A stretch of DNA of 64,000 nucleotides. Origin: Methanosarcina sp. DH2 (lineage in GTDB: Archaea > Halobacteriota > Methanosarcinia > Methanosarcinales > Methanosarcinaceae). The DNA is taken from contig NZ_WJBI01000001.1 of assembly GCF_020804225.1 (NCBI RefSeq), positions 1,411-65,410 of the forward strand, given 5' to 3'. The position numbers and the translations under genes are program-made. Of this stretch, positions 1 through 64,000 are shown one piece after another. Positions within the stretch are counted from its first letter, which is position 1. Each line of letters begins with the position of its first letter. The notes beneath the pieces were generated by a model. That model was given only the letters and a program-made list of their open reading frames with translations. It did not search any database and was not told the origin of the DNA.

Positions 1-69
1 AACATGGATGAAATTAAGGGCAAGATAATAAGGTTGATGGGGAAAAATTGCGAAAAATACTACTTTTGA
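1..69 (+). CDS. C-terminal end of a possible transposase (partial)
   Basis: An open frame runs in from the left edge and stops at a TGA at 67-69, giving 22 residues that end in CEKYYF. The sequence TGCGGAAAGT follows ten bases later (79-88) and matches the terminal inverted repeats of the MITE-like element at 291-532, which suggests the right end of an insertion sequence with its transposase entering from outside the window. The peptide is basic and fits a transposase tail, but it is too short to assign a family, and the frame could be chance. Confidence 0.35.
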   Translation, partial: NMDEIKGKIIRLMGKNCEKYYF

Positions 70-929
70 GTGGGGATCTGCGGAAAGTCAGTTAAATCCA
101 TACAACAGCTCATAACCCAATATAATTTTGAATTTATAAAATATACTATTGACACCATTAAGTATGATATTTTTATTATAAACTGCAGGCAGGTTTGATC
201 ATTAAAAAATAGAAGAAACACTTATAAATAAAAGATTTTTTAAAATAAAGAATAATTTCTTAAAATAATAAGAAATTATTAATAATTTATCCCACATTCC
301 GCAGTATTTTTTAAAAAATCAATATTTTTCCTGATAGCGTTTTTGAAACAAATCAAATTAATTTGGATTTTTATGTAACTTGGTGAAAATTGACTGATAT
401 CGTTTTTTGGTCTCTTTGATACACCATATAGCTACTTTACTTCCTACATAAAAGTCCGATAAATCCACGTTTTATTGAAAATCGATAGCAAGAAAAAATG
501 TGAATATGCGAAAATTTACTGCGGAAAGTGGGTTCGATAATCCCAAACATCAAATGCAAAAATTCTATGAAAAACGCATAGATACTTTTCTCAATGTCTC
601 TATATATCAAAAAATACCGTAATAATGTTTTTTAGGATCTTCTTCAAATTAGATGGTAAAAACTAAATTTCAAATGCATAATTAATCTTTAAGAACTTGG
701 TCAAGTTTAAAAAATGTATTCAGAGAGTACATTCGACTTTATAACTGTGTATTGATATTTCTGCATATGTTTGTTGCTAAAAAATTCGCCATCTACTTTT
801 AAGAAAATACAAAAATTAGAAGTCTTTATAATGGATGTAACATAAAAATTTACAGATAAAATTAAATGTTATTATATATAGTAGTAAAGTATCATATATA
901 GAATTTATTAAGGGTTAGAAGATGATTAA
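70..929. other. AT-rich intergenic stretch with inverted repeats
   Basis: No convincing coding frame. It contains an 11-bp perfect inverted repeat (AATAATTTCTT at 251-261 against AAGAAATTATT at 270-280), the MITE-like element at 291-532, and near 878-900 a TATATATAG/ATCATATATAG stretch that could serve as promoter for the small gene starting near 930. Confidence 0.5.
291..532. mobile_element. MITE-like element with 16-bp inverted ends
   Basis: CCCACATTCCGCAGTA at 291-306 is the reverse complement, with one mismatch, of TACTGCGGAAAGTGGG at 517-532. The 242 bp between carry no gene. The core TGCGGAAAGT also occurs at 79-88, just after the possible transposase end at the window edge, so the small element may be a non-autonomous relative of that insertion sequence. 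No target-site duplication is obvious. Confidence 0.5.
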
Positions 930-1480
930 ATGAGTGAAATCCACGATTCTATTAGAGAAAAGATGATTTAGAACTTCTAAAAATAGGTTTAAAACCTGCC
1001 GAGGAAGAAATTAGAGATTTGAAAAAATATTGGAAGATGCTTACCTACTTAGACAAAAATGATGTGTTAGGAGATGTATTTGACACTTTAAGTACATGGA
1101 AAAATCAAAATATTCCTTCTGAAATAAAACCAACGTATGATAAACTTTACGAAGAAGCTTATTCTTTACACAAAACAAATGATGTAAATAAACCATCTTT
1201 ATTTGACAAAGTGATTTCTGCGTTGTCAAATGCTAAAAATAAACAAGAATTACCGCGTGCTCGAATAATTGCTAATTATATACAAATTATTCCTCAATTA
1301 CCTCCAGATGTCCTAAGAGATTTTGAAGTTTTCTTTGGTATAGATAAAGAACTGGAAAAATATGGAAGAACACTTATTATATACGAAAAACTTTTTGTTG
1401 AAGGAGGAACAAAAGCCCGATATTATGCAGTTGCACATTGTTTACTCGATTTATATGAAGTCTACTTCAGGAAAGTTTAA
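930..1480 (+). pseudogene. Small unknown protein gene with a probable frameshift
   Basis: An ATG at 930 opens a frame that stops at 969-971. One extra A in the AAAA run at 958-961 would join it to the open frame that continues without stop to 1480, giving about 184 residues beginning MSEIHDSIREKDDLELLKIG. Without that correction the downstream frame could start only at a TTG at 1019 (153 residues). The protein is charged and helical with no signal peptide, membrane segment or recognised motif. A TATA-like sequence lies near 880-900 and an inverted repeat resembling a terminator follows at 1622-1647. Whether the frameshift is real or a sequencing error in a homopolymer cannot be told. Confidence 0.45.
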
Positions 1481-1621
1481 AAAAATATCTGTTTTTCGAC
1501 TTTTATTAAATGAAGTTCTATAATGTATTGATTGGTTATTTTGCCGACAACTAATGTCTTTCTGATTTGTATAATATCAAAGAAAAAGACTTTCCAATCC
1601 CTTTGCAAGACACTTCTATAT

Positions 1622-1647
1622 ACGAACGTTTACCATAAAACGTTCGT
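1622..1647 (+). terminator. Hairpin followed by T-rich sequence
   Basis: ACGAACGTTT (1622-1631) and AAACGTTCGT (1638-1647) form a perfect 10-bp stem with a 6-base loop, followed by GTTTT. It lies 140 bp beyond the small gene ending at 1480. Confidence 0.4.
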
Positions 1648-1913
1648 GTTTTAAAAAGTGAACAAAAAAGTGTAAAAATGATGAGGGAATTTACGGAAGA
1701 TTTAATACACTGCCTCCATTATTTATTAATTGACAAAATTGAAAATCACTCCAGAGCTAACTCCAGCTTCCTAACATGCTTATATCTTTTCGTGGGGTTA
1801 TGCAAAAATAACGAGATTGATTAGAAGAATTTATAACGAGTTTGTGAAACTGAGTATAAGTGCCACAATTTTATTATAAAAAAATATTTTAAAGGATAGA
1901 AGATAAATAAAAA

Positions 1914-2088
1914 ATGAAGATAAGTCATACAAAATCATTTTAGTTTTAAGGCCTCTTCTTTTTTGTCAATTATCTTTTTATCTACTGAATCTGTAGTTAC
2001 TGCGCAAAGCGATTCGCACACAGCGCGATATGCTTACATTTCAGATAATGGCAACAGCTCTATTTCTGTTTATAGATATGTTAATTAA
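1914..2088 (+). pseudogene. 5' remnant of a YVTN-type surface protein gene
   Basis: An ATG at 1914 gives nine residues and a stop, but a shifted frame then reads a hydrophobic signal-like segment (SSFLSIIFLS), a probable cleavage region (VVTAQSDS) and the opening of a beta-propeller repeat (RYAYISDNGNSSISVY) before a TAA at 2086-2088. This is the layout of archaeal YVTN surface proteins such as the two intact genes near 58.7-62.9 kb. Only the first repeat remains and the rest is gone, so it is a decayed fragment. Its family assignment rests on the YxSDNGNxSxSV pattern. Confidence 0.5.
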
Positions 2089-2108
2089 TTTGCTTTAGGG
2101 GATAAATA

Positions 2109-4139
2109 ATGGCCAAGCTCGAGTCTGTTTTTTCAAAGTTATTGGGTACGAAAGACTATCGGATAAATGATTTAGTTGCTGAAACTAACAAAATTAGTGG
2201 TGTACCTGAAGACAAAATAGAAATTAGAATAAGAAAATTAATTAACTCCGGTAAATTGTTTTTATATAATCGTAATATGATTTCTTTGGAACCTCCTATC
2301 GAAAAAGCAAGTGTAAATTTTGATGAGAGATATGATTATGATGGAATAACTTTAGGAAGAAAAGGAAGAGAGATACATATAGTCTCAAGCTTTGAAGGTG
2401 AAAAGCATAAAGAAATGATGGATAAAATGAAACATAATTTACCTGAGCTTAAAAAAGAAGTATATCAATTGTTAGCCAAAATTGAAAATTTAGTTATTCA
2501 AAGCTTTAATCCACTAGATGTTTTAGGGCATGTCTTCACAACGAATCTAACATGCGATCCTGAAAAATATACTGAATCTAGTTTTAAAGGAACACAACTT
2601 CTTGTAGAACTTCTACATAATATCGTATTAAAGTCTGATTTCAACGTATTTCCTAAAGAAAGTGATTTCACTAAACTTGATGAACTTGAAGGACTTTTGG
2701 ACAAGTTTTTGGACAAATTTCAGTGTCTCATCAATTCTGAAATAATATTAAGAGATGATTTATCCTTTGAAGAGCAAAATGTATATTTCAATACCATAAT
2801 TCATTTCCTATTTATGAGAGGGGATGCATATCCACAACATAATCAGCAACTAGCTGAAGAGTTCTTTTCTAACATTGATCCTAATTTATTGAAAAAAGAG
2901 TTTACAATAACAGAATATTTTTCAACTGTTGAAGAAATTAGTAATCAAATAAATTCGAATCTGTCTAATTTTTTTGGATTCTTATCTCAGATAAAAAAAG
3001 AACATGAAGCTTGGTTGAAGTTTGTTGAACAAGGTCTAGAAAAAGGAAAGTCTTATCAAGAGATAGATCTCGAATACAAGCAAAAAATACCTACAATAAG
3101 AGAAAAACTGTTCCCAGAATATAGAAAGTATTTAGAAATAAAAGAAGTAAAAAATATTTTTGAAATAAAATTGAATGAAAAAATTAATAAGAGTATATTG
3201 GACTCTTTAGTAACTGGTTTTAATTCCAATCCAACTTGGTCGTCTCCTTTTGATATCAGTATCGTTCCATTAAAACCAATTATAAAAATAGAAGAAAAAT
3301 ATTATTGTTTCATTGTACAGCATTTAATCAGAAATGTGATACCTATTATAGAGGAATCCTTTTTCCAAGGAGATGAAAATAAATATGCTAAAGCAAAGGG
3401 AGACTTTTTCGAATCCAAAACTTTAGAACTGATAAATAACATTTTGCCTAATTCAAAAATATATCCACAATTGGAGTACCCAAAGAGAACTGAATTAGAT
3501 GGATTAGTGATCTATGAAGATAATCTTTTTTTGATTGAAGTTAAAGGAAAGAAAAGACGCTGTATCGCCTGCACACAGGATATCCTAAAAATGACAAAAG
3601 ATGATGTCACAGAACAGATCAAAAAACCTTTTGAACAATCAAAAAGAGCTTTAGAATATATAAAAAGTAAACCGACAGCCGAGTTCAGGGACAAACAAAA
3701 AAGAACAAAACTCCCAATAAAGGAAAAGGAGTTTAAAAATATCTTCCTAATAAATGTAACTGCTGACTCATTTTCGGAGTTTACTACTGATTTAAATGTA
3801 TTAAAATTATGGGATCCAGAGCTTTTTAAAGGGGATATTTATCCCTGGAATGTTAATATATATGATTTATTGGTAATAACTGATTTGTTAGAGAATGCGG
3901 ATGATTTCATTGGTTATGTATCAGAACGTGTACGTTTAAGTAAGGATAATGATATTAGAGCTATAGATGAACTTGATTATCTAAGGTATTATCTAGACAC
4001 TGGATTTTTAACAAAAGAGAAAGGCATTGAAAGCAGAACAATTCCAACGATTATAGGATATACTGAAAATATAGATAAATGGTATTCTTATCTGCGAGGT
4101 GAAATTGATTTTGCTGAAAAACCAAGAAAACATACATAA
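2109..4139 (+). CDS. Large protein with PD-(D/E)xK nuclease-like site
   Basis: A 676-residue protein with no signal peptide or membrane segment. The N-terminal 70 residues are helical and resemble a winged-helix fold. The middle is long and helical. Residues 435-480 carry the hallmark of a PD-(D/E)xK nuclease: FFESK, then E462-L-D464 at the end of one strand and LIE477-V-K479 in the next. That motif is seen in restriction enzymes, Holliday-junction resolvases and nuclease-related (NERD-like) domains and usually means metal-dependent DNA cleavage. A lysine-rich segment with CIAC follows. The gene is very AT-rich, stands alone in the accessory stretch between mobile-element traces and tRNA-Leu, and is probably acquired. 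A role in defence against foreign DNA is inference. Start ATG at 2109 is preceded by GGGGATAA. Confidence 0.75.
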   Translation: MAKLESVFSKLLGTKDYRINDLVAETNKISGVPEDKIEIRIRKLINSGKLFLYNRNMISLEPPIEKASVNFDERYDYDGITLGRKGREIHIVSSFEGEKHKEMMDKMKHNLPELKKEVYQLLAKIENLVIQSFNPLDVLGHVFTTNLTCDPEKYTESSFKGTQLLVELLHNIVLKSDFNVFPKESDFTKLDELEGLLDKFLDKFQCLINSEIILRDDLSFEEQNVYFNTIIHFLFMRGDAYPQHNQQLAEEFFSNIDPNLLKKEFTITEYFSTVEEISNQINSNLSNFFGFLSQIKKEHEAWLKFVEQGLEKGKSYQEIDLEYKQKIPTIREKLFPEYRKYLEIKEVKNIFEIKLNEKINKSILDSLVTGFNSNPTWSSPFDISIVPLKPIIKIEEKYYCFIVQHLIRNVIPIIEESFFQGDENKYAKAKGDFFESKTLELINNILPNSKIYPQLEYPKRTELDGLVIYEDNLFLIEVKGKKRRCIACTQDILKMTKDDVTEQIKKPFEQSKRALEYIKSKPTAEFRDKQKRTKLPIKEKEFKNIFLINVTADSFSEFTTDLNVLKLWDPELFKGDIYPWNVNIYDLLVITDLLENADDFIGYVSERVRLSKDNDIRAIDELDYLRYYLDTGFLTKEKGIESRTIPTIIGYTENIDKWYSYLRGEIDFAEKPRKHT

Positions 4140-4575
4140 TGGCCCAATGGGAGCATAGCTGTCATCAAGTGCAAAGTACTTTTAAATTAACTAGCAATAA
4201 TCTCAATTGAATTCGCTTTTTCGTATAAACATTGCTTTTATGGCGTAGGCACTTTCAGCTGATTAAAATTCAAGTTCAGAACTATTCTCCATAAGGTTGG
4301 GAAAATGCATAGGTTTTATTGTAATCTATGCATTATAATTTACTATAAAAACCGAATTGAAATTGTATCATGAAAGCTCAAACAGATATTAGTAAACGAC
4401 CACTTAGCTGAAAAATGTTAAGACCTAGAAAAATTCACAGAACACAGAGTCTTAAGATCAAAATACAAGCCTAATTATTTCATGCAAGATCTTAAAATGA
4501 TTCTAGAATTGCCGTAACTCAGAAGAAATTATAAAATAAGCAACTTAAGCAAAAATAAGAATTAGTAAAAATTAG
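4140..4575. other. AT-rich intergenic stretch, no feature seen
   Basis: No open frame, repeat or RNA gene could be supported between the nuclease-like gene and tRNA-Leu. Confidence 0.5.
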
Positions 4576-4660
4576 TGCGAGAGGTGCGATTCGAACGCAC
4601 GAACTCCTACAAGACTGGACTCTGAATCCAGCGCCTTTGACCTGGCTGGGCAACTCTCGC
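4576..4660 (-). tRNA. tRNA-Leu (anticodon CAG)
   Basis: On the minus strand the sequence folds as a class II tRNA: acceptor GCGAGAG paired with CTCTCGC, an anticodon loop TTCAGAG flanked by a CTGGA/TCCAG stem, a long variable arm (TCTTGTAGGAGTTC region) and a TTCGAAT T-loop closed by GTGCG/CGCAC. The CAG anticodon reads CUG leucine codons. CCA is not encoded. It marks the border between the accessory stretch and the conserved chromosome. Confidence 0.95.
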
Positions 4661-4699
4661 ATGTTGATGTTTTGTGTAACGTTTAGTTCTCTATGTAAA

Positions 4700-4741
4700 A
4701 CTCTGAACCAGGAGCCTTTGACCTGGCTGGGCAACCCTCGC
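4700..4741 (-). pseudogene. 5' half of a second tRNA-Leu, truncated
   Basis: Lying 40 bp upstream of the intact tRNA-Leu on the same strand, this 42-bp stretch matches its 5' half closely (GCCCAGCCAGGTCAAAGGC is identical) and ends inside the anticodon loop after TCAGAG. No variable arm, T-arm or 3' acceptor strand follows. It is a duplicate broken near the anticodon. Confidence 0.7.
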
Positions 4742-4949
4742 ACGATATGGCTTATGTTGCAGCAGCACATAGTGGCGCTCTTTGTTCTTAAACTTTTTCC
4801 TTGAAGGCCCTCTCGGAGGATGAAAAAGCTCTTTAAATTGATAATATATTTATTTTTCCCGAGTTCAATCGTTTATATTGGAGTTTATTCTGCAACCATT
4901 CGGGAATTTGAAAATTCTAGAAATAAGTATGGAAAATTGATGAAATTTT

Positions 4950-5858
4950 TTATTTCATCAATTTCAGGATAAGGGCTTTCTGGGCATGCAGGCGGTTTTC
5001 TGCCTCTTCAAAGACTACAGAGTTCGGGCCGTCTATGACTTCGTCTGTAATCTCAAGGCCTCTTCGGGCGGGCAGGCAGTGCATTACTATTACGTCCGGC
5101 TTTGCGGCTCCAAGGAGTTCGGTATTGACCTGGAAAGAAGCAAAGGCTCTCAGGCGTTTTTCCTGCTCTGCTTCGTCGCCCATGGAGACCCAGACATCAG
5201 TATAGATTATATCTGCGTCTTTTGCAGCATCTCTTGGGTCGTCCGTGATGGTAAATTTGCCTCCGAGGGCTTTTGCCTGTTCAAGGAATTCGGCTTTGGG
5301 CTCATAGCCTTTAGGGCAGGCAATCACGAACTCCATTCCCATAATTGCCGAGCCTAGCAGGGCAGAGTTGCAGACATTGTTTCCATCGCCTACCCAGGCG
5401 AATTTCAGGCCTTCAAATCTCTGCTTGTATTCCATGATAGTCATGAAATCGCCAAGGATCTGGCAGGGGTGTTCCCGGTCTGACAGGGCATTGATCACGG
5501 GTATAGTCGAATATTCGGCAAGCTTTTTTACTGTCTCGTGACTCATAACCCTGGCCATGATTCCATGCAGGTAACCGGAAAGGGTTCTGGCTGTGTCTTC
5601 AATAGTTTCGCCTCTTCCTACCTGGATGTCCCTAGAATTAAGGTAGAGAGCATGGCCTCCGAAATCTGTCATTGCGACTTCAAAGGATACCCTTGTCCTT
5701 GTAGAGGATTTTTCAAAAATCATTCCAAGGCTTTTGTGCTTCAGGTATTCGGTAGGTTCTCCTGCCTTACGTTTTTTCTTCAGGTCCGCGGCCGATTCAA
5801 GGAGTTCGTATATCTCCTCCCGGGACAGGTCAGTTATAGAAAGTACATCTCTCTTCAT
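4950..5858 (-). CDS. argF: Ornithine carbamoyltransferase
   Basis: Catalyses transfer of a carbamoyl group from carbamoyl phosphate to ornithine, giving citrulline in arginine synthesis; a cytosolic trimer in this family. The 302-residue length is typical. Visible family motifs are the carbamoyl-phosphate site SSTRTR (residues 51-56), HPCQ (130-133) and the ornithine-side loop HCLPARRG (260-267). The start ATG at 5858 gives the usual N-terminus with [11 protein letters not shown]. purD lies upstream on the same strand 98 bp away with AT-rich promoter-like sequence between, so the two are probably separate transcripts. Confidence 0.96.
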
Positions 5859-5956
5859 CGTCTCAAACCCCGACTTCTTACTGGCTGAATTTAAACTTTA
5901 TATTTACTGCATAGTACTTATCTACACACGGTACTACTACATAGTTTTTCAAACGG

Positions 5957-7264
5957 TCAGCCTCTAAGTTCTTTCATATGGTCAATTCTTTTCTGGATAA
6001 GACCGGCAGTGCCTATGTCTTTCCGGAAGAAGAGTTTACCCTGAATATTTTCAAGGGCATTCTGGGCGATTTTTTCTGCAGCCTCTATTGTTTCTGCACA
6101 CCCTACGACAGCAACGGCACGGGAGCCGGTGGTGTAAATTTTCCCTTCTTTTTCATACACGCTTGCATAATAGACTGAAGCTTCTCCTATATTCCCTACA
6201 ATTACCTCGCTGTCTTTTTCAGGATTATCCGGGTAGCCTGCCGGGACTGCATACTTGCAGACTGTCGCTTTCCTGCTGAACTTTACAGGCAGGTTTCCGA
6301 GGGTCCCTTTTACCACAGCAGACATAATTTCTATAAAATCAGTCTCTATAAGGGGGATAACATTCATAGCTTCAGGGTCTCCGAATCTGGCATTGAACTC
6401 CACGACTTTGGGCCCGTTGGCCGTCAGGATAAACTGTCCGTAAAGAATGCCCTGGTATCCTGTTCCTGTTTCCTCGTGCAGGGCTGTTACCGTGTGCTGC
6501 ATAATCTTTTTTGCCTTCTCGATATCTTCCGAAAGCATGAAAGGTAGGATTTCTCCTGCATCAGTGTATGAGCCCATCCCGCCTGTATTTGGTCCGAGAT
6601 CACCTTCATAAGCCCTCTTATGGTCCTGCACTGCAGGGAAAAAGGCAAGGTTTTTTCCATCCACAAAAGCCTGGAGGGTAAATTCTTCTCCTATGAAACG
6701 CTCTTCAATAACCACAGGCCCCTTTTCCAGGAGTTCACTTGTATATTCCATGGCAGCTTTGAGGTCAGGGAGCTGGTCACCCATAACTTTTACCCCTTTG
6801 CCGCCTGTAAGCCCCGAGGGCTTGACTGCAACATCGCCCAGCTTTTCAATAAAAACATGAGCAGGAGCTTCTTCTGTAAAAACTTCATAGGCAGGGCAGC
6901 CTTCGATCCCATATTTCTTCATGAAATTCCTTGCCCATGCCTTATCAAACTCAATAACCGCACAGGCTTTTTTAGGGCCTACAACAGGGACCCCGGCTTC
7001 CCAGAGGGCATCTGCAACTCCTGCTGCAAGCGGAGCTTCAGGGCCCACAAAAGCCATCTCAATGTTCCTGGCTTTTGCATACTCAACAATTTTTGCAACC
7101 TCGGTTTCCTTTTCGAGCAGGAAATCCTCACAGAGTGCCGCAATTCCTGGGTTTTTCTTTGCCATTAACGCATAAAGGACCGGGTTATGCTTGCTTTTCT
7201 TAATTCCTTCGGCAATTGCGTGTTCCCTTCCGCCGCCGCCGATAAGCAAAATCTTCATTTTCAT
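5957..7264 (-). CDS. purD: Phosphoribosylamine-glycine ligase
   Basis: ATP-grasp enzyme that joins glycine to phosphoribosylamine, the second step of purine synthesis. The 435-residue length is normal. Evidence includes the N-terminal nucleotide-fold signature [16 protein letters not shown], the ATP-grasp segments [14 protein letters not shown] and [11 protein letters not shown], the substrate loop [13 protein letters not shown] and the metal-binding [12 protein letters not shown]. It stands alone, followed by argF on the same strand. The start [12 protein letters not shown] has a second Met at position 3; either is possible. Confidence 0.96.
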
Positions 7265-7637
7265 TCTCCTTGTTCAAAAAAACTTGTTTTTAATGTGAAA
7301 TTTGTTCTTGATACTCAATGAGGAAATATAATGAAGAAAAGGTGATGGATTATGGAGTTCGCAAAACCTTTCTTTCTATTTTAAAAATATTTTTATCTTT
7401 ATAATCAATATTTTTAATCAACAACACAATAAAGGATTCCCTAATTCTCTATTTCTTCTGATAAATATCTTCTCATTGTTAAGCTTCTAATTTATATAAA
7501 AATCCAGTTAGTTTTAACTTCTTTTAAAAGTTTCGCCTTCCATTCTCCTTTAAGAAGTTATTTTAATACTTTTTGCCAAAATAAATTCTGACCAGTTATA
7601 CTTTAAATAAATTTAGCCTAATAAAGTCCTTTAAGAG
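7265..7637. other. Intergenic, AT-rich
   Basis: Divergent spacer between purD (minus) and the carboxymuconolactone-decarboxylase-like pseudogene (plus). AT-rich with TATAAAAATC at 7494-7503 and TTTAAATAAATTTA near 7602, which could be TATA-type promoter elements. Nothing else seen. Confidence 0.4.
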
Positions 7638-7947
7638 ATGAAATCTATGGACCAAAATCCATACGAAATATTCCTGAATGAATGTCCTGAAGTTGCAGCA
7701 CGTTTTAATGATCTTATTGAAGCTCAAAAGGCTTTAAAAGGACTGGATGCTAAATCAAAATAGCTAATCAACATTGCTATCCAGACCGCGAATCGAAATC
7801 CGAGAGGTGTGCAGATGCATGCAGTGATGGCAAAAACCGAAGGCGCAACTCATGAAGAAGTTATAGGCGCTTGTGGTCTTAAATCTTCATCATTCCGGTT
7901 TTGCGGCAGTTCTTGATTGCCTTCCTGCCGCTATTAAAGGATTATGA
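7638..7947 (+). pseudogene. Carboxymuconolactone decarboxylase-like (AhpD fold) pseudogene
   Basis: Starting at ATG 7638, the frame reads a typical family N-terminus (PEVAARFNDLIEAQKAL), then hits an in-frame TAG at 7761-7763 where relatives commonly have glutamine (LDAK-SK-stop-LINIAIQTANR). It continues through the conserved HAVMAKTEGATHEEVIGA and then loses frame: one extra T before GTGGTC moves the remaining LNLHHSGFAAVLDCLPAA into another frame, ending TGA 7945-7947. The CAG-to-TAG change plus the frameshift make this a decayed gene. Members of the family are small alpha-helical oxidoreductases or decarboxylases. The usual catalytic cysteine pair CxxC is not visible. Confidence 0.8.
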
Positions 7948-8233
7948 AGATGAATTTTGAGTTGTACTAAAATTTGAAATAATGCTCTATCATATTCTTT
8001 TTAAATTTTCTAAGCTTTTTTCCGGGAAGGGCAGCCAGGCAAACTGGCAGGGCATTTATACTCCTGTAAATAAAAAGCGGTTTTTGAGGTCAAGGGCAGC
8101 ATCTCTTGTGCAAGTTGGAGAACCTCTCTATGACATCCAGATCTCTTAAAATACATAAGTTCAGAGTTGTTTTTTCCTAGCTAACATGCCTGTGCAGCCG
8201 AATGAGGTTTGGGAAAGTGCCGGAGCACCTACT

Positions 8234-8797
8234 TTACTTTAGCAGGTCGCTTGCACTTACCAGAGGCACAAGTTCAGCATCTGCTCCTTTCAGTTTTTCC
8301 CTGGCCCCTTCTTCTCTGTCCACCACTGTAATTACGTATTTAACATGGGCTCCGGTCTCCCTGACCACCTCAATTGCATCTCTAACCGAGCCTCCGCTGG
8401 TTGTTACATCTTCGAGCATCACTAGCCTGTCTTCAGGCTTCAGGTCTCCTACAAATCTGCTTTTTGTGCCGTAGTCCTTGATAGTTTTCCTTACTATCAG
8501 CAGGGGAAGTTCAGTTTCCAGGGAAACAGCGGTTGCCAGGGGGACACCTCCAAGCTCTACACCTGCAACTGTATCCACATCCATTTCTTTTATCCTGAGG
8601 GCTGCCTGCCTGGCAATAATTTTCAGGGTTTTCGGGTCGGTACTGGCTTTCTTGATATCGATATAGTACTTGCTTTTCTTTCCCGAAGCGAGTGTAAAGT
8701 CCCCGTAGCGGACAGCTCCGCAAGCTTTGAGGGCTGCGATCAGTTCCTGTTTCTGTGTTTCGAATCCATTTCCTGTTTCTGGGTTTGATTTGCTCAT
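8234..8797 (-). CDS. pyrE: Orotate phosphoribosyltransferase
   Basis: Transfers phosphoribosyl from PRPP to orotate, giving OMP in pyrimidine synthesis. It is 187 residues with the PRPP-binding motif VMLEDVTTSGGSVRDAI and the catalytic-loop region preceding it (KTIKDYGTKSRF). The N-terminal 12 residues (MSKSNPETGNGF) are a short polar extension, so translation could start a little later, but no better in-frame ATG is present. No partner gene lies directly adjacent; carS is further along the same strand (upstream of pyrE), 166 bp away. Confidence 0.95.
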   Translation of the reverse strand: MSKSNPETGNGFETQKQELIAALKACGAVRYGDFTLASGKKSKYYIDIKKASTDPKTLKIIARQAALRIKEMDVDTVAGVELGGVPLATAVSLETELPLLIVRKTIKDYGTKSRFVGDLKPEDRLVMLEDVTTSGGSVRDAIEVVRETGAHVKYVITVVDREEGAREKLKGADAELVPLVSASDLLK

Positions 8798-8963
8798 TCT
8801 CTCACCGTTATTGCAGCCTTATTAGCGCTATAAACGTTTTCTAAGGTTTTTCCTGTAATTTATTTTTTTCTCTACTTTTTCTTCAGCAGTTATGCAAGAT
8901 TTTCTCATCTTTTTATTGAATTTTTCCTTCTTACAGGGTCTTCATGATTCTTCCACAGGGTTT

Positions 8964-9491
8964 TTACCAGGGTTCTTTCTTTACACCTATAATATATCCG
9001 ATTATATTTGTCGTAAGATGGAGCAGAGGCGTCATTATAAGGACTGTAAGCATAATCCCTGTAGTGAAATTACTCATGAACCATTCCGGAGCTGCAAGGT
9101 ATGTGAATACCCAGGCTCCAACAACAAAGTCAAGCTGGTCTACAAGAGGCAGGGACGCTCCCCTTTTCAGGCCCATTCTGCGCTTGAAAAAGCTCTTGAA
9201 CATATCCCCGAACAGAGCGCCGGAGGCAAGGGCGAACACAACTATCAAAGCGCTTGCGTAATCCGGGCCAAATGTGGGCATTTCAATCCCCATAATCTCA
9301 AACCCTTTCGAACCCAGCCAGATTTCAATACATCCGGCAAGAAACCCGCAGAAGATGCCTGAAAAGAGCCCTCTGTAGGTTTTCCCGTCTCCGAGAATTC
9401 TTCTCCCGTCTTTGTAAGTCCTGCCCCCGTCGATTGGTTTTCCACCTCCGAAGACAGCTGCGAAGGGATTGGGCAAGTATGCAGGAATCAT
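8964..9491 (-). CDS. carS: CDP-archaeol synthase
   Basis: Integral membrane enzyme that transfers CMP from CTP to unsaturated archaetidic acid (2,3-di-geranylgeranylglyceryl phosphate), activating it for polar lipid head-group attachment. The DUF46 family pattern is clear: PNPFAAVFGGG, RILGDGKTYRG near residues 31-41, GDMFKSFFKRR, and LPLVDQLDFVVGA, with several hydrophobic helices. The ATG at 9491 gives 175 residues but leaves off a conserved N-terminal helix. The upstream bases in the same frame read TIELIIKAFWL, which belongs to the family, yet contain no ATG; a one-base deletion next to ATGATA near 9530 would explain this. The true start is therefore uncertain. Confidence 0.9.
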   Translation of the reverse strand: MIPAYLPNPFAAVFGGGKPIDGGRTYKDGRRILGDGKTYRGLFSGIFCGFLAGCIEIWLGSKGFEIMGIEMPTFGPDYASALIVVFALASGALFGDMFKSFFKRRMGLKRGASLPLVDQLDFVVGAWVFTYLAAPEWFMSNFTTGIMLTVLIMTPLLHLTTNIIGYIIGVKKEPW

Positions 9492-9787
9492 CAGCCAGAA
9501 TGCTTTGATTATCAGCTCGATCGTGGTATCATCTCTCTATCCAGTATTCCTTTTTTCCTGGGGCAGAAATTAACTCCCTTCCATACCTTCATCCTTTTTA
9601 TCTTTCTCTATCTCCTGCCAGCAAAGATAGAGCAAAATATAGGATAATTGGTCTCTCGCTGCCCTCTTCAAGAATCCTTCAACTTTTTCAGGTACGTTTA
9701 AATAATGGGCTTAAGTAAATATTATCCCTATTTAATTGTATTTATTTTATTAAGTTATATTTTTTATTCACATTTTCAAGGTTTTTT

Positions 9788-10807
9788 ATGAGAAAGCTAA
9801 GCGATGTTCTCACAGTCCGCAACACCATGCTTGCTACAGTTTCAGTGCTGGTGCTGCTTGCCGCTCTGATAACGATGGGACTTTTAACCCCTTTCATCGT
9901 TAGAGTCAGTACAGGAGAAGAAATCCTGCTTGATGCTGCCTATTTTAATCTGCGTGCAGCTCTGCCTACTCTTGCCCTTGTAATGTTGCTGACTCTGTGT
10001 CTTCTGATCGGGAGCGCAGGGAAAAAAGAAGGTCTTCTGGTACTGGGGTTAGGTATTGCAGGTTCCGCACTTTCGGTTGCTTTTTCCCCGTTTTCAAGTC
10101 TGCCTGTTAATATCTCGTTTCCGCTCCTTGCAGCAGCCTTTTTTGCGGTTATTTACAGGCTGCTTTCTTCGAAAGAAAAGACACTGAAAGGAACTCTACG
10201 GAGGACAGGTTCTCATATTATCCACCTTGGAGCGGTCCTGCTCCTTGTCGGGATTGTTTTCAGCACCAATATGAGCCTTGAGGATTCTGCTGTGGTTCCT
10301 GTGGGGGAAGTGAGTACTTTCAAGTCCATGGGTTACAGCGTCCATATTACCAACATAACATCCGGAATCGAAGGAGAACCTTATGGAGGTTATTCGGGTT
10401 CTGCTTACATAAGCACAATCGATTTTGATGTGTACAGGTGGGGCCAGCCTTTTGACAGCGGACAGATAAAATATATAAGTGACTTCAAATGGCAGCAGTC
10501 CTATACCGAGACCTACATTCACAGAGGGCTTCTGGAAGAACTTTTTATCGCCCCAAAATCCGTAGATACACAAGCCCAGACTGTGGAACTTTATATCCGG
10601 AAGGTACCTTTCATGACCTCTCTCTGGGGTGGGTTTTATCTGATGGTTCTGGGAGTCCTGATTCTCTTTCTTTCGGATTCTCTTGCAGGGGAAAAAGGTG
10701 CCCAGGGAAATGACCTTTCCGGAAATCGTTCTTCTCAAAGAGGTTCTCAGGTAGATGAAAACAAAAATGGAAACACAAAGAAATGTGTTAGTAAAAAAAA
10801 TGTATGA
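9788..10807 (+). CDS. CcmF C-terminal half (heme lyase subunit, split)
   Basis: A 339-residue membrane protein with an N-terminal helix (TMLATVSVLVLLAALITMG), three more hydrophobic segments, RTGSHIIHLGAVLLL near residues 138-152, an extracytoplasmic beta-rich stretch (about 160-280) and a last helix (SLWGGFYLMVLGVLILFL). This is the layout of the C-terminal part of CcmF, where a transmembrane histidine helps hold heme; the HIIH pair fits that site. The next gene carries the N-terminal part. Together they would attach heme to c-type cytochromes, which Methanosarcina uses in electron transport. The polar C-terminal tail (SQRGSQVDENKNGNT) looks dispensable. The order, C-half before N-half, is unusual. 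Confidence 0.75.
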   Translation: MRKLSDVLTVRNTMLATVSVLVLLAALITMGLLTPFIVRVSTGEEILLDAAYFNLRAALPTLALVMLLTLCLLIGSAGKKEGLLVLGLGIAGSALSVAFSPFSSLPVNISFPLLAAAFFAVIYRLLSSKEKTLKGTLRRTGSHIIHLGAVLLLVGIVFSTNMSLEDSAVVPVGEVSTFKSMGYSVHITNITSGIEGEPYGGYSGSAYISTIDFDVYRWGQPFDSGQIKYISDFKWQQSYTETYIHRGLLEELFIAPKSVDTQAQTVELYIRKVPFMTSLWGGFYLMVLGVLILFLSDSLAGEKGAQGNDLSGNRSSQRGSQVDENKNGNTKKCVSKKNV

Positions 10808-10831
10808 GACGGGTGTGCAGATGGTGATCGT

Positions 10832-11893
10832 ATGAATACTGGAATGGGGCTCATCTGGATAGCTGGAGCTTCAGGGTTGCTTGCCTTTTTTACTTCCCTG
10901 CTTTACTTCTTAAGGCAGGACAGGAAATTTATAGCCCTTTCTGAAAAGCTGGAACTTATAGGAGGATCGTCACTGGTAGTCGCGATCCTCCTGCTTGCCT
11001 ATCACCTGTTCGGAGTGGATACGCAATTCAGTTATGTTTTTCAGCACTCCAGCTCCGACCTTGCCTGGCACTACAGACTTTCGGCTCTCTGGGCAGGGCA
11101 GGAAGGGTCATTTTTAATCTGGACAGGTTTTATCTTTATAATGCTTGCAGTTACACGCTTCACAGGTGCAGGAAGAGTGCTCAGGGACACAGATCTCTTT
11201 GCCCTTATCAGATCGGTTTCACTCTTTGTAGCTTCTGTATTCCTGCTGCTACTGGCGTTAAAAAACCCTTTCTCAATGTATTATCTCGCAGGTGCAGGAA
11301 TACCTGAAGTCACAAACTGGAATCTTTTTGCGGAACCTTTCGTTGTTTCTTACGGGCAGGGCATGAACCCTCTGCTCAGAAACCTCTGGATGGCTATCCA
11401 TCCCCCTCTTCTGTTCCTGGGCTATGCGGCCTTTACCCTTCCTTTCGCTGCTGCAATTGCAGGCCTTGTCCTTAAGGACAGCAGGTGGTCCGAACTGGCA
11501 ACAGGCTGGATGCGAGTTTCCTGGCTCTTTCTTACACTTGGGATAGGGTTCGGAGCCTTCTGGGCATACGAAGTTCTTGGCTGGGGTGCCTGGTACTGGA
11601 CCTGGGACCCTGTAGAAACCTCCTCCCTGATTCCCTGGCTTACGGCAACTGCTTACCTGCATGCAAAGTTCAGGTTCCGCCAGGGGGAGTATGGTTTCAT
11701 GCTCCCTATGCTCGCACTTGTTTCTTTTGTCCTGGTCATTTTCTCGACCTTTGTCACAAGAAGCGGGCTGTGGGTATCTGTACATTCCTGGCAGGACTTC
11801 ACAACAGAAGGAATGATAATTGCTTCCTTCCTGCTTATCCTTACAGGTTCAAGCACGATCCTCCTTGCCAGGAGGTACTTTAGTGAGGAGTAA
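10832..11893 (+). CDS. CcmF N-terminal half (heme lyase subunit with WWD motif)
   Basis: A 353-residue polytopic membrane protein carrying the tryptophan-rich heme-handling motif WGAWYWTWDPVETSSL (W251 to about 266). It also has the two periplasmic-type histidines of CcmF: H190 in WMAIHPPLLFLGY and H318 in TRSGLWVSVHSW, and YLHAKF as a candidate transmembrane histidine. It ends soon after, where full-length bacterial CcmF (about 650 residues) continues into the part encoded by the preceding gene. The 24-bp gap shows co-transcription. It should work in cytochrome c maturation with CcmABCE, none of which is in this window. Confidence 0.88.
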   Translation: MNTGMGLIWIAGASGLLAFFTSLLYFLRQDRKFIALSEKLELIGGSSLVVAILLLAYHLFGVDTQFSYVFQHSSSDLAWHYRLSALWAGQEGSFLIWTGFIFIMLAVTRFTGAGRVLRDTDLFALIRSVSLFVASVFLLLLALKNPFSMYYLAGAGIPEVTNWNLFAEPFVVSYGQGMNPLLRNLWMAIHPPLLFLGYAAFTLPFAAAIAGLVLKDSRWSELATGWMRVSWLFLTLGIGFGAFWAYEVLGWGAWYWTWDPVETSSLIPWLTATAYLHAKFRFRQGEYGFMLPMLALVSFVLVIFSTFVTRSGLWVSVHSWQDFTTEGMIIASFLLILTGSSTILLARRYFSEE

Positions 11894-12105
11894 TTTTGGG
11901 CGAAAAGTAATTTTCAGTGAGGGTAGTTTAGCTAAAATTAGTGAGCTAAATTAGTGAGCTAAATGAGTAATCTAAATGAGTGGCTAAATCAGTGATTAAA
12001 ATCTATGAAGGATAAAATTAGCTAAAAGCCACTTGATATAGAATAAGCAGATAGTTGATAAGCAGCAAGTAGAAATTAATCCGCAGCGAGTGGATAATTA
12101 ATATA

Positions 12106-12235
12106 GAGCTGATCCCAAAACCAACTTTATTTCCACATCAATAAGAGTTTAAGAACTATTTTCCCAATCAAAAGATCGATTGATTATTCCAAATTCGAGA
12201 TTTAGGGGCTTAATCGTGAGTTTTGGGATCAGCTC
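12106..12235. mobile_element. 130-bp MITE with TA flanks
   Basis: GAGCTGATCCCAAAAC at 12106-12121 is perfectly inverted at 12220-12235 (GTTTTGGGATCAGCTC, with the G at 12218-12220 region part of GAGTTTTGGG). Both ends are bordered by TA (12104-12105 and 12236-12237), the target duplication made by IS630/Tc1-mariner transposases. The interior has no coding frame. It is probably a non-autonomous element mobilised by such a transposase elsewhere in the genome. Confidence 0.7.
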
Positions 12236-12945
12236 TAGAGTAAGTTCCGCGAATAAGAAAGGTTCTGAAAAATAAGCTGGGAAAAAAGAGCCCATGAATT
12301 TTTATTTCATTCCAGCTTTATCATTTTTATCATCTTTTAATTTTTTTCTTCAGATCTTTTATTTTTCCTAATTTTTGCCCTGATTGAGTGCTTTCCTGAG
12401 AAATCTCCTGGAGGTCGGGACGCAAGCTGCAGATTTCTCCTATTTTGCGGGATAATTCTTTGATCTGCGCTGAAATGAGAATATAAACATTTCTAAATTA
12501 TCTTTGACGTTTTATTGTCCGGGTATCTTCCTTTAATTTTTTTGATCAGTACAATTATAATAATTTTGTTGTGATGCCTTCAGGTTTTTATCCGGATCAT
12601 GGGATTATTATGCCTCTTATGTTTGATTATTTTTTTACATTTACTAATGTCAGGTGTGGTTGAAAGTTTTTCAATTCCCTTTTAATATATACAACTTTAA
12701 ATAGTATGAGTACATTATTAATTGTTGGAGATGAATAACCTTCTAATTATATACGTATACAGGTTTAATTACTGAACTGATACGTCTCTTCCCATCAATT
12801 TCATAAAACGGTTCTCTAGTAGTCGGTTATGAAAATATACTTATTTGTTTTTAATAACCGGTTGTTGGACTTAAAACGCAAACAATCCGCTAGATTGTGA
12901 AAAAACGCTTTTTATTTAATTCAAAGTTTTAAAACGGGATAGGTT

Positions 12946-12967
12946 ACCATATAAATATATATATGGT
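12946..12967 (+). promoter_or_regulatory. Palindrome over a TATA-like element
   Basis: ACCATATA (12946-12953) is inverted as TATATGGT (12960-12967) around an ATATAT core, 136 bp before the regulator start. The AT core could be the TATA box and the arms an operator, possibly for the regulator itself. This is inference from symmetry and position only. Confidence 0.35.
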
Positions 12968-13102
12968 GTAAAACTTTGGAAGTTGGAGTCAGCTTTAACA
13001 GGTGATTATGAAAGCTGCCTTTTAAGGTCTGAATAATAATTGCCATTATATTCTTTAGCTGGCAGACTAAATTATAAAAAATTGGAATATGAAGGGGTTA
13101 TA

Positions 13103-13501
13103 ATGAAAGACTATGAAGTAAAAGTGCTGGACGAAAATGACCACATTTTTATTGAAACGTTACGGAACCTCGGGATGTCAAGGAATGTTGCCACAACTAT
13201 GGCATATCTTATGAATGTCGACGAAGCTTCATCCCGTGAAATTGAAATAAGTACCGGACTGAGACAGCCCGAAGTCAGTCTTGCAATGAGACTTATGAGG
13301 AATCAGTCCTGGGTCAATGTACGTTCGGAAAAGAAACCCGGTAAAGGGCGCCCGATAAAGATTTATTCCCTCGCAGCCCCTGTTGATGAGATCATAAGCT
13401 ACTATGAAGATAAAATCTACAAAGAATCTCAGGCAACGATCTCAGCAATTAAAAAACTGAAGGTTATGAGCAAAAAGGTGCCTCTTACTCCCTCGAAGTA
13501 A
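13103..13501 (+). CDS. Winged-helix transcriptional regulator
   Basis: The ATG at 13103 follows GAAGGGGTTATA, a good ribosome site, and gives 132 residues; a longer reading from 13040 is less likely. Residues 20-100 form a typical winged helix: ATTMAYLMNVDEASSREIEI, the recognition helix region STGLRQPEVSLAMRLMRNQSW, and a wing with EKKPGKGRPIKIYSL. The C-terminus is a helical, probably dimerising tail. It resembles archaeal TrmB/ArsR-like regulators. Target genes are unknown; it sits alone after a long leader with a palindrome at 12946-12967, which suggests autoregulation. Confidence 0.8.
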   Translation: MKDYEVKVLDENDHIFIETLRNLGMSRNVATTMAYLMNVDEASSREIEISTGLRQPEVSLAMRLMRNQSWVNVRSEKKPGKGRPIKIYSLAAPVDEIISYYEDKIYKESQATISAIKKLKVMSKKVPLTPSK

Positions 13502-13886
13502 AGGATCTCAAAAAAGGGTTAGCTCCATAATGGCTGACAGTTCTCCCTGGAACTCACCATTATGGAAATCAAATCCTTCTATATTTTACTCATCTGATTT
13601 TATCTCTTTCAGGCTCTTTTCCTTTCTTTTGTTATTCTGTTCTTTTTCCTTCTTTTCACAGGCCTTTTTTATTGTCCGGGCTTTTTATTTTTCCTCAATC
13701 TTTTTTCAGGGTTTTTCAAGTTTCGGCCACTTAGTAAGTAATTTATAGAAAAGTCCGAATTCTTAGCATGGCTAAGAAGATCCATATTATTGAAGAATAG
13801 TTAAACAAAAGTGACCTTGAATCTATCTAAAAAAGGGGGAAAAAGAAGTTTGTAATAAAGAAGGGATCCTGCCCTTTAAGGGCAGG
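13502..13886. other. Intergenic; T-rich sequence and possible transposase trace
   Basis: Much of 13570-13740 is T-rich low complexity whose open frame is almost all Phe and Ser and is not credible as a gene. At 13768 an ATG reads MAKKIHIIEE before TAG, then LNKSDLESI and TAA, which looks like the first residues of a transposase left behind. GCCCTTTAAGGGC at 13871-13883 is a small palindrome beside the stop of the ubiquitin-like gene and could aid termination. Confidence 0.35.
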
Positions 13887-14093
13887 TCAGCCACCTGTCA
13901 CAACTCTAAGGATTGTAAGTCTATCGGAACTTATTGCCCCGTCAAGAGGAACAGCATTCCCTCCGTTTAATACAAGTACTGTTTCCTGATTTATGTCCAG
14001 CGTATCAAGCAGGTCTTCGTAGGTAGCGGTTTCAGCTATTTCTACGGTCTGCTCGGAAATCTCTCCAGCTTGAATTGTTATGTGTACCTTCAC
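13887..14093 (-). CDS. Ubiquitin-like sulfur-carrier protein (MoaD/ThiS/SAMP type)
   Basis: A 68-residue beta-grasp protein ending in VVTGG. The di-glycine tail is adenylated and thiocarboxylated, or attached to lysines, in MoaD, ThiS and archaeal SAMP proteins. The pattern MKVHITIQ, TATYEDLLDTLDI, VLVLNGGNAVPLDG and RLTILRVVTGG matches the fold. It starts with GTG at 14093, which overlaps the stop of the 42-residue gene upstream by four bases (GTGA), so the two are translated together. Whether it serves molybdopterin, thiamine, tRNA thiolation or protein modification is not shown; no E1-like activating enzyme is in the window. Confidence 0.85.
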   Translation of the reverse strand: MKVHITIQAGEISEQTVEIAETATYEDLLDTLDINQETVLVLNGGNAVPLDGAISSDRLTILRVVTGG

Positions 14094-14218
14094 TCTATTG
14101 ATCCACCGCCGCTTACCTGAATTTCGTCTACAATTTCCTTTATTAACTTCTGCTCCAGTTCATATTCTTTTCTGATGCCTTTCCTTTCTGCATTTCTTTT
14201 CTGGAACTTTCCTGTCAT
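14090..14218 (-). CDS. 42-residue basic protein coupled to ubiquitin-like gene
   Basis: An ATG at 14218, preceded by GGAG and a 7-base spacer, opens a 42-codon frame reading MTGKFQKRNAERKGIRKEY, then a helical ELEQKLIKEIVDEI, and ending VSGGGSIE. The stop TGA overlaps the GTG start of the ubiquitin-like gene. The peptide is basic at the N-terminus and amphipathic in the middle, with a glycine-rich end. I do not recognise a family. Tight coupling suggests that it acts with, or on, the sulfur carrier; partner or substrate are both possible. Confidence 0.65.
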   Translation of the reverse strand: MTGKFQKRNAERKGIRKEYELEQKLIKEIVDEIQVSGGGSIE

Positions 14219-14718
14219 GTTCAAAATCTCCTTACGATTTTTCAGGTTTGCAACAAAGTGGGTATAATCTCTTCAAGCAGACTCTTTTGTCTTTTCGAGA
14301 TGTATATCCAATAATTATAATGATTTTCTATTTTAATTAACTTTGTGGTTAACAATCCTTGGGTTAACATTCTCACATTTTCAGCTGTTAGAACGGCAGT
14401 GTACTTTTGTTTCTGAATTTAAGTAGTTGTTAACATTGTAACTGATCCCGTTCGAAACATTGACGTAATAAGCTCAGGATTTACTATTTTAAAATCTATT
14501 TTGAGAATATTTGATCAGAAACTAATAATATTATGAAAAGCCTGCACTTTGAACTTCGTTCTTTAGTGTACGTGTCCCTTTTCAATAATAGTTAAGGATC
14601 TGAAGAGATAATTCTGACAAAAGGCACTCAAATTAAGAAAAAAGTTTAAGTAATAAGTAGAAAATGCCCGAAAGAGTCCCAGTAATATTAATGAAAACCA
14701 ATCAGCAAAAACAAGTTA
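14219..14718. other. Intergenic with repeated GTTAAC motifs
   Basis: No gene seen. GGTTAACAA (about 14350), GGTTAACATT (about 14363) and TGTTAACATT (about 14428) recur within 90 bp upstream of the 42-residue gene and could be regulator sites. Confidence 0.35.
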
Positions 14719-14790
14719 TACACCAGCCGGGATTCGAACCCGGGTTCGAGCGTTGGCAACGCCCGGTGATGACCGCTACACTACTGATGT
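14719..14790 (-). tRNA. tRNA-Gly (anticodon GCC), copy 1
   Basis: Minus-strand cloverleaf: acceptor ACATCAG with CTGGTGT, anticodon stem GGGCG/CGCTC around loop TTGCCAA, and T-arm with TTCGAAT. Anticodon GCC reads GGU/GGC. Last gene of the first Val-Phe-Gly block; CCA is not encoded. Confidence 0.93.
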
Positions 14791-14802
14791 GCTGTGTTTC
14801 TA

Positions 14803-14877
14803 TGGTGCCCAGACCCGGATTCGAACCGGGGACAACTGCCTCTTCAGGGCAGCGCTCTCCCACTGAGCTACCTGGGC
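14803..14877 (-). tRNA. tRNA-Phe (anticodon GAA), copy 1
   Basis: Acceptor GCCCAGG pairs with TCTGGGC, discriminator A, then encoded CCA at 14803-14805. Anticodon stem CTGCC/GGCAG encloses CTGAAGA, so the anticodon is GAA. T-loop TTCGAAT. It lies 12 bp upstream of tRNA-Gly in transcription order. Confidence 0.95.
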
Positions 14878-14933
14878 AGGTAGATGTGACAGTAATATTA
14901 TTAACTTTAATTAACTGCCAGATTGGATTTAAG

Positions 14934-15007
14934 TGGGCCCGCTGAGATTCGAACTCAGGACCTCCGCCATGTCAAGGCGACGTCATAACCGTCTAGACCA
15001 CGAGCCC
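14934..15007 (-). tRNA. tRNA-Val (anticodon GAC), copy 1
   Basis: Acceptor GGGCTCG pairs with CGGGCCC, anticodon loop TTGACAT in a TCGCC/GGCGG stem gives GAC, and the T-arm contains TTCGAAT. First gene of its block in transcription order; no encoded CCA. Confidence 0.94.
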
Positions 15008-15075
15008 TATATGATACGTATTGTTTTTACTCCTTATACAAAGAATTGCTTGAAATAAGGATACTAAAAAAGCTA

Positions 15076-15147
15076 TACACCAGCCGGGATTCGAACCCGG
15101 GTTCGAGCGTTGGCAACGCCCGGTGATGACCGCTACACTACTGATGT
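15076..15147 (-). tRNA. tRNA-Gly (anticodon GCC), copy 2
   Basis: Same 72-bp sequence as the copy at 14719-14790, with identical flank through the neighbouring tRNA-Phe. Part of a tandem duplication. Confidence 0.93.
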
Positions 15148-15159
15148 GCTGTGTTTCTA

Positions 15160-15234
15160 TGGTGCCCAGACCCGGATTCGAACCGGGGACAACTGCCTCT
15201 TCAGGGCAGCGCTCTCCCACTGAGCTACCTGGGC
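15160..15234 (-). tRNA. tRNA-Phe (anticodon GAA), copy 2
   Basis: Identical to the copy at 14803-14877, including encoded CCA (15160-15162) and the 12-bp spacer to tRNA-Gly. Confidence 0.95.
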
Positions 15235-15377
15235 ACGTAGAAATACCACCGAATCTGCTTTCTAAGAATAAATCTTAAAAGAGACGGTAGTTCTTTTTCA
15301 GTCTTGCTTTCCTGAAAAATCTCAGGAAAGATTTTGATCAATTTTGATCAATTCTAATCAATTTTAATAATTTTAAG

Positions 15378-15451
15378 TGGGCCCGCTGAGATTCGAACTC
15401 AGGACCTCCGCCATGTCAAGGCGACGTCATAACCGTCTAGACCACGAGCCC
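15378..15451 (-). tRNA. tRNA-Val (anticodon GAC), copy 2
   Basis: Identical to the copy at 14934-15007, but separated from its tRNA-Phe by 143 bp instead of 56 bp, so this spacer has diverged or expanded since the duplication. Confidence 0.94.
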
Positions 15452-15738
15452 TCTACAATGTGTATTGCTTCCGTTTCTCACACCGAAGTGCAACACCATA
15501 GTACGCATCATCATTTATATAAGTTTTGGGTGGTTCGGGCTTTTTCTACTCGAATCAGCTCTCAGAGAGGCAAAAATTTTGTATATTCCTTAAAAAATTT
15601 TATTTCTCAGTCCAGTTTACTGGTTATTAATTGTAGAGTGCCTGCTTTTCATCCCGAATATATAATGAGCGTGCCGTCTAAAATATAATGAACATGCCTC
15701 TAAAATAGAATGAATACAATATCTCCGCTGAGGGTAAT

Positions 15739-17055
15739 ATGAAAGGATCATCGGATAACTCAGAGATACGCAGGACAATCCCGGAAATCCAGGCAAAAAT
15801 AGATTCCGGAGAGGCTGTGGTCCTTACGGCTGAAGAGATCAGTTCAAGGGTCAGGGCAGGAGACGAAATAAGGCTTGAAGATATTGATGTTGTAACTACC
15901 GCAACCCGCGGCATCATGAGCGGAACCTATGCAGTTCTCTCGTTCAAAGTCTCCGAACCTGACTCTTTTGTAAAGGCGTCTGAAGTCCTGATGAACGGGG
16001 TGCCGGCAGTCGTTGGGCCCTGCCCTAACGAAAGACTTGGGGTTCTGGACCTTATCGTACTCGGGACTGCTCACAGTAAATCAGATCCCCGCTACGGAGG
16101 CGGACACCTTTTCAGAGAGATGGTGGAAGGAAAAAGCATTACTGTTGATGTAACCACAAGCGAAGGCGACCGCTTTTCAGTGGAAACAAGCCTTTCCGAA
16201 ATACCTTTTGCGCGGCTTCATGCAACCAGGCATGCCTTCAAAAATTACCGGGCGTTCGTAAATCCCGGAAAAGAGGCTATTAAGACCATTTTCCATGCCC
16301 TTCCCTTCGAAGGCGAGTTCAGGGAGATGACCTTTTGCGGCTGTGGCGAGTTAAACCCGATTGAAAACGACCCCAAACTCGAAACAATAGGAGTCGGGAC
16401 AAGGGTACTTATCAACGGAGCCGAAGGGTTTGTTACAGGTCAGGGCACCCGCAGCGCTCCGGATAATCCCAACCTGACGGGTTTTGCAGACCTTCATGAT
16501 ATGACCCCTGAATACATGGGAGGCTTTGCAACTTCAGCGGGACCCGAGATCATCAACACATGGGCTGTCCCTATCCCGGTCCTTTCCCAGGAAATGCTGG
16601 AAAATATCCTTAAGCTCGACAGCCAGATCCCGCTCAAGCTGGTAGACCTTGCAGGCAGGATCCCTCTATGTGAGATCACTTACGGGGACGTCTGGGATAA
16701 TACAGACCTGGATGTAAAATATGAACCGGAGAAATGCATTGACTGCAAGGTGTGCTGTGTAGCTGAAGCATGTCCTATGGATGCCGTAAGTAAAGGAGAA
16801 AATGGTGCTGGACACAATCCTGAGCTTTGCTTTAACTGCGGGCTCTGTATTTCAAGGTGCAGAGGGGAAGCCTTCAGCGCAAACCTGGGCACTGTCAGAT
16901 GTGCAACCGGAGGCTGTCTCAGAGATATCAAAGTAACCCTGCGCCAGTCGGACCGTGCCAGGGCAGTAAAAGCCGCACAGGAACTTAAAGAACAGGTCCT
17001 TGCAGGGAAATTCAGGCTCAAAGAACCTGTGGAGAAAATAAGCTGGAGAGAATAA
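15739..17055 (+). CDS. Homocysteine biosynthesis protein (DUF39 plus two 4Fe-4S motifs)
   Basis: Methanogen sulfurtransferase that helps convert aspartate semialdehyde and sulfide to homocysteine; studied in Methanosarcina acetivorans as MA1821. The first 330 residues are the DUF39 domain with the conserved cysteines of VVGPCPNERLG and FCGCGELNP. Residues about 333-385 carry two ferredoxin motifs, CIDCKVCCVAEACPMDAV and CFNCGLCISRCRGEAF. The 438-residue length is normal. The family's usual second gene, a NIL/ferredoxin protein, does not follow here: the next 550 bp are non-coding. It must be elsewhere or absent. The ATG at 15739 follows GAGGGTAAT, a good ribosome site. Confidence 0.9.
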   Translation: MKGSSDNSEIRRTIPEIQAKIDSGEAVVLTAEEISSRVRAGDEIRLEDIDVVTTATRGIMSGTYAVLSFKVSEPDSFVKASEVLMNGVPAVVGPCPNERLGVLDLIVLGTAHSKSDPRYGGGHLFREMVEGKSITVDVTTSEGDRFSVETSLSEIPFARLHATRHAFKNYRAFVNPGKEAIKTIFHALPFEGEFREMTFCGCGELNPIENDPKLETIGVGTRVLINGAEGFVTGQGTRSAPDNPNLTGFADLHDMTPEYMGGFATSAGPEIINTWAVPIPVLSQEMLENILKLDSQIPLKLVDLAGRIPLCEITYGDVWDNTDLDVKYEPEKCIDCKVCCVAEACPMDAVSKGENGAGHNPELCFNCGLCISRCRGEAFSANLGTVRCATGGCLRDIKVTLRQSDRARAVKAAQELKEQVLAGKFRLKEPVEKISWRE

Positions 17056-17609
17056 AACTTAAGAAACCAGGACTTAAGAGAATAAGAATTAAGATAATTA
17101 ATCAAAGTTAGCTATTAAAATAGAAAAATAAACGCCATAAATGTAAAACGACTGAGTGCGCCTGTAAAAAACAAACAGATAAAAGTAAACAAACAGATAG
17201 AAGGAAACAAACAGATAAAAGTAAACAAACAGATAAAAGTAAACAAACAGATAAAAGTAAACAAACAGATAAAATAACCGGGGAAACCGATAATTTCCTG
17301 TTTCTTTTTGCTTCTTTCTTTTTTTGCCGGGCAGCCAGACAAGCTGGTGAAGGCGCTTGTATTCACCTGTGAATTAAGAAGCAACCTTCGGGGTAAAGGA
17401 AAGTATTCTCTCAGCCTGTGGGCATTTCTTCAGCTTATTGTTCCTCTTAATTGCGTTGTCGGTTTTTAGGTTGGTTTTTATCCGGCTGACGGCTGGTCCA
17501 GGCCCACTGCGGCGCAGGGATAAAAAAACGAAAGATTCTCTCTCGAGTTCTGGAATAGATCAATCAGTTAATAAAGGATCAACAAAATTTTTCTTTTGAT
17601 ATTCTTCTT
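17056..17609. other. Intergenic with tandem repeat and stem-loop element
   Basis: Holds the 18-bp tandem repeat at 17168-17275. At 17328-17380, GGGCAGCCAGACAAGCTGGT with a following CACCTGTGAATTAAG resembles GGGCAGCCAGGCAAACTGGC at 8033-8052; both can form a small CCAG/CTGG hairpin. No gene is credible; the open frame here is only the repeat read backward. Confidence 0.45.
17168..17275. repeat. 18-bp tandem repeat, about six copies
   Basis: Unit ACAAACAGATAAAAGTAA, repeated head to tail with one variant copy (AGATAGAAGGAA). The 18-bp length is a multiple of three, but no start, ribosome site or plausible protein accompanies it. Confidence 0.85.
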
Positions 17610-18764
17610 TTAAAGCGTTTTTGCGTTCAGCGCTTCTTTGAAGCGTTTTGTGGCCTCTTCAGGGCTCATGGGGATGTTCGGGGCGTTTGTGTTTCCTGGC
17701 TTCAGGATCACATGGATAAAGGAGGTCTGCCTGGCATTAAGGGAATCTTTGTACACATCTACCAGCTCCTCTTCCGTGTTGACCTTATGCGTGTTCTGGA
17801 TTCCGCAGGCGTTTGCCAGTATTTCCAGGTCAACGTAGCGTAGAGCGCAGGTCTCTTGAGAGCCTGTAGAGCCGTAGGCGCCGTTGTCCAGGGCTATGAT
17901 GATCAGGTTTTTCGGGGCTTCCTTCCCTATTTCCAGGAGGGCGTTAGGGTTCATGAGAAGGCTTCCGTCCCCGTCGAAGACCACAACCTTCCGGTCCGTG
18001 CGCAGGGCAAGGCCGAGCCCGATGGAGGAGACAAGTCCCATAGACCCGAACATGTAAAAGTTAAGGTCCCGGTCTCTGGCAGCATAGAGTTCCTTACAGG
18101 GGACTCCGAGGTTTGTTACGGTAATTTCTCCGTCCAGTTCGGCTGCCACGGCGGAGATCGCATTGTTCCGGATCATCCGGGGTTCAAGAACTTTCTGTGT
18201 CATGCGGAATTTGCAGACCTTTTCTTTCTTCGGCAGCTCCGGGGACTTCTGCGCTTCCCAGGCACAGCAGTCAGAAGCTTCCCACACTTTAGGAGAGACA
18301 AGAGCTATGTGGGGCCTGAAATTTTCAAAGGCATCTTTGATCACATTTTCAAGGAGAGGGAGCTTTTCAGTTTCGTCAATTATTGTGTATGCGAGCCCTG
18401 CACCTTCCAGGATTGCTGGCAGGTGGACTCCCATGGGGACCTGCGCTTCTATGCCTTCTTTATAAACTCCGCGCCAGCTTGTCAGGATAGGCAGGGGGAT
18501 TTTACATGTTACGTTCAGGGACTCAAGGACATTGATCATATTCCCAAGCCCAGTGCTCTGGATAAGCATCATGGGCTTCCCGCCTGCAAGATAGATGCCT
18601 GCACAGATTCCCACTCCGTTTTCTTCCCTTGTCAATTTGATTTCAGGAAAATTTTCAGAGACCAGGGGAAGCAGGTTCTTGATCCTGTCACAGGGGAGCG
18701 TTGCAGCAAGGTCAATACCTGTTTTTTTCATGATTGCTATTACTTCTTCTTCCGGGTTTACCAT
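17610..18764 (-). CDS. comDE: Sulfopyruvate decarboxylase, fused alpha and beta subunits
   Basis: Thiamine-diphosphate enzyme that decarboxylates sulfopyruvate to sulfoacetaldehyde in coenzyme M synthesis. Residues 1-165 match ComD (REENGVGICAGIYLAGGKPM, TSWRGVYKEG), and the rest match ComE, with the thiamine/metal motif GDGSLLMNPNALLEIG followed by LDNGAYGSTG. Some methanogens encode the two as separate subunits. The ATG at 18764 follows AGAGGTACGTGC and is preferred to one seven codons upstream. Cysteate synthase lies upstream on the same strand 98 bp away, so the pair supplies neighbouring steps of the Methanosarcina route: phosphoserine to cysteate, then (via an aminotransferase elsewhere) to sulfopyruvate. 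Confidence 0.93.
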   Translation of the reverse strand: MVNPEEEVIAIMKKTGIDLAATLPCDRIKNLLPLVSENFPEIKLTREENGVGICAGIYLAGGKPMMLIQSTGLGNMINVLESLNVTCKIPLPILTSWRGVYKEGIEAQVPMGVHLPAILEGAGLAYTIIDETEKLPLLENVIKDAFENFRPHIALVSPKVWEASDCCAWEAQKSPELPKKEKVCKFRMTQKVLEPRMIRNNAISAVAAELDGEITVTNLGVPCKELYAARDRDLNFYMFGSMGLVSSIGLGLALRTDRKVVVFDGDGSLLMNPNALLEIGKEAPKNLIIIALDNGAYGSTGSQETCALRYVDLEILANACGIQNTHKVNTEEELVDVYKDSLNARQTSFIHVILKPGNTNAPNIPMSPEEATKRFKEALNAKTL

Positions 18765-18862
18765 GCACGTACCTCTTAAATGCATATATCTTGAGCTTGT
18801 TTTCTCTTTTTCTTAGAGCTTTATACAGGTTTTTATTACTCAGATGTGGACAGAACAGGAAC

Positions 18863-20113
18863 TCAAATGTTCAGTTCTTCAAGTGGAACATCAGAACCGC
18901 TTACAGTAACCGCAGGTTCAACCTGGAAGAGCTTAAAGTCTTCCTTCAGCCGCTTAAAACCTCCGCCTGCAATATTCAGGAGAATGATGTCGTCTTTTCC
19001 GACATTTCCGGCTTTTATGGCTTTTAACAGTGAAGCAGCCGCAACTGCGGAAGGTGGCAGGATATCTATCCCTTCAAGGGATTCAAAAAGCGTTTTTGCT
19101 TCAAGAGCTTCCTCTTTAGTAACTGCATACATTATCCCGTCCGTATCTACAAGTGCATCATAGAGTCCGCCTGTCACGGAATAGGGTGGTGCCCGGTTGG
19201 TAAGCACAGTTGCATAGGTCTCTTCTATCTGTTTCTTTGCATCTTTCATATCAATTTCTGGAATGATCTCTCTTCTTCCTGCCTGCCATGCACTGTACAT
19301 GGGAACGAAAGGAAGGTTCTGGGCAAGCTGAAGCTTCGGAAGCCTTGAACCAAAACGCCCGTCAGCCCTGAGCCGCAGCGAGGCTTCCCAGGCTGAGATT
19401 CCACCTGTGCCACTTCCGACAGCCTGGAAATAGTGGTCAGGCATCTTTCCTATGGCTACGGCTGCGTCCAGCATTACAGTGCCCATCCCTTCCCTTCTTG
19501 CAACATTTCTGGCCCCTCCCTCTGGAACCATGCCCGGGAGTTTTGCAAGCCTTCCTGCAAGGTTGATAGCATCGGTATAATCATTTCCCGGAGTCATACT
19601 GATAAGGTGAATGGAATCAGACGGTTCTTCAGGTAGCCAGAGCTTCGGAATGCCTGAATCAGGAACCACTATGTAAACATCTGTTCCTGTAAGAGTCGAA
19701 GCATATGCAAACGCCCTCCCCGTATTCCCTGCAGAGGCGAGAGCAATGGCTTTTCCCCCGGACTCCTTGAGAAGCTGCATTGTCGGGTGGGCTTCGAGCT
19801 CTTTGAAGCTGCAGGTTTTGATAAAAGCCCCTCTCTCAGGCCAGTATCCGCTGAACCCTATGTACAGGTTCGAAAGCCCGAGTTCCTGCGCAAGGGCTTC
19901 GCTTTTATACGTGATGGGCCCGGCTTCGGTAGTAAGCTCTTCCTGAACCGGGAGCCATGAATGAAATCTCCCTATTCCGGGCTGGTCTCTGAGCTCAAGC
20001 CTTTTTTCAAAGTACTCCGCCCGTAAAAGGGAGTCGTCGTTTTCACAGGTTAGCCTGTATTCCTGGCCGTATTCCCTTCCGCATTTCAGACATTTTAATA
20101 TGAATCTTCCCAT
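18863..20113 (-). CDS. Cysteate synthase
   Basis: Pyridoxal-phosphate enzyme of the threonine-synthase family that makes L-cysteate from O-phosphoserine and sulfite, the route by which Methanosarcinales enter coenzyme M synthesis. Visible features: an N-terminal zinc-ribbon-like start (LKCLKCGREYGQEYRLTC), the PLP lysine region RGAFIKTCSF, the phosphate-binding LASAGNTGRAFAY, the AVGSGTGGISAWEASLRL loop, and NIAGGGFKRL near the end. Plain threonine synthase is the main alternative; adjacency to comDE argues for cysteate synthase. The ATG at 20113 is chosen over a TTG three codons earlier. Confidence 0.9.
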   Translation of the reverse strand: MGRFILKCLKCGREYGQEYRLTCENDDSLLRAEYFEKRLELRDQPGIGRFHSWLPVQEELTTEAGPITYKSEALAQELGLSNLYIGFSGYWPERGAFIKTCSFKELEAHPTMQLLKESGGKAIALASAGNTGRAFAYASTLTGTDVYIVVPDSGIPKLWLPEEPSDSIHLISMTPGNDYTDAINLAGRLAKLPGMVPEGGARNVARREGMGTVMLDAAVAIGKMPDHYFQAVGSGTGGISAWEASLRLRADGRFGSRLPKLQLAQNLPFVPMYSAWQAGRREIIPEIDMKDAKKQIEETYATVLTNRAPPYSVTGGLYDALVDTDGIMYAVTKEEALEAKTLFESLEGIDILPPSAVAAASLLKAIKAGNVGKDDIILLNIAGGGFKRLKEDFKLFQVEPAVTVSGSDVPLEELNI

Positions 20114-20429
20114 TGCTATCAAAGAAAATTGGGTTTCTTTTGCTAAATATATGTTCCTGAAACCCTATCTTAATATCCGTTATGTGCCATTGTCTGCAAT
20201 AAATTGTCTTATCTGGGCAATCGATTGTACGGAATGGATGATTACTCTAAAAAATAATTTAACCGAAAAAATAGTATGACGAGGATATGTTGATAATGGA
20301 TTACGAGATGAAAGGGCAGGAATGATCACAAAAATCATGCGTGAAAGAGGGTGCAGAAGAACGCGCAGGGGAGCAGTTAAGAAAGTCGCTGATAGTTTGG
20401 AAAACCGCTGAAATCTGAGATTAAATTCT
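20114..20429. other. Intergenic, no feature seen
   Basis: AT-rich spacer upstream of cysteate synthase. The long frame across it on the minus strand has no ribosome site and overlaps the next gene, so it is not a gene. Confidence 0.4.
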
Positions 20430-20888
20430 TCATAGATAGAAGATTGGCGGAGTAGCTTTAGCGTGTTCGATATTTTGCTTTGTCCTATCAGGGTAAACAA
20501 GGGTAAGTATGTCTGGCTGCATCCCTAACTCTCTGGAGTCATGCAGGTAATATTCATTGTTTTGTCTGGAAATATCATTTATATGGATTAAGGCACTGGT
20601 CCTCCCTATTCTCTGGACCTCTATGTTTTTAAAATCAAAAAAGATCTCCTCTATTTTAGGTTCAAGATGCCTGCTCCCGAACAGGAACATATAAACCTGG
20701 GCAAAGGGGCTGAGGTGGTATTTTATCTGGACATCAGCATCCGTCTGATTAAATTCGATTACCATACTGTCAATATGGATATACTTCCCTTCTCTGAACT
20801 GCTCCATATTAACTCCAGGCGATACTTTTGCAGCCATTAAAGCAGCCGAGATGATCAGGGCGATTGTGATTATAGCTTTTACTTTCAT
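20430..20888 (-). CDS. Membrane-anchored protein of unknown function
   Basis: The ATG at 20888 gives 152 residues with a basic N-terminus and one hydrophobic segment (AIITIALIISAALMAA, about residues 5-20), either a signal peptide or an anchor. The rest is a soluble, mixed beta domain (YIHIDSMVIEFNQTDADVQIKYHLSPFAQVYMF in part) with HINDISR and a C-terminus ending IFYL. Its position outside the membrane is inferred from the N-terminal segment. No family recognised. An upstream in-frame start would add 26 polar residues and is less likely. Confidence 0.7.
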   Translation of the reverse strand: MKVKAIITIALIISAALMAAKVSPGVNMEQFREGKYIHIDSMVIEFNQTDADVQIKYHLSPFAQVYMFLFGSRHLEPKIEEIFFDFKNIEVQRIGRTSALIHINDISRQNNEYYLHDSRELGMQPDILTLVYPDRTKQNIEHAKATPPIFYL

Positions 20889-21054
20889 GTGTCTAATGCT
20901 GTATAGGTGTTCTTTTCTAATATATTTATTTCCGGCAGCTTTGTCCCTGTTAAAGAATACCTGCATTTATAGGTTCTGCAATAATATTAAATAGCGTAAA
21001 AGTAAAGCTATTCCATCCTTCAGACTACCTGAAAAACCAGAGTGAGGTTAAAAA

Positions 21055-21264
21055 ATGAGCAAAAATATCAATTTTGTCTGCCCCAAATGCGGGAATAACT
21101 CCTTCGAAACCGGCGAAATCCGCACAACCGGCGGTTTCATCAGCAAAGTCCTCGACGTCCAGAACAAAAAGTTCACCCATGTCACCTGCAAGCGCTGCAA
21201 ATACACCGAATTCTACCAGGCTGACAGCAGCATGCTCGGGAGCATTTTCGATCTGTTCACGTAA
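21055..21264 (+). CDS. Small zinc-ribbon protein
   Basis: A 69-residue protein with two knuckles, CPKCGNNSF at residues 9-17 and CKRCKYTEFY near 44-53, giving a four-cysteine zinc ribbon with TTGGFISKVLDVQNKKF between. It resembles short nucleic-acid-binding zinc ribbons of the COG3478/YpzJ type. Starts at ATG 21055 after GAGGTTAAAAA, a good ribosome site. Monocistronic; partner unknown. Confidence 0.85.
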   Translation: MSKNINFVCPKCGNNSFETGEIRTTGGFISKVLDVQNKKFTHVTCKRCKYTEFYQADSSMLGSIFDLFT

Positions 21265-21374
21265 ATAAAGAACAGGAGAGTTTTCAATGGAAACTTTTCT
21301 GCTACTTTTTTTAATTTGTTTGGTGGTTTATTGGCCGGGGTGAGGGATTAGCTGTCTTTAACGGAGCTTTTTAC

Positions 21375-21396
21375 GCTCGACGAAGGAGAGCGGCCT
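21375..21396 (+). repeat. Dispersed intergenic repeat, copy A
   Basis: GCTCGACGAAGGAGAGCGGC plus CT, lying about 110 bp beyond the zinc-ribbon gene. Near-identical sequences occur at 29535-29556 (minus) and 57491-57512 (plus), all between genes. Confidence 0.6.
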
Positions 21397-21476
21397 GTAC
21401 AAGGCAAGCGAAAAGGCCTGAAAATGTAGTTTCTTTTTTGGGGCGCTTAATTCGGTTGCAGAAACTAAATTTTAAT

Positions 21477-22241
21477 TCACTTCAAGCTTTTCCCGCGTAA
21501 GGTTAATTTCTCCTTGAGATCTTTATTGTTAGGATCTTTTTTGCTCAGGATTTCCAGAATATCGAGAGATTCTTTGAAATTCTGTTTTGCTTCTTCCTTT
21601 TTACCTTTTTCAGAAAACAGGATTCCGAGATTATTGTAAGTCATTTCTTTATCTGAGAGGTATTCCATGTCTTTAGGGTAATTTTTAATGAGTTTTTCAT
21701 ATATTTTCAGGGCTTTTTCATATTTTTCTTTTGCTTCTTCTACGCGCCCCATTTTGAAAAGAAGTTCTCCCAGGTTGTTGAAGGTATTTCCGGCATACAT
21801 CTGGTAGAATTCGTTTTCTGGCCGGGACTCAAGCCGTCTCTGGCATATTTCGAGGCCAATTTCATAGCACTGCTTTGACGAAGTAAAGTTGCCCACTCTC
21901 TGGAAAATGTTTCCAAGGTTTCCTATATTGTTGAGATTCAGACGGACGGTATCGAGATAGAGTTTGTTTTCAGGGTCTTCTGAGATGAGTTTTTCGCTGG
22001 TTCTTAAGGAAAATGCATAGGTTTCAAGGGCTTCTTCGAGCCTGCCCACGGACTGCAGGATTTGACCCCTTACTTTTAAAGTATGGAAAAGAATGGCTCC
22101 ATCTTTTGCTTCCTGTGCGGCTTTTTCAGCTAGCTGGAGAGATTCAAGGGACTCTTCAGGCTTCCCTTTTTGTATCAGGTCCACGGTCTCATTAAAGTAT
22201 TTTACTGCTTCCTCTCTCAGTTTCTCTGGCTTCTCGGGCAT
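21477..22241 (-). CDS. Tetratricopeptide-repeat protein
   Basis: A 254-residue soluble protein made of TPR-like helix pairs, for example FNNLGELLFKMGRVEEAKEK and YNNLGILFSEKGKKEEAKQN, each followed by a longer helix (about 42 to 50 residues per unit, as in kinesin-light-chain type TPRs). TPRs are protein-binding scaffolds; no enzyme domain is present. It is a paralogue of the 254-residue protein at 22982-23746, and the two flank a small membrane protein related to the LonB anchor. The start ATG at 22241 gives MPEKPEKLREEAVKYF. Confidence 0.88.
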   Translation of the reverse strand: MPEKPEKLREEAVKYFNETVDLIQKGKPEESLESLQLAEKAAQEAKDGAILFHTLKVRGQILQSVGRLEEALETYAFSLRTSEKLISEDPENKLYLDTVRLNLNNIGNLGNIFQRVGNFTSSKQCYEIGLEICQRRLESRPENEFYQMYAGNTFNNLGELLFKMGRVEEAKEKYEKALKIYEKLIKNYPKDMEYLSDKEMTYNNLGILFSEKGKKEEAKQNFKESLDILEILSKKDPNNKDLKEKLTLRGKSLK

Positions 22242-22450
22242 ATTAAAAAAAGGGTTTTTATTGTTTTATAGGTTATGTTATAGCTTGTGTTTTTTCCCGC
22301 TGTTTCTCCCTTTTTTCCAACTCCTTTATATGTTACTAAAAGCTTAATTATAGATGCCCGAAGTTCTATACCTTTCTTTAACACACGTTTTCTGAAAATG
22401 TTGCTGCTTATCGACATTAAAATGGGTTATAGACATGTAGGGGGGTCAGC

Positions 22451-22927
22451 ATGGACGGGGAAGCAGAGAAACAAAAAAGGGATAAAAATGCAGACAGGGG
22501 TAGAAGCAAAACTGCCGGAAATAGCAAATATGCTGGAAAAAGCAAATATGCTGGAAAAAGCAAATATGAAAGACTCTATATAATACTCGTTGGTATCTTC
22601 CTTACCGCTGTCTTTTTCTACACCCTTTACATAGGTCAGCTTTTCTGGGGCATATTTATTGATATTCTTATCCTGAGGCTTTACTTCCTCATGCAACAGG
22701 AGCGGCGTTACTTCAGGGAATGCAACTTGAATGAGGACGAAGCCGGAACTGCGCATGACCCTGGGGTGAAGCGGAGGATCAGGCTGGCAAATTTCCTGAT
22801 TACTTTATTCGTTCTCGGGATTGTTGTCTACTCATATTTTACTTTGCAGTTTATCTGGGGGATTGTGGTCGGACTGATGATCCTGCTCTACGTTCATATG
22901 CTGTTGTTTTCGGAGAAAAACCTCTAA
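22451..22927 (+). CDS. Small membrane protein built from two LonB-like hairpins
   Basis: A 158-residue protein. Residues 1-40 are basic and contain a five-residue repeat (YAGKS, twice, encoded by a 15-bp repeat). Residues about 42-80 form one transmembrane hairpin (TLYIGQLFWGIFID inside) and residues about 113-153 a second. The second closely matches the membrane hairpin of the LonB gene 1.3 kb downstream: LFVLGIVVYSYF / FIWGIVVGLMIL here against LFVVGIIIYSYF / LLWGIIAGIMIL in LonB; the first shares GQLxWGI. No ATPase or protease domain is present. It may pair with the LonB anchor in the membrane and so regulate or recruit the protease; that is inference. ATG 22451 follows AGGGGGGTCAGC. Confidence 0.8.
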   Translation: MDGEAEKQKRDKNADRGRSKTAGNSKYAGKSKYAGKSKYERLYIILVGIFLTAVFFYTLYIGQLFWGIFIDILILRLYFLMQQERRYFRECNLNEDEAGTAHDPGVKRRIRLANFLITLFVLGIVVYSYFTLQFIWGIVVGLMILLYVHMLLFSEKNL

Positions 22928-22981
22928 GAAGCCTCTAAGGGAAGCCGGTGAGAAAAACCGATGACAGAATTAACCGAATTA

Positions 22982-23746
22982 TTAAAGTCCTTCCAGCCTC
23001 TCTCTTGTCAGGGTGATGGCTTCTTTGATTTTTTCGTTTTCAGGCTGCTGGGCTAGCAGATTTTCCTGCATTTTAAGGGCTCTTTCAAGGTTCTTTTTTG
23101 CAATCTCAGCTTTTTCAGGCTCCTGCTGTTTGAGGCAACTTCCTAACTGGCTGAGCGCAACTGAGAGTTCTGCCTGGTACCCGGGATTGTCAGGCTTATC
23201 TTCCAACAATTTTTCATAGTTTTCAACTGCTTCTTTAAGGATTTCACAGGCTGTTTCCCGGGAGCCGGACTCTATGAGGAGAGCACCGTAGTTATTCAGG
23301 TTTTCTCCGGCATAAGAGTGGAAAACTACGTTTTCAGGGTTCTTTGCAATGAGGTCCGAATAGATTTCACGGGCACGGGAATAGGATCCGGCAGCTCTGT
23401 CCATTTCTCCTTTCTTTTTAAGGAGATTTCCCGTATTGCTAAGGGTTGTGCCCATGTAATGCTGGTAATCGTCATTCTCCGGATCAGTTTTCAGGAGGTC
23501 GGAACCTACTTCGAGGGCTCTCTCATAGGTTTCAAGGGCCTGGTCATACTCTTTTGCCGAATAGAGGATACCTCCGCGAGTAAAGAGAATATAGTAGAGA
23601 GCATCTGTGGATTTCGCCTGTCTTGCAGATTTCTCGGCTTTATCAAGGGTGTCGAGGGCTTTATCCAGCTTTCCTTTCTTGATCTGGGTTACAGCACTGT
23701 GAATCTGCTTCAGAAGGAGAAGATTTTTTACCTTGCTTCTGGACAT
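22982..23746 (-). CDS. Tetratricopeptide-repeat protein, paralogue
   Basis: A 254-residue TPR protein sharing length, layout and many positions with the one at 21477-22241 (for example ALETYERALEVGSDLLKTDPEN against ALETYAFSLRTSEKLISEDP). Units such as LSNTGNLLKKKGEMDRAAGS and LNNYGALLIESGSRETA are visible. No signal peptide or membrane segment. It is transcribed away from lonB, its start 456 bp from the lonB start, so both promoters lie in one divergent region. Confidence 0.88.
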   Translation of the reverse strand: MSRSKVKNLLLLKQIHSAVTQIKKGKLDKALDTLDKAEKSARQAKSTDALYYILFTRGGILYSAKEYDQALETYERALEVGSDLLKTDPENDDYQHYMGTTLSNTGNLLKKKGEMDRAAGSYSRAREIYSDLIAKNPENVVFHSYAGENLNNYGALLIESGSRETACEILKEAVENYEKLLEDKPDNPGYQAELSVALSQLGSCLKQQEPEKAEIAKKNLERALKMQENLLAQQPENEKIKEAITLTRERLEGL

Positions 23747-24201
23747 AAGAGAAAAGTCCTCTTTGTTTTTTAAATAGCTGTCGATGTCGTTTTACAGATA
23801 CTGGATGAGCCCTTCAATGAAAAGTCCCGGGTAAGGGTGATGTTTAACTATATATAGGGGATATAGCATAAGTATGTAAAAAATATTTTAAAATCCTCCT
23901 GGGATTAATTTAGTAATTAATTTTCTGATCAAGTTTTCGACTCAAATATCCAGCCAGCAAATAGTATATAATGAAAGGTTTCTATATACTGTATATATAG
24001 TGGTAGGTTAATTTTATATACAACAAGTTTATATAATTAGCCGAAGTATGGATGGGGTTACAGTAACTTAGGAGTCTGTTATTGTAGCAGCCGTTTTTTC
24101 CCATTATTCTACCTTAAGTTCGTTATTTTTTCAAAAGCGTCAAGTATATAATCTCGATCAGATAACGTCTATCTAATAACGTTCGAATATGTGAGCTAAC
24201 C
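23747..24201. other. Divergent promoter region of a TPR gene and lonB
   Basis: Non-coding. CTATATA (23982-23988) and TATATAG (23994-24000) form a palindrome around CTGTA, and TTTTATATACAAC near 24012 is a good archaeal TATA box for lonB, with a leader of roughly 160 bp. TATATATAGGGG near 23851-23861 could serve the TPR gene on the other strand. Confidence 0.45.
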
Positions 24202-26280
24202 ATGGAGTATAATAATAATCAGAACATAGACGGGTCTTCGAAGAATATGGACAGGCAAGCCCATGAAGTTGAGGAGGCTGTTCCAAAAGTAGACACGTCT
24301 GCGGCCGACCAGATGAAGGATGAGCCTACTCAGGTGCCTACTCAGGTCGTGGCCGAGTCTGAATTAAGTGAAGACATAGATGAAGATGATATCGGCTTCC
24401 GTTTTGAAGACACTTCTAACATAGAGGTCCCAAAACTCCTTATTGACCAGGTACTGGGACAGGAACATGCAGTAGAAGTCGTAAGGAAGGCAGCAAGCCA
24501 GAGACGGCACATAATGATGATAGGGACGCCAGGAACAGGAAAGTCCCTGCTTGCAAAGGCAATGGCAGAACTTCTTCCTAAAGAAGAGCTCAAGGATATC
24601 CTGGTATATCCTAACCTGGAGGACCTTAACAATCCCAAGATAAGAGAGGTTCCGGCCGGGAAGGGCAGAGAAATTGTCATGGCTCACAAGATGGAAGCAA
24701 GAAAGAAAGCCCAGGCCCGGAACATGCTCATGATGCTCTTTGTTGTGGGTATTATCATCTATTCTTACTTCGTCGGCCAGTTGCTCTGGGGTATCATTGC
24801 AGGCATTATGATTCTCATGTTAACCCGCCAGTTCCTTCCTAAAGAGGAAATGATGATCCCGAAAATGGCGGTTTCAAATTATGACAAGGAACACGCACCC
24901 TATATCGATGCAACCGGAGCTCACGCAGGAGCCCTCCTTGGCGATGTCAGGCACGACCCCTTCCAGTCCGGAGGGCTTGAAACCCCCGCACACGACAGGG
25001 TAGAAGCCGGAGATATCCACAAAGCCCACAAAGGGGTGCTTTTCATTGATGAAATCAATACTCTCAGGCTTGAGTCCCAGCAGAGTCTTCTGACCGCGCT
25101 TCAGGAAAAGGAATACGCGATTACCGGACAGTCCGAAAGGAGTTCGGGAGCTCTTGTTAAGACCGAGCCTGTGCCCTGTGACTTCATTATGGTCTCTGCA
25201 GGGAACCTGGATGCAGTACAGAAAATGCACCCTGCGCTCAGGTCAAGGATAAAAGGTTACGGGTACGAAGTCTACATGCGAGATTCCATGGAAGACACTC
25301 CCGAGAACAGGAAGAAACTGGTACGTTTCGTTGCCCAGGAAGTTGTCAGGGACGGGCATATCCCTCACTTTGACGAAGGTGCAGTAGAAGAAATAATCAG
25401 GGAAGCCAGAAGGCGTGCAGGCAGGAAAGGCCACCTTACCCTGAAGCTCCGTGACCTTGGCGGGCTTGTGCGTGTGGCAGGAGATATTGCCCACTCCGAA
25501 GGGGCTCCGGTCACAACTCCTGATCACGTGCTTGCGGCAAAGAGGATTGCAAGGTCCATCGAACAGCAGCTTGCAGACAGTTACCTCGAACACCGCAAGG
25601 AGTACGAGTCCTTCATGAAGAATGGTTCTGCTGTGGGCAGAGTCAACGGGCTTGCGGTTATGGGCGGAGATTCAGGAATCGTGCTTCCCATCGTATCCGA
25701 AGTCACCCCTGCTCTTTCCGGGGCAGAAGGGCGAATTATTGCAACCGGTAAACTCAAGACCATCGCAAAGGAAGCAGTGCAGAACGTATCCGCAGTCATC
25801 AAGAACATGACAGGCACTGATATCTCCCGCCATGATATCCATATCCAGTTTGTCGGGACATATGAAGGTGTTGAAGGAGACAGTGCATCGGTTTCCATTG
25901 CTACGGCCGTTATTTCGGCAATCGAGAGGATCCCTGTGGACCAGACTGTCGCAATGACGGGTTCTCTTTCTGTCAGGGGAGATGTCCTGCCTGTTGGCGG
26001 GGTCACCTACAAGATCGAGGCTGCAGCCCAGGCCGGTATGAAGAAAGTCATTATTCCCAAAGCTAACGAAGCAGATGTTCTTGTCGAAAAGGCATACAGG
26101 GAAAAGATTCAGATTGTTCCGGTTTCCTCTATTGCGGAAGTGCTGGAACACAGCCTTGTGGGTCCAAGAAAGAACACAATTATCGAAAAACTCAAAAATA
26201 TTACAAAACTAAGTTTTGATATTCCGGAAGTATCACCCGCTTCCGTACAGGCTATTAACCTCTTCGGGTGCAGGAACTAA
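24202..26280 (+). CDS. lonB: Archaeal membrane-anchored Lon protease
   Basis: ATP-driven protease that removes misfolded proteins, anchored on the cytoplasmic side of the membrane. The 692 residues contain an AAA+ domain with Walker A GTPGTGKS (108-115), an inserted transmembrane hairpin (about 172-213), Walker B GVLFIDEIN, and a C-terminal protease domain with catalytic S561 (EGDSASVS) and K604 (TYKIEAA). The first 75 residues are an acidic, poorly conserved tail. tldD begins two bases after the stop, so lonB, tldD and tldE form an operon. The neighbouring small protein at 22451-22927 copies its membrane hairpin. Confidence 0.97.
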   Translation: MEYNNNQNIDGSSKNMDRQAHEVEEAVPKVDTSAADQMKDEPTQVPTQVVAESELSEDIDEDDIGFRFEDTSNIEVPKLLIDQVLGQEHAVEVVRKAASQRRHIMMIGTPGTGKSLLAKAMAELLPKEELKDILVYPNLEDLNNPKIREVPAGKGREIVMAHKMEARKKAQARNMLMMLFVVGIIIYSYFVGQLLWGIIAGIMILMLTRQFLPKEEMMIPKMAVSNYDKEHAPYIDATGAHAGALLGDVRHDPFQSGGLETPAHDRVEAGDIHKAHKGVLFIDEINTLRLESQQSLLTALQEKEYAITGQSERSSGALVKTEPVPCDFIMVSAGNLDAVQKMHPALRSRIKGYGYEVYMRDSMEDTPENRKKLVRFVAQEVVRDGHIPHFDEGAVEEIIREARRRAGRKGHLTLKLRDLGGLVRVAGDIAHSEGAPVTTPDHVLAAKRIARSIEQQLADSYLEHRKEYESFMKNGSAVGRVNGLAVMGGDSGIVLPIVSEVTPALSGAEGRIIATGKLKTIAKEAVQNVSAVIKNMTGTDISRHDIHIQFVGTYEGVEGDSASVSIATAVISAIERIPVDQTVAMTGSLSVRGDVLPVGGVTYKIEAAAQAGMKKVIIPKANEADVLVEKAYREKIQIVPVSSIAEVLEHSLVGPRKNTIIEKLKNITKLSFDIPEVSPASVQAINLFGCRN

Positions 26281-26282
26281 TC

Positions 26283-27623
26283 ATGACAGGCATTATGCAG
26301 GACATAAAGTTTTATGACTGCAGGGTGATAGAAGGCAGTTCCACTTCTATCGTCCTGGATAACGGAAAGATCGAAGAAATATCCAGAAACTTCACAAGGG
26401 GGGCCGGAGTAAGGGCCCTCTGCGGAGGTTCATGGGGCTATACGGCTGTTGAAGGGGATATCGACCTTAAATGCGGGGTCGAAGCTGCCTCAAAACTTGC
26501 TTTTTCTATGAATTCGAGCACCCCTAAAGAAGGAGTAGAACTCGCAGCCGTAACTTCTCCTGATGTAAAGGATCTTCCTGAAGTCAGGATCGATCCGAGA
26601 GACATTGCAATTGAAGAAAAAGTAGACCTTTTGAAGAGTATTGAGGAACACGCAAAGATTGCAGGTGTTCACAGTACAAAGGTAATGTATCTCGAGTCCG
26701 AATTCAAAGTCCAGTACAGAAGTTCCGAAGGTCTGGAACGTGAATATGAACTTTTGAATGTCGGTTTTGCAGTCTCTGCTGTTGCTTCGGAAAATGGCGT
26801 ATACCAGGCAGGTAGGGAAAGCCGTTTCGGATATGGCTACGAGCTTTTCGAGAAAGAAAATGCCCTCGAACTTGCCGGAAAAGCAGGAAAAACTGCAATT
26901 GAGCTCTTGAAGGCTAAAACCCCCAAAGGAGGGGAAATGCCTGTAGTACTTGACCAGGAGCTGGCAGGAGTATTTGCCCATGAAGCCGTAGGGCATGCTT
27001 CGGAAGGTGATCTTGTTCTTGAAGGGGATTCCATTCTTGAAAACAGAATAGGAGAACAGATTGCATCCCCGCTTGTTACTATCATCGATGACCCGACTCT
27101 GCATGAATTCGGGTATTATCCCTTTGATGCCGAAGGTTCCGAATCAAGAAGGACCGAGATAATCAGGGATGGAATTTTTAACTCTTATCTCCACTCAAGA
27201 GAAACCGCAGCCAAACTCGGGGGAACTCCCGGAAACTGCAGGGCTCAGGGTTATTCCATGCCTGTCGTCAGGATGAGCAATACCTTCATTGACAATGGGG
27301 ATTCCAGGTTTGAAGAGATGCTGGAGGAAGTAAGGAATGGCATGTACCTTGTAGGGTCAAGAGGCGGGCAGGTAAACACCGGAGAAGGCATATTCCAGTT
27401 CAATGCCGAAAAAGGGTACCTTATAAAGAACGGAGAACTTACCGGGCTCGTAAGGGATGTCTCCCTCTCAGGGAAGACTCTTGAGATCCTGAACCATGTA
27501 ACCCATGTGGGCAATGACCTGAAAATGACTGCCGGAAGGTGCGGAAAAGCCGGGCAGCTTGTACCTGTGTCTGACGGTTCTCCACATATCGCCATCTCAA
27601 AGGCCCTCGTAGGAGGTGCCTGA
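26283..27623 (+). CDS. tldD: TldD metalloprotease subunit
   Basis: Zinc peptidase subunit that works with TldE on unfolded peptides and in some bacteria matures peptide antibiotics. The metal motif HEAVGHASEGD is present (H238-E-A-V-G-H243 counted from an ATG five codons upstream at 26268). Other family segments are AQGYSMPVVRMSNTFI and VGSRGGQVNTGEG. The ATG at 26283 is chosen because it directly follows the lonB stop and has AGGAA eight bases upstream. tldE follows after a 2-bp gap, making the usual heterodimer pair. Confidence 0.95.
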   Translation: MTGIMQDIKFYDCRVIEGSSTSIVLDNGKIEEISRNFTRGAGVRALCGGSWGYTAVEGDIDLKCGVEAASKLAFSMNSSTPKEGVELAAVTSPDVKDLPEVRIDPRDIAIEEKVDLLKSIEEHAKIAGVHSTKVMYLESEFKVQYRSSEGLEREYELLNVGFAVSAVASENGVYQAGRESRFGYGYELFEKENALELAGKAGKTAIELLKAKTPKGGEMPVVLDQELAGVFAHEAVGHASEGDLVLEGDSILENRIGEQIASPLVTIIDDPTLHEFGYYPFDAEGSESRRTEIIRDGIFNSYLHSRETAAKLGGTPGNCRAQGYSMPVVRMSNTFIDNGDSRFEEMLEEVRNGMYLVGSRGGQVNTGEGIFQFNAEKGYLIKNGELTGLVRDVSLSGKTLEILNHVTHVGNDLKMTAGRCGKAGQLVPVSDGSPHIAISKALVGGA

Positions 27624-27625
27624 AA

Positions 27626-28936
27626 GTGTACGATCTTGCAAGAAAAGCCCTGAAACTGGCAGAACAGGCAGGGGCTGAAGAAGCTGAAATTTATTACGCC
27701 GCAAACCACTCAACAGGTGTCAATTTCAAAAAAGACGCACTTGAGAACGCTAAAGACCGTTTCTCGGAAGGTCTGGGGATCCGCGCCATTGTAAACGGTG
27801 CAGTGGGTTTTGCCAGCACCAACTCCGCGGAAGAACTCGAGAACGCCGTAAAGATTGCGGTCGCAGAAGCCCGCGTCCGGGAAAGTGACCCTGACTGGGT
27901 ATCTCTTCCTTCCAACGGAAAATATCCTCAGGTCTCAGGCATCTTCGATAAAAAAATCGAAGCCCTTGAGCTCGAAGAATGCATTGTCTATGCCGTGGAA
28001 CTTGTAAAAGGTACAAAAGAGGTTCCAGGCACGCTTCCCACCTCAGGGGGCTTTACCCGTTCAAAGAGCAAACGGCTTATCCTTAACACAAACGGGATAG
28101 AAATCGAAGAAGAGTCCACCGCTGTATCCGGCTTTGTTGATGTAATAACCGTGAACGGAGATACCTCAACAGCCTATGACTTTGCTATCTCCCGTTCCCT
28201 TGACATTGACTTTTTTGCCCTCGGAAAAAATGCTTCCGACCTTGCCCTGAAATCCAGGGGAGGAATAAAAATCGAGCCGCAGAAAACCGATGTTATCTTT
28301 CATCCATTTGCCTTTTCGGATATCCTCGAAGAAGCACTTGCTCCTTCGCTTGATGCGGACAACGTGCAGAAAGGAAGGTCAGGCCTGATAGATAAGCTCG
28401 GAGAAGAATTTGCTGTCCCTGAACTGTGCATTTATGATGATGGGCTGGTTGAAGCAGGCATAGAAACCTCCGCTTCGGATGATGAAGGGGTTCCTTCACA
28501 GCATACCACAGTTATTGAAAACGGTGTGCTTGAAACCTATCTCTATGACAGCTATACCGCAGGAAAAGCCGGTGTGAAAAGCACAGGAAACGGCTCAAGA
28601 TCCTCCTATACAAGCCCTCCCTCAGTAGGGCTCAGAAATTTCGTTATCGATTACCCGCAGGAAGATATTATTGCAAATACTACCTCAGGGATTTTCGTAA
28701 ACACAATTATCGGCGCTCATACTGCAAATTCAATTTCCGGGGACTTTTCCGTAGAAGCCAGAAATGCCTTCACAATCAAAGACGGAGCCCTGGACAAGCC
28801 TGTAAAATCCCTCATGATTTCGGGCAATGCCTTCGAACTCCTGAAGAATATCACAGGCGCAGGCTTTGACGTCAGAAAAGTCGGAGGCATAATCACGCCT
28901 TCAATCCGGGTTTCCGGCATGAGTGTAATAGGATAA
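27626..28936 (+). CDS. tldE: TldE/PmbA subunit
   Basis: Partner of TldD; same fold but without the metal-binding HExxxH motif, as is normal for this subunit. The 436 residues include FKKDALENAKDRFSEGLGIR at the N-terminus, a conserved GVPSQHTTVIENGVLETYLY, and GAHTANSISGDFSVEARNAF near the C-terminus. It starts with GTG at 27626 two bases after tldD. Together with lonB it suggests a cell-envelope or cytosolic proteolysis operon. Confidence 0.95.
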   Translation: MYDLARKALKLAEQAGAEEAEIYYAANHSTGVNFKKDALENAKDRFSEGLGIRAIVNGAVGFASTNSAEELENAVKIAVAEARVRESDPDWVSLPSNGKYPQVSGIFDKKIEALELEECIVYAVELVKGTKEVPGTLPTSGGFTRSKSKRLILNTNGIEIEEESTAVSGFVDVITVNGDTSTAYDFAISRSLDIDFFALGKNASDLALKSRGGIKIEPQKTDVIFHPFAFSDILEEALAPSLDADNVQKGRSGLIDKLGEEFAVPELCIYDDGLVEAGIETSASDDEGVPSQHTTVIENGVLETYLYDSYTAGKAGVKSTGNGSRSSYTSPPSVGLRNFVIDYPQEDIIANTTSGIFVNTIIGAHTANSISGDFSVEARNAFTIKDGALDKPVKSLMISGNAFELLKNITGAGFDVRKVGGIITPSIRVSGMSVIG

Positions 28937-29042
28937 AAGTTAACACCTGAAGCCAGCAACTAAGTTTTTTGACCTCAAGGTTCTGCCGTTAAGAACTTTT
29001 TCCTGGAGTAAGCTCCTGAGGTCAACTCCTTTTTCCGTGAAA

Positions 29043-29114
29043 TTCGATCCTGTTTCTATATTCGATCCTGTTTCTATATTCGATCCTGTTTCTATATTCG
29101 ATCCTGTTTCTATG
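29043..29114. repeat. 18-bp tandem repeat, four copies
   Basis: Unit TTCGATCCTGTTTCTATA at 29043, 29061, 29079 and 29097, the last differing only in its final base. Confidence 0.9.
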
Positions 29115-29534
29115 CTCCTTGTCAGCTTCTGGCCAATTTCTGGCCAAATTCTGATCAACTTTTTTTCCATCTCTTTTGAGCGATTTTGTCCGGGGGGATA
29201 TTCTGGAAAACGCCTTCAAATGACCCTGAATTATTTATTTGGTCTTCATAGCCGTTTTTGAATCCAAAATATATATAGTGCCTCCGCCAGCCTGTCTGGT
29301 GGCCTTCCTGAAAAAAAGAAGTCGAAGTAAAAAGTAGAAGGAAGCGATAGAGAGACTTATGAAAGAATCGGCTTGAAAGCTATTTAAAAAAACAATAAAA
29401 AAATGCATGGAAAAAAGTATTTTTGGTAGGATTTATTTCTGTTTTTTGAGCCCTTTTGGACTTTTAACGTCACTTTTACTTTTCGGCTATTGCTTTTTGC
29501 TTCTCTTCTCTTTTCTTTTTTATCTTTTTGGGAA

Positions 29535-29556
29535 AGGCCGCTCTCCTGCGTCGAGC
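29535..29556 (-). repeat. Dispersed intergenic repeat, copy B
   Basis: On the minus strand GCTCGACGCAGGAGAGCGGC plus CT, one base different from copy A. Flank similarity to copy C (57491-57512) extends into CGTTCTTG before and TTTCCC after. Confidence 0.6.
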
Positions 29557-29641
29557 TTGGCAAGAACGACAAGATATAGTGAATAATGTTGTAGGTTCTG
29601 ATTTTCTGCTCTTCTGTCTATCCTATTTAACTTTTTTATTT

Positions 29642-30091
29642 TTATTCCTGAACTTCCCCTCTGACCACGAGTACAGGTATCTTTGAGTGTCTCACCACGT
29701 TTTCAGCTACGCTCCCAAGCAGGAACCTGTCGAGTCCGGTTTTCCCGAGTGTTCCCATCACAATCATCTCAATGCCATTTTGTTCCGCAAATTCCATGAT
29801 TTTATCTGCAGGGTGTCCTTCCAGCATTACAGGTTCCACTTCTACTCCGGCAGCCTCAGCAGCCTCCTTCACAAAAAGAGTAGCTCTTTCCCCTTCATTC
29901 CGGAAGTGCTCCGTGGCAGCTTTTTCCCAACCGAAGTCCCTGGCGGAATGGGTCGCCGGGAGTATCACATATACAGCGTAAAGTTTAGCTCCGCTGAGTC
30001 TGGAAATCTCAATCGCCATATTTACCGCTTTTTTGACGAGTTGAGAACCATCGGTCGCAACCATTATTTTTTTATAAGTTCCCTCTACCAT
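29642..30091 (-). CDS. Universal stress protein (UspA family)
   Basis: A 149-residue cytosolic protein with the ATP-binding Usp pattern: VATDGS near residue 10, VMLEGHPADKIMEFA in the middle, and MGTLGKTGLDRFLLGSVAEN then VVRHSKIPVLVV at the end, matching G-x2-G-x9-G-S. It is similar to the copy at 32273-32731; the two flank a membrane protein gene on the same strand. Such proteins often modulate partners under stress; no direct target is shown here. A TATA-like TTTATATACAAAAG lies on the minus strand about 150 bp upstream (near 30240-30255). Confidence 0.93.
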   Translation of the reverse strand: MVEGTYKKIMVATDGSQLVKKAVNMAIEISRLSGAKLYAVYVILPATHSARDFGWEKAATEHFRNEGERATLFVKEAAEAAGVEVEPVMLEGHPADKIMEFAEQNGIEMIVMGTLGKTGLDRFLLGSVAENVVRHSKIPVLVVRGEVQE

Positions 30092-31131
30092 ACCATATCC
30101 CTCTATTTCTTCTATTTTATTTTTCTGCAGTCTCTATTTTTACCTTCAGCTTTCTGAAGCATTATCCGGTGAAAGTTTCTCCTTTTCAGCGCATTTATAC
30201 ATGTAAGTGCATATCTGCTCCATATTCTATATGCTCTTTTGTATATAAATGGATTTTTCACTAAATATTAAGTGATTAAAGCTGCCTTCTGGTGATATAA
30301 CCGGAAAAAGAAAACGATATATCTCTGGCAGATATTTGTCACTCTTTTTATTTCTATTTTAAACTCTTTTATTTTTAGCTACATAGCAGACTCTTTCGAT
30401 TATGTGCTAATTCACTGTTAACTCACCATTTCAGGAAAAAAAGTCTTAAAACTTTGAGTTTTTTCTTTTATTCTGGCACAAAAAGGTATTATACTTTTTA
30501 CATACCAAAATGTTTATATATTGGTTAATCCTCTGATGTGCTTGGTGAACGGGTAAAGCTCAAAATCAAACATTATTGCTCATAATCAAATCCAACATAT
30601 TTTAACCTCCTCCAAAAACCCCCGTTCACTGATTTGCTTTTTATATCTTTACTATGTGAATACAAGTATACTTTAGTTCCACCTTGTCTATTTTCCTTTC
30701 CTTTAAAGACTTCCTCCATTATTTTTTTAAACACTATTCTATGAAAAAGTTTTTTCAGGAAGTAATTTTCTGCAATTGGTACCCCCACTGTCTTGAAAAA
30801 TTCTTTTTTTTCTGGCTAACCTGTATTATTTTCAACTTGCTCTTTTTAGTTCTCGTACTCTTTTCTCATTTTATACTATTCTTCTCGATTCTTATACTGC
30901 TTTAGATAACTTATCCCACTCCGGAAATCACCAGTTATCGGATAACCCTTATTCTTTTACCCCGGACATCATTCCTGTCTGCAGAGTAAAAAGAAAGGCA
31001 AAATAATTAAAAGCAAAAGAAAAAAACCAAAATTAAAAAATTAAAAAACTAAAAAACCTGCGGTTTGCAAATAAACCAGAAATAACTATGATTGAAAATG
31101 CCCTTTTTTTCCTAGGAACTGTACCGACTTC
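30092..31131. other. Long AT-rich intergenic region
   Basis: No gene supported. Open frames at 30573-30905 are short, low in complexity or without ribosome sites. A GGAGGAGGTT sequence on the minus strand near 30600 is ribosome-site-like but leads to only about ten codons. Confidence 0.4.
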
Positions 31132-32070
31132 TCAAGAAGCCATATTGAGCAGTAATAACAAAATTACAAACCTTACAAATATGCTCATTGCAGTAGAATA
31201 AGCAACGATCTGGACTCCAAGGCGTGTTCCGAAGATAGCTACTTTTCTTGGAAGCTGGCTACGAATGGCAAAAATCGGGAGCATAAACATACTGCCCAGC
31301 ATGAGCACGATCATTGCCTGTACATTTGTTATCTCTCCTGAATGGATCATGGGGCCGAGAAGCGAAATTCCGAGTATAGGGCTTGCAACGTAACTTGTCA
31401 GAGGGATAATTGTTTCCGGGGGTATTTTAAAAAGCTCGGCAAGGGGAAGTACACTGAATACTTCGAAAGCTCCCTGGTCCTGAAGAATGAAGATGATGGT
31501 GGTTGCTATAAGGTAAACTCCTGCAATCTTCAGAAAAATCCTGAACTCTTTTTTGAATGCGCGTTTAAATGCAGTCTTCAGGGATACTTTTTCCTTACTC
31601 CGGGGTTCAGGGACTCTGCAGGAATTGCCTTTAAGAAAAAGTTTGCTTGCAACTGCAATTACCAGGATCTTGAACACAGCAGTAACTATAAACACAAGAG
31701 TGTAAAATCCTCCTACTACAAGACCGAGTGCAGGTAGCACGATAGGAATCTGGTAGGTGAAGAGTTCACGGAAATAGGCAGGGGTTGCGTTCATCATTGA
31801 ACAGAGCAAGACTTCCCTGTCTTCAAGGCAGTTTTCATTTTTTGCCTGAGAAAGCATACTGTTTGCAGCAACAGTAGACCCTATTGCCACAACGAAAGCC
31901 GAAGCACAGGTTTCCGGCAGGTTCGTATAAGCAAAAATAGGGCTTACCAGTTTTGAAAATTTTTGCATCAGGCCGAGTTCCACAAGCACGCTGGTGCCCA
32001 CAAGCCCCACAAAAATCATTATTAGTATCGGGAGCGCAAAATCCAGTACGTCGAGGAAAAGTCCTATCAT
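31132..32070 (-). CDS. Membrane protein with nucleoside-recognition (Gate) domains
   Basis: A 312-residue polytopic protein with about eight hydrophobic segments. Two similar halves each hold a Gate-type region: SAFVVAIGSTVAANSMLSQA with MMNATPAYFRELFTYQIPI, and LTSYVASPILGISLLGPMIH. Such proteins are thought to be transporters or regulators of transport; the substrate is not known and the name 'nucleoside recognition' reflects a sequence relationship only. It lies between two universal stress protein genes on the same strand, 200 bp after one and 1 kb before the other, so a stress-linked role is possible. Confidence 0.82.
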   Translation of the reverse strand: MIGLFLDVLDFALPILIMIFVGLVGTSVLVELGLMQKFSKLVSPIFAYTNLPETCASAFVVAIGSTVAANSMLSQAKNENCLEDREVLLCSMMNATPAYFRELFTYQIPIVLPALGLVVGGFYTLVFIVTAVFKILVIAVASKLFLKGNSCRVPEPRSKEKVSLKTAFKRAFKKEFRIFLKIAGVYLIATTIIFILQDQGAFEVFSVLPLAELFKIPPETIIPLTSYVASPILGISLLGPMIHSGEITNVQAMIVLMLGSMFMLPIFAIRSQLPRKVAIFGTRLGVQIVAYSTAMSIFVRFVILLLLLNMAS

Positions 32071-32272
32071 TAAAAGTTATTTGGGTCGGGCAGGTAAATC
32101 AACCTATCCCGAAAAATTCCGGGACTCCTGCCCTGAAAATTCTCAGTTTTTAATTTAATATCTTAATATTTAGCGTTTTACGCTGGCGTTTTACATTAGC
32201 GTTTTGCACTAGCATTTACACTAGCGTTTTATATTCAGTTTTGAACTTTTGTCTGGTGCTTCGCATCCGGCA

Positions 32273-32731
32273 TTACTCGGCTTCCACTCCTTTTACAACC
32301 AGTACGGCTTTTCTGGAATGCCTCACCACGTTCTGAGCCACGCTACCCAGTAAAATCTTCTGGAGTCCCGTCCTTCCCAGTGTTCCCATTACGATAAGGT
32401 CAATATCGTTTTTTTCTGCAAAATCAACAATCTCATTTGCAGGGCTTCCTTCAAGGAAAATGGATTCTACCTCGACAGCCGCAGCGTTTCCGACGTTTTC
32501 GACATAAGCTGTTGCTTCTTTTCCTTCTGCACTGAGATGCTCTTTCATCGCTCTTTCCCATCCTATATCTCTGGGATGGCCAACCGTATACCCTCCTGAA
32601 GCGACAACATATACAGCATAGAGCTTTGCCCCGCTAAGTCTTGCAATTTCAACAGCAGTATCAACCGCTTTTTTGACGGGTTCCGAGCCATCGGTGGCAA
32701 CCATTATCTTTCTGTAAATATTACTGTTCAT
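32273..32731 (-). CDS. Universal stress protein (UspA family), paralogue
   Basis: A 152-residue Usp with VATDGSEPVKKAVD at the N-terminus and MGTLGRTGLQKILLGSVAQN then VVRHSRKAVLVV at the C-terminus, the ATP-binding form. Close paralogue of the gene at 29642-30091 (both begin YxKIMVATDGS and share SGAKLYAVYV). Its stop is about 200 bp from the start of the Gate-domain membrane gene downstream. Confidence 0.93.
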   Translation of the reverse strand: MNSNIYRKIMVATDGSEPVKKAVDTAVEIARLSGAKLYAVYVVASGGYTVGHPRDIGWERAMKEHLSAEGKEATAYVENVGNAAAVEVESIFLEGSPANEIVDFAEKNDIDLIVMGTLGRTGLQKILLGSVAQNVVRHSRKAVLVVKGVEAE

Positions 32732-33470
32732 ATCTGACTCCCCTTTTTTCTTTTTCAGTTCTTCATGTTAATAGGGTAATAATCCTTTATATAGTATCAT
32801 CCTGGGAGATTAATGCTCTAAAGGCGGCCAGCTCTCTGTTAGATATCTTCCCAGGAAAGAAAAGAAGCGGAAATTAAGAGCGACGGGTAAAAGAATAAAC
32901 AAAAAGTGACAAAAAACTATAAGAGTGCAAAATCAAAGTTGCTGTGGAGCACCCCTCTGCAAGCAACGGGGTATGTTTAAGCCCCCGCCCCAAATTCCAT
33001 TAAAGTAGACGATAGCCCCAAAAAACTTAGTTTGAGCAGAAGTTAACAACCAAAAAATGGAATTGATAAATCATACTATCATTGATGGTTGCCGGGGAAG
33101 TTTTTCATTCTGCAGCAAGCCAGCGGGGTATTCGACTGAAATAAAGAAGGATGTAAACTAAACAGAATTGAGAAAGTAAGAAAAATAAACAAACGTGAAA
33201 AACTCCCGTTTTCGTGATCTTTCTATTTCTTTCAAGGGTATTCTCTATTAAGTCTCTTTTTCTTTCTCTCTTCTATTTCTTCCTTATTCTGTGAGGCGCC
33301 GTCAGAAAGGCTGGCGATGGTATCTTATAAACAAACTATAGAGCAGGTCGACTGCAGCCCTGTGGTTCAGGGAGATAAAGCCGGAATAAGCCGTTCCGTC
33401 TGCCCCGGAATAATATCAAAGTCAATCCGGACGGAACGCCCCACCTATTTAACCTCGTTGTTATTGTTCC
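32732..33470. other. Intergenic with a twice-seen GGGGTAT motif
   Basis: No gene supported. CTGCAAGCAACGGGGTATG near 32960-32978 and CAGCAAGCCAGCGGGGTATT near 33112-33131 are alike (GCAAGC-N-GCGGGGTAT) and may be traces of a mobile element end. Confidence 0.35.
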
Positions 33471-33986
33471 TTAACGCCTTCCTGCCTCCGAAAACACGAG
33501 GGCATGTGTGGGACAGGCCTCCACGCAGGCAGGCAACTCTCTTCCTTCACATAAATCACATTTTATTACCGTCCCCTCTTCGGTCCGCCTGTCGATTACT
33601 CCGTAATTGCAGGCCATGGAAGCGGTCCAGCACCCTACGGCAAGAATTAACTGGTACAGAGAAGAAAAACGAGTGCAAACCGTAGAACATGTCCAGCAGT
33701 CCACGCAGCGTTCCGGGTTGTGGCTTACAGTACCGGTAGCTGTGTCCTTAGAAAGAGCTTTTGTAGGGCAAACCGAAACACAGGGTGCATCCTCGCAGTG
33801 GCGACAGGTTATAGGCATGGAAGCTTCAAGGGCAGGAATATGCTCAACAGAGATGCGCTTTTTTGGGACTGGTACTTCTCCTGGAGCCAAAAAGAGGTTT
33901 TTGCTCTTTGAATGTGCAACAGCACAGGCAACTTCGCAGGAGTGGCAGCCCATGCATCGTTCAGGCCGGATTATCACGTCTTTCAT
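33471..33986 (-). CDS. cooF: CooF-like iron-sulfur electron-transfer protein
   Basis: Passes electrons from CO dehydrogenase to other carriers. The 171 residues hold four 4Fe-4S cysteine groups: CMGCHSCEVAC (11-21), CRHCEDAPCVSVCP (61-74), CVDCWTCSTVC (94-104) and CDLCEGRELPACVEACP (143-159). Between the third and fourth groups is an extra segment, residues about 105-126 (FSSLYQLILAVGCWTASMAC within), that looks like a diverged copy of CVDCWTCSTVC: CWT-x-S-x-x-C recurs with a 22-residue period. Relatives usually go directly from the cysteine group to NYGVIDRR. cooS ends 14 bp upstream, so they share a transcript. Confidence 0.88.
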   Translation of the reverse strand: MKDVIIRPERCMGCHSCEVACAVAHSKSKNLFLAPGEVPVPKKRISVEHIPALEASMPITCRHCEDAPCVSVCPTKALSKDTATGTVSHNPERCVDCWTCSTVCTRFSSLYQLILAVGCWTASMACNYGVIDRRTEEGTVIKCDLCEGRELPACVEACPTHALVFSEAGRR

Positions 33987-34000
33987 TGTGAATTTCTCCC

Positions 34001-35875
34001 TTATTTCAGGCCCAGTGCCCTTCTTTTTCCTTCGATGTGCTCAAGCATCAGGCCTGCAGCTTTAAAGGGGTCAGGCTCAACTGCAAAGCTTGCTCCAACA
34101 ACACTGTCCAGGCCTTTTGTCAGAAGAGATGTGACTTCCTGGCTGCCAAGGACAGGTGGAATCGTGCCGAGTACAGTAAACACTCCGGAGGAAACAACAT
34201 AAGCCCCTATACTCACTGCTTTTTCACTCATCCATTCCGGAGCTGCACCGGCAGCAGGGAGGTCGCTTATGTCCACGCCCAGGCGGTTTGCAATTGCCGA
34301 GGCAAGGACCAGGATGCGGCTGATATCTACACAGGAACCCATGTGCAGGATGGGAGGAATGCCGAGGGCTTCACAGATACCTTTTAGTCCATCTCCTGCA
34401 AAAGCAGCAGCTTCCGGCACAAGCAGCCCGGCTTCTGCACAGGCAATCGCATTGCATCCGGTGGTCACTACAAGGACATTATTTTTGATCAGCTCTTTTA
34501 CAAGGTTCACGTGCCCGTAATTGTGCTGGATCTTTACGTTATTGCATCCAACAACTGCTCCGATTCCTTTTATTGTACCTCCGGCAATCGCTTCAATGAG
34601 GGGATCAGGGCTCCCGCCAAGGGCATTGAGGATTGCTTCGGCACTGAAACCGACCATACATTCCTGCTTTTCTTCCGGGATACTCACCTTTTCACGGATC
34701 CGGTTCGGGAAGTTTTCTACGGCTGTCCTTATAATCCCTTTTGCGGTCTCATAAGCCTCTTCTTCATGGAACTCCATTCTCACAGTTCCCGGGAAATCTG
34801 CTTTCGGAGACGTGGATATAAATTTCGTGTGATAACAGCCAGTAAGACTCCCGAGGGACGGCATAATGCACTGGACATCCACAACCATAGCTTCCACAGC
34901 TCCTGTAATCACTGCGAGTTCCTGCTGGAGGAAAGTGCCTGCTATGGGTGTCCCGTGACGCATTAGAGTTTCGTTTCCGGTACAGCAAATTCCGGCAACG
35001 TTGATGCCTTCTGCTCCTTTCTCCTTTGCAAGTTCCAGAAGCCCGGGGTCTTCCGCAGCTTCCACAATCATTTCCGAGAGGATTGGTTCATGCCCGTGGA
35101 CAATTACGTTTACCTTATCAAGGGCGAGCACTCCAAGGTTTACAGTACTCTTCTTAGGTTCCGGGGTTCCGAAGAGTATGTCCTGGACATCTGTTGCAAT
35201 CATGGAACCTCCCCACCCGTCCGAAAGCCCTGTACGCAGTCCCTGTAGCAGAATATGAGTAGCGTTATTGTCAACACCTATATGGGTTCTGTGCATACAT
35301 TCAACAATTTCCCGGTCAATTCCTCTGGGTTCTATTCCAAGTTCCGACCAGAGCCTGAGCCTTGATACGGGCGCTCTCCTTGTGCATAAAAGAGGCTCAT
35401 TCTGTTTTCCAAACTCCAGAAGCAGCGCATTTGCAAGTTCGGCTGCCACTTCTTCACGGTTCTTTCCCTCTGCGGGAATCCCGTATTCAGAGGCAAGGGA
35501 GAACAGCTTTGCTTCATCTTTTATCCTGTAACTTCCAGCCTCTCCTTCGCTCATTTTCTTAAAGGTCAATACTGCATCTCTGGCATGGTCGGAATGTGCG
35601 GCTGCCCCTGCTGCAATCATCCTTAAGAGATTTCGCGCAACTATAATGTCTGCTGTAGCACCGCATATTCCTTTCTCAGCCCCTTCCCCGAAAGGATCTA
35701 TCCTGCAGGGACCCATGTTGCAATTCCTGCAGCAGATTCCAAGCTGTCCGAAACTGCACTGAGGCAGTTGCTGCTCATACCTATCCCAGGCAGTTTCGAT
35801 GCCTTCGTTTTCTGCTTTCTGGAGCATGGTCTGGCTTGCAGAGTCAATGCTTTTCTCAAATACTGTCTGTTTCAT
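34001..35875 (-). CDS. cooS: Carbon monoxide dehydrogenase catalytic subunit
   Basis: Monofunctional nickel-iron CODH that oxidises CO to CO2 and passes electrons to CooF. The 624-residue length is normal. Cysteine motifs for the B and D clusters lie at the N-terminus (GICCRNCNMGPCRIDPFG), and C-cluster ligands are visible as HSDHAR (histidine), ICCTGNETLM, GAVVGCNNVKI, TTGCNAIACAEAG and HMGSCVDISR. Methanosarcina species carry such genes besides the acetyl-CoA decarbonylase complex, and use them in CO-dependent growth or detoxification. No membrane hydrogenase or accessory CooC gene is next to it. Confidence 0.95.
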   Translation of the reverse strand: MKQTVFEKSIDSASQTMLQKAENEGIETAWDRYEQQLPQCSFGQLGICCRNCNMGPCRIDPFGEGAEKGICGATADIIVARNLLRMIAAGAAAHSDHARDAVLTFKKMSEGEAGSYRIKDEAKLFSLASEYGIPAEGKNREEVAAELANALLLEFGKQNEPLLCTRRAPVSRLRLWSELGIEPRGIDREIVECMHRTHIGVDNNATHILLQGLRTGLSDGWGGSMIATDVQDILFGTPEPKKSTVNLGVLALDKVNVIVHGHEPILSEMIVEAAEDPGLLELAKEKGAEGINVAGICCTGNETLMRHGTPIAGTFLQQELAVITGAVEAMVVDVQCIMPSLGSLTGCYHTKFISTSPKADFPGTVRMEFHEEEAYETAKGIIRTAVENFPNRIREKVSIPEEKQECMVGFSAEAILNALGGSPDPLIEAIAGGTIKGIGAVVGCNNVKIQHNYGHVNLVKELIKNNVLVVTTGCNAIACAEAGLLVPEAAAFAGDGLKGICEALGIPPILHMGSCVDISRILVLASAIANRLGVDISDLPAAGAAPEWMSEKAVSIGAYVVSSGVFTVLGTIPPVLGSQEVTSLLTKGLDSVVGASFAVEPDPFKAAGLMLEHIEGKRRALGLK

Positions 35876-35983
35876 ATTTTATCCCACATCTCTATTGTAT
35901 CTTTTATAAATTACCCGGAATTCCAGCTCTAGTTTCCAAGTTTTCCAGCTCTCGCTTCCGGTTTTAAGAAGGATTAGTGAAGC

Positions 35984-36077
35984 CTGTTATAATCCAAACC
36001 TGTTATAATCAAAACTGTTATAATCCAAACCTGTTATAATCCAAACCTGTTATAATCAAAACTGTTATAATCGAACC
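35984..36077. repeat. 15/16-bp tandem repeat, six copies
   Basis: Units CTGTTATAATCCAAAC and CTGTTATAATCAAAA mixed head to tail, upstream of cooS. Confidence 0.85.
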
Positions 36078-36459
36078 TTTTATCCTTAACTAAATTTAGT
36101 CGAAGTAATTTTGTTCAAGAAGTCTAATCTATCCAGCTGGAAAAAAGTATTTAGGGTTATCAAATGTTATTCTTTTAAATACTTTTTTAAAAAAAATAAT
36201 ATGTTAATATATATTTAAAGTTATTACTTCTGCTAGAAGTACTAAAAACTCAACTTACAAGCAGTCTGTAGAATGATAAGTTATCTGTAAGTACTTAGAT
36301 CACATTAAATAGGAAGATAAATTGAAAAAAGAGCAACTGAATACAGTAAGTATTCGGCATATCGTAGATCAAAGAGTAAAGGCAAGAGAAGTCAGTGGTA
36401 TTTATAAATAAGTCCGAAGCAATCAATAGAATCTATATAAGTCAAAAGTAAGTTTATGT

Positions 36460-36521
36460 AATCTATAAATAGGTTAATGAACAGGAATTAAATCTATGAA
36501 TAGGTTAATGAACAGGAATTA
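36460..36521. repeat. 31-bp direct duplication
   Basis: AATCTATAAATAGGTTAATG... (36460-36490) is followed at once by the same 31 bp with one mismatch (36491-36521). Confidence 0.9.
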
Positions 36522-36817
36522 TCAGAACAAATTGATGCCTGGAAAATAAAAGTATCGGAAAATCGAATGACAGGGACGAGGAATACGAGATCTGCGAAAG
36601 AATGCGAGATCTGCAAATGATATAGGTAAATAATCCTGGCGAATATACGAGAATTAAATCAGATACGAGAATTAAATCTAAATCTCAGGATAAGCTTTTC
36701 ATGTCCGTGGATGAATGAAAATAAGAAGCATGAGTATGAAAGTAGAACCTGAAATCTCCCTGCAAAATGTAAAATTCTGTTTCCTCTATCGCAAAAGTGC
36801 TTTGATGGTGAATTTTT

Positions 36818-37000
36818 GTGAAAAAAGATCTTATGGATATTCTGGCCTGTCCTGTGTGTAAGGGCGACCTGATTTTGAACGTTGTTGAAGAAAATGAAGA
36901 AGAGGTCATATCCGGAACCCTTTACTGCCCTGCCTGTAAAGAGCATTATCCCATAGATGAGGGGATTCCGAATTTGCTTCCTCCAGACCTCAGGAACTGA
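36818..37000 (+). CDS. Trm112-like small zinc protein
   Basis: A 60-residue protein starting at GTG 36818. It has the pattern MDILACPVCKGDL, YCPACKEHYPIDEGIPNLLPP: two CPxC knuckles that bind zinc and the conserved IPNLLP end. Trm112 proteins activate methyltransferases that modify tRNA, rRNA or release factors; which partner is used here is not shown. The stop TGA overlaps the ATG of the next gene by one base (TGATG), so the two are translationally coupled. Confidence 0.88.
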   Translation: MKKDLMDILACPVCKGDLILNVVEENEEEVISGTLYCPACKEHYPIDEGIPNLLPPDLRN

Positions 37001-37773
37001 TGCGAGGGTTGAACTTGGAGCAAATATTCCAGAATGTTATCATTAACCGGCAGGAAATAAACTCTATTGAGTTTGAAAAAGAAAGCATTGAGATTCCTCT
37101 TTATCCCGGCGGAGAGCAGACCTTTGAAATCCTTGTTACGAACTACGGGTCTCCAACCCATATTCACCTTTCCGTGAGCGAAGAATTAAAAGGTCAGATC
37201 ACTTTTTTGCGGGACAATCCATATGTGCTCCAGAAAGAGTATGTTTCCGCAGTTGCAAGGATTTCGCAGGAAGGCAGGGTACTTACAAAGGGTCATATCT
37301 ATATCACTGCAGGTTATGGCTCGAAGAAGAAAGGTTTTCCAGTCCAGCTCGGAAAGGTAGAGACAAAGCCGCAGGAGCTCTCAAAGGTTGAGACCGCAAA
37401 ATGGGAAGAGGACACCGAAGAGTTGAAACCATCAAGGCCTTCCGTAGCAGAGCCTGTAAAAAAAGCTTCCCGTCCACGGACAGGAAGCGGAAGCGGATTT
37501 GGTGGGATTTCATCTTCTGTCCTGAGAAACTTTAAAGGAGGATTTCCATCAACGTCGGGAAAAAGGACCCGACAAGGTACGGGACAGAACGAAAGGCTTC
37601 CTCTTGCCCTGGCTCTTGGAGGTTTTTTACTGCTTATATTCTTATTCTTCCTTTACTTCATCCTGCCAGCCGGACTCCAGTTCAGTGTCAGTTTTACTCA
37701 GGCTCTCCTATTCTCAATCCTGTTTGTGACCTGTACAACCTACATTCTGCTAAAAATTATGGAAGAAGGTTGA
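37000..37773 (+). CDS. Membrane protein with N-terminal beta domain, unknown
   Basis: A 257-residue protein. Residues 25-115 form a beta-rich, Ig-like domain (IPLYPGGEQTFEILVTNYGS, HIYITAGYG). A polar, Ser/Gly/Arg-rich linker follows (about 120-200), then two transmembrane helices at the C-terminus (LALALGGFLLLIFLFFLYFI and FTQALLFSILFVTCTTYILL). No signal peptide, so the N-terminal domain is probably cytoplasmic. It looks like an archaeal DUF7524-type protein. Overlap with the Trm112-like gene suggests an operon. Confidence 0.78.
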   Translation: MRGLNLEQIFQNVIINRQEINSIEFEKESIEIPLYPGGEQTFEILVTNYGSPTHIHLSVSEELKGQITFLRDNPYVLQKEYVSAVARISQEGRVLTKGHIYITAGYGSKKKGFPVQLGKVETKPQELSKVETAKWEEDTEELKPSRPSVAEPVKKASRPRTGSGSGFGGISSSVLRNFKGGFPSTSGKRTRQGTGQNERLPLALALGGFLLLIFLFFLYFILPAGLQFSVSFTQALLFSILFVTCTTYILLKIMEEG

Positions 37774-39780
<2,007 letters not shown>

Positions 39781-40041
39781 TTCTGTCAGAGTGATGAAGG
39801 GAATTTTTTTCTCTTTAATCCTCTTTTCTGGCTCATTTTTACCCTTTATCGGGATTTCTAAAAAGCCAGTTTCTAACTTATTAACTAATACCCAAATCAA
39901 AGAGTTCCCCTTTCGCGGGAAACTGATAAATAGTTTTAAAAATGAAAATAATGGATTAATGTGATATCTGTTGAGGTACTGTATTGATGTGGTATCTGCA
40001 CGGATATTCTAATTTCATTAAATTCTATGAAGGTATACACC

Positions 40042-40176
40042 ATGGCAATGTCTAAAAAAGATATGGATAAAAAAAAGATGGCTAAGAAAGAAAAGATGGG
40101 AGAGCTGGAAAAACTGGCTTCCGCAGGCAGCAAGGACGCAAAGAAGAAGCTTGCAAAGGAAATGAAGAAAAAATAA
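40042..40176 (+). CDS. 44-residue lysine-rich protein
   Basis: ATG 40042, preceded by GAAGGTATACACC, opens a short frame: MAMSKKDMDKKKMAKKEKMG, then ELEKLASAGSKDAKKKLAKE and MKKK. It is a single, strongly basic helix. A paralogue of the same length lies at 40687-40824 (shared MAKKDM, KxxSAGSKDAKKxL/SSGDKQAKKML pattern), which supports a real gene. Not a recognised family; nucleic-acid binding is likely from charge alone. Its last 20 bp with the stop codon are tandemly triplicated. Confidence 0.65.
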   Translation: MAMSKKDMDKKKMAKKEKMGELEKLASAGSKDAKKKLAKEMKKK

Positions 40177-40216
40177 AGGAAATGAAGAAAAAATAAAGGA
40201 AATGAAGAAAAAATAA
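40155..40216 (+). repeat. 20-bp repeat spanning a stop codon, three copies
   Basis: AAAGGAAATGAAGAAAAAAT occurs at 40155, 40175 and 40195. Copy 1 is the end of the lysine-rich gene and its first TAA; copies 2 and 3 repeat the last codons and the stop beyond it. Confidence 0.9.
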
Positions 40217-40686
40217 TCCTTTGACATCTTTCTCCTTTTTGTCTTATATTCGTCAGAGGGTCCGGGAATTTCTAAGCCCGGCCCCGGAAATTTCTTCACA
40301 ATAGATGGTAGAATCTCTTTTTTTCCCTTCCTTTTCTTGCTGGAAATCGTTAGCTTGCAGGTAATAATAGTTAAATTAACTTTTTCTCTGACCTCTTTCA
40401 TGTTCTCGTTAGAAGCTTTAAGCTCTCTAAATTAAAAGCTTTAAATTCTGAAGCTAGAAATGCATATTCCAGAATCATGTCTTTGAAGTCCAGCCTTTCA
40501 GGGTACTTCCATATTCATCTTCTGCTTTTCTTATTTTGATTCTGCCGTATTTGCGTTTTTCCTCTGGTCGAAACTATTAAATATTTTTGACACTTAAAGT
40601 ATTTACTTGCAGTAGTATCTAATAGAGTTAAACTGCAGAAGTATTATGGAGAGATTGTGTAAGCAATCTCGCTGAAGGTTCGTCAT
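40217..40686. other. Intergenic between the two lysine-rich genes
   Basis: No gene. A hairpin at 40651-40670 precedes the second small gene. TTAAATATTTTTGA near 40577 is AT-rich and may be promoter sequence. Confidence 0.4.
40651..40670 (+). promoter_or_regulatory. Leader hairpin of the second lysine-rich gene
   Basis: GAGATTG (40651-40657) pairs with CAATCTC (40664-40670) over a 6-base loop, 16 bp before the ATG and just before a GAAGGTT ribosome-site-like sequence. It could affect translation of the gene. Confidence 0.4.
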
Positions 40687-40824
40687 ATGGTAATGGCTAA
40701 GAAAGATATGGAACAGATTTCTAACTCCAGAGCTCGTAAAGAAACGGAAAAACTGCAAAAGAAAGCTTCCTCAGGCGATAAACAAGCAAAGAAAATGCTC
40801 GAGAAAGATAAAAAGAAAAAATGA
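40687..40824 (+). CDS. 45-residue lysine-rich protein, paralogue
   Basis: ATG 40687 (or ATG 40693 two codons later) opens MVMAKKDMEQISNSRARKE, TEKLQKKASSGDKQAKKMLE and KDKKKK. Same size, charge and motif order as the protein at 40042-40176. GAAGGTTCGTC precedes it. Highly basic helix, family not recognised. Confidence 0.65.
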   Translation: MVMAKKDMEQISNSRARKETEKLQKKASSGDKQAKKMLEKDKKKK

Positions 40825-41267
40825 CCAGGTAAGTTTTTCCTTTCGATAAATATATGAGAAAATCCGGAGGGGTTAGAAAAAAACCTTATCTGAAAACTTT
40901 CCATTTCAAAATCAAATTTAGGCTATTTACAAATATGTGCCTATAAGCACATGTTTATAAACAGACATGAACCTGCATCTCATTTAAACTGATAATATTC
41001 TTCATTTTTATTTTTTGCTTGCTAATTCAGGCTTCTAATGGTGGCGCTTTCAGATTAAATGGGCTCTATTTCCTGTATGAAAAACATGTTTCCTGATTGT
41101 CATTTACTATAATTTCCTGATTGTCACTTACTATAATTCCCTGCGTGTCACTTACCAGCTTTATTTTTCAGGGGCATTATCTTTGCAAATTTATTCGTCA
41201 AAAATCTCAGATTTCTTTGAACTTAATTTTACAAAGTTTTATATACTTAATAAATAGGATTATTCTG
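40825..41267. other. Intergenic, no gene
   Basis: Contains TATAATTTCCTGATTGTCAC and similar (ACTATAATT[TC]CCTG-GTCACTTAC) repeated about three times at 41100-41157, and a TATA-like TTTTATATACTTAA near 41238 that fits the promoter of the following membrane gene. Confidence 0.4.
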
Positions 41268-41852
41268 GTGATTATTATAGAAACTATAAGTTTTTCAGAA
41301 GCTTTCAAATATCCCTTTAAAGTGCCGCAAAGGCTTCTTTACATTCTCCTGTTATTTATTCCAATTATAGGGTGGCTTGTGCTCTTCGGCTATGCTGTAA
41401 GGCTTGTTAACGAATTTATTGAGGGCAGGTATGAGGGGCTTATCAAGCTCGATTTTATGGAGGACCTGAAACTTGGGTTCATGGTTTTTCTGAAGGCTCT
41501 TCCTTTCTACATAGGGTATATGGTTATACTCTCTGCTGCAATGTATGTCAATGAAACCCTGGGGAGCATTCTCAACCTGGTGTTGGGGTTCTTTGTGATC
41601 CCTATTCTTGCAGTTAATTTCTTCAGGAAACAGACCGTTGAGTCTTTCTTTGAGTTTGATGTCCTGAATGTTGTCAGGGATAACCTTGGAGAATATATCG
41701 TTACAGTACTGAAACAGTATGCTCTTGTTATTATCTTTTTGATCCTCTCAATTGTGCTTGTGGGCATACCTGCAATGTTCTTCACAAATTCGATATTTGT
41801 TGCAAATATGTACGGAAGGTTAGTGGAAAAGAGAGCGGGCTCCGGGCTGTAA
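41268..41852 (+). CDS. Polytopic membrane protein (DUF4013-like)
   Basis: A GTG at 41268 (preceded by AGGA and a TATA-like element 30 bp earlier) gives 194 residues; longer readings upstream cross promoter-like sequence. The protein has ETISFSEAFKYPFKVPQRLL at the start, then five or six hydrophobic segments (LLLFIPIIGWLVLFGYAV, FYIGYMVILSAAMYV, LNLVLGFFVIPILAVNFF, ALVIIFLILSIVLVGIPAMF). The opening 'S-x-x-EAFxYPFK' and GY-x-x-R pattern resembles archaeal DUF4013 proteins. No function is known. Confidence 0.75.
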   Translation: MIIIETISFSEAFKYPFKVPQRLLYILLLFIPIIGWLVLFGYAVRLVNEFIEGRYEGLIKLDFMEDLKLGFMVFLKALPFYIGYMVILSAAMYVNETLGSILNLVLGFFVIPILAVNFFRKQTVESFFEFDVLNVVRDNLGEYIVTVLKQYALVIIFLILSIVLVGIPAMFFTNSIFVANMYGRLVEKRAGSGL

Positions 41853-42147
41853 AAACGATTAAAAGGATTTTATATCAATTTCTGGCCGGATTTTTCTGGC
41901 CTGAATATTTTTTCTTTAACCGGATACAGTTTTTTACGTTGATTCGTTTTTATCACTAGTTGTTGATTCCAAGGCACTAATAGAACCGTTTGCTGGGTTG
42001 AGTATGTAGGTAGTGTCACGAATTTGCTGTAAATTCAATTTAAAGTTATTGTGTACTGTGGGGAAAATGGATCTTTTGATATGGAATTTTTGACTCAAAA
42101 ACTTATTAAAATTTGTGATTTTACAGAAAAATCGGTACACTGCCCAT

Positions 42148-43178
42148 ATGTATCCTGTAATAAAAAATTCATTTACTCTCGCATTATTTTTAATTATTTC
42201 TTTATTTGCTTCTTGGCGATGATTTTAAAGAGGGATTAACCCCAGGCAATCCGGAAGGCTTGGTATACGTCACAAATTTTACCCTGAATTCTTCAATATA
42301 TGTAGAAAGTGCAGAACTAACAGCCACAGTCAAAAATGTTGTTCCCGGGCCGACAGACGAATTTCTAGATAAAGTATACATTAACGAAATAGATCTCGGG
42401 CCCTCAACAGCTATATCCCTGAAAACATTTCGGATTCCACTGCAGTGGATATTACAATTCCTGTTCACTCTACTCTTTTAAATTCCGGAGCCAATACCAT
42501 AAAAATCAGTTCCGGGAGTAGTGCAAACGGCAGCAGTTACAATGACTTTGAATTTTACGACCTTACGCTCCATCTGAGCGAAGCCGAACCTGTAATACTG
42601 GCTCCGCCTTTAAAAGTTGCCTGGACTTATTAATTGCCCTGGAAACTCAGGTCCGATATGCAGTCCTGGGTAAACCTTGTTGCGGACGGTGTCCTTTACC
42701 TTAGTGAAGGTGCCTTCGGAGAGAACGGTATTATAGCCGTGGATGCGGAAACAGGCGAACTACTCTGGAGTGAGGAACGGAGCGCTGACCTTGGGTATAA
42801 AGATGGGGTTTTGTTTGCTGTGCACTATCCGAATATTGATGCACTGGACGCAAAAACTGGTGAACTGTTATGGAGTAAAAAATATCCGGATGTCGGGTGG
42901 AGTTTGCTACCTTTTATTTTCCCCCGATTGCTATCGCTGGAATGCTTTTTTTGCTGGCAGTACTTCTGAGGAAAAGAAATAATAAGTCCCTTGTCTTTGG
43001 CTCCTGGCTAATAGCTTTAGTAGGGGTTCTTTGTCTTTCTCTTAGAGCCCTGGACCCGTATACTACTGGTGTGGGAGTATTATGGTTATTGGCTGGTCTG
43101 ACCTTCTGGTCCCCGCCTGTAATCCTTTTGTCTGGCATCGTGTTTCTTGTATCTGGGGTCCGGAAGAGGAGGAAATGA
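42148..43178 (+). pseudogene. Decayed PQQ-like beta-propeller surface protein
   Basis: From ATG 42148 the reading starts with a signal peptide (FTLALFLIISLFAS) and then breaks frame several times: near 42213, near 42440, at an in-frame TAA about 42631, and near 42895. The pieces read GNPEGLVYVTNFTLNSSI and later two PQQ-type repeats, AVDAETGELLWSEE and ALDAKTGELLWSKK, followed by a C-terminal membrane part with three hydrophobic segments (FPPIAIAGMLFLLAVLL, FGSWLIALVGVLCLSL, LLAGLTFWSPPVILLS). Originally a secreted or anchored propeller protein. No piece is likely to be translated into a working product. Confidence 0.8.
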
Positions 43179-43386
43179 AAGAGAAATGGAAAAAAATATA
43201 GAATAGGAAAGCAAAATTAGAGTTTCTATTGATGGTGAATGATGTCCGATTTGTTTCCGGAGTGTGATTTTTTATCATCAGATATTTATATCAAGAGTTG
43301 ATTTTATCCACTATTGTTTCTGCTTTCTTTTTTGTTGGTGCCCGAATAGTTCAATTTACCCGGTTCGGGGAAACGGTGAATAAACA

Positions 43387-43813
43387 ATGGAAATTGAAAT
43401 TAAAAACCTGTCAAAAGCGTACAGTTCGGAAAAATCCGTGCTTTCAGGAATCGATCTCGAGCTTCGGCCTCCTTCAATCATAGGATTAATAGGGCCAAAC
43501 GGGGCAGGGAAGACCACATTTATGAAAATTCTTGTCCGGCAGCTCCTTGCGTCTACAGGGTCAATAACAATTGATGGAATGGATATAGGTAAAAATGAGA
43601 ATTACCTTAAGAACCGGCTTGGGGACCTGCCCCAGGAGTTCGGACTTTATGAGGAGCTGACCGTATATCAGTTGCTGGATTATATGGCGCTTTTAAAAGG
43701 TCTCGGTCCCGAAAAAAAAGAGCGGATCGAAAGCTGCATCGAAAAAAACCGGGCTTTCCGATAAGCAGAATTCCGGAATAAAAACTCTTTCAGGGGGCAG
43801 AAGCAGGGTATAA
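43387..43813 (+). pseudogene. ABC transporter ATPase, frameshifted and truncated
   Basis: The frame starts with MEIEIKNLSKAYSSEKSVLS and Walker A GPNGAGKTTFMKIL, and continues through the Q-loop (GDLPQEFGLYEELTVYQLLD). It loses frame near 43745 within IEKN; in the next frame the sequence goes on to the ABC signature LSGGRSRV and stops at 43811-43813. Walker B and the H-loop are missing, because sequence of a different, bacterial type begins here. A membrane-protein remnant at 46328-46759 on the far side of that insert may be the permease of the same system. Confidence 0.85.
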
Positions 43814-43863
43814 TTGAATTATGATTAAGAGATATAAGGCGAAAATTAGAAAGGAAGAATACC

Positions 43864-44589
43864 ATGTATCCATTTACAGACCAGTTTATGTCCAATGATG
43901 AAAATGTTGAGTTCCTGAAAGCCACAATGATGGGACCAAACGCCATGCGGTTATCAGAGGAATTGTCGTCGCACCTGAACATCAATGAGAATATGCGAAT
44001 CCTTGACCTCGGCTGCGGGTGTGGTCTTTCTACGCTGTTGTTGGCAAAAAAATATGGCGCATCCATTTTCGCCGCCGACCTTTGGATTTCGCCAACTGAA
44101 AACTATGAGCGTTTTCAATCTATCGGGATTGATGATAAGGCCGTTCCGATTTCCGTAGACGCGACCAAAGGGTTGCCTTTCGCAAACGGATATTTTGACT
44201 TGTTGTTCACCGTGGACGCTTACCATTATTTCGGTGATACGGTAGAAATGCTCCCGTCGCTCATTCCTTTTGTGAAAAAGGGCGGCTATATCGCCGTGGC
44301 TATTCCCGGCATAAAATATGAATTTGGGGAAAATGTCCCTGATAAAATGAAGCCGTTTTGGAATGATGAGGTGGCAAGGACTATTCATTCTCTTGATTGG
44401 TGGAAAAACTTATGGGAAACAGAAAAAGGTATTGAAATTATTGACATTCGTGAAATGCTCTGCTGTAAACAGTCGTGGGATGAATGGCATACCAGCTATT
44501 GGCAAGGTATCGAGGAAGATATAAAGATGAGGGAAGCTGAAAACGGAAAGTATTATAATCTTATTCAAATGATTGCTAAAGTAATCTAA
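43864..44589 (+). CDS. SAM-dependent methyltransferase, bacterial type
   Basis: A 241-residue class I methyltransferase with motif I ILDLGCGCGLSTLLLAKKYG (residues 46-65), the acidic end of strand 2 (IFAADLW), and motif IV DLLFTVDAYHYFGD. AAAGGAAG precedes the ATG by seven bases, a strong bacterial-type ribosome site. The substrate is unknown; close-looking cargo genes occur in Firmicutes mobile elements. It is the only gene of the foreign block with an unbroken frame, and might still be expressed if a promoter is present. Confidence 0.88.
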   Translation: MYPFTDQFMSNDENVEFLKATMMGPNAMRLSEELSSHLNINENMRILDLGCGCGLSTLLLAKKYGASIFAADLWISPTENYERFQSIGIDDKAVPISVDATKGLPFANGYFDLLFTVDAYHYFGDTVEMLPSLIPFVKKGGYIAVAIPGIKYEFGENVPDKMKPFWNDEVARTIHSLDWWKNLWETEKGIEIIDIREMLCCKQSWDEWHTSYWQGIEEDIKMREAENGKYYNLIQMIAKVI

Positions 44590-44788
44590 CCTTAATCACC
44601 AAGACGCAGAAAATAAGCATACTGCGCAGTCAGCCTTAGCACCAATAGATGAAGTAACATCGGTCAAATTGGCTTGATGTGCCGGGATAAAAACAGAATA
44701 GTAACATACCCACTGCCCCAACGAGAAATAAAAAAACCGTTGTTGCGGCGGCTGATTAGCTTTGCCTAAAACAGTATAGCGTAGCCTG

Positions 44789-44827
44789 ACGGCGGTTTTG
44801 ATAACCGAAAATCAAAGCCGCCGTTTT
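44789..44827 (+). terminator. Strong bacterial-type terminator
   Basis: ACGGCGGTTTTGAT (44789-44802) pairs with ATCAAAGCCGCCGT (44810-44823), a 14-bp stem with one G-U pair, followed by TTTCC. It lies 200 bp after the methyltransferase. Confidence 0.75.
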
Positions 44828-45043
44828 CCTTTTGAGAAAATTGGATTGCGGAGGGTGTATTAAAGTCACCCTTTTTTCAGGACACGGCGGTAACAAGGAG
44901 GTTGCCGCCATGTTCTGCTATGTCTATCGACAAAATAATCCTTATTTTGCACCATCAAAAAAAGCCCTTACCCGAACGGGGCATACCACGCCTATCAATG
45001 TATCTACACACATTACACGATAGGAAATATTTACCTATCCTCT

Positions 45044-45080
45044 TGCGCCCGCCTGGATTGTGTCCAGCCGGGCGCATTTT
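45044..45080 (+). terminator. Second bacterial-type terminator
   Basis: TGCGCCCG (45044-45051) pairs with CGGGCGCA (45069-45076), and CTGGA with TCCAG inside it, followed by TTTTT. It lies between the methyltransferase and the sigma-factor remnant. Confidence 0.8.
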
Positions 45081-45232
45081 TGCATTTGCCCCATTTTTTT
45101 CAAAAACCACTCCGTGAGTTTTGCAGATTTGCAATGCTCACCGTAATAGTGGCGAAAGGGGAAAAGCCATCACCGCTCTTGCAGAAAGAGGGTGAGAATG
45201 TGACACCCTCAAGCCATGAGCGAAACAAGCAA

Positions 45233-45639
45233 TACGCTTTTGACAGCTTTTGCAAAAAGGTACTAAGCACGAAGCCCGCGACCACTACGACGAAATGAAA
45301 CGGCAACGTGAACGTGAGGTATCCTTTTCGGAGTTGTCGGCGCAAGAAATGGAGCAGCTTTTTACAGTGGATAGATACTTTGCCACGGAACAGGTTTTCA
45401 ATATTTTAGGCCGCGAGGTAGTCGTCAATAACGAGCTTATCGCGGAGGCCCTGCGAACTCTGCCGGAGCGTAAACGCGATATTATCCTGCTGGCCTATTT
45501 CCTTGAAATGTCTGACCGGGAAATCGGGGAAATGCTGAACCTTTTACGCGCCACTGTCCAATATCAGCGGACAAGCACGTTGCGGCAACTAAAAAAGTAT
45601 TTGGAGGAAAACGCGGATGAACAGCAAGACAGCAAATAA
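45233..45639 (+). pseudogene. Sigma-70-like factor of a conjugative transposon, frameshifted
   Basis: YAFDSFCKKVL at the start is in one frame and KHEARDHYDEMKRQREREVS in the next; a missing base near 45264 separates them. From there the frame is open to 45639: FSELSAQEMEQLF, then a region 4-like helix-turn-helix (LPERKRDIILLAYFLEMSDR, EIGEMLNLLRATVQYQRTST). This matches the short sigma-like proteins of Tn916-type elements. In an archaeon without bacterial RNA polymerase it can have no normal partner. Confidence 0.82.
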
Positions 45640-46272
45640 TTTGCTTCCATATTTTCATTTGTTCCACCTACCGCAAAGACCGTACCTTATGCACAACTCA
45701 CTCTATCCGCAACGTGGCTTAGAAGAAATCGTTATACGCAACCTACGGGAAGCAATCGCGTATGTGACGCAGTATGAGGATGATTTTATCCGTGAAGCTG
45801 CGGAAACCGACACGCGAGCGAGGGATAAAGCGTTAGCGCAGAAAAAGAATACCCTTGTGAAAGCGGAAAAACGGATTGCCGAGCTTGACATGATTTTCAA
45901 ACGCATTTTGAGGACAACATTACGGGGAAGCTGACCGACGAGCGTTTCATAAAGCTATCCCGTGATTATGAGCTTGAACAGGACAATTTAAGGGCTACGT
46001 CTAAAATCTTGCGCGAAGAAGTCAAGCAGCAGGAAAAAAGCAAGTCCAATGTCAAGAGCTTCATCGCAACGGCGAAGAAGTATACCAACCTGACCGAGCT
46101 CGATGCAACCATATTGCGGGAGTTTATCGACAAAATCCTTATGTCGAAAACTTCCGGCAAGCGGGGACGCGGAGCCGGTGACAAAGTACAGGAAATCGAA
46201 ATTGTCTATAACTTCATCGGTGCGTTTGACTTTGGAAAAGCCATTGAGCAAGCCAGAATAACCATGAAATAG
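45617..46272 (+). pseudogene. Fusion of HTH-protein start and serine-recombinase C-terminus
   Basis: MNSKTANNLLPYF (from 45617) is the start of the helix-turn-helix gene that overlaps the sigma-like gene in these elements. It runs straight into recombinase sequence (LEEIVIRNLREAIAYVTQYE, ALAQKKNTLVKAEKRIAELD), which implies an internal deletion. One missing T near 45908 then shifts frame; the rest reads GKLTDERFIKLSRDYELEQD and IVYNFIGAFDFGKAIEQA to a stop at 46272. This is the coiled-coil C-terminal region of large serine recombinases (TnpX-like). The catalytic N-terminus is gone. Confidence 0.82.
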
Positions 46273-46277
46273 CGAAA

Positions 46278-46306
46278 GTCGGCATAGCCTAATGTGCCAT
46301 GCCGAC
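46278..46306 (+). terminator. Hairpin after the recombinase remnant
   Basis: GTCGGCAT (46278-46285) and ATGCCGAC (46299-46306) form an 8-bp perfect stem just beyond the recombinase stop, near the presumed right end of the foreign block. No T-run follows, so it may instead be part of the element end. Confidence 0.5.
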
Positions 46307-46327
46307 AATCGCATTAAATGTTTTCTT

Positions 46328-46759
46328 AACTCACCGCTGCTAATCACGGCTGTTTTTATATTTGCCGCGTCCTTGCCGATTTTATTAAGCTTTGTGTATT
46401 ATGCCTATTACTTTAATTTCTATGCTTACGCTGAATTCATGCTGTCTTTACTGTTATTTTTATTGACTTCCCAGGTCTTTGTGCTGGGGCTTGCCCTGGC
46501 GGTCGGGAGAATCAATTCCAGACTACTTTACCCTCTTTTGCCTCTTATGCTGTTTCTGGGATTTTTTAATCCGAGGTTTCCTGTATGGGTTGACATTTTC
46601 GGGAATAATTTTCTTTCGTGGCCCCTGCGCTGGTATCTGGGGGTCATGGAGAGTCCAATACCTTATACTTTGCCAGAAGACTTCCTCTACAGCAGACTGA
46701 TTTTTTCATTTATGGGTGCCGCTCTGCTGGCACTCGCTTGCAGGAAGTCTAAAACTTGA
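46328..46759 (+). pseudogene. C-terminal remnant of a membrane protein, probably ABC permease
   Basis: Archaeal-type sequence resumes after the foreign block and is open to 46759, with four hydrophobic segments (LLITAVFIFAASLPILLSFV, AEFMLSLLLFLLTSQVFVLG, LLYPLLPLMLFLGFF, LIFSFMGAALLALACR). There is no proper start; the ATGs upstream belong to the foreign block. Its position opposite the truncated ATPase gene suggests the permease of that ABC transporter, with the middle lost. Without the missing part the assignment stays tentative. Confidence 0.55.
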
Positions 46760-46895
46760 GTTTCGTCGTCTCTTCCTATAGATCTTGTCCTGAATACAGA
46801 GGCGAATTTATCAATTATATTTTTTAGGCGAAGAAGATCTTATATATTAGTTATCCTAACTAAATATCCCCTTTTTCGTTTATGGAGAGTAAAAT

Positions 46896-48272
46896 ATGAC
46901 AGATGAACGGGAAATGAGGTCTGCAAGTATCGGAAAGCTTTTCCTGAAATTCGTTCTCCCTGCAACCATCGGGTTAATTGTCGCTGGAATCCAGGGAGTT
47001 ATTGACGGTTTCTTTGTCGGGAATGCTGTGGGTAGCCAGGGGCTTGCAGGGATAACTCTTGCATTTCCTGCACTTCTGGCCATAATTGCTGTAGGACAGA
47101 TGATCGGGATCGGGACTTCAAGCCTTGTGGCCCTGGCCCTTGGCAGAGTTAATCGGCAGGAAGCCCTCAAACTCATACATAATGCTTTTCCCCTGCTCCT
47201 GCTTGTGGGAATAGGGCTCACCACCATCGGGCTGGCCGTCTCGGATTCTTATCTCCGCCTTCTGGGCGCCTCTGGCCCGGTCTTTGACATGGCAAATAGT
47301 TACCTCAGAGTCATATTTTCAGGCTCGATGCTCCTGATTCTGTCTATTGCTCTCGAACCTCTGGTACGAAATGATGGGAAACCAAGACTTGCTATGATAT
47401 GTGTGGTTGCAAGTGTTCTCGTAAACCTGATTCTTGACTACATCTTTGTCATGCGAATGGAAATGGGGGTTACCGGGGCTGCAATAGCCACGGTTATTGC
47501 TTTCTCTCTTTCCGGAATTCTGCTAGCTCTGTATTTTTTCAGCGGATGGGCCGGGCTGAGGCTAAAACCCCGGTCCCTCTCTCTGGAGTCGGGAATAATT
47601 CTCAGAATTATGAAAGCAGGCTTTCCTTCCTTTGCAATGCAGTTTTCAACATTCGTCCTGCTCTTTACGAACGAGTACATGCTGCTCAGTTACGGCTCGG
47701 AACTCGCAGTTTCAGGCTATGGAATTATAGGTTATGTCTTCTCGATTTTCTCCTTGATTTTTGAAGGAATAGCAGTTGGAACCCAGCCAATCATCGGTTT
47801 TAATTACGGAGCCCGTTGTTATTCCCGGGTTGCAGGGATCTTGAAGATAACTGTTATCTCCTGCCTCGTGACCGGATTGATTGGTTTCATGCTTCTCTCT
47901 ATGTATCCGGAACAGCTTATCTTTATCTTCAACCGCGACAGCCCCGAACTCCTGAAAATTACTCTTAACGGCATGGAGATTTTCATGTTTGCCCTCCTTG
48001 CCCATGGGACGGTTATGCTGGGTTCCGTATATTTCCAGTCGATAAACAAAGTCAGATACGCTCTTTTCATCCAGCTAGGAACAGTTTTTCTCTTCTTCCT
48101 TCCTCTGCTCTGGATTTTACCTCCCTTACTTGGCCTTAATGGAGTCTGGCTCGCAACCCCGGTTGCGGAATTCCTGATGTTCCTGGTCGTGCTGGGCTTG
48201 CTCTGGAAAGAGTTTGGTTTTCTCAAGAATGGAAAACCTGTAAGTGAGGAAGGCCAACTTCCCTGCTTCTGA
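46896..48272 (+). CDS. MATE-family efflux transporter
   Basis: A 458-residue membrane protein with about twelve hydrophobic segments in two similar halves, the layout of multidrug and toxin exporters that use Na+ or H+ gradients. Typical segments are KLFLKFVLPATIGLIVAGIQ then GVIDGFFVGNAVGSQGLAGI, and GIAVGTQPIIGFNYGARCYS in the second half. ATG 46896 follows TGGAGAGTAAAAT. A TATA-like TTATATATTAG lies about 60 bp upstream. Independent of the decayed genes before it. Substrate unknown. Confidence 0.92.
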   Translation: MTDEREMRSASIGKLFLKFVLPATIGLIVAGIQGVIDGFFVGNAVGSQGLAGITLAFPALLAIIAVGQMIGIGTSSLVALALGRVNRQEALKLIHNAFPLLLLVGIGLTTIGLAVSDSYLRLLGASGPVFDMANSYLRVIFSGSMLLILSIALEPLVRNDGKPRLAMICVVASVLVNLILDYIFVMRMEMGVTGAAIATVIAFSLSGILLALYFFSGWAGLRLKPRSLSLESGIILRIMKAGFPSFAMQFSTFVLLFTNEYMLLSYGSELAVSGYGIIGYVFSIFSLIFEGIAVGTQPIIGFNYGARCYSRVAGILKITVISCLVTGLIGFMLLSMYPEQLIFIFNRDSPELLKITLNGMEIFMFALLAHGTVMLGSVYFQSINKVRYALFIQLGTVFLFFLPLLWILPPLLGLNGVWLATPVAEFLMFLVVLGLLWKEFGFLKNGKPVSEEGQLPCF

Positions 48273-48315
48273 GATTGTATTAACTTCCAACGATTAAACG
48301 GAGACTCGTGACCCC

Positions 48316-48522
48316 TGAAAATACTGCCGTCAGGACCTCCTGCATAAGGAATTTAAGGACCACTATGCCAAGGGGGCAAAAACTGCATTACCCTTTTCCG
48401 AGGCCATAATAACCCGCTATTTCCTTGTGAGCATTGCGAGCACAGGTTTTGGAAAAAAGACGGCTGCCCGGGATATAAAGAGTAGAGAGCGCCTTGAACA
48501 GTCCGTTTTTCCTGAGGACTGA
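48316..48522 (+). pseudogene. Possible gene fragment
   Basis: One frame reads KYCRQDLLHKEFKDHYAKGA, KTALPFSEAIITRYFLVSIA and STGFGKKTAARDIKSRERLE to a TGA at 48520-48522. It has protein-like composition and no start codon, so it may be the end of a decayed gene. I do not recognise the family. Confidence 0.3.
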
Positions 48523-48552
48523 TTTTTCTGCAGCCCGAATTGTTTCGAGTTC

Positions 48553-49878
48553 TCAGCTCATCTGCAGCGGGTCCACTTTCATATATTCCCGCAGCACGGT
48601 TGTCGCATAGCTTCCCTTTGGCAGCATAAACTCCAGAACCGCCTTTGATTTTCCGGGGTTCAACTCATCCTCTCCAACCTCAAACTTCGGTTCCACCTGC
48701 AGGAGGAGTTCCCTGCGGGTGCCTTTTGAGCTCATTTCCGGGAACTCTTCTATATTAAAACCTTCAAGAGAGACTCCAAGTTCTTTAAGGACCTCACTTT
48801 CGATTTCTCCCGGTACTCCGGACGCAAATGCAGTCTTAAAGCCCGGAAGTGGGGCTGTAACGAAAGCACGGCCGAGCTTTATCAGGCGGTTCATTGCATT
48901 TACGGTTTCGGAGGTGACTTTCTCAGTTTTTGAGGAATCAGGAAGGCCGGCTTCGTTCCTGAAGCAGACGATATCTCCGTCCACTGCCTGATTTAACGGA
49001 ATGCCGCGTTCGATTCTGCGGCAGATGATTATGTTATATATGTAAGACTGGTATCCGTGTACGAACATCCTGTAAAGGTTCTGAGGAAGCACGCGGAAAG
49101 CTCCGGGATAATCTTCCGGATTTGCGATCAGGTGGTTCATCATTGCCCTTTCGTGACCCAGGCGGAGAGGATAGGTTTTGAGCCCTTCCTTATAGTCGCG
49201 GGTATCTTTTACAAACTGGCGGGCTGCTTTTGTCTCATCGGGCTCATCCGGGAAGGGTTCGGCGATATAAAGCATTGCAGCTTTTTCAAAATCCCCTTCA
49301 ATGATGGCTTTTCCTACTATATGGGTGACAGGGCGGACAGAGCCGAAACGCTGGATCCCGAAGAAATTGGGGACGCCGCCCTGGGTCAGGATTTCATCTG
49401 TTGTCTTTTTGAGCAGAGGTCGTGTCTCTTCGGGAGAACTCTCAATATCCCGGATTGTGATTATGAAATCATTTCCCCACAGGTCTCCAAGTTCCACAGA
49501 CTTCCGTGAGCGTCCCAGCACTTTCATCTCTATGTCTTTTAAGTAAATTTTTTCAATTTGGGAGGCATCGGTATCAAATATGCTGATTTTCTGGGTGGTC
49601 AGCGCTCTTTTGTCTTTTGTGCCTGCAACGCTGATTCTTTTCTGGCTTACCTGCAAGATTTTTGCGAGAGTTCGGGTAAAATGATGTGTATCCCAGTCTC
49701 GTTTTGTGAGTTCGAGAATGAGGTATTTTCCTTCCTGTCCTTCCTCCCGGTTTGTAACTTCTTTTACAATGAAATCCTCAATTTCCTGGCGGAGTTGCCC
49801 TCCAAGACCTTCTGTATCAGTAAAGTAAAGTTTTATTCCTATCTGTTTTTCAATCTCCGGAACTTCCATAGGTTGCAA
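48553..49878 (-). CDS. truD: tRNA pseudouridine synthase D
   Basis: Converts U13 of tRNA to pseudouridine. The 441 residues carry the TruD pattern: FIVKEVTNREEGQEGKYLIL at the N-terminus, the catalytic-domain segment ISVAGTKDKRALTTQKISIF with its aspartate (TKDKRA), GGVPNFFGIQRFGSVRPVTH, and MFVHGYQSYIYNIIICRRIE. The long insertion between the catalytic parts is normal for archaeal members. Start ATG at 49878; a second ATG two codons later is possible. Monocistronic. Confidence 0.95.
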   Translation of the reverse strand: MQPMEVPEIEKQIGIKLYFTDTEGLGGQLRQEIEDFIVKEVTNREEGQEGKYLILELTKRDWDTHHFTRTLAKILQVSQKRISVAGTKDKRALTTQKISIFDTDASQIEKIYLKDIEMKVLGRSRKSVELGDLWGNDFIITIRDIESSPEETRPLLKKTTDEILTQGGVPNFFGIQRFGSVRPVTHIVGKAIIEGDFEKAAMLYIAEPFPDEPDETKAARQFVKDTRDYKEGLKTYPLRLGHERAMMNHLIANPEDYPGAFRVLPQNLYRMFVHGYQSYIYNIIICRRIERGIPLNQAVDGDIVCFRNEAGLPDSSKTEKVTSETVNAMNRLIKLGRAFVTAPLPGFKTAFASGVPGEIESEVLKELGVSLEGFNIEEFPEMSSKGTRRELLLQVEPKFEVGEDELNPGKSKAVLEFMLPKGSYATTVLREYMKVDPLQMS

Positions 49879-50052
49879 ACACTCCTTAAATAAATTAGTA
49901 AAATTTCTGGGTAAGATTTGTAGCTGGATTTTTTGACCAGGAATTAAAAGAATAAGATCTGCTGATTAATAGATTTACTGATTAGTAGTACAGATCAGCA
50001 GCTTCCAGGGAAGTGTTTTCTTCCCCTGTGTATACCAAGGTTAAAGTGGAAC

Positions 50053-51294
50053 TTATTTAATTGCTCTGGTGCTGATGTCAATCACTTTTACCGTGCTTGT
50101 GTTTACGAATGTCCAGCTCCTGTAAGTTTCATTTTCTCCAACTGCCTGAACCTTTACCTGAGCTGTTTTCCCGGGAAGTCCGCCTGCGTAAAGACTGGAA
50201 GTCGGGTCCAGCATCAGCCAGGAACCGTATTCGTCGGTCAGGTAGTTTACATCAACATTTCCGTAATAAGCCCTTACTCCTTTAACTGCGGCTTCAGTTG
50301 AATCGTTTCCTTTGCCTATATAGGCAGCTGCGAAGGCATGGTTATCTGTCAGATAGACTCGAGTCGTACCTCCAACAGCTTCGAGCATGGATGAAAGAAG
50401 AATTGCCTGATCTTCACAGTCCCCTGCTCCTATCCTCAGGGTAACATTGGCTGGCTCCCATACATCATTGCCCCTCGGGTCACTTACGTACTCGATTTCC
50501 TCTTTTACCATGTCAAAGAGGGCACAGACCTGATAGATATTATAAGCTCCGGGATATGAGCGGGCTACCTGGGCTGCTCTGCCTCTTACATCGGGTTCGG
50601 CCGGTTCCACCAGTCGGTTTATTGTTTTAAAATAATAATCAGGATTGTACCTGTATTTTGGAATATTTTTTTCGGGCATCGGCTTCAGGTCTGCAGTGAA
50701 CCCGTTCAGGAAATAGGGCTCATATTCATGCCATTTGGCTTCCGATGTCGATGCAAGAAGCCAGAGTACGATACTGAATCTGGCTTTTTCCTCTTCAGGC
50801 ACCTGAACTGCAATTACTCCGAGACTCTGCTCTTCTCCCGGTGAAAGCAGCGCTCCACAGTCTTCGGAAAAGATCCGGTTTTCGGAGGCGTTAACCGAAA
50901 CTCCGTACCTATCAATAAAGATTGGGTTCCGTCCTTCATTTTTTATACTGATTTTAAAATAACTTACCCCTCCCTGGAAAAACTCTGAAGTCTGATAATT
51001 ACTGCTCAGAGAAAAACCAGGTTGCAGTGGAGTTCTCAGGATGGGAGTAAGTTCGCTTTTCGAAGTGGAATACGAAGGTATTGCCGGAAGAGTAAAAGAA
51101 GCCATATCAGGCATGAATACCTCTTCAGAGCTTTCAGTCTCCGCACCCAGCCCAAGATAATCTCTTAACTCATTCGTAAAATTGCCAATAGAATCCGAAA
51201 AAATAAATCCGGTAATCATAACCAGTACGAGGCATATAAATAAGACCGCAATCATCGAGGGTGCGTTTTTTTCTAAAACCTCTGAGTTATTCAT
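50053..51294 (-). CDS. Membrane-anchored transglutaminase-like protein
   Basis: A 413-residue protein with one N-terminal transmembrane segment (MIAVLFICLVLVMITGFIF, about 13-31). An extracytoplasmic beta domain follows (residues 90-200; SVNASENRIF, VPEEEKARFSIVLW). The transglutaminase-like core has the triad C293 (GAGDCEDQA), H319 (TDNHAFAA) and D363 (LMLDPTSS). In archaea such proteins may be peptidases or amidases of surface proteins rather than true cross-linking enzymes; the substrate is unknown. Standalone gene on the minus strand. Confidence 0.85.
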   Translation of the reverse strand: MNNSEVLEKNAPSMIAVLFICLVLVMITGFIFSDSIGNFTNELRDYLGLGAETESSEEVFMPDMASFTLPAIPSYSTSKSELTPILRTPLQPGFSLSSNYQTSEFFQGGVSYFKISIKNEGRNPIFIDRYGVSVNASENRIFSEDCGALLSPGEEQSLGVIAVQVPEEEKARFSIVLWLLASTSEAKWHEYEPYFLNGFTADLKPMPEKNIPKYRYNPDYYFKTINRLVEPAEPDVRGRAAQVARSYPGAYNIYQVCALFDMVKEEIEYVSDPRGNDVWEPANVTLRIGAGDCEDQAILLSSMLEAVGGTTRVYLTDNHAFAAAYIGKGNDSTEAAVKGVRAYYGNVDVNYLTDEYGSWLMLDPTSSLYAGGLPGKTAQVKVQAVGENETYRSWTFVNTSTVKVIDISTRAIK

Positions 51295-51414
51295 TAATGC
51301 CCTCCTGAATCGAATGACAGGCAGAACTTTTTTCTGTCAATGAAAACATCTCTTCAGGTATCTTCTGATAACTTTTTTATAACGGGACAGTCCTTTTTAT
51401 GGGCACACTGACAG

Positions 51415-51762
51415 TTAAACAAGTTTAAGGTCCCTTGTAACTTTATCCATAATCTCTTCTTTTGCCGGTCCGATTCCGAGCACCGTGACTGTCCCGGGAG
51501 GAATTTCCGTAAGTCCTGCATCCTGTATCATAGCTGTCGGAAGCCCTTCCCTTCTTGCTTTCTCCTTAAGCTCGTAAAGGTCCTTAAGAGTGGGGACTTT
51601 CAGGACAACTTTTTTTTGCCCTCCTTCCTTCCATTTTTCAAGGTCGCTTTTGCTTGCCCATTCAGCTGCAGAAAGGGCAGCGTGAGCCACCTGTACAGCA
51701 AATTTGCCTTTAGAAAGCTTCAGGTCATCCCGGGTAACTATACACTGTTTGTATTCGCTCAT
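51415..51762 (-). CDS. pth2: Peptidyl-tRNA hydrolase, archaeal type
   Basis: Frees tRNA from stalled peptidyl-tRNAs. The 115-residue Pth2 fold shows [27 protein letters not shown] with its histidine, GQKKVVLKV, and the end [20 protein letters not shown]. Length and motifs are standard. No co-transcribed neighbour is evident. Confidence 0.95.
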
Positions 51763-51998
51763 CTTTTGCCTCGGGCTTATTCAAAGACAGCCTATATCTT
51801 AAATGTTTTCTGTGCAGCCTTTTTGGATCGGATTTGAGTGTTAACCTCAGGATCTCTTGTAGCTTTTCTTAGACTGCTTCAGATATGCGGCTGCTTTTAC
51901 TGCTTTCACATATCTGATAGTTTACAGATTTGAGAATACCTCTATTAATAATCTTCCTAAAATATGTTATACTATCTCCAATAACATTTATAGTTAAT

Positions 51999-53015
51999 TC
52001 ATAAAATATTTTGCAAGTATTCCAGGATATGCTCGGCCGGATTTATTCCCCACGCATCAAAAATTCCTTTTCCTGAAGGCGTTCCATTTACTTCAAGTAT
52101 TCGGGAGCTCTGTTTACCTTCATTGCTTTGACCTTTACCTTTCTTATTTTTGTTTTCGATAAAGCCTTCAGGCCCTTCTACACGTTCAGATCCTTCTATA
52201 ATTTCAGTCCCTTCTATAATATCGATACCTGCAAATGTTGTGCCTATCGTAAGGGAAGCTTTTTCGGCAATTTCTTTCTGTTCATCGGTAAGTACACACC
52301 TATCTGAACTTCCTCCCTGACTCAGATTGTTCACCCAGGAACCTGCAGCGGCTTTTCGGTAAATTGCGCCTATGACTGTGTCTCCCACAACAAAAGCCCT
52401 TATATCCCTCCCGGGGTTTTCTATAAACTCCTGGATATACAGCATTCCCCTCTCTTCGAGCAGACTTTCGAGTGTCTCTTCCACAGGTACAGGCCCTGTT
52501 TTTTTATCTGAAAACCGGATTTCTCCTTCTTTTACCCTTGCTATATCTTTTCCCTTATAACCAAAAACAGGTTTTATGACGGCATCCCCGAATCTTGATA
52601 TTACCTTTAAGGCTGCTTCTACACTCTGGACAGCTCTGGTTTCAGGCACCGGAATGCCGGCTTTTGCCAGAAGATAAGAAGCATGATACTTGTTTGCCGC
52701 ATTCTGGATAGCTTCTGGAGAGTTAATAACTGGAATTCCCTGTGCTTCCAGTTCCCGCAAGATATCAAACCTGAAAGATACTCCTTCAAAAGCCCCTGCA
52801 CCTGCATCTCTAACAATGAGTGCATCAAGGTCTGAGAGCAGGGTTTCCCCTGCCTTAAAAAGAGCTGCTGACTCAGAAGCTCCTGAACTTACACTGACCT
52901 CTGCTGCCCTGAGGTCAAGGACAAAAGGAGAAAACCCCTTTTCCTTCGCTGCCTTTATGAGTGCCCGGGCTGTCCAGTCTTCCGGGTCAGTAATCGCAAT
53001 CCCTATTTTTTTCAT
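51999..53015 (-). CDS. mptN: Tetrahydromethanopterin:glutamate ligase, ATP-grasp
   Basis: ATP-grasp ligase of the RimK family. In Methanosarcina it adds glutamate to tetrahydromethanopterin to give tetrahydrosarcinapterin. Evidence: [36 protein letters not shown], the substrate loop [17 protein letters not shown], and the metal-binding end AGIDII...[13 protein letters not shown] (D265, E308, N310). Between these, residues 267-304 form an unusual low-complexity insert with an IIEG repeat and a Lys/Asn/Gly-rich tail where relatives have only a few residues. A different amino-acid ligase of the family is possible, but MptN fits best. Confidence 0.82.
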
Positions 53016-53180
53016 AGGGTATGATCAGGTGTCATTATTATCAAGTTTACGATAAAGATATACGGAAGACTTGCAGAGGTTTCAGAATGTTGAACCTCCT
53101 GGGTAAGCCTCCTTAAGCCTCAAGCCTCAGGCATTTTTCAGTGAACGGCGATTTATGAAAACTTTATATGTTTTTTTCTT

Positions 53181-53570
53181 TCAGGTCTGCTCTTTCAGGG
53201 GTTCAAGCCCCTGCTTTTTGCGGTAATCATTAATCGCCCTATGGGTAGCCTGCCTGGAAACCACCGAGCACTCCAGTTTTCCCGGAGGTAGCCCCTCAAG
53301 CGCTTCGGCCACAGCTTCGTTTGTAAGCTCCCAGGCTTCTTCAAGAGTTTTGCCTTTTATCAGTTCGGTCGCCATGCTGCTGGACGCGATTGCTGCTGCA
53401 CAGCCAAAAGTCTTGAATTTTACATCTTCAATTCTGTTGTCCCGGATTTTCAGAAAAATTTTCATCTGATCCCCATGAGGGTTTCCGGCTTCTCCAACCC
53501 CGTCTGCATCCTCTATTTCCCCCACGTTCCTAGGATTCATAAAATGATCCATCACTTTTTTATTATACAC
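53181..53570 (-). CDS. IscU/NifU-like iron-sulfur scaffold, first cysteine missing
   Basis: A 129-residue protein of the IscU family, the scaffold on which 2Fe-2S and 4Fe-4S clusters are built. C57 in FGCAAAIASSS and C101 in KLECSVVSR match two of the three ligands. The first, usually in GNPxCGD, is missing: here the sequence is GNPHGD (residues 29-34), one residue shorter. The aspartate that follows is kept. The cysteine desulfurase gene lies upstream on the same strand 155 bp away. The altered site could make the protein handle clusters differently or transfer sulfur rather than assemble clusters. Confidence 0.88.
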   Translation of the reverse strand: MYNKKVMDHFMNPRNVGEIEDADGVGEAGNPHGDQMKIFLKIRDNRIEDVKFKTFGCAAAIASSSMATELIKGKTLEEAWELTNEAVAEALEGLPPGKLECSVVSRQATHRAINDYRKKQGLEPLKEQT

Positions 53571-53724
53571 AGAATTCCCTCGCTTCTTAGATTGCTATCT
53601 GTTTATCAGGATTCTCAGCCTTCATCGGCTCTAAGTTTTCTCAGGATTTTCAGCTTCTGTCTACACTAATGCCCCTTCCGATTTTCAAGGTACTTACTTC
53701 CTAAGATAGGTATGTATTTTGTAT

Positions 53725-54915
53725 TTATTTTTCACATACACTCGCTGGCTTGTAGAATGGAGATATAGCCCTCAATTTTCCAACGACCTCAGGCAGCACC
53801 TCGAGTACATAATCAATATCTTCTTCGGAATTTGCATCCCCAAGGGTCAGGCGCAGAGAACCCTGGGCTATTTCCGGTGGCACTCCTATTGCACTGAGCA
53901 CATGTGAAGGGTCGAGAGAACCCGAAGAGCAGGCACTGCCTGTTGAACTGCAGATCCCCATCTGGTCAAGCATGAGCAGCAGGGACTCCCCTTCTATATA
54001 CTCAAAGCTGAAGTTCAGGTTCCCGGAAAGTCGTTTTTCCGGATGCCCGTTTAGCCTGCAGCTGGGAATTTCAAGTATTCCTGCCATGAGCCTGTCTCTC
54101 ATCTTCTTTATCTTTTTACTATGCTCCTCGATCTTCACAGTTGCAAGCTCTATTGCTTTTCCCATGCCTGCAATGCCTGCAACATTCTCTGTTCCAGCCC
54201 GCCTTCCCCTCTCCTGCGCTCCCCCGTGCATATAATTGTCAATTTCTGTCCCTTCTCTGATATAGAGGGCTCCTATCCCTTTTGGTCCATAGAACTTATG
54301 CGCGGAAAGGGAGAGCATATCCACATCCTTATCTTTCCCCTGCAGGTCAAGGGGGATATTGCCTATTGCCTGTACGGCATCGGTATGAAAAGGAATATCG
54401 TGCTCTCTGGCAACCTTACCTATCTCTGAAATGGGCTCTATAGTCCCCATTTCATTATTTGCGTACATGACCGAAATCAGGATGGTATCTTCTCTTATTG
54501 CGGCTTCCAGCTTTGCAGGGTCCACAAGCCCGTACGTGTCTACAGGCAGATAGGTTACGTCAAAGCCCTGCGTTTCCAGATACTCGCAGGGGTAAAGCAC
54601 TGCATGGTGTTCGATTGGCGTGGTGATAATGTGTTTCCCTTTCTTTCGCCTGGTGAAAGCTGTTCCTTTGACAGCCCAGTTGTCAGACTCGGTCCCTCCT
54701 GAGGTAAAGTAAATTTCGTCGGGATCAGCGCCAAGAGCTTTTGCAAGCTTTTCCCTGGCGGTTTCCACAGCTTCCTTGCCTTCCCTGCCTATTGAGTACA
54801 GGGATGAAGGATTCCCGAAATGTTCTTTCAAAAAAGGCAGCATAGTCTCAACCACTTCAGGTTTTATGAAAGTGGTGGCTGCATGGTCCATGTATACGAA
54901 TCGATTCTCTCCCAT
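53725..54915 (-). CDS. iscS: Cysteine desulfurase
   Basis: PLP enzyme that removes sulfur from cysteine and passes it as a persulfide to IscU and other carriers. The 396 residues show the PLP lysine K207 (SLSAHKFYG), the cofactor-stacking H104 (IEHHAV) and the sulfur-carrying loop with C329 (STGSACSSGSLDPSH). This is the NifS/IscS type. It is upstream of the IscU-like gene on the same strand, so they probably form one transcript. The ubiquitin-like carrier at 13.9 kb could be another recipient of this sulfur. Confidence 0.95.
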   Translation of the reverse strand: MGENRFVYMDHAATTFIKPEVVETMLPFLKEHFGNPSSLYSIGREGKEAVETAREKLAKALGADPDEIYFTSGGTESDNWAVKGTAFTRRKKGKHIITTPIEHHAVLYPCEYLETQGFDVTYLPVDTYGLVDPAKLEAAIREDTILISVMYANNEMGTIEPISEIGKVAREHDIPFHTDAVQAIGNIPLDLQGKDKDVDMLSLSAHKFYGPKGIGALYIREGTEIDNYMHGGAQERGRRAGTENVAGIAGMGKAIELATVKIEEHSKKIKKMRDRLMAGILEIPSCRLNGHPEKRLSGNLNFSFEYIEGESLLLMLDQMGICSSTGSACSSGSLDPSHVLSAIGVPPEIAQGSLRLTLGDANSEEDIDYVLEVLPEVVGKLRAISPFYKPASVCEK

Positions 54916-55150
54916 CAGAACACCCTAGGAAAATAGGAGTTTGCTCGATATGAATTTATTGTGTGCCCTTTAAGAACTTTCAGTTTGTACCTGGATATTC
55001 GAAATATCCAGTCTTTGATTATCCCGGCTTTGATAACGGCTTGAGTACACTGTAAGTAATCTTCATCGTAAACAATTTTCCAGCATCCCGAAGGTATTTA
55101 TAACCTGGTTTCTTTAGTCCAGTTTCAATCAACAGGAGGAAAATGAGGTC

Positions 55151-55648
55151 TTGCTAAAGCAATTCTCAATTATTCTAAGTATATATTTTCTGGGTGAACT
55201 GTTTCATAAGGCTCTCGAGCTACCTGTTCCAGGCAATATTCTGGGTATGTTAATCCTTTTTTTCGGTCTGCTTACGGGTGTAATCAAGCTCGAAATGATA
55301 GACCGGATAAGCGATTTCCTGCTCGATAACCTGGCATTTTTCTTCCTTCCCGCAGGTGTCAGCCTGATAACCTGCTTTGCCCTGCTTGAAGGAAAATGGA
55401 CTGCAATCCTCTGGGTTTCCATTATCTCAACAGTAATAATCCTGGGTGTCACGGGGCTGACAGTAGAGTTTGTCAAAAAGACCCTTCAAAGAAAGCTGAT
55501 AGATACGGCTTTTTTAGGTAAAGAGACCGGTAAAGGCGAGATAAATAAAAAAGAAATTCAGGTTCACGAAAGAATACAGGCGCATGAAAGAGCACAGGCA
55601 CATGAAAGAGCACAGGTGCGCGAAAGAAATACGGAAAAGGTGAGCTGA
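55151..55648 (+). CDS. lrgA: LrgA/CidA-family membrane protein
   Basis: A 165-residue protein. Residues 1-115 form four transmembrane segments with GELFHKALELPVPGNILGML, the CidA/LrgA signature. These holin-like proteins influence murein hydrolase export in bacteria; in archaea without murein the role is different, perhaps metabolite export together with LrgB. The C-terminal 30 residues are a charged tandem repeat (VHERIQAHERAQAHERAQ). The start is a TTG at 55151; the nearby ATG at 55142 gives only four codons. lrgB follows after one base, forming an operon. Confidence 0.85.
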   Translation: MLKQFSIILSIYFLGELFHKALELPVPGNILGMLILFFGLLTGVIKLEMIDRISDFLLDNLAFFFLPAGVSLITCFALLEGKWTAILWVSIISTVIILGVTGLTVEFVKKTLQRKLIDTAFLGKETGKGEINKKEIQVHERIQAHERAQAHERAQVRERNTEKVS

Positions 55649-55649
55649 A

Positions 55650-56366
55650 GTGCAGGCAGACTTTTTGAATAAATTCCTCAATACGCCCCTATTTGGAATT
55701 CTTATCTCTTTAGCCGCTTTTCAGATAGGCATTCTGCTCTATAAAAAGACACGTTCCTCTATCTTCAACCCTCTTCTTGTGGGCTTTATTCTTGTAATTC
55801 TTTTTCTTCTTTATTTCGGAATAGATTTTGAGACTTATAATGTGGGCGGGGACTACATTTCCTTCTTCCTCGGGCCTGCAACCATTGTTCTTGCCGTGCC
55901 TCTCTATCAAAAAATCCAGCTCCTTAAACGCGATGCTCTCCCCATAATTGCAGGAATAAGTGCAGGCTGCATTGCAGGAATCTCAAGCATTCTTATCTTC
56001 TCCAACTTTTTCGGGCTTGATGAAACCATAACTAATTCTCTTGTCCCGAAATCCGTAACCACCCCCATAGGGATAGAGATTTCAAAACAGATAGGCGGCT
56101 TGCCTGCAATAACAGTGGCTGCAATTATAGTAACAGGAATCATAGGAGCTGTGCTTGGACCATTTATCTGCCGCTGTTTCCGCATAAAAGACAGCGTCGC
56201 AGTTGGCATTGCAATCGGCACAGCCGCCCACGCTCTCGGGACAACGAGGGCAATAGAACTCGGGGAAACCGAAGGGGCAATGAGCGGGCTTGCAATAGGG
56301 ATTGCTGGCTTGATTACGGTTTTTCTTGCTCCAGTGACGCTTTACGTGTTCGGGGTCCTGTTCTAA
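55650..56366 (+). CDS. lrgB: LrgB-family membrane protein
   Basis: A 238-residue polytopic protein with the LrgB pattern SLVPKSVTTPIGIEISKQIG and GTAAHALGTTRAIELGETEG near the C-terminus, with about seven hydrophobic segments. LrgB partners LrgA; plant and bacterial relatives transport glycolate, glycerate or pyruvate. It starts at GTG 55650, one base after lrgA, so the two are translated together. Confidence 0.92.
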   Translation: MQADFLNKFLNTPLFGILISLAAFQIGILLYKKTRSSIFNPLLVGFILVILFLLYFGIDFETYNVGGDYISFFLGPATIVLAVPLYQKIQLLKRDALPIIAGISAGCIAGISSILIFSNFFGLDETITNSLVPKSVTTPIGIEISKQIGGLPAITVAAIIVTGIIGAVLGPFICRCFRIKDSVAVGIAIGTAAHALGTTRAIELGETEGAMSGLAIGIAGLITVFLAPVTLYVFGVLF

Positions 56367-56550
56367 TAATCTTATTTCCCAAAAAAACGAAATAAAAGAG
56401 AACGAAATAAAAAAGATGTAAAATAATATAAATGAAAAAGAATGTTTTCAGATAGTGTTTCAGATAAACTGTTCAGATGGTATTTCAGGTTGACACCAAA
56501 TTCTATTTCGCTTAATCCTTGAAGACTTTTTTGGCTTCTGAGGTTGCGGG

Positions 56551-56955
56551 TTACCTGAAGTCCGTGTACATCCGCATCTGAAAGTTGCCCTGCTGTATTC
56601 TTTTCTTTATTAACCCTTTTGCTATCCCCACATAGATTTCTCGAATTTGAGGGATTAGCATGGAAAAACCTATGGCATCGGTCAGAAAGCCAGGAGTCAG
56701 GAGAGCAAAGCCTCCAATTAATACAAAGAGCCCGTGCAGGAGTTCGTTTCCCGGCACATATCCCTGTGCTGTTGCGTTCTGGATCTGGCGAAGCACCCGA
56801 AAGCCCTGACTTTTTGTCAAATAAGCCCCAAGGCTTGCAGTTATCAGAATGATAAGCACGGTGTTTATAGCTCCGATTATGCCCCCGATCTTGATCAGGA
56901 GATAGATCTCCACAAGAGGAATAATCAGGAATAGGGAAAATAGTTTAAAAAACAT
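56551..56955 (-). CDS. FxsA-family membrane protein
   Basis: A 134-residue protein with four predicted membrane segments (FKLFSLFLIIPLVEIYLLI, GAINTVLIILITASLGAYL, LFVLIGGFALLTPGFLTDA), matching FxsA/YtzA: SQGFRVLRQIQNATAQGYVP and the GGFALLTPGFLTDAIG stretch. Bacterial FxsA alters phage exclusion when overproduced; the normal role is unknown. Standalone gene, converging on lrgAB. Confidence 0.88.
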   Translation of the reverse strand: MFFKLFSLFLIIPLVEIYLLIKIGGIIGAINTVLIILITASLGAYLTKSQGFRVLRQIQNATAQGYVPGNELLHGLFVLIGGFALLTPGFLTDAIGFSMLIPQIREIYVGIAKGLIKKRIQQGNFQMRMYTDFR

Positions 56956-57148
56956 GGTGGTCAGTTTCAGAGATCATTGGATGATTGTTAAATGTCTATT
57001 AGTTTGTGTCAGTACCAGAGTTCATTTTAAATTTTTAGGCAATAAGGAAAGTATAGTTCTCATATATTGTTTTTTTGGAGCTTTATCCAGCAAGGTTTTC
57101 CGGAACACGTTTCGCGATTGAATAAAAGAAAAAAATAACAAACTGCGG

Positions 57149-57262
57149 CGAGAACTTTTTCCTAATTCTTTACCTCCTGAGCTTTTTCCTAATGCTTTTT
57201 CTCCTGAGCTTTTTCCTAATGTTTTTTCTCCTGAGCTTTTTCCTAATGCTTCTTCTCCTGAG
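57149..57262. repeat. 27-bp tandem repeat, about four copies
   Basis: Unit CCTGAGCTTTTTCCTAATGC plus TTTTTCT. The CCTGAG word recurs at 57176, 57203, 57230 and 57257; a more worn copy precedes them. Read on the minus strand it would give nine-residue repeats (GEKALGKSS). Confidence 0.88.
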
Positions 57263-57490
57263 TTTCGCTTCGGGATCATAGAAAATCTGGGATTTTTCGG
57301 GTTGCACTGCCAGTACAATAGCACGAGGTCTGTTTCAGCAGAGTTGCGGCTCTGCAGTGCGCTGCCCTTTTCGCTGCGCTCAAGAGGACCAATTTATGGG
57401 TTGGCAGCATCAAGCCTCGGTCAGATGACTAACTTATAAGGTCTCTAACCCGTACAACAGTACTCGCCATATCGGGCCGTTCTTGTCACG

Positions 57491-57512
57491 CTCGACGAAG
57501 AAGAGCGGCCTT
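57491..57512 (+). repeat. Dispersed intergenic repeat, copy C
   Basis: GCTCGACGAAGAAGAGCGGC plus CT, one base different from copy A at 21375. It lies upstream of the nicotianamine-synthase-like gene. Its flanks (CGTTCTTG before, TTTCCC after) match copy B at 29535. Confidence 0.6.
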
Positions 57513-57685
57513 TCCCGTAAGAAAAGAAAAGCCAGCATGAAAGTCAGAAAGTAAAAGAGGCCGGAGAATCAAATAGGAAAACAGCAAATCGAAACTTATA
57601 ATCCGTGGTTTTTCAGGTTTCAAGCCCCAGAAACCCTCAACAGGAATATATTCAAAGGCGCCATAATAGTCTTGGGGGATTAGGT

Positions 57686-58537
57686 ATGATTGGAGGGGTT
57701 AGCGAAAGCGTTAAAATGTCATTCGGGTTTATTCTCGGGGAAATTTTCGATCTATATGAGAAAATAAAGGATCTGCCTGAAAAAGAAATCCTTTATGGTT
57801 CTTCCGATCAATATGGGTCATTTTTTCAGAGGCTGAATTCCCTTGTTATGCTGGATCCAGGAGATAATGCAGTCCAGGAACTTTTGAACAACAGGGAGTT
57901 GGAACCGATTTTTATTTCAATTTACAGGTTTAGAAACCTCTATACGGTAAGGCTTGAAACTGAGCATGCAAACGAGATCCTTGCAGGTAAATCGCCCTGG
58001 AAAGTCCTTGAGGGATTTCCTTTCTACGGGAATTATCTCAAACTGGTCAGAACGGAATACGAGGGTCTCGGGCTCAAACAGGGAGATAGAATCCTTTTTC
58101 TCGGGAGCGGACCCCTTCCCCTAACCCTGATCGTTTTTCTAAAGCAGCATGGGGTAAAGAGCACAGGGATAGAACAGGATCCTGTGAGAGCAAATCTCTC
58201 TAAAGAGGTACTTAAAAAGCTTGAAGTTTACGGAGATATCAGTATACTCAATGGAAACCATTTTTCATTGAGTAAAGAAGATCTCATAAACCCTGACTCA
58301 GGCACCGGAGCCATTATGATAGCTGCCCAGGCCGAACCTAAAAAAGAAATTCTTAATCACCTGTTGAAAGTGATACCTGTTGGGTGCAGGATTTCGTATA
58401 GAATTTATGAGAAAGGATTAATGAAACTGCTGAATAGAGATTTTCTACCTGATTTTCCTGAAGCCTTTAAGGAACAGAGAATCCAGCCTGAACCTCCTGC
58501 TTATAACACGGTTGTGTTTCTGGAAAAAAAGAAATAA
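57686..58537 (+). CDS. Nicotianamine-synthase-like protein
   Basis: A 283-residue protein from ATG 57686, which has GGGGGAT eight bases upstream (a longer reading from 57605 is less likely). It has the nicotianamine synthase pattern: a helical N-terminal half, then a SAM-binding Rossmann half with ILFLGSGPLPLTLIVFLKQH (G140-S-G-P), GIEQDPVRANLSKEVLKKL and TGAIMIAAQAEPKKEIL. The family joins aminocarboxypropyl groups from SAM to make nicotianamine-like metal chelators; archaeal members make shorter-chain variants. A nickel, iron or cobalt-binding metabolite would suit a methanogen, but the product is inference. A hairpin follows the stop. Confidence 0.82.
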   Translation: MIGGVSESVKMSFGFILGEIFDLYEKIKDLPEKEILYGSSDQYGSFFQRLNSLVMLDPGDNAVQELLNNRELEPIFISIYRFRNLYTVRLETEHANEILAGKSPWKVLEGFPFYGNYLKLVRTEYEGLGLKQGDRILFLGSGPLPLTLIVFLKQHGVKSTGIEQDPVRANLSKEVLKKLEVYGDISILNGNHFSLSKEDLINPDSGTGAIMIAAQAEPKKEILNHLLKVIPVGCRISYRIYEKGLMKLLNRDFLPDFPEAFKEQRIQPEPPAYNTVVFLEKKK

Positions 58538-58539
58538 TT

Positions 58540-58557
58540 GCTCCAGGTTTCTGGAGC
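58540..58557 (+). terminator. GCTCCAG/CTGGAGC hairpin
   Basis: GCTCCAG and CTGGAGC form a 7-bp stem with a 4-base loop immediately after the stop of the nicotianamine-synthase-like gene. The same hairpin type recurs at 63747-63776. Confidence 0.55.
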
Positions 58558-58675
58558 ATTACAAATGTATTTTTTCGAATTTAATTTCGATTATGATATT
58601 TTTCCGAAATTCGGTGATTGATAGTACTCGATATGTTACCTGTTTCTGTTTCATTATCTGACATTTTGTATTCTT

Positions 58676-60427
58676 TTATCTTGTGGTGGTAGTGTTGCTA
58701 CAGACGTTGACTACATTACTTTTCATAACTGTACAGTTATTGTTGCTTATGGTCAGGTTAACTCTGTAATTTCCGGGTTTATTATATACGTGTATAGGGT
58801 TCTGCTCAGTTGAGTTTGTCCCGTCTCCAAAGGTCCAGTACCATTTATTCGCATCTTTTGATAGGTCCGTAAACTTTACCACCAGAACGAGACTGCTGGT
58901 GAAGTTTGCAGCAGGACATTTTGGTACTGTAGGACATGTAGGACATGGACAGGTCGGACATGGTGGTTTTTGTACTGGAATAACACACACACAATGTCCA
59001 GATGGAGGAACAAGAATGCTCCTTGCAGGTGCCGTTGATATGATGTTGTTATTTATCGTGTTAATTACAGTGATTGTGTTGCTGTTAAGATTAGTCACAT
59101 GTGCTTCATTTCCTATTACTGAAATTGCAGCAGGATATTCTCCAACATTAATTGTGCCTATAATGTTGTTGTTTATCGTGTTAATTACAGTGACAGTGTT
59201 GCTGTTTGCGTTACAAACAAATGCCTTTTCTCCTGCGACTGCAATTCCAGTAGGATAGCTTCCAACATTAATCGTGCCTATAATGTTGTTATTTATTGTG
59301 TTAATTACAGTGACAGTATTGCTATTAGCATTAGTTACAAATGCCTTTTCTCCTGCGACTGCAATTCCGGCAGGACGCTCCCCAACATTAATTGTGCCTG
59401 TAACATTGTTGTTTATTGTGTTAATTACAGAGACAGTGTTGCTGTTAATATTAGTCACATATGCATTTTGTCCTGCGACTGCAATAGCGCCAGGATGATT
59501 TCCAACATTAATCGTGCCTATAACGTTGTTGTTTATCGTGTTAATTACAGTGACAGTGTTACTATTAACATTGGTCACATATGCCTTTTCTCCTGCAAAT
59601 GCAATTCCAGAAGGATAATTTCCAACGTTGATTGTGGCTTCAACACTGTTGTTTATTGTGTTAATCACAGAGACAGTATTGTTGTTAATGTTAGTCACAT
59701 ATGCATATGTTCCATTTGGACTGACCGCAACTCCTCCAGTATCGGGGCCTAATTCCAATGTGGATGTAGTATTATCTTCGTTAACTATAGTGAAAGTACC
59801 ATTAGTTTCCACTGCTGGTGATATGATTTCTGGTAATGTTACATCTTCCTCTGGTACTGTTACAACATCCTCTGGTACTGTTATACTATCCCCTGATACT
59901 ATTATATCCTCCTGTGGTATTGTTTCAATAGGCTCTGTTACTTCTCCGGTAGGCTCTGTTACCTCTTCAGTAGGTTCTGTTACTTCTTCAGTAGGTTCTG
60001 TTACTTCTTCAGTAGGTTCTGTTACTTCTTCAGTAGGTTCCGTTACCTCTTCAGTAGGTTCCGTTACCTCTTCAGTAGGTTCCGTTACCTCTTCAGTAGG
60101 TTCTGTTACCTCTTCAGTAGGCTCTGTTACTTCTTCAGTGGGTTCCGTTACCTCTTCAGTAGGTTCTGTTACTTCTTCAGTAGGTTCCGTTACTTCTTCA
60201 ATAGGCTCTGTTACTTCTTCAGTAGGTTCCGTTACTTCTTCAGTAGGTTCTGTTACTTCTTCAGTAGGCTCTGTTACTTCTTCTGTTTCATTAGTCCCTG
60301 GCTCTATTGGTAATAACGTTTCCCCATTCTGTGCGCTTACTGACGCAGCCGTTATTGATATTAAAAAAAAAATCACCGTGAAAATACTTAATATCTTTTG
60401 TGTTCGGTCAGATTTTTGTTTCCCCAT
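58676..60427 (-). CDS. Secreted YVTN beta-propeller/PKD surface protein
   Basis: A 583-residue exported protein. It has a signal peptide (ILSIFTVIFFLISITAASVSA), then a stretch of some 19 short repeats EVTEPTE (about residues 45-175), a YVTN beta-propeller of about six repeats (GVAVSPNGTYAYVTNINNNT and the like, 215-480), a proline/cysteine-rich spacer (KPPCPTCPCPTCPTVPKCPA) and a PKD domain (WYWTFGDGTNSTEQNP). This is the make-up of Methanosarcina cell-surface proteins. No membrane anchor is seen at the C-terminus, so it may be held by the surface layer. Paralogue of the gene at 61284-62924. Confidence 0.92.
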   Translation of the reverse strand: MGKQKSDRTQKILSIFTVIFFLISITAASVSAQNGETLLPIEPGTNETEEVTEPTEEVTEPTEEVTEPTEEVTEPIEEVTEPTEEVTEPTEEVTEPTEEVTEPTEEVTEPTEEVTEPTEEVTEPTEEVTEPTEEVTEPTEEVTEPTEEVTEPTEEVTEPTGEVTEPIETIPQEDIIVSGDSITVPEDVVTVPEEDVTLPEIISPAVETNGTFTIVNEDNTTSTLELGPDTGGVAVSPNGTYAYVTNINNNTVSVINTINNSVEATINVGNYPSGIAFAGEKAYVTNVNSNTVTVINTINNNVIGTINVGNHPGAIAVAGQNAYVTNINSNTVSVINTINNNVTGTINVGERPAGIAVAGEKAFVTNANSNTVTVINTINNNIIGTINVGSYPTGIAVAGEKAFVCNANSNTVTVINTINNNIIGTINVGEYPAAISVIGNEAHVTNLNSNTITVINTINNNIISTAPARSILVPPSGHCVCVIPVQKPPCPTCPCPTCPTVPKCPAANFTSSLVLVVKFTDLSKDANKWYWTFGDGTNSTEQNPIHVYNKPGNYRVNLTISNNNCTVMKSNVVNVCSNTTTTR

Positions 60428-61283
60428 TTGTTATACACTCCAGATTTTGTTAAGTTTGATACAATTTTGACCTGGTTTTTTAACCCACTCCCGTTCGACA
60501 GATCTACTGGAAAATATTTCTTACAATCCGTCGCCCATACTAATTTTTAAAAATTATCATCAAAGTTTTATACAATTAGCATAGCCATTGAAAGTGCCTT
60601 CAAATTGTATCAGGGAAAGATTATATTGATCTGATATAATAATTAGAGAAATATAAATAAGTATATTATAATAATAAAAGCTTTGAAGTAGATCGTCTAG
60701 TCCCTATAAATATATGTCAAGAAGATATTTTTTTAACGCATTTCCTGACCTCAAAAAAGGGTCAACAAAACATAATCCATTAACCGAATGTGAAAAGAGG
60801 CCGGAAGTTCATATTGTCTTGAATAAAATATATTGGGCGAACATACAGATTAGTTTCATATCTTCATACATCTTATGGAAACTAGTCTTTTTCTTATCAA
60901 GAATGGTATCTATTCCTTAGCTTTGATACTTATAATACATTTTTTAAATTAGGAAAAAGTTAAAGTAGCCTTTTATGATTTTGATCAATAGTTTTCGACT
61001 ACTATCTAACTTTTACTTTAACAATTGTATTTTAGATTGAACACTGAAAAGTAGCACAAATTGGAAAAAATATACCACAGTCAAGCTTCTGGTAAAAAAG
61101 AGAACTACTCCATACTTCTGGAGCTATACATGTAGAGTTCTGTACGAAAATGCTACAAAGAAATTATTCTTGCCTTACCGGAACCTGAACCTGAATCTCA
61201 AGTATGGATATTCTTCCGAAATCCAGTGGCTTATGGCTTGATTGTGCTGCCTGGCACGGTTCAATTAATCCGGTGCTGTTCAG
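60428..61283. other. Upstream region of the first YVTN gene
   Basis: AT-rich. CTTCAAATTGTATC (60599-60612), TATATTGGGCG (near 60830) and ATCTATTCCTTA (near 60908) have matches, in the same order, upstream of the second YVTN gene (63120, 63355 and 63430). No separate gene is likely; a 68-residue frame at 60714 is not supported by the matching region. Confidence 0.5.
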
Positions 61284-62924
61284 TTACCTGGCGCAGTTAA
61301 TATAGTTACAGACATTGATTATGCCAAATTTTGAATCTGTACCCTTTGCATTGTGTACGGTCAGTTTAACTTTGTATTTGCCTGGTTTTTCGTATACGTG
61401 TAGAGGGTTCCTATCAGTCGACTTCGTTCCGTCTCCAAAGTCCCATCTCCACTTGGTTGCATTTTTCGATTGATCTTTGAACTGCACCGCCAGGACGAGG
61501 TCGCCACTGAAGTCCGCAACAGGAGGTGCTGGTTTTATTACCGGGAGAGGACAGGCACATTTCCCGGAAGTGACGGGAACGCTTTTTGCAGGTTTAGTAG
61601 ATATCACGGAATTTGTGTCTATATCAATTATAGAGACAGTTTTACCGTAGATATCTGTCACATGTACATTTTTTCCATCTACTGCAATTCCTGCAGGATA
61701 CTTCCCTACATTAACTGTAGTTATAACATTGTTTGTAACCGTGTTAATTACAGAAACAGTATTACTGTAAAGGTTCGTCACATATACCTTAGTCCCGTCC
61801 GGGGAGGCCGCAATTCCAGCAGGATAGTCTCCAACATTAACTGTCGCTATAACATTATTTGTAGCCGCATTAATCACGGAAATCGTGTCGCTGAAAACAT
61901 TCGCAACATATATGTTTGGTCCCGCAGTTACAATTCCAGCAGGATAATCTCCAACATTAACTGTGGTTATAACGTTGTTTGTAACCGTATTAACTATAGT
62001 AACATAGTTGTTGTAAACATTGGTCACATATACTTTTGTCCCGTCCGGGGAGACTGTAACTCCAGTCGGATAATCTCCAACATTAACTGTAGCTATAACG
62101 TTGTTTGTAATCGCATCAATTATAGACAAAGTATTGCTGTAAACGTTTGCCACATATACCTGTGTTCCATTTGGATTGACTGCAATTCCAGCAGGATAAT
62201 TTCCAACATCCACGGTAGTTATAACATTGTTTGTAACCGTATTAATTACAGAAACGGTATTGTTGACAACATTTGTTACATATATGTTTGTTCCATTAGG
62301 GCTGACTGCAACTGCTCCAGGATTGTCTCCTAAATCCACAGTAGCTGTAATGTTTGCGGCGTCGTCAATTATAGAGATATTGTCGCTTGCTCCGGCTGTT
62401 GGTGGTATTAAGAGAATAGGTATTTCTTCATTCTCTGTTATGTTAATTCCTGCTTCTGCAGGCACTGTTATATTAGGCTCTATTCCAAGAGACTCTATTT
62501 CGATAAGTTCTGTTACTACAGGCTCTGTTATATTAGGCTCTATTCCAAGAGACTCTATTTCGATAAGTTCTGTTACTACAGGCTCTGTTATATCGGGCTC
62601 TATCTCAACTGGCTCTATTACAGCAGGTTCTGTTATTTTAAGCTCTGTTTCAAGAGGCTCTGTCTCTGCAGGTTCCGTTTCTACTGGTTCTATTTCGGTA
62701 GGTTCTGTCTCAGCGGGTTCTGTTTCGGTAAGTTCAGTTTCCGTGGGCTCTGTTACTGCTGGTTGTATTTCTTCAGGTTCTGTTACGTTGCCTGATGGTG
62801 ATACTTCGCCTGACATTTCCTCATTCGTTGCGTTCACAGAAGCAGCTGTTATTGATACTACAAAAAAGATTATCGTGAAAATACACAGTATTTTTTGTGT
62901 TCTCTCAAATACTCGTTTCCCCAT
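61284..62924 (-). CDS. Secreted YVTN beta-propeller/PKD surface protein, paralogue
   Basis: A 546-residue exported protein with the same layout as the gene at 58676: signal peptide (ILCIFTIIFFVVSITAASVNA), a Glu/Pro/Thr-rich repeat region (TETELTETEPAETEPTEIEP and similar, about 47-150), six to seven YVTN propeller repeats (AVAVSPNGTNIYVTNVVNNT), and a PKD domain near the end (WRWDFGDGTKSTDRNPLHVY). The repeat region is less regular than in its neighbour and includes a 60-bp exact duplication (62459-62578 area, SVTTGSV read on the other strand). Probably arose by duplication of the same ancestor. Confidence 0.92.
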   Translation of the reverse strand: MGKRVFERTQKILCIFTIIFFVVSITAASVNATNEEMSGEVSPSGNVTEPEEIQPAVTEPTETELTETEPAETEPTEIEPVETEPAETEPLETELKITEPAVIEPVEIEPDITEPVVTELIEIESLGIEPNITEPVVTELIEIESLGIEPNITVPAEAGINITENEEIPILLIPPTAGASDNISIIDDAANITATVDLGDNPGAVAVSPNGTNIYVTNVVNNTVSVINTVTNNVITTVDVGNYPAGIAVNPNGTQVYVANVYSNTLSIIDAITNNVIATVNVGDYPTGVTVSPDGTKVYVTNVYNNYVTIVNTVTNNVITTVNVGDYPAGIVTAGPNIYVANVFSDTISVINAATNNVIATVNVGDYPAGIAASPDGTKVYVTNLYSNTVSVINTVTNNVITTVNVGKYPAGIAVDGKNVHVTDIYGKTVSIIDIDTNSVISTKPAKSVPVTSGKCACPLPVIKPAPPVADFSGDLVLAVQFKDQSKNATKWRWDFGDGTKSTDRNPLHVYEKPGKYKVKLTVHNAKGTDSKFGIINVCNYINCAR

Positions 62925-63786
62925 TTATGTCCACTCCAGATTTTTGCTCAGTTTGATACAACTCGGTCTGGTTCTTCGATCCGCTTCCCTCCAACTGATT
63001 CGCCGGATAGATGTTATTTTACCAGTTAATTCCACACTGGTTATGAGAGAATAGTATTATTGGTAAAATTCTATCATTAATTGGCAAAATTATATTATTA
63101 TTTATATGTCAGTGAAAGTGATTTCAAATTGTATCGACAATGTATTAATTTTCAGAGAATATAACTATGAAAGAACTATAATTCAGAAGTTTATAAAAAT
63201 AAAAGTTCGAAATTTTCTAGGCCAGTTACTGAAAAATATCTTCCGACAATAAGATATGTGAAAGTTCCTTTTACTTTTAATAAAAATGTACAAAAATATA
63301 ATCTTACTTTTTAATATAAAAATAAAATAAAAATGCATCTAGTTTTGAATAACATATATTGGGCGGGCTATATAATAAATTCTAAAACTTTGTAAATTCT
63401 ATAGAAGGTAGCATTTTTCTTACCAGACATAGAACCTATTCCTTAACTTGTTGGTAAACTAGTTCCCGGATCAATCTTATTTTTTAATCATTGAAACTTC
63501 TCAGAACTGATTTTATGATTGCTGATTCTGTAATCCACAGTCTTATGGAACATCCTGAATATGAGGTTAAAGAAACTAATCTTGAATTCCCGAACTGGCC
63601 AGGTAACAGATAGGATTCTATTCATAACTCTGGTTTTACTATCCTTGATAGCTGCATCACTGTATTGTTTTTAGTTAGTAATGGATAAGATCCTACTTAT
63701 TACGCAGCCATAATCTCTTGAAAAAATCTCTCTTGAAAAAAGAACTGCTCCAGATTTCTGGAGTAATATCTGGAGCAACGACCAAA
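62925..63786. other. Upstream region of the second YVTN gene
   Basis: AT-rich and similar to 60428-61283. Includes a GCTCCAGA/TCTGGAGC hairpin at 63747-63776. No gene supported. Confidence 0.5.
63747..63776. terminator. GCTCCAGA/TCTGGAGC hairpin with nested alternative
   Basis: GCTCCAGA (63747-63754) and TCTGGAGC (63769-63776) form an 8-bp stem. The inner copy of TCTGGAG lets CTCCAGATTTCTGGAG form a shorter hairpin instead. It lies just beyond the stop of the gene ending at 63787 on the minus strand. Confidence 0.5.
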
Positions 63787-64000
63787 TTACCTCTTCCTGA
63801 CCTGAATTTGAACTTCAGTCATGAGTTCTTCTTCCGGGACTTCAGCAGGGTCATTAAAGTACAGCTCCCTGCTCGGGATAAATGTCTCCATATTGTTTTC
63901 TTCCGCATAGGAGAAGATTCTGTTATAGCCTGCTTCAACTCCGTGGAATGGGCCTCGATAGATAACGGAAACAGCCCTTATCGCAGGGAGTGTTTTTATC
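63787..64000 (-). CDS. GyrI-like small-molecule-binding protein (partial)
   Basis: The C-terminal 70 residues of a gene that continues past the right edge: AVSVIYRGPFHGVEAGYNRI, FSYAEENNMETFIPSRELYF and NDPAEVPEEELMTEVQIQV. This matches the GyrI-like or AraC effector-binding fold, in which a beta-rich pocket holds a small molecule, with the family's YxGPxxGxxxxYxxIxxY and NDPxEVPExELxTEIQ pattern. Without the N-terminus it is not known whether a DNA-binding domain is attached. Confidence 0.8.
   Translation of the reverse strand, partial: IKTLPAIRAVSVIYRGPFHGVEAGYNRIFSYAEENNMETFIPSRELYFNDPAEVPEEELMTEVQIQVRKR

Follow-up and report, generated by a model that had tools for sequence, protein, structure and literature searches.

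The window analysed here is a 64,000-nucleotide stretch of a Methanosarcina sp. DH2 contig, and it carries, upstream of the gene for the archaeal membrane protease LonB, a small gene whose product, HP2, consists of two hairpins of the LonB type (Table 1). The HP2 frame runs from an ATG at position 22451 to a stop codon at 22925-22927 and encodes 158 amino acids: the N-terminus is variable and rich in lysine, and beyond it lie two hydrophobic hairpins, H1 and H2, joined by a polar linker that is conserved. Within the linker, residues E84, E90, E95, G99, D103 and P104 are invariant in the family alignment A1, and the placement of positive charges suggests that the linker is probably cytosolic. 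A G-run similar to the one ahead of HP2 precedes the ATG in several clade-A relatives, and a sigma-70 scan gave no more sites than shuffled sequences did, sigma-70 being the wrong promoter type for archaea. By synteny, the copy number of TPR1 differs among species, and the TPR genes next to HP2 (21477-23746 in the window; L042, L043, L048 and L056) grow into long repeat arrays in some species; the region is therefore labile, yet HP2, TPR2 and lonB remain together. Other neighbours of the locus we take to be ThrC, TldD and PmbA.

Table 1. Features of the HP2-lonB region, in window coordinates.
Feature	Coordinates	Strand	Basis
HP2, stand-alone protein of two LonB-type hairpins	22451..22927	+	ORF; family alignment A1, n=24
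G-run, possible Shine-Dalgarno sequence of HP2	22440..22445	+	5 nt upstream of ATG; putative function
Hairpin H1, residues ~43-80, weaker LonB-anchor match	22577..22690	+	BLASTP, shuffle controls
Conserved polar linker between H1 and H2, residues ~83-110	22697..22780	+	Alignment A1
Hairpin H2, residues ~111-155, strong LonB-anchor match including preceding basic stretch	22781..22915	+	BLASTP, profiles
lonB, archaeal membrane Lon protease, 692 aa	24202..26280	+	TIGR00764 945 bits, cut-off 516.6
LonB membrane-anchor insert, 58 aa (profile A2)	24691..24864	+	BLASTP, profile searches
TPR2, TPR protein, always between HP2 and lonB, antisense	22982..23746	-	Pfam TPR_12 3.5e-14; 29/29 HP2 loci
TPR1, second TPR protein, divergent from HP2	21477..22241	-	Pfam TPR_12 3.9e-25; synteny

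The initial annotation described HP2 as having no ATPase or protease domain, and this is borne out: the window protein has no AAA or Lon_C match, reaches no Pfam family above its cut-off, and scores 14.1 bits against the LonB family TIGR00764, whose cut-off of 516.6 bits places HP2 outside that family. It likewise lies outside the curated families of Pfam, NCBIfam (at their cut-offs), PHROGs and PADLOC, with otherwise weak matches only. Among solved structures, neither HP2 nor the hairpin has a relative at a meaningful E-value, and the AlphaFold2 monomer model of HP2 was poor (pLDDT 67, pTM 0.30), each hairpin being drawn as one long helix. Viral contigs contained no relative of alignment A1 or of the LonB-insert profile A2; on this ground, and for want of a PHROGs family, a viral origin of HP2 was rejected.

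Each of the two hairpins of HP2 is related to the one that anchors LonB in the membrane. By BLASTP against the LonB of the window, H2 is identical at 23 of 56 positions (41%, E 3e-14) and H1 at 22 of 76 (29%, E 2e-7). The motifs from which this kinship had originally been proposed are indeed present: the second hairpin reads LFVLGIVVYSYF...WGIVVGLMIL in HP2 and LFVVGIIIYSYF...WGIIAGIMIL in LonB, and the first shares GQLxWGI with the anchor (GQLFWGI in HP2, GQLLWGI in LonB). In profile-profile comparison, the HP2 family matches LonB inserts with a probability of 97.9 and E 3.6e-13, and LonB inserts from other classes with E 1.7e-10; in a class-wide search LonB was the best non-HP2 match among the matches listed. 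The match of H2 to the LonB profile spans positions ~4-50, extending beyond the helices to include the basic stretch before them, whereas the other hairpin proteins described below mostly match at ~13-45 only. H1 and H2 resemble each other only weakly (score 63, reached by 42 of 5000 shuffles), so each hairpin is closer to LonB than to its partner.

This likeness was set against chance and composition in several ways. Smith-Waterman scores against the LonB hairpin are 124 for H2 and 82 for H1, and neither was reached in 5000 segment-wise shuffles (maxima 77 and 70). The hydrophobic background comprised 820 48-mers, of which 222 were removed for a loose version of the motif and 598 kept; four of the 598 scored at least 82, and these we interpret as LonB, while the remainder peaked at 74 in what is itself a protein carrying the module. 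Of 202 genomes outside the class, 195 had a single match to the LonB-hairpin profile, which was LonB; the other 7 had no match, and no genome had two or more. A profile made from the LonB hairpins of the other classes themselves gave a second match in 3 of 241 genomes outside the class (G367, G400 and G440), and a scan of genome contigs returned two true relatives and one P-type ATPase, nothing else. General hydrophobicity, which the initial annotation had named as a competing cause of the resemblance, is ruled out by the shuffles, the background hairpins and the 202 outside genomes. The wider proposal that hydrophobicity or convergence of tight hairpins produced the likeness without common descent can point to a bacterial P-type ATPase with the chance stretch VLGIVVYSYF (score 67), from which it follows that some convergence does occur; however, the observed match was equalled in none of these three controls and carries the profile-profile E-value of 3.6e-13, so this proposal is largely refuted and we regard it as very improbable.

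Among 59 relatives, HP2 is full-length or nearly so in 24 of the 30 genomes of the genus and in none of the 29 others. Over the whole class it occurs in 29 of 237 genomes, restricted to three related genera, with the five further genomes (G115 to G119) belonging to two sister genera. The order HP2, antisense TPR gene, lonB, with HP2 and lonB on the same strand, is found at all 29 HP2 loci, and the gap between HP2 and lonB ranges from 1161 to 3939 bases (median 1485). The three genera comprise 36 genomes, 7 of which have no full HP2: G004, G011, G023 and G030 are interrupted by a contig edge (G023 retaining a broken piece), and G009, G015 and G016 truly lack HP2 and retain lonB, which indicates that HP2 is dispensable. 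In G015, an IS-like fragment lies close to where HP2 was lost. G033, G034 and G035 represent three further genera of this family. In them u178 lies upstream of lonB, as does thrC in G034 and G035, and neither HP2 nor a TPR gene stands between u178 and lonB; the simplest account is therefore that the block was gained by the common ancestor of the HP2 genera, and with a single ancestral insertion the linkage of HP2 to lonB amounts to one inherited event. The proximity of the two genes is conserved synteny, not independent linkage, neighbours such as TPR2 also being kept. The expectation that the gene would always lie near lonB thus holds in 29 of 29 genomes, but these represent one vertically inherited locus in which the TPR neighbour is kept equally well.

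The HP2 family is under purifying selection, and the protein has been maintained for a long time. Median dN/dS is 0.13 in clade A, where 58 of 66 pairs could be used, 0.20 in clade B (28 of 28) and 0.15 in clade C (3 of 3), calculated on 23 of the 24 aligned members with the frameshifted G017 excluded, and values are similar across H1, the linker and H2. At residues identical between HP2 and LonB, codons are shared at 3 of 10 positions in H1 and 4 of 13 in H2, no more than random codons would give; the likeness is therefore ancient and has been preserved at the protein level. For the HP2 of the window, a recent transfer of lonB sequence, whether by copying or by gene conversion, was considered and rejected, the longest exact DNA run being 7 nt in each hairpin. 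In clade B (L031, L042, L049, L051, L052, L057 and L058) the frame is intact and conserved and contains no in-frame ATG, GTG or TTG before H1, except for one GTG at the H1 edge in L049; this may reflect a rare start codon or a frameshift. A short upstream frame in this clade ends at a stop in a different frame. That HP2 is a decaying, functionless fragment of lonB would account for the missing start in one clade, for the frameshift within H1 of G017 and for the broken piece at a contig end in G023, but every clade, the start-less one included, has a dN/dS of 0.13-0.20 and the matched stretches of 24 relatives contain no internal stops, and we find decay scarcely credible.

The hairpin is not confined to HP2 and LonB. 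At a threshold of E<=0.001, the LonB-hairpin profile matches, besides these two, 6 additional open frames within the genus (30 genomes) and 31 elsewhere in the family (78 genomes); in family f2 it matches 8, spread over 6 of the 17 genomes, and in family f5 a single one across 34 genomes. From 40 inspected match sequences (23 + 17), the carriers in Methanosarcinales include OB-fold-like, PLDc_N, Yip1, single-hairpin and double-hairpin proteins, most of them not near lonB, with the common hairpin pattern YS-Y/F-x-x-G-Q-L-L-W-G-I-I. In the OB-type proteins, the hairpin (profile E 2.5e-13 against that of LonB) is joined to a soluble domain whose model (pLDDT 73) is an OB-like barrel, the closest structure matching weakly at E 0.009, and two members scanned gave no Pfam match above cut-off. 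The PLDc_N assignment rests on PF13396 (6.5e-8, one member tested) and that of Yip1 on PF04893 (2.2e-13). OB-type proteins of about 160-220 aa occur in several genera (L123, L125, L131, L134, L137, L116, L121, L130, L132, L146, L148-L151 and L157); those in which the hairpin precedes a PLDc_N-like two-helix domain are mostly 70-145 aa (L120, L122, L124, L126, L129, L135, L136, L144, L145 and L147), with several copies per genome in one genus. In G013, a 57-aa open frame beside an IS-type transposase (L061:4967-5140, minus strand) encodes a single LonB-like hairpin and seems to be an OB-type family member that has been cut short.

Because the hairpin is present in other small membrane proteins, LonB and HP2 are not the only carriers of the anchor. 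It is thus a membrane module put to repeated use, and HP2 is the copy fixed beside lonB. Such reuse broadens the finding and weakens a reading in which HP2 and LonB are related only to each other: the homology to the anchor that was originally proposed stands, and the hairpin also occurs in unrelated proteins encoded mostly elsewhere.

Sequences at the hairpin tip offer suggestive signs of lineage tracking. In f2, the LonB tip varies by genus (YTGTLIWGII, FFSGMLIWGII), and a separate two-hairpin protein bears the LonB tip of its own genome in G043, G055, G051 and G071, and less exactly in G066; in the close relatives G043 and G055 its gene lies ~4.3 kb downstream of lonB (L128:9365-9850 and L127:9419-9901, both on the minus strand). 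Hairpin 1 of the G055 protein shares a 29-nt exact run with lonB, a length reached in none of 4000 random-codon trials, which makes sequence exchange or recent descent likely there; short-tract gene conversion is a possible source. In G071, the shared serine is encoded by TCA in lonB and AGT in the two-hairpin gene, so the tip match was not simply copied. Over 21 related hairpins, hand-picked after inspection, the own-family advantage was 1.49 residues of 22 and was reached in 0 of 20000 permutations; within f2 the true labelling scored best, of only 6 labellings. Copies of the f2 protein (G043 C181, G055 and G066) also sit with a cassette, presumably nucleotidyltransferase-like, that is a possible alternative partner. 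For the OB-fold family of the genus and its neighbours, tips matched by eye in 5 of 10 cases against ~4 expected, a count to which we give no weight. The LonB tip itself changes from G/A/S-QLLWG to YELIWG in G001 (L031) and G015 (L045).

What HP2 does can be approached through its resemblance to LonB and its place in the genome. Our leading, still tentative reading is that HP2 is a four-helix protein acting as a LonB partner, packing against the anchor of the protease and tuning LonB. HP2 would then be a membrane protein made from two copies of the anchor hairpin, both ends and the linker probably facing the cytosol. The LonB insert is flanked on both sides by cytosolic parts of the ATPase, so it must presumably cross the membrane and return, and by charge both HP2 hairpins should be oriented alike. 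To judge from homology and locus, the HP2 hairpins could pack laterally with those of LonB, as LonB subunits may pack together; such packing would bring HP2 into the LonB membrane ring or to its edge. Through its conserved acidic linker, perhaps with the neighbouring TPR protein, HP2 might then modulate the assembly of LonB or the entry of membrane substrates. Consistent with a partnership are the kinship of both hairpins to LonB, in H2 beyond the helices into the basic stretch, and the own-lineage LonB tip (YTGTLIWGI; FFSGMLIWGII) that the f2 two-hairpin protein carries. The gene order is fixed at 29 of 29 loci despite varying TPR1 copies and gap lengths, and H1, linker and H2 are all under purifying selection. 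Against it, conserved columns of HP2 and LonB are uncorrelated (Spearman -0.01 for H2 and 0.00 for H1), the linkage reflects one locus, the module occurs in proteins far from lonB, and HP2 is dispensable.

We consider it equally plausible that the hairpin is a general two-helix module of Methanosarcinales, employed in LonB, HP2 and several unrelated proteins for anchoring or some other purpose, and that HP2 makes no contact with LonB, acting alone or with TPR proteins. The variety of proteins that carry the hairpin away from lonB speaks for this, as do the linkage of HP2 to TPR2, which is as tight as that to lonB, and the conserved columns that HP2 and LonB do not share; however, H2 is closer to LonB than the other modules are, juxtamembrane stretch included, and HP2 stands beside lonB in 29 of 29 genomes. 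Rather unlikely is that the LonB anchor serves as a membrane 'address', a homotypic docking hairpin by which HP2 and the OB-fold, PLDc_N, Yip1 and double-hairpin proteins assemble with LonB, with coevolution or exchange of sequence keeping the tips of one lineage alike. The initial annotation proposed a decoy or adaptor that inserts into, or competes with, the LonB anchor. As a decoy or inhibitor, HP2 would occupy the positions of LonB hairpins and cap or block assembly of the hexamer. A protein with two LonB-like hairpins and no catalytic domain, encoded beside lonB, would suit that role, but H1 has diverged far (29%) and a pure decoy would not need a conserved linker; we think such a role more doubtful still, and prefer a modulator that becomes part of the LonB membrane ring to a pure decoy.

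LonB is described in PMC9263693 as essential in Haloferax, where it controls membrane processes; for M. mazei, PMC4350412 reports LonB among Con A eluate proteins. Searching by locus tag for the presumed M. mazei gene returned nothing relevant, and the open-access literature searched contained no membrane partner of archaeal LonB of the HP2 kind. A family built from the protease's own anchor, which beside lonB may touch and tune LonB inside the membrane, offers a direct and testable entry to LonB membrane partners, and reuse of the anchor in unrelated proteins raises the question of whether a protease anchor can act as an interaction code. Small proteins that inhibit or modulate membrane and Lon proteases include YccA, SpoVM and phage PinA. 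They resemble the role proposed for HP2 in acting as small proteins on an ATP-dependent protease, and none of them is known to be a copy of the protease's own transmembrane anchor. HflK and HflC are SPFH proteins, and the SPFH domain was absent among the matches listed for the HP2 family (25 of 39 Pfam families, 24 members, E<=1). According to PMC12048511, membrane partners of FtsH such as HflK/HflC form assemblies with this membrane AAA+ protease and govern how membrane substrates gain access to it. The comparison with HP2 is one of how such a partner might work: HflK/C are unrelated in sequence and, unlike HP2, are not built from the anchor of their protease. LonB carries two transmembrane helices inside its AAA domain, according to PMC4864567 and PMC9569914. 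Archaeal LonB (TIGR00764) and HP2 are alike in this anchor hairpin, whereas HP2 is without the AAA+ and protease domains and has two hairpins per chain; the other hairpin proteins of Methanosarcinales share the hairpin with HP2 and bear it alone or fused to OB-fold-like, PLDc_N or Yip1 domains.

Follow-up and report, generated by a model that had tools for sequence, protein, structure and literature searches.

Homology and composition mark positions 43807-46341 of the window as clostridial DNA that is foreign to the Methanosarcina-type chromosome around it. This block represents the right end of an integrative element with a serine recombinase, of the Tn1549/CTn type known from gut-type clostridia. 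Very probably, such a clostridial element integrated by means of its own recombinase and was subsequently reduced by a left-hand deletion, a second deletion and frameshifts. The remnant is dead and cannot move autonomously. The window is the whole analysed stretch of 64,000 nucleotides, positions 1411-65410 of a 916,655-bp contig; it belongs to a 4.6-Mb genome (37-contig draft, 99.9% complete, 1% estimated contamination) that encodes methyl-coenzyme M reductase alpha, and it has orthologous operons in common with other genomes of its genus. The locus is composed as follows.

43387-43806, + strand: stump of an archaeal ABC ATPase gene, truncated by insertion/deletion (homology to the intact gene of L022-L024, 288 aa, at 83-89% DNA identity, ends at 43805-43806)
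43807-46341, + strand: foreign clostridial block in place of 3,068 bp of an archaeal operon (homology borders; k-mer model)
43864-44589, + strand: intact class I SAM methyltransferase gene in the cargo position of the element (PF13649; 81% aa identity to Clostridia G173, 75% to archaeal genus g10)
44716-44913, + strand: conserved leader of the element, with a hairpin covering the ribosome-binding site and two terminator hairpins, at 44788-44825 and about 44855-44878 (83% identity to Anaerovirgula L118; aligned relatives; fold z -3.3)
44911-45024, + strand: short leader open reading frame after the terminators, read from the sequence, following the conserved AGGACACGGCGGT...GGAGGT
45217-45639, + strand: sigma-70 region-4 regulator, frameshifted near 45264 (PF08281 in the reading frame 45250-45639)
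45617-45645, + strand: start of an HTH_16 gene (~12 codons), which overlaps the sigma stop codon (alignment to L043/L118; HTH_16 in an intact relative)
45645-46272, + strand: last third of a large serine recombinase, ~200 C-terminal aa spread over three frames by shifts near 45715 and 45908, with its catalytic domain deleted (DUF4368)
46273-46341, + strand: natural right end of the element (86% identity over 91 bp to L152/L153, ending at 46341)
46342-46759, + strand: remnant of an archaeal permease gene, codons ~114-252 (82-86% DNA identity to L022-L024 from exactly 46342)

Three congeners (G011, G003 and G005) contain an intact ABC-transporter operon at the same locus, in which the gene for the ABC ATPase (288 aa in G011) is followed by one for a 763-aa protein that contains a peptidase M1 domain and one for a putative permease of 252 aa. 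In the window, 3,068 bp of the G011 operon are absent and 2,535 bp of other DNA are present instead, and the ATPase stump contains two single-base indels. Both flanks are collinear with the locus in the three other genomes, in agreement with the original prediction that the block sits among archaeal genes, and the presence of the intact operon there rules out that the block consists of ordinary archaeal genes in the same position. The borders had been predicted at 43814-46310; the block indeed lies there, while its exact limits had to be corrected to 43807-46341.

The composition of the block sets it apart from the rest of the window. The k-mer log-odds per 500 bp are +13.7 to +29.4 in the five bins from 44001 to 46500, far above the background (mean -20.7, sd 8.7, maximum -3.1). 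The DNA is 66-86% identical to clostridial loci; no near-identical donor element is known among these matches, and a megablast search of plasmids with the block gave no match. In other Methanosarcina genomes only the methyltransferase part has counterparts, and DUF4368 was found in one of 112 Methanosarcinaceae genomes and in one of 393 genomes of the phylum (136 genera), in both cases the genome of the window. The predicted Firmicutes-type origin is thus borne out, and can be narrowed to Clostridia, by the DNA matches, the k-mer signal and a clostridial order of modules.

This order, cargo-leader-sigma-HTH-recombinase, is that of the Tn1549/CTn family. Integrative elements of this type in Clostridia (G358, L072) have, like the block, a cargo region followed by the leader, a sigma-70-like gene, further small genes and a large serine recombinase at the right end, and G358, L072 and the block have their terminal sequence in common. 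The two bacterial terminators that had been predicted are present as terminator-like hairpins, of which that at 44788-44825 was obtained from a terminator scan and that at about 44855-44878 was read off the conserved leader alignment; the hairpins GACGGCGGTTTTGA...TCAAAGCCGCCGTTTTCC and GGGTGTATTAAAGTCACCCTTTTTT are retained in clostridial loci with different cargo. At 44870-44913 the ribosome-binding site lies within a hairpin (GGCGGTAACAAGGAGGTTGCCGCC ATG) ahead of the short reading frame, an arrangement common to clostridial elements that looks like a translational or attenuation switch. The sigma-70-like factor was also recognized correctly, and its protein has 68-70% amino acid identity to copies in Anaerosphaera aminiphila and Anaeromassilibacillus; leader and sigma gene together align with the latter over 825 bp at 72%. 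The start codon of the HTH gene at 45617 overlaps the sigma stop, as predicted.

The recombinase tail, which runs to 46272, contains DUF4368 (PF14287, E 2.5e-22), corresponds in the alignment to the part of the E. ramulus recombinase that starts at about residue 382, and aligns with clostridial elements over ~690 bp at 66-67%. The relatives of the Tn1549/CTn type have the domains Resolvase/Recombinase/Zn ribbon/DUF4368; the catalytic and Recombinase domains, which are found in the G358 relative, are gone from the window copy, so that of a recombinase ending in DUF4368 at one end of the element only the tail was found. Together with the natural right end, this tail supports the predicted arrival on an element carrying its own recombinase. 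The predicted decay after arrival is equally evident: the frameshifts near 45264 in the sigma gene and near 45908 in the recombinase are real, a third shift is located near 45715, and the HTH start is fused to the recombinase by a deletion, with the junction at about 45640-45652 and ~2.2-2.5 kb absent in comparison with clostridial relatives.

It should be noted that the block is claimed only as the accessory/recombination end of a Tn1549/CTn-type element, because the conjugation module (PrgI, VirB4, CD1107/CD1108, topoisomerase, relaxase) is absent from it. The G358 relative carries PrgI, CD1107, CD1108 and topoisomerase III, and the designation "conjugative" in the original prediction therefore holds for the element type by way of relatives, whereas no conjugation gene survives in the block. 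In contrast to its Tn1549/CTn-type relatives, the window copy lacks the conjugation module, the left end, the HTH body and the catalytic part of the recombinase, and has an archaeal host. Membership in the Tn916 family was ruled out: the recombinase is of the serine type, not a Tn916-type tyrosine integrase, and a search of the window's own genome for the Tn916-type Rep_trans relaxase (PF02486) found none, and thus no displaced left part of Tn916 type. Among the elements described in the literature, CTn2 and CTn7 of C. difficile have one large serine recombinase each (PMC3158075), CTn5 has a serine integrase and is assigned to the Tn1549 family (PMC4701971), and Tn5397 (TndX) and Tn4451 (TnpX) are clostridial elements with a large serine recombinase (PMC3158075). 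CTn2 and CTn5 are likened to the block by description, the sequence comparison being limited to other relatives, and the likeness of Tn5397 and Tn4451, which lies in the large serine recombinase, is likewise one of description.

On the right, the block stops where elements of this kind naturally end. In six clostridial loci the element terminates with the motif ATGTTTTCTTAAYTCACCGC and a few more bases; beyond this point the sequences diverge, and in most of the loci the flank that follows is different, as in L148, L150, L151 and L072. The block aligns to G364 and G156, which count as one insertion because they have the flank in common, at 86% up to exactly 46341, and archaeal homology starts at 46342 (the archaeal site reads CTTCGGC/AATCACGG). 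A defined end common to independent insertions was thus found at 46341, and it is certain only to about two bases, because G358-type elements may share two further bases (TT). The meeting of both limits to the base suggests that the element joined the site via its own recombination end, and is the strongest evidence for such a joining.

The precise right end also bears on the possibility that clostridial reads were erroneously joined into an archaeal contig. Contamination or chimerism is judged from the assembled sequence alone, of a 37-contig draft with 1% estimated contamination; however, two false joins would have had to leave and re-enter the same orthologous operon, one of them exactly on a natural element end, and the flanking ATPase stump is itself decayed. 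The collinear flanks in three genomes and the element end at the right border therefore make a chimera very improbable.

The left border is of a different nature. No element end was recognized at 43807, and the left end has presumably been deleted; no direct repeat that would represent a target-site duplication is present at the borders of the block. In related elements the counterpart of this border is an interior cargo position after the conjugation genes (PrgI, CD1107/CD1108 proteins, topoisomerase III), and a comparison of G358 with G266 yielded homology limits, with no settled left end or crossover dinucleotide. Alternatively, a bacterial fragment might have been taken up and inserted by illegitimate recombination on both sides, replacing 3 kb in one step, and the recombinase would have had no role in the archaeon. 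This would agree with a left junction at no known element end, and a single replacement would account for the missing 3,068 bp at once, but a right junction on the element end to the base is improbable for a random fragment, although a linearized excised element could have produced it. Altogether we regard the capture of a fragment as unlikely, if less so than a chimera.

Integration at 46341/46342 followed by one deletion is the simplest history. A serine-recombinase integrative element of the Tn1549/CTn kind would have passed from a clostridial bacterium into a Methanosarcina-type cell and been inserted by its own recombinase into codon ~113 of the permease gene, so that its right end was joined to archaeal DNA; it is the action of the recombinase in the archaeon that we infer from the precise end. 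The element's left part, with its end and whatever conjugation genes it carried, would later have been deleted along with 3,068 bp of the archaeal operon, so that the ABC ATPase gene now abuts the sequence immediately ahead of the cargo methyltransferase gene; these parts are lost, and probably in one event. Another deletion, of ~2.2-2.5 kb, would have removed the bulk of the HTH gene together with the recombinase's catalytic part, and frameshifts would have broken the remnants of the sigma and recombinase genes.

The methyltransferase, which had also been predicted, is the sole product of the remnant that could still be made; the protein weakly resembles small-molecule methyltransferases. Its nearest clostridial kin have 83% DNA identity, and clostridial homology starts at ~43833, a few dozen bases upstream of the gene. 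In the tree, the window copy falls into a 100/100 group with two clostridial genes (81 and 79% aa identity), genes of g10, a small-genome genus of the same archaeal family that is perhaps Methanimicrococcus, and a deeper clostridial/archaeal pair. The native Methanosarcina methyltransferases, with 46-50% identity to the window copy, form a separate group (92/94), which rules out a vertical Methanosarcina origin. No viral contigs carrying the gene were found. The two separate clostridial/archaeal groupings (L130, L131, L132) indicate that the family has apparently crossed between Clostridia and the small-genome archaeal genus more than once; genes of the 100/100 group have thus probably moved between domains on more than one occasion, in whichever direction. 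Because the clade mixes Clostridia and another archaeal genus, the route of the methyltransferase is less certain than that of the rest of the block.

The gene could have been acquired apart from the element, perhaps from another archaeon, and the block would then be composed of two unrelated foreign pieces. A second archaeal genus has close relatives (75% aa identity), the homology of the two closest clostridial copies to the block ends with the gene and a few upstream bases, and no known element links the methyltransferase to the leader. Against this, the gene sits where related elements carry cargo (an ABC transporter in L118, an MFS transporter in L046), its closest relatives come from Clostridia, and its k-mer signal is that of the block. 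A separate acquisition is rather improbable, although it deserves more weight than the capture of a fragment, and position, k-mers and closest kin argue that the methyltransferase belongs to the element. On the branch leading to the window copy, dN is 0.047 and dS 0.06 with an interval that includes zero, and thus no selection or relaxation since arrival is claimed; the pairwise omega against the clostridial copies is 0.17.

Many methanogen genes are of bacterial origin, and the vehicle of their transfer is seldom seen. Here, an archaeal gene has kept the end of the vehicle with base precision. This supports integrative elements as one means of transfer from clostridia to methanogens and provides a concrete recombination site. 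The block is physical evidence that clostridial elements can cross into archaea. We consider it quite possible, though tentatively, that the clostridial large serine recombinase was produced in a living methanogen and inserted its element there site-specifically, which would make methanogens genuine recipients of elements of the Tn1549/CTn type, and that the cargo methyltransferase was retained as a working gene.

The original prediction had regarded the block as a rare record of a bacterial element in a methanogen; the event itself stands, and it is less rare than implied. Khedkar et al. 2022 (PMC8989519) described a 13-kb element that Bacteroides ovatus has in common with Methanosarcina mazei, and state that in their data only conjugative elements took part in events between archaea and bacteria. 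Because transfer of an element between a bacterium and Methanosarcina is already published, the block is a further well-delimited case of a known kind of transfer. Both are mobile elements between Bacteria and Methanosarcina, likened here by description; the B. ovatus/M. mazei element is >95% identical, recent and nearly whole, whereas the block is diverged, broken, of clostridial type and recognized by its attachment end.

Some further observations concern related elements and the surroundings. Two related clostridial elements (L169:14157-15140 and L072:8082-9065) carry an RlmN/Cfr-like radical SAM protein of the rRNA methyltransferase family in the cargo position. Upstream of the ATPase stump, a PQQ-repeat (beta-propeller) gene at 42206-43178 is also broken: ~740 bp are absent at 42887/42900 in comparison with the intact 608-aa gene in L022, and the remainder is spread over several frames. 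Positions 1-4100 of the window are AT-rich (26-30% GC versus 40-50% across most of the window), encode a 676-aa protein with a nuclease-related (NERD) domain at 2109-4139, and possibly represent a separate island.
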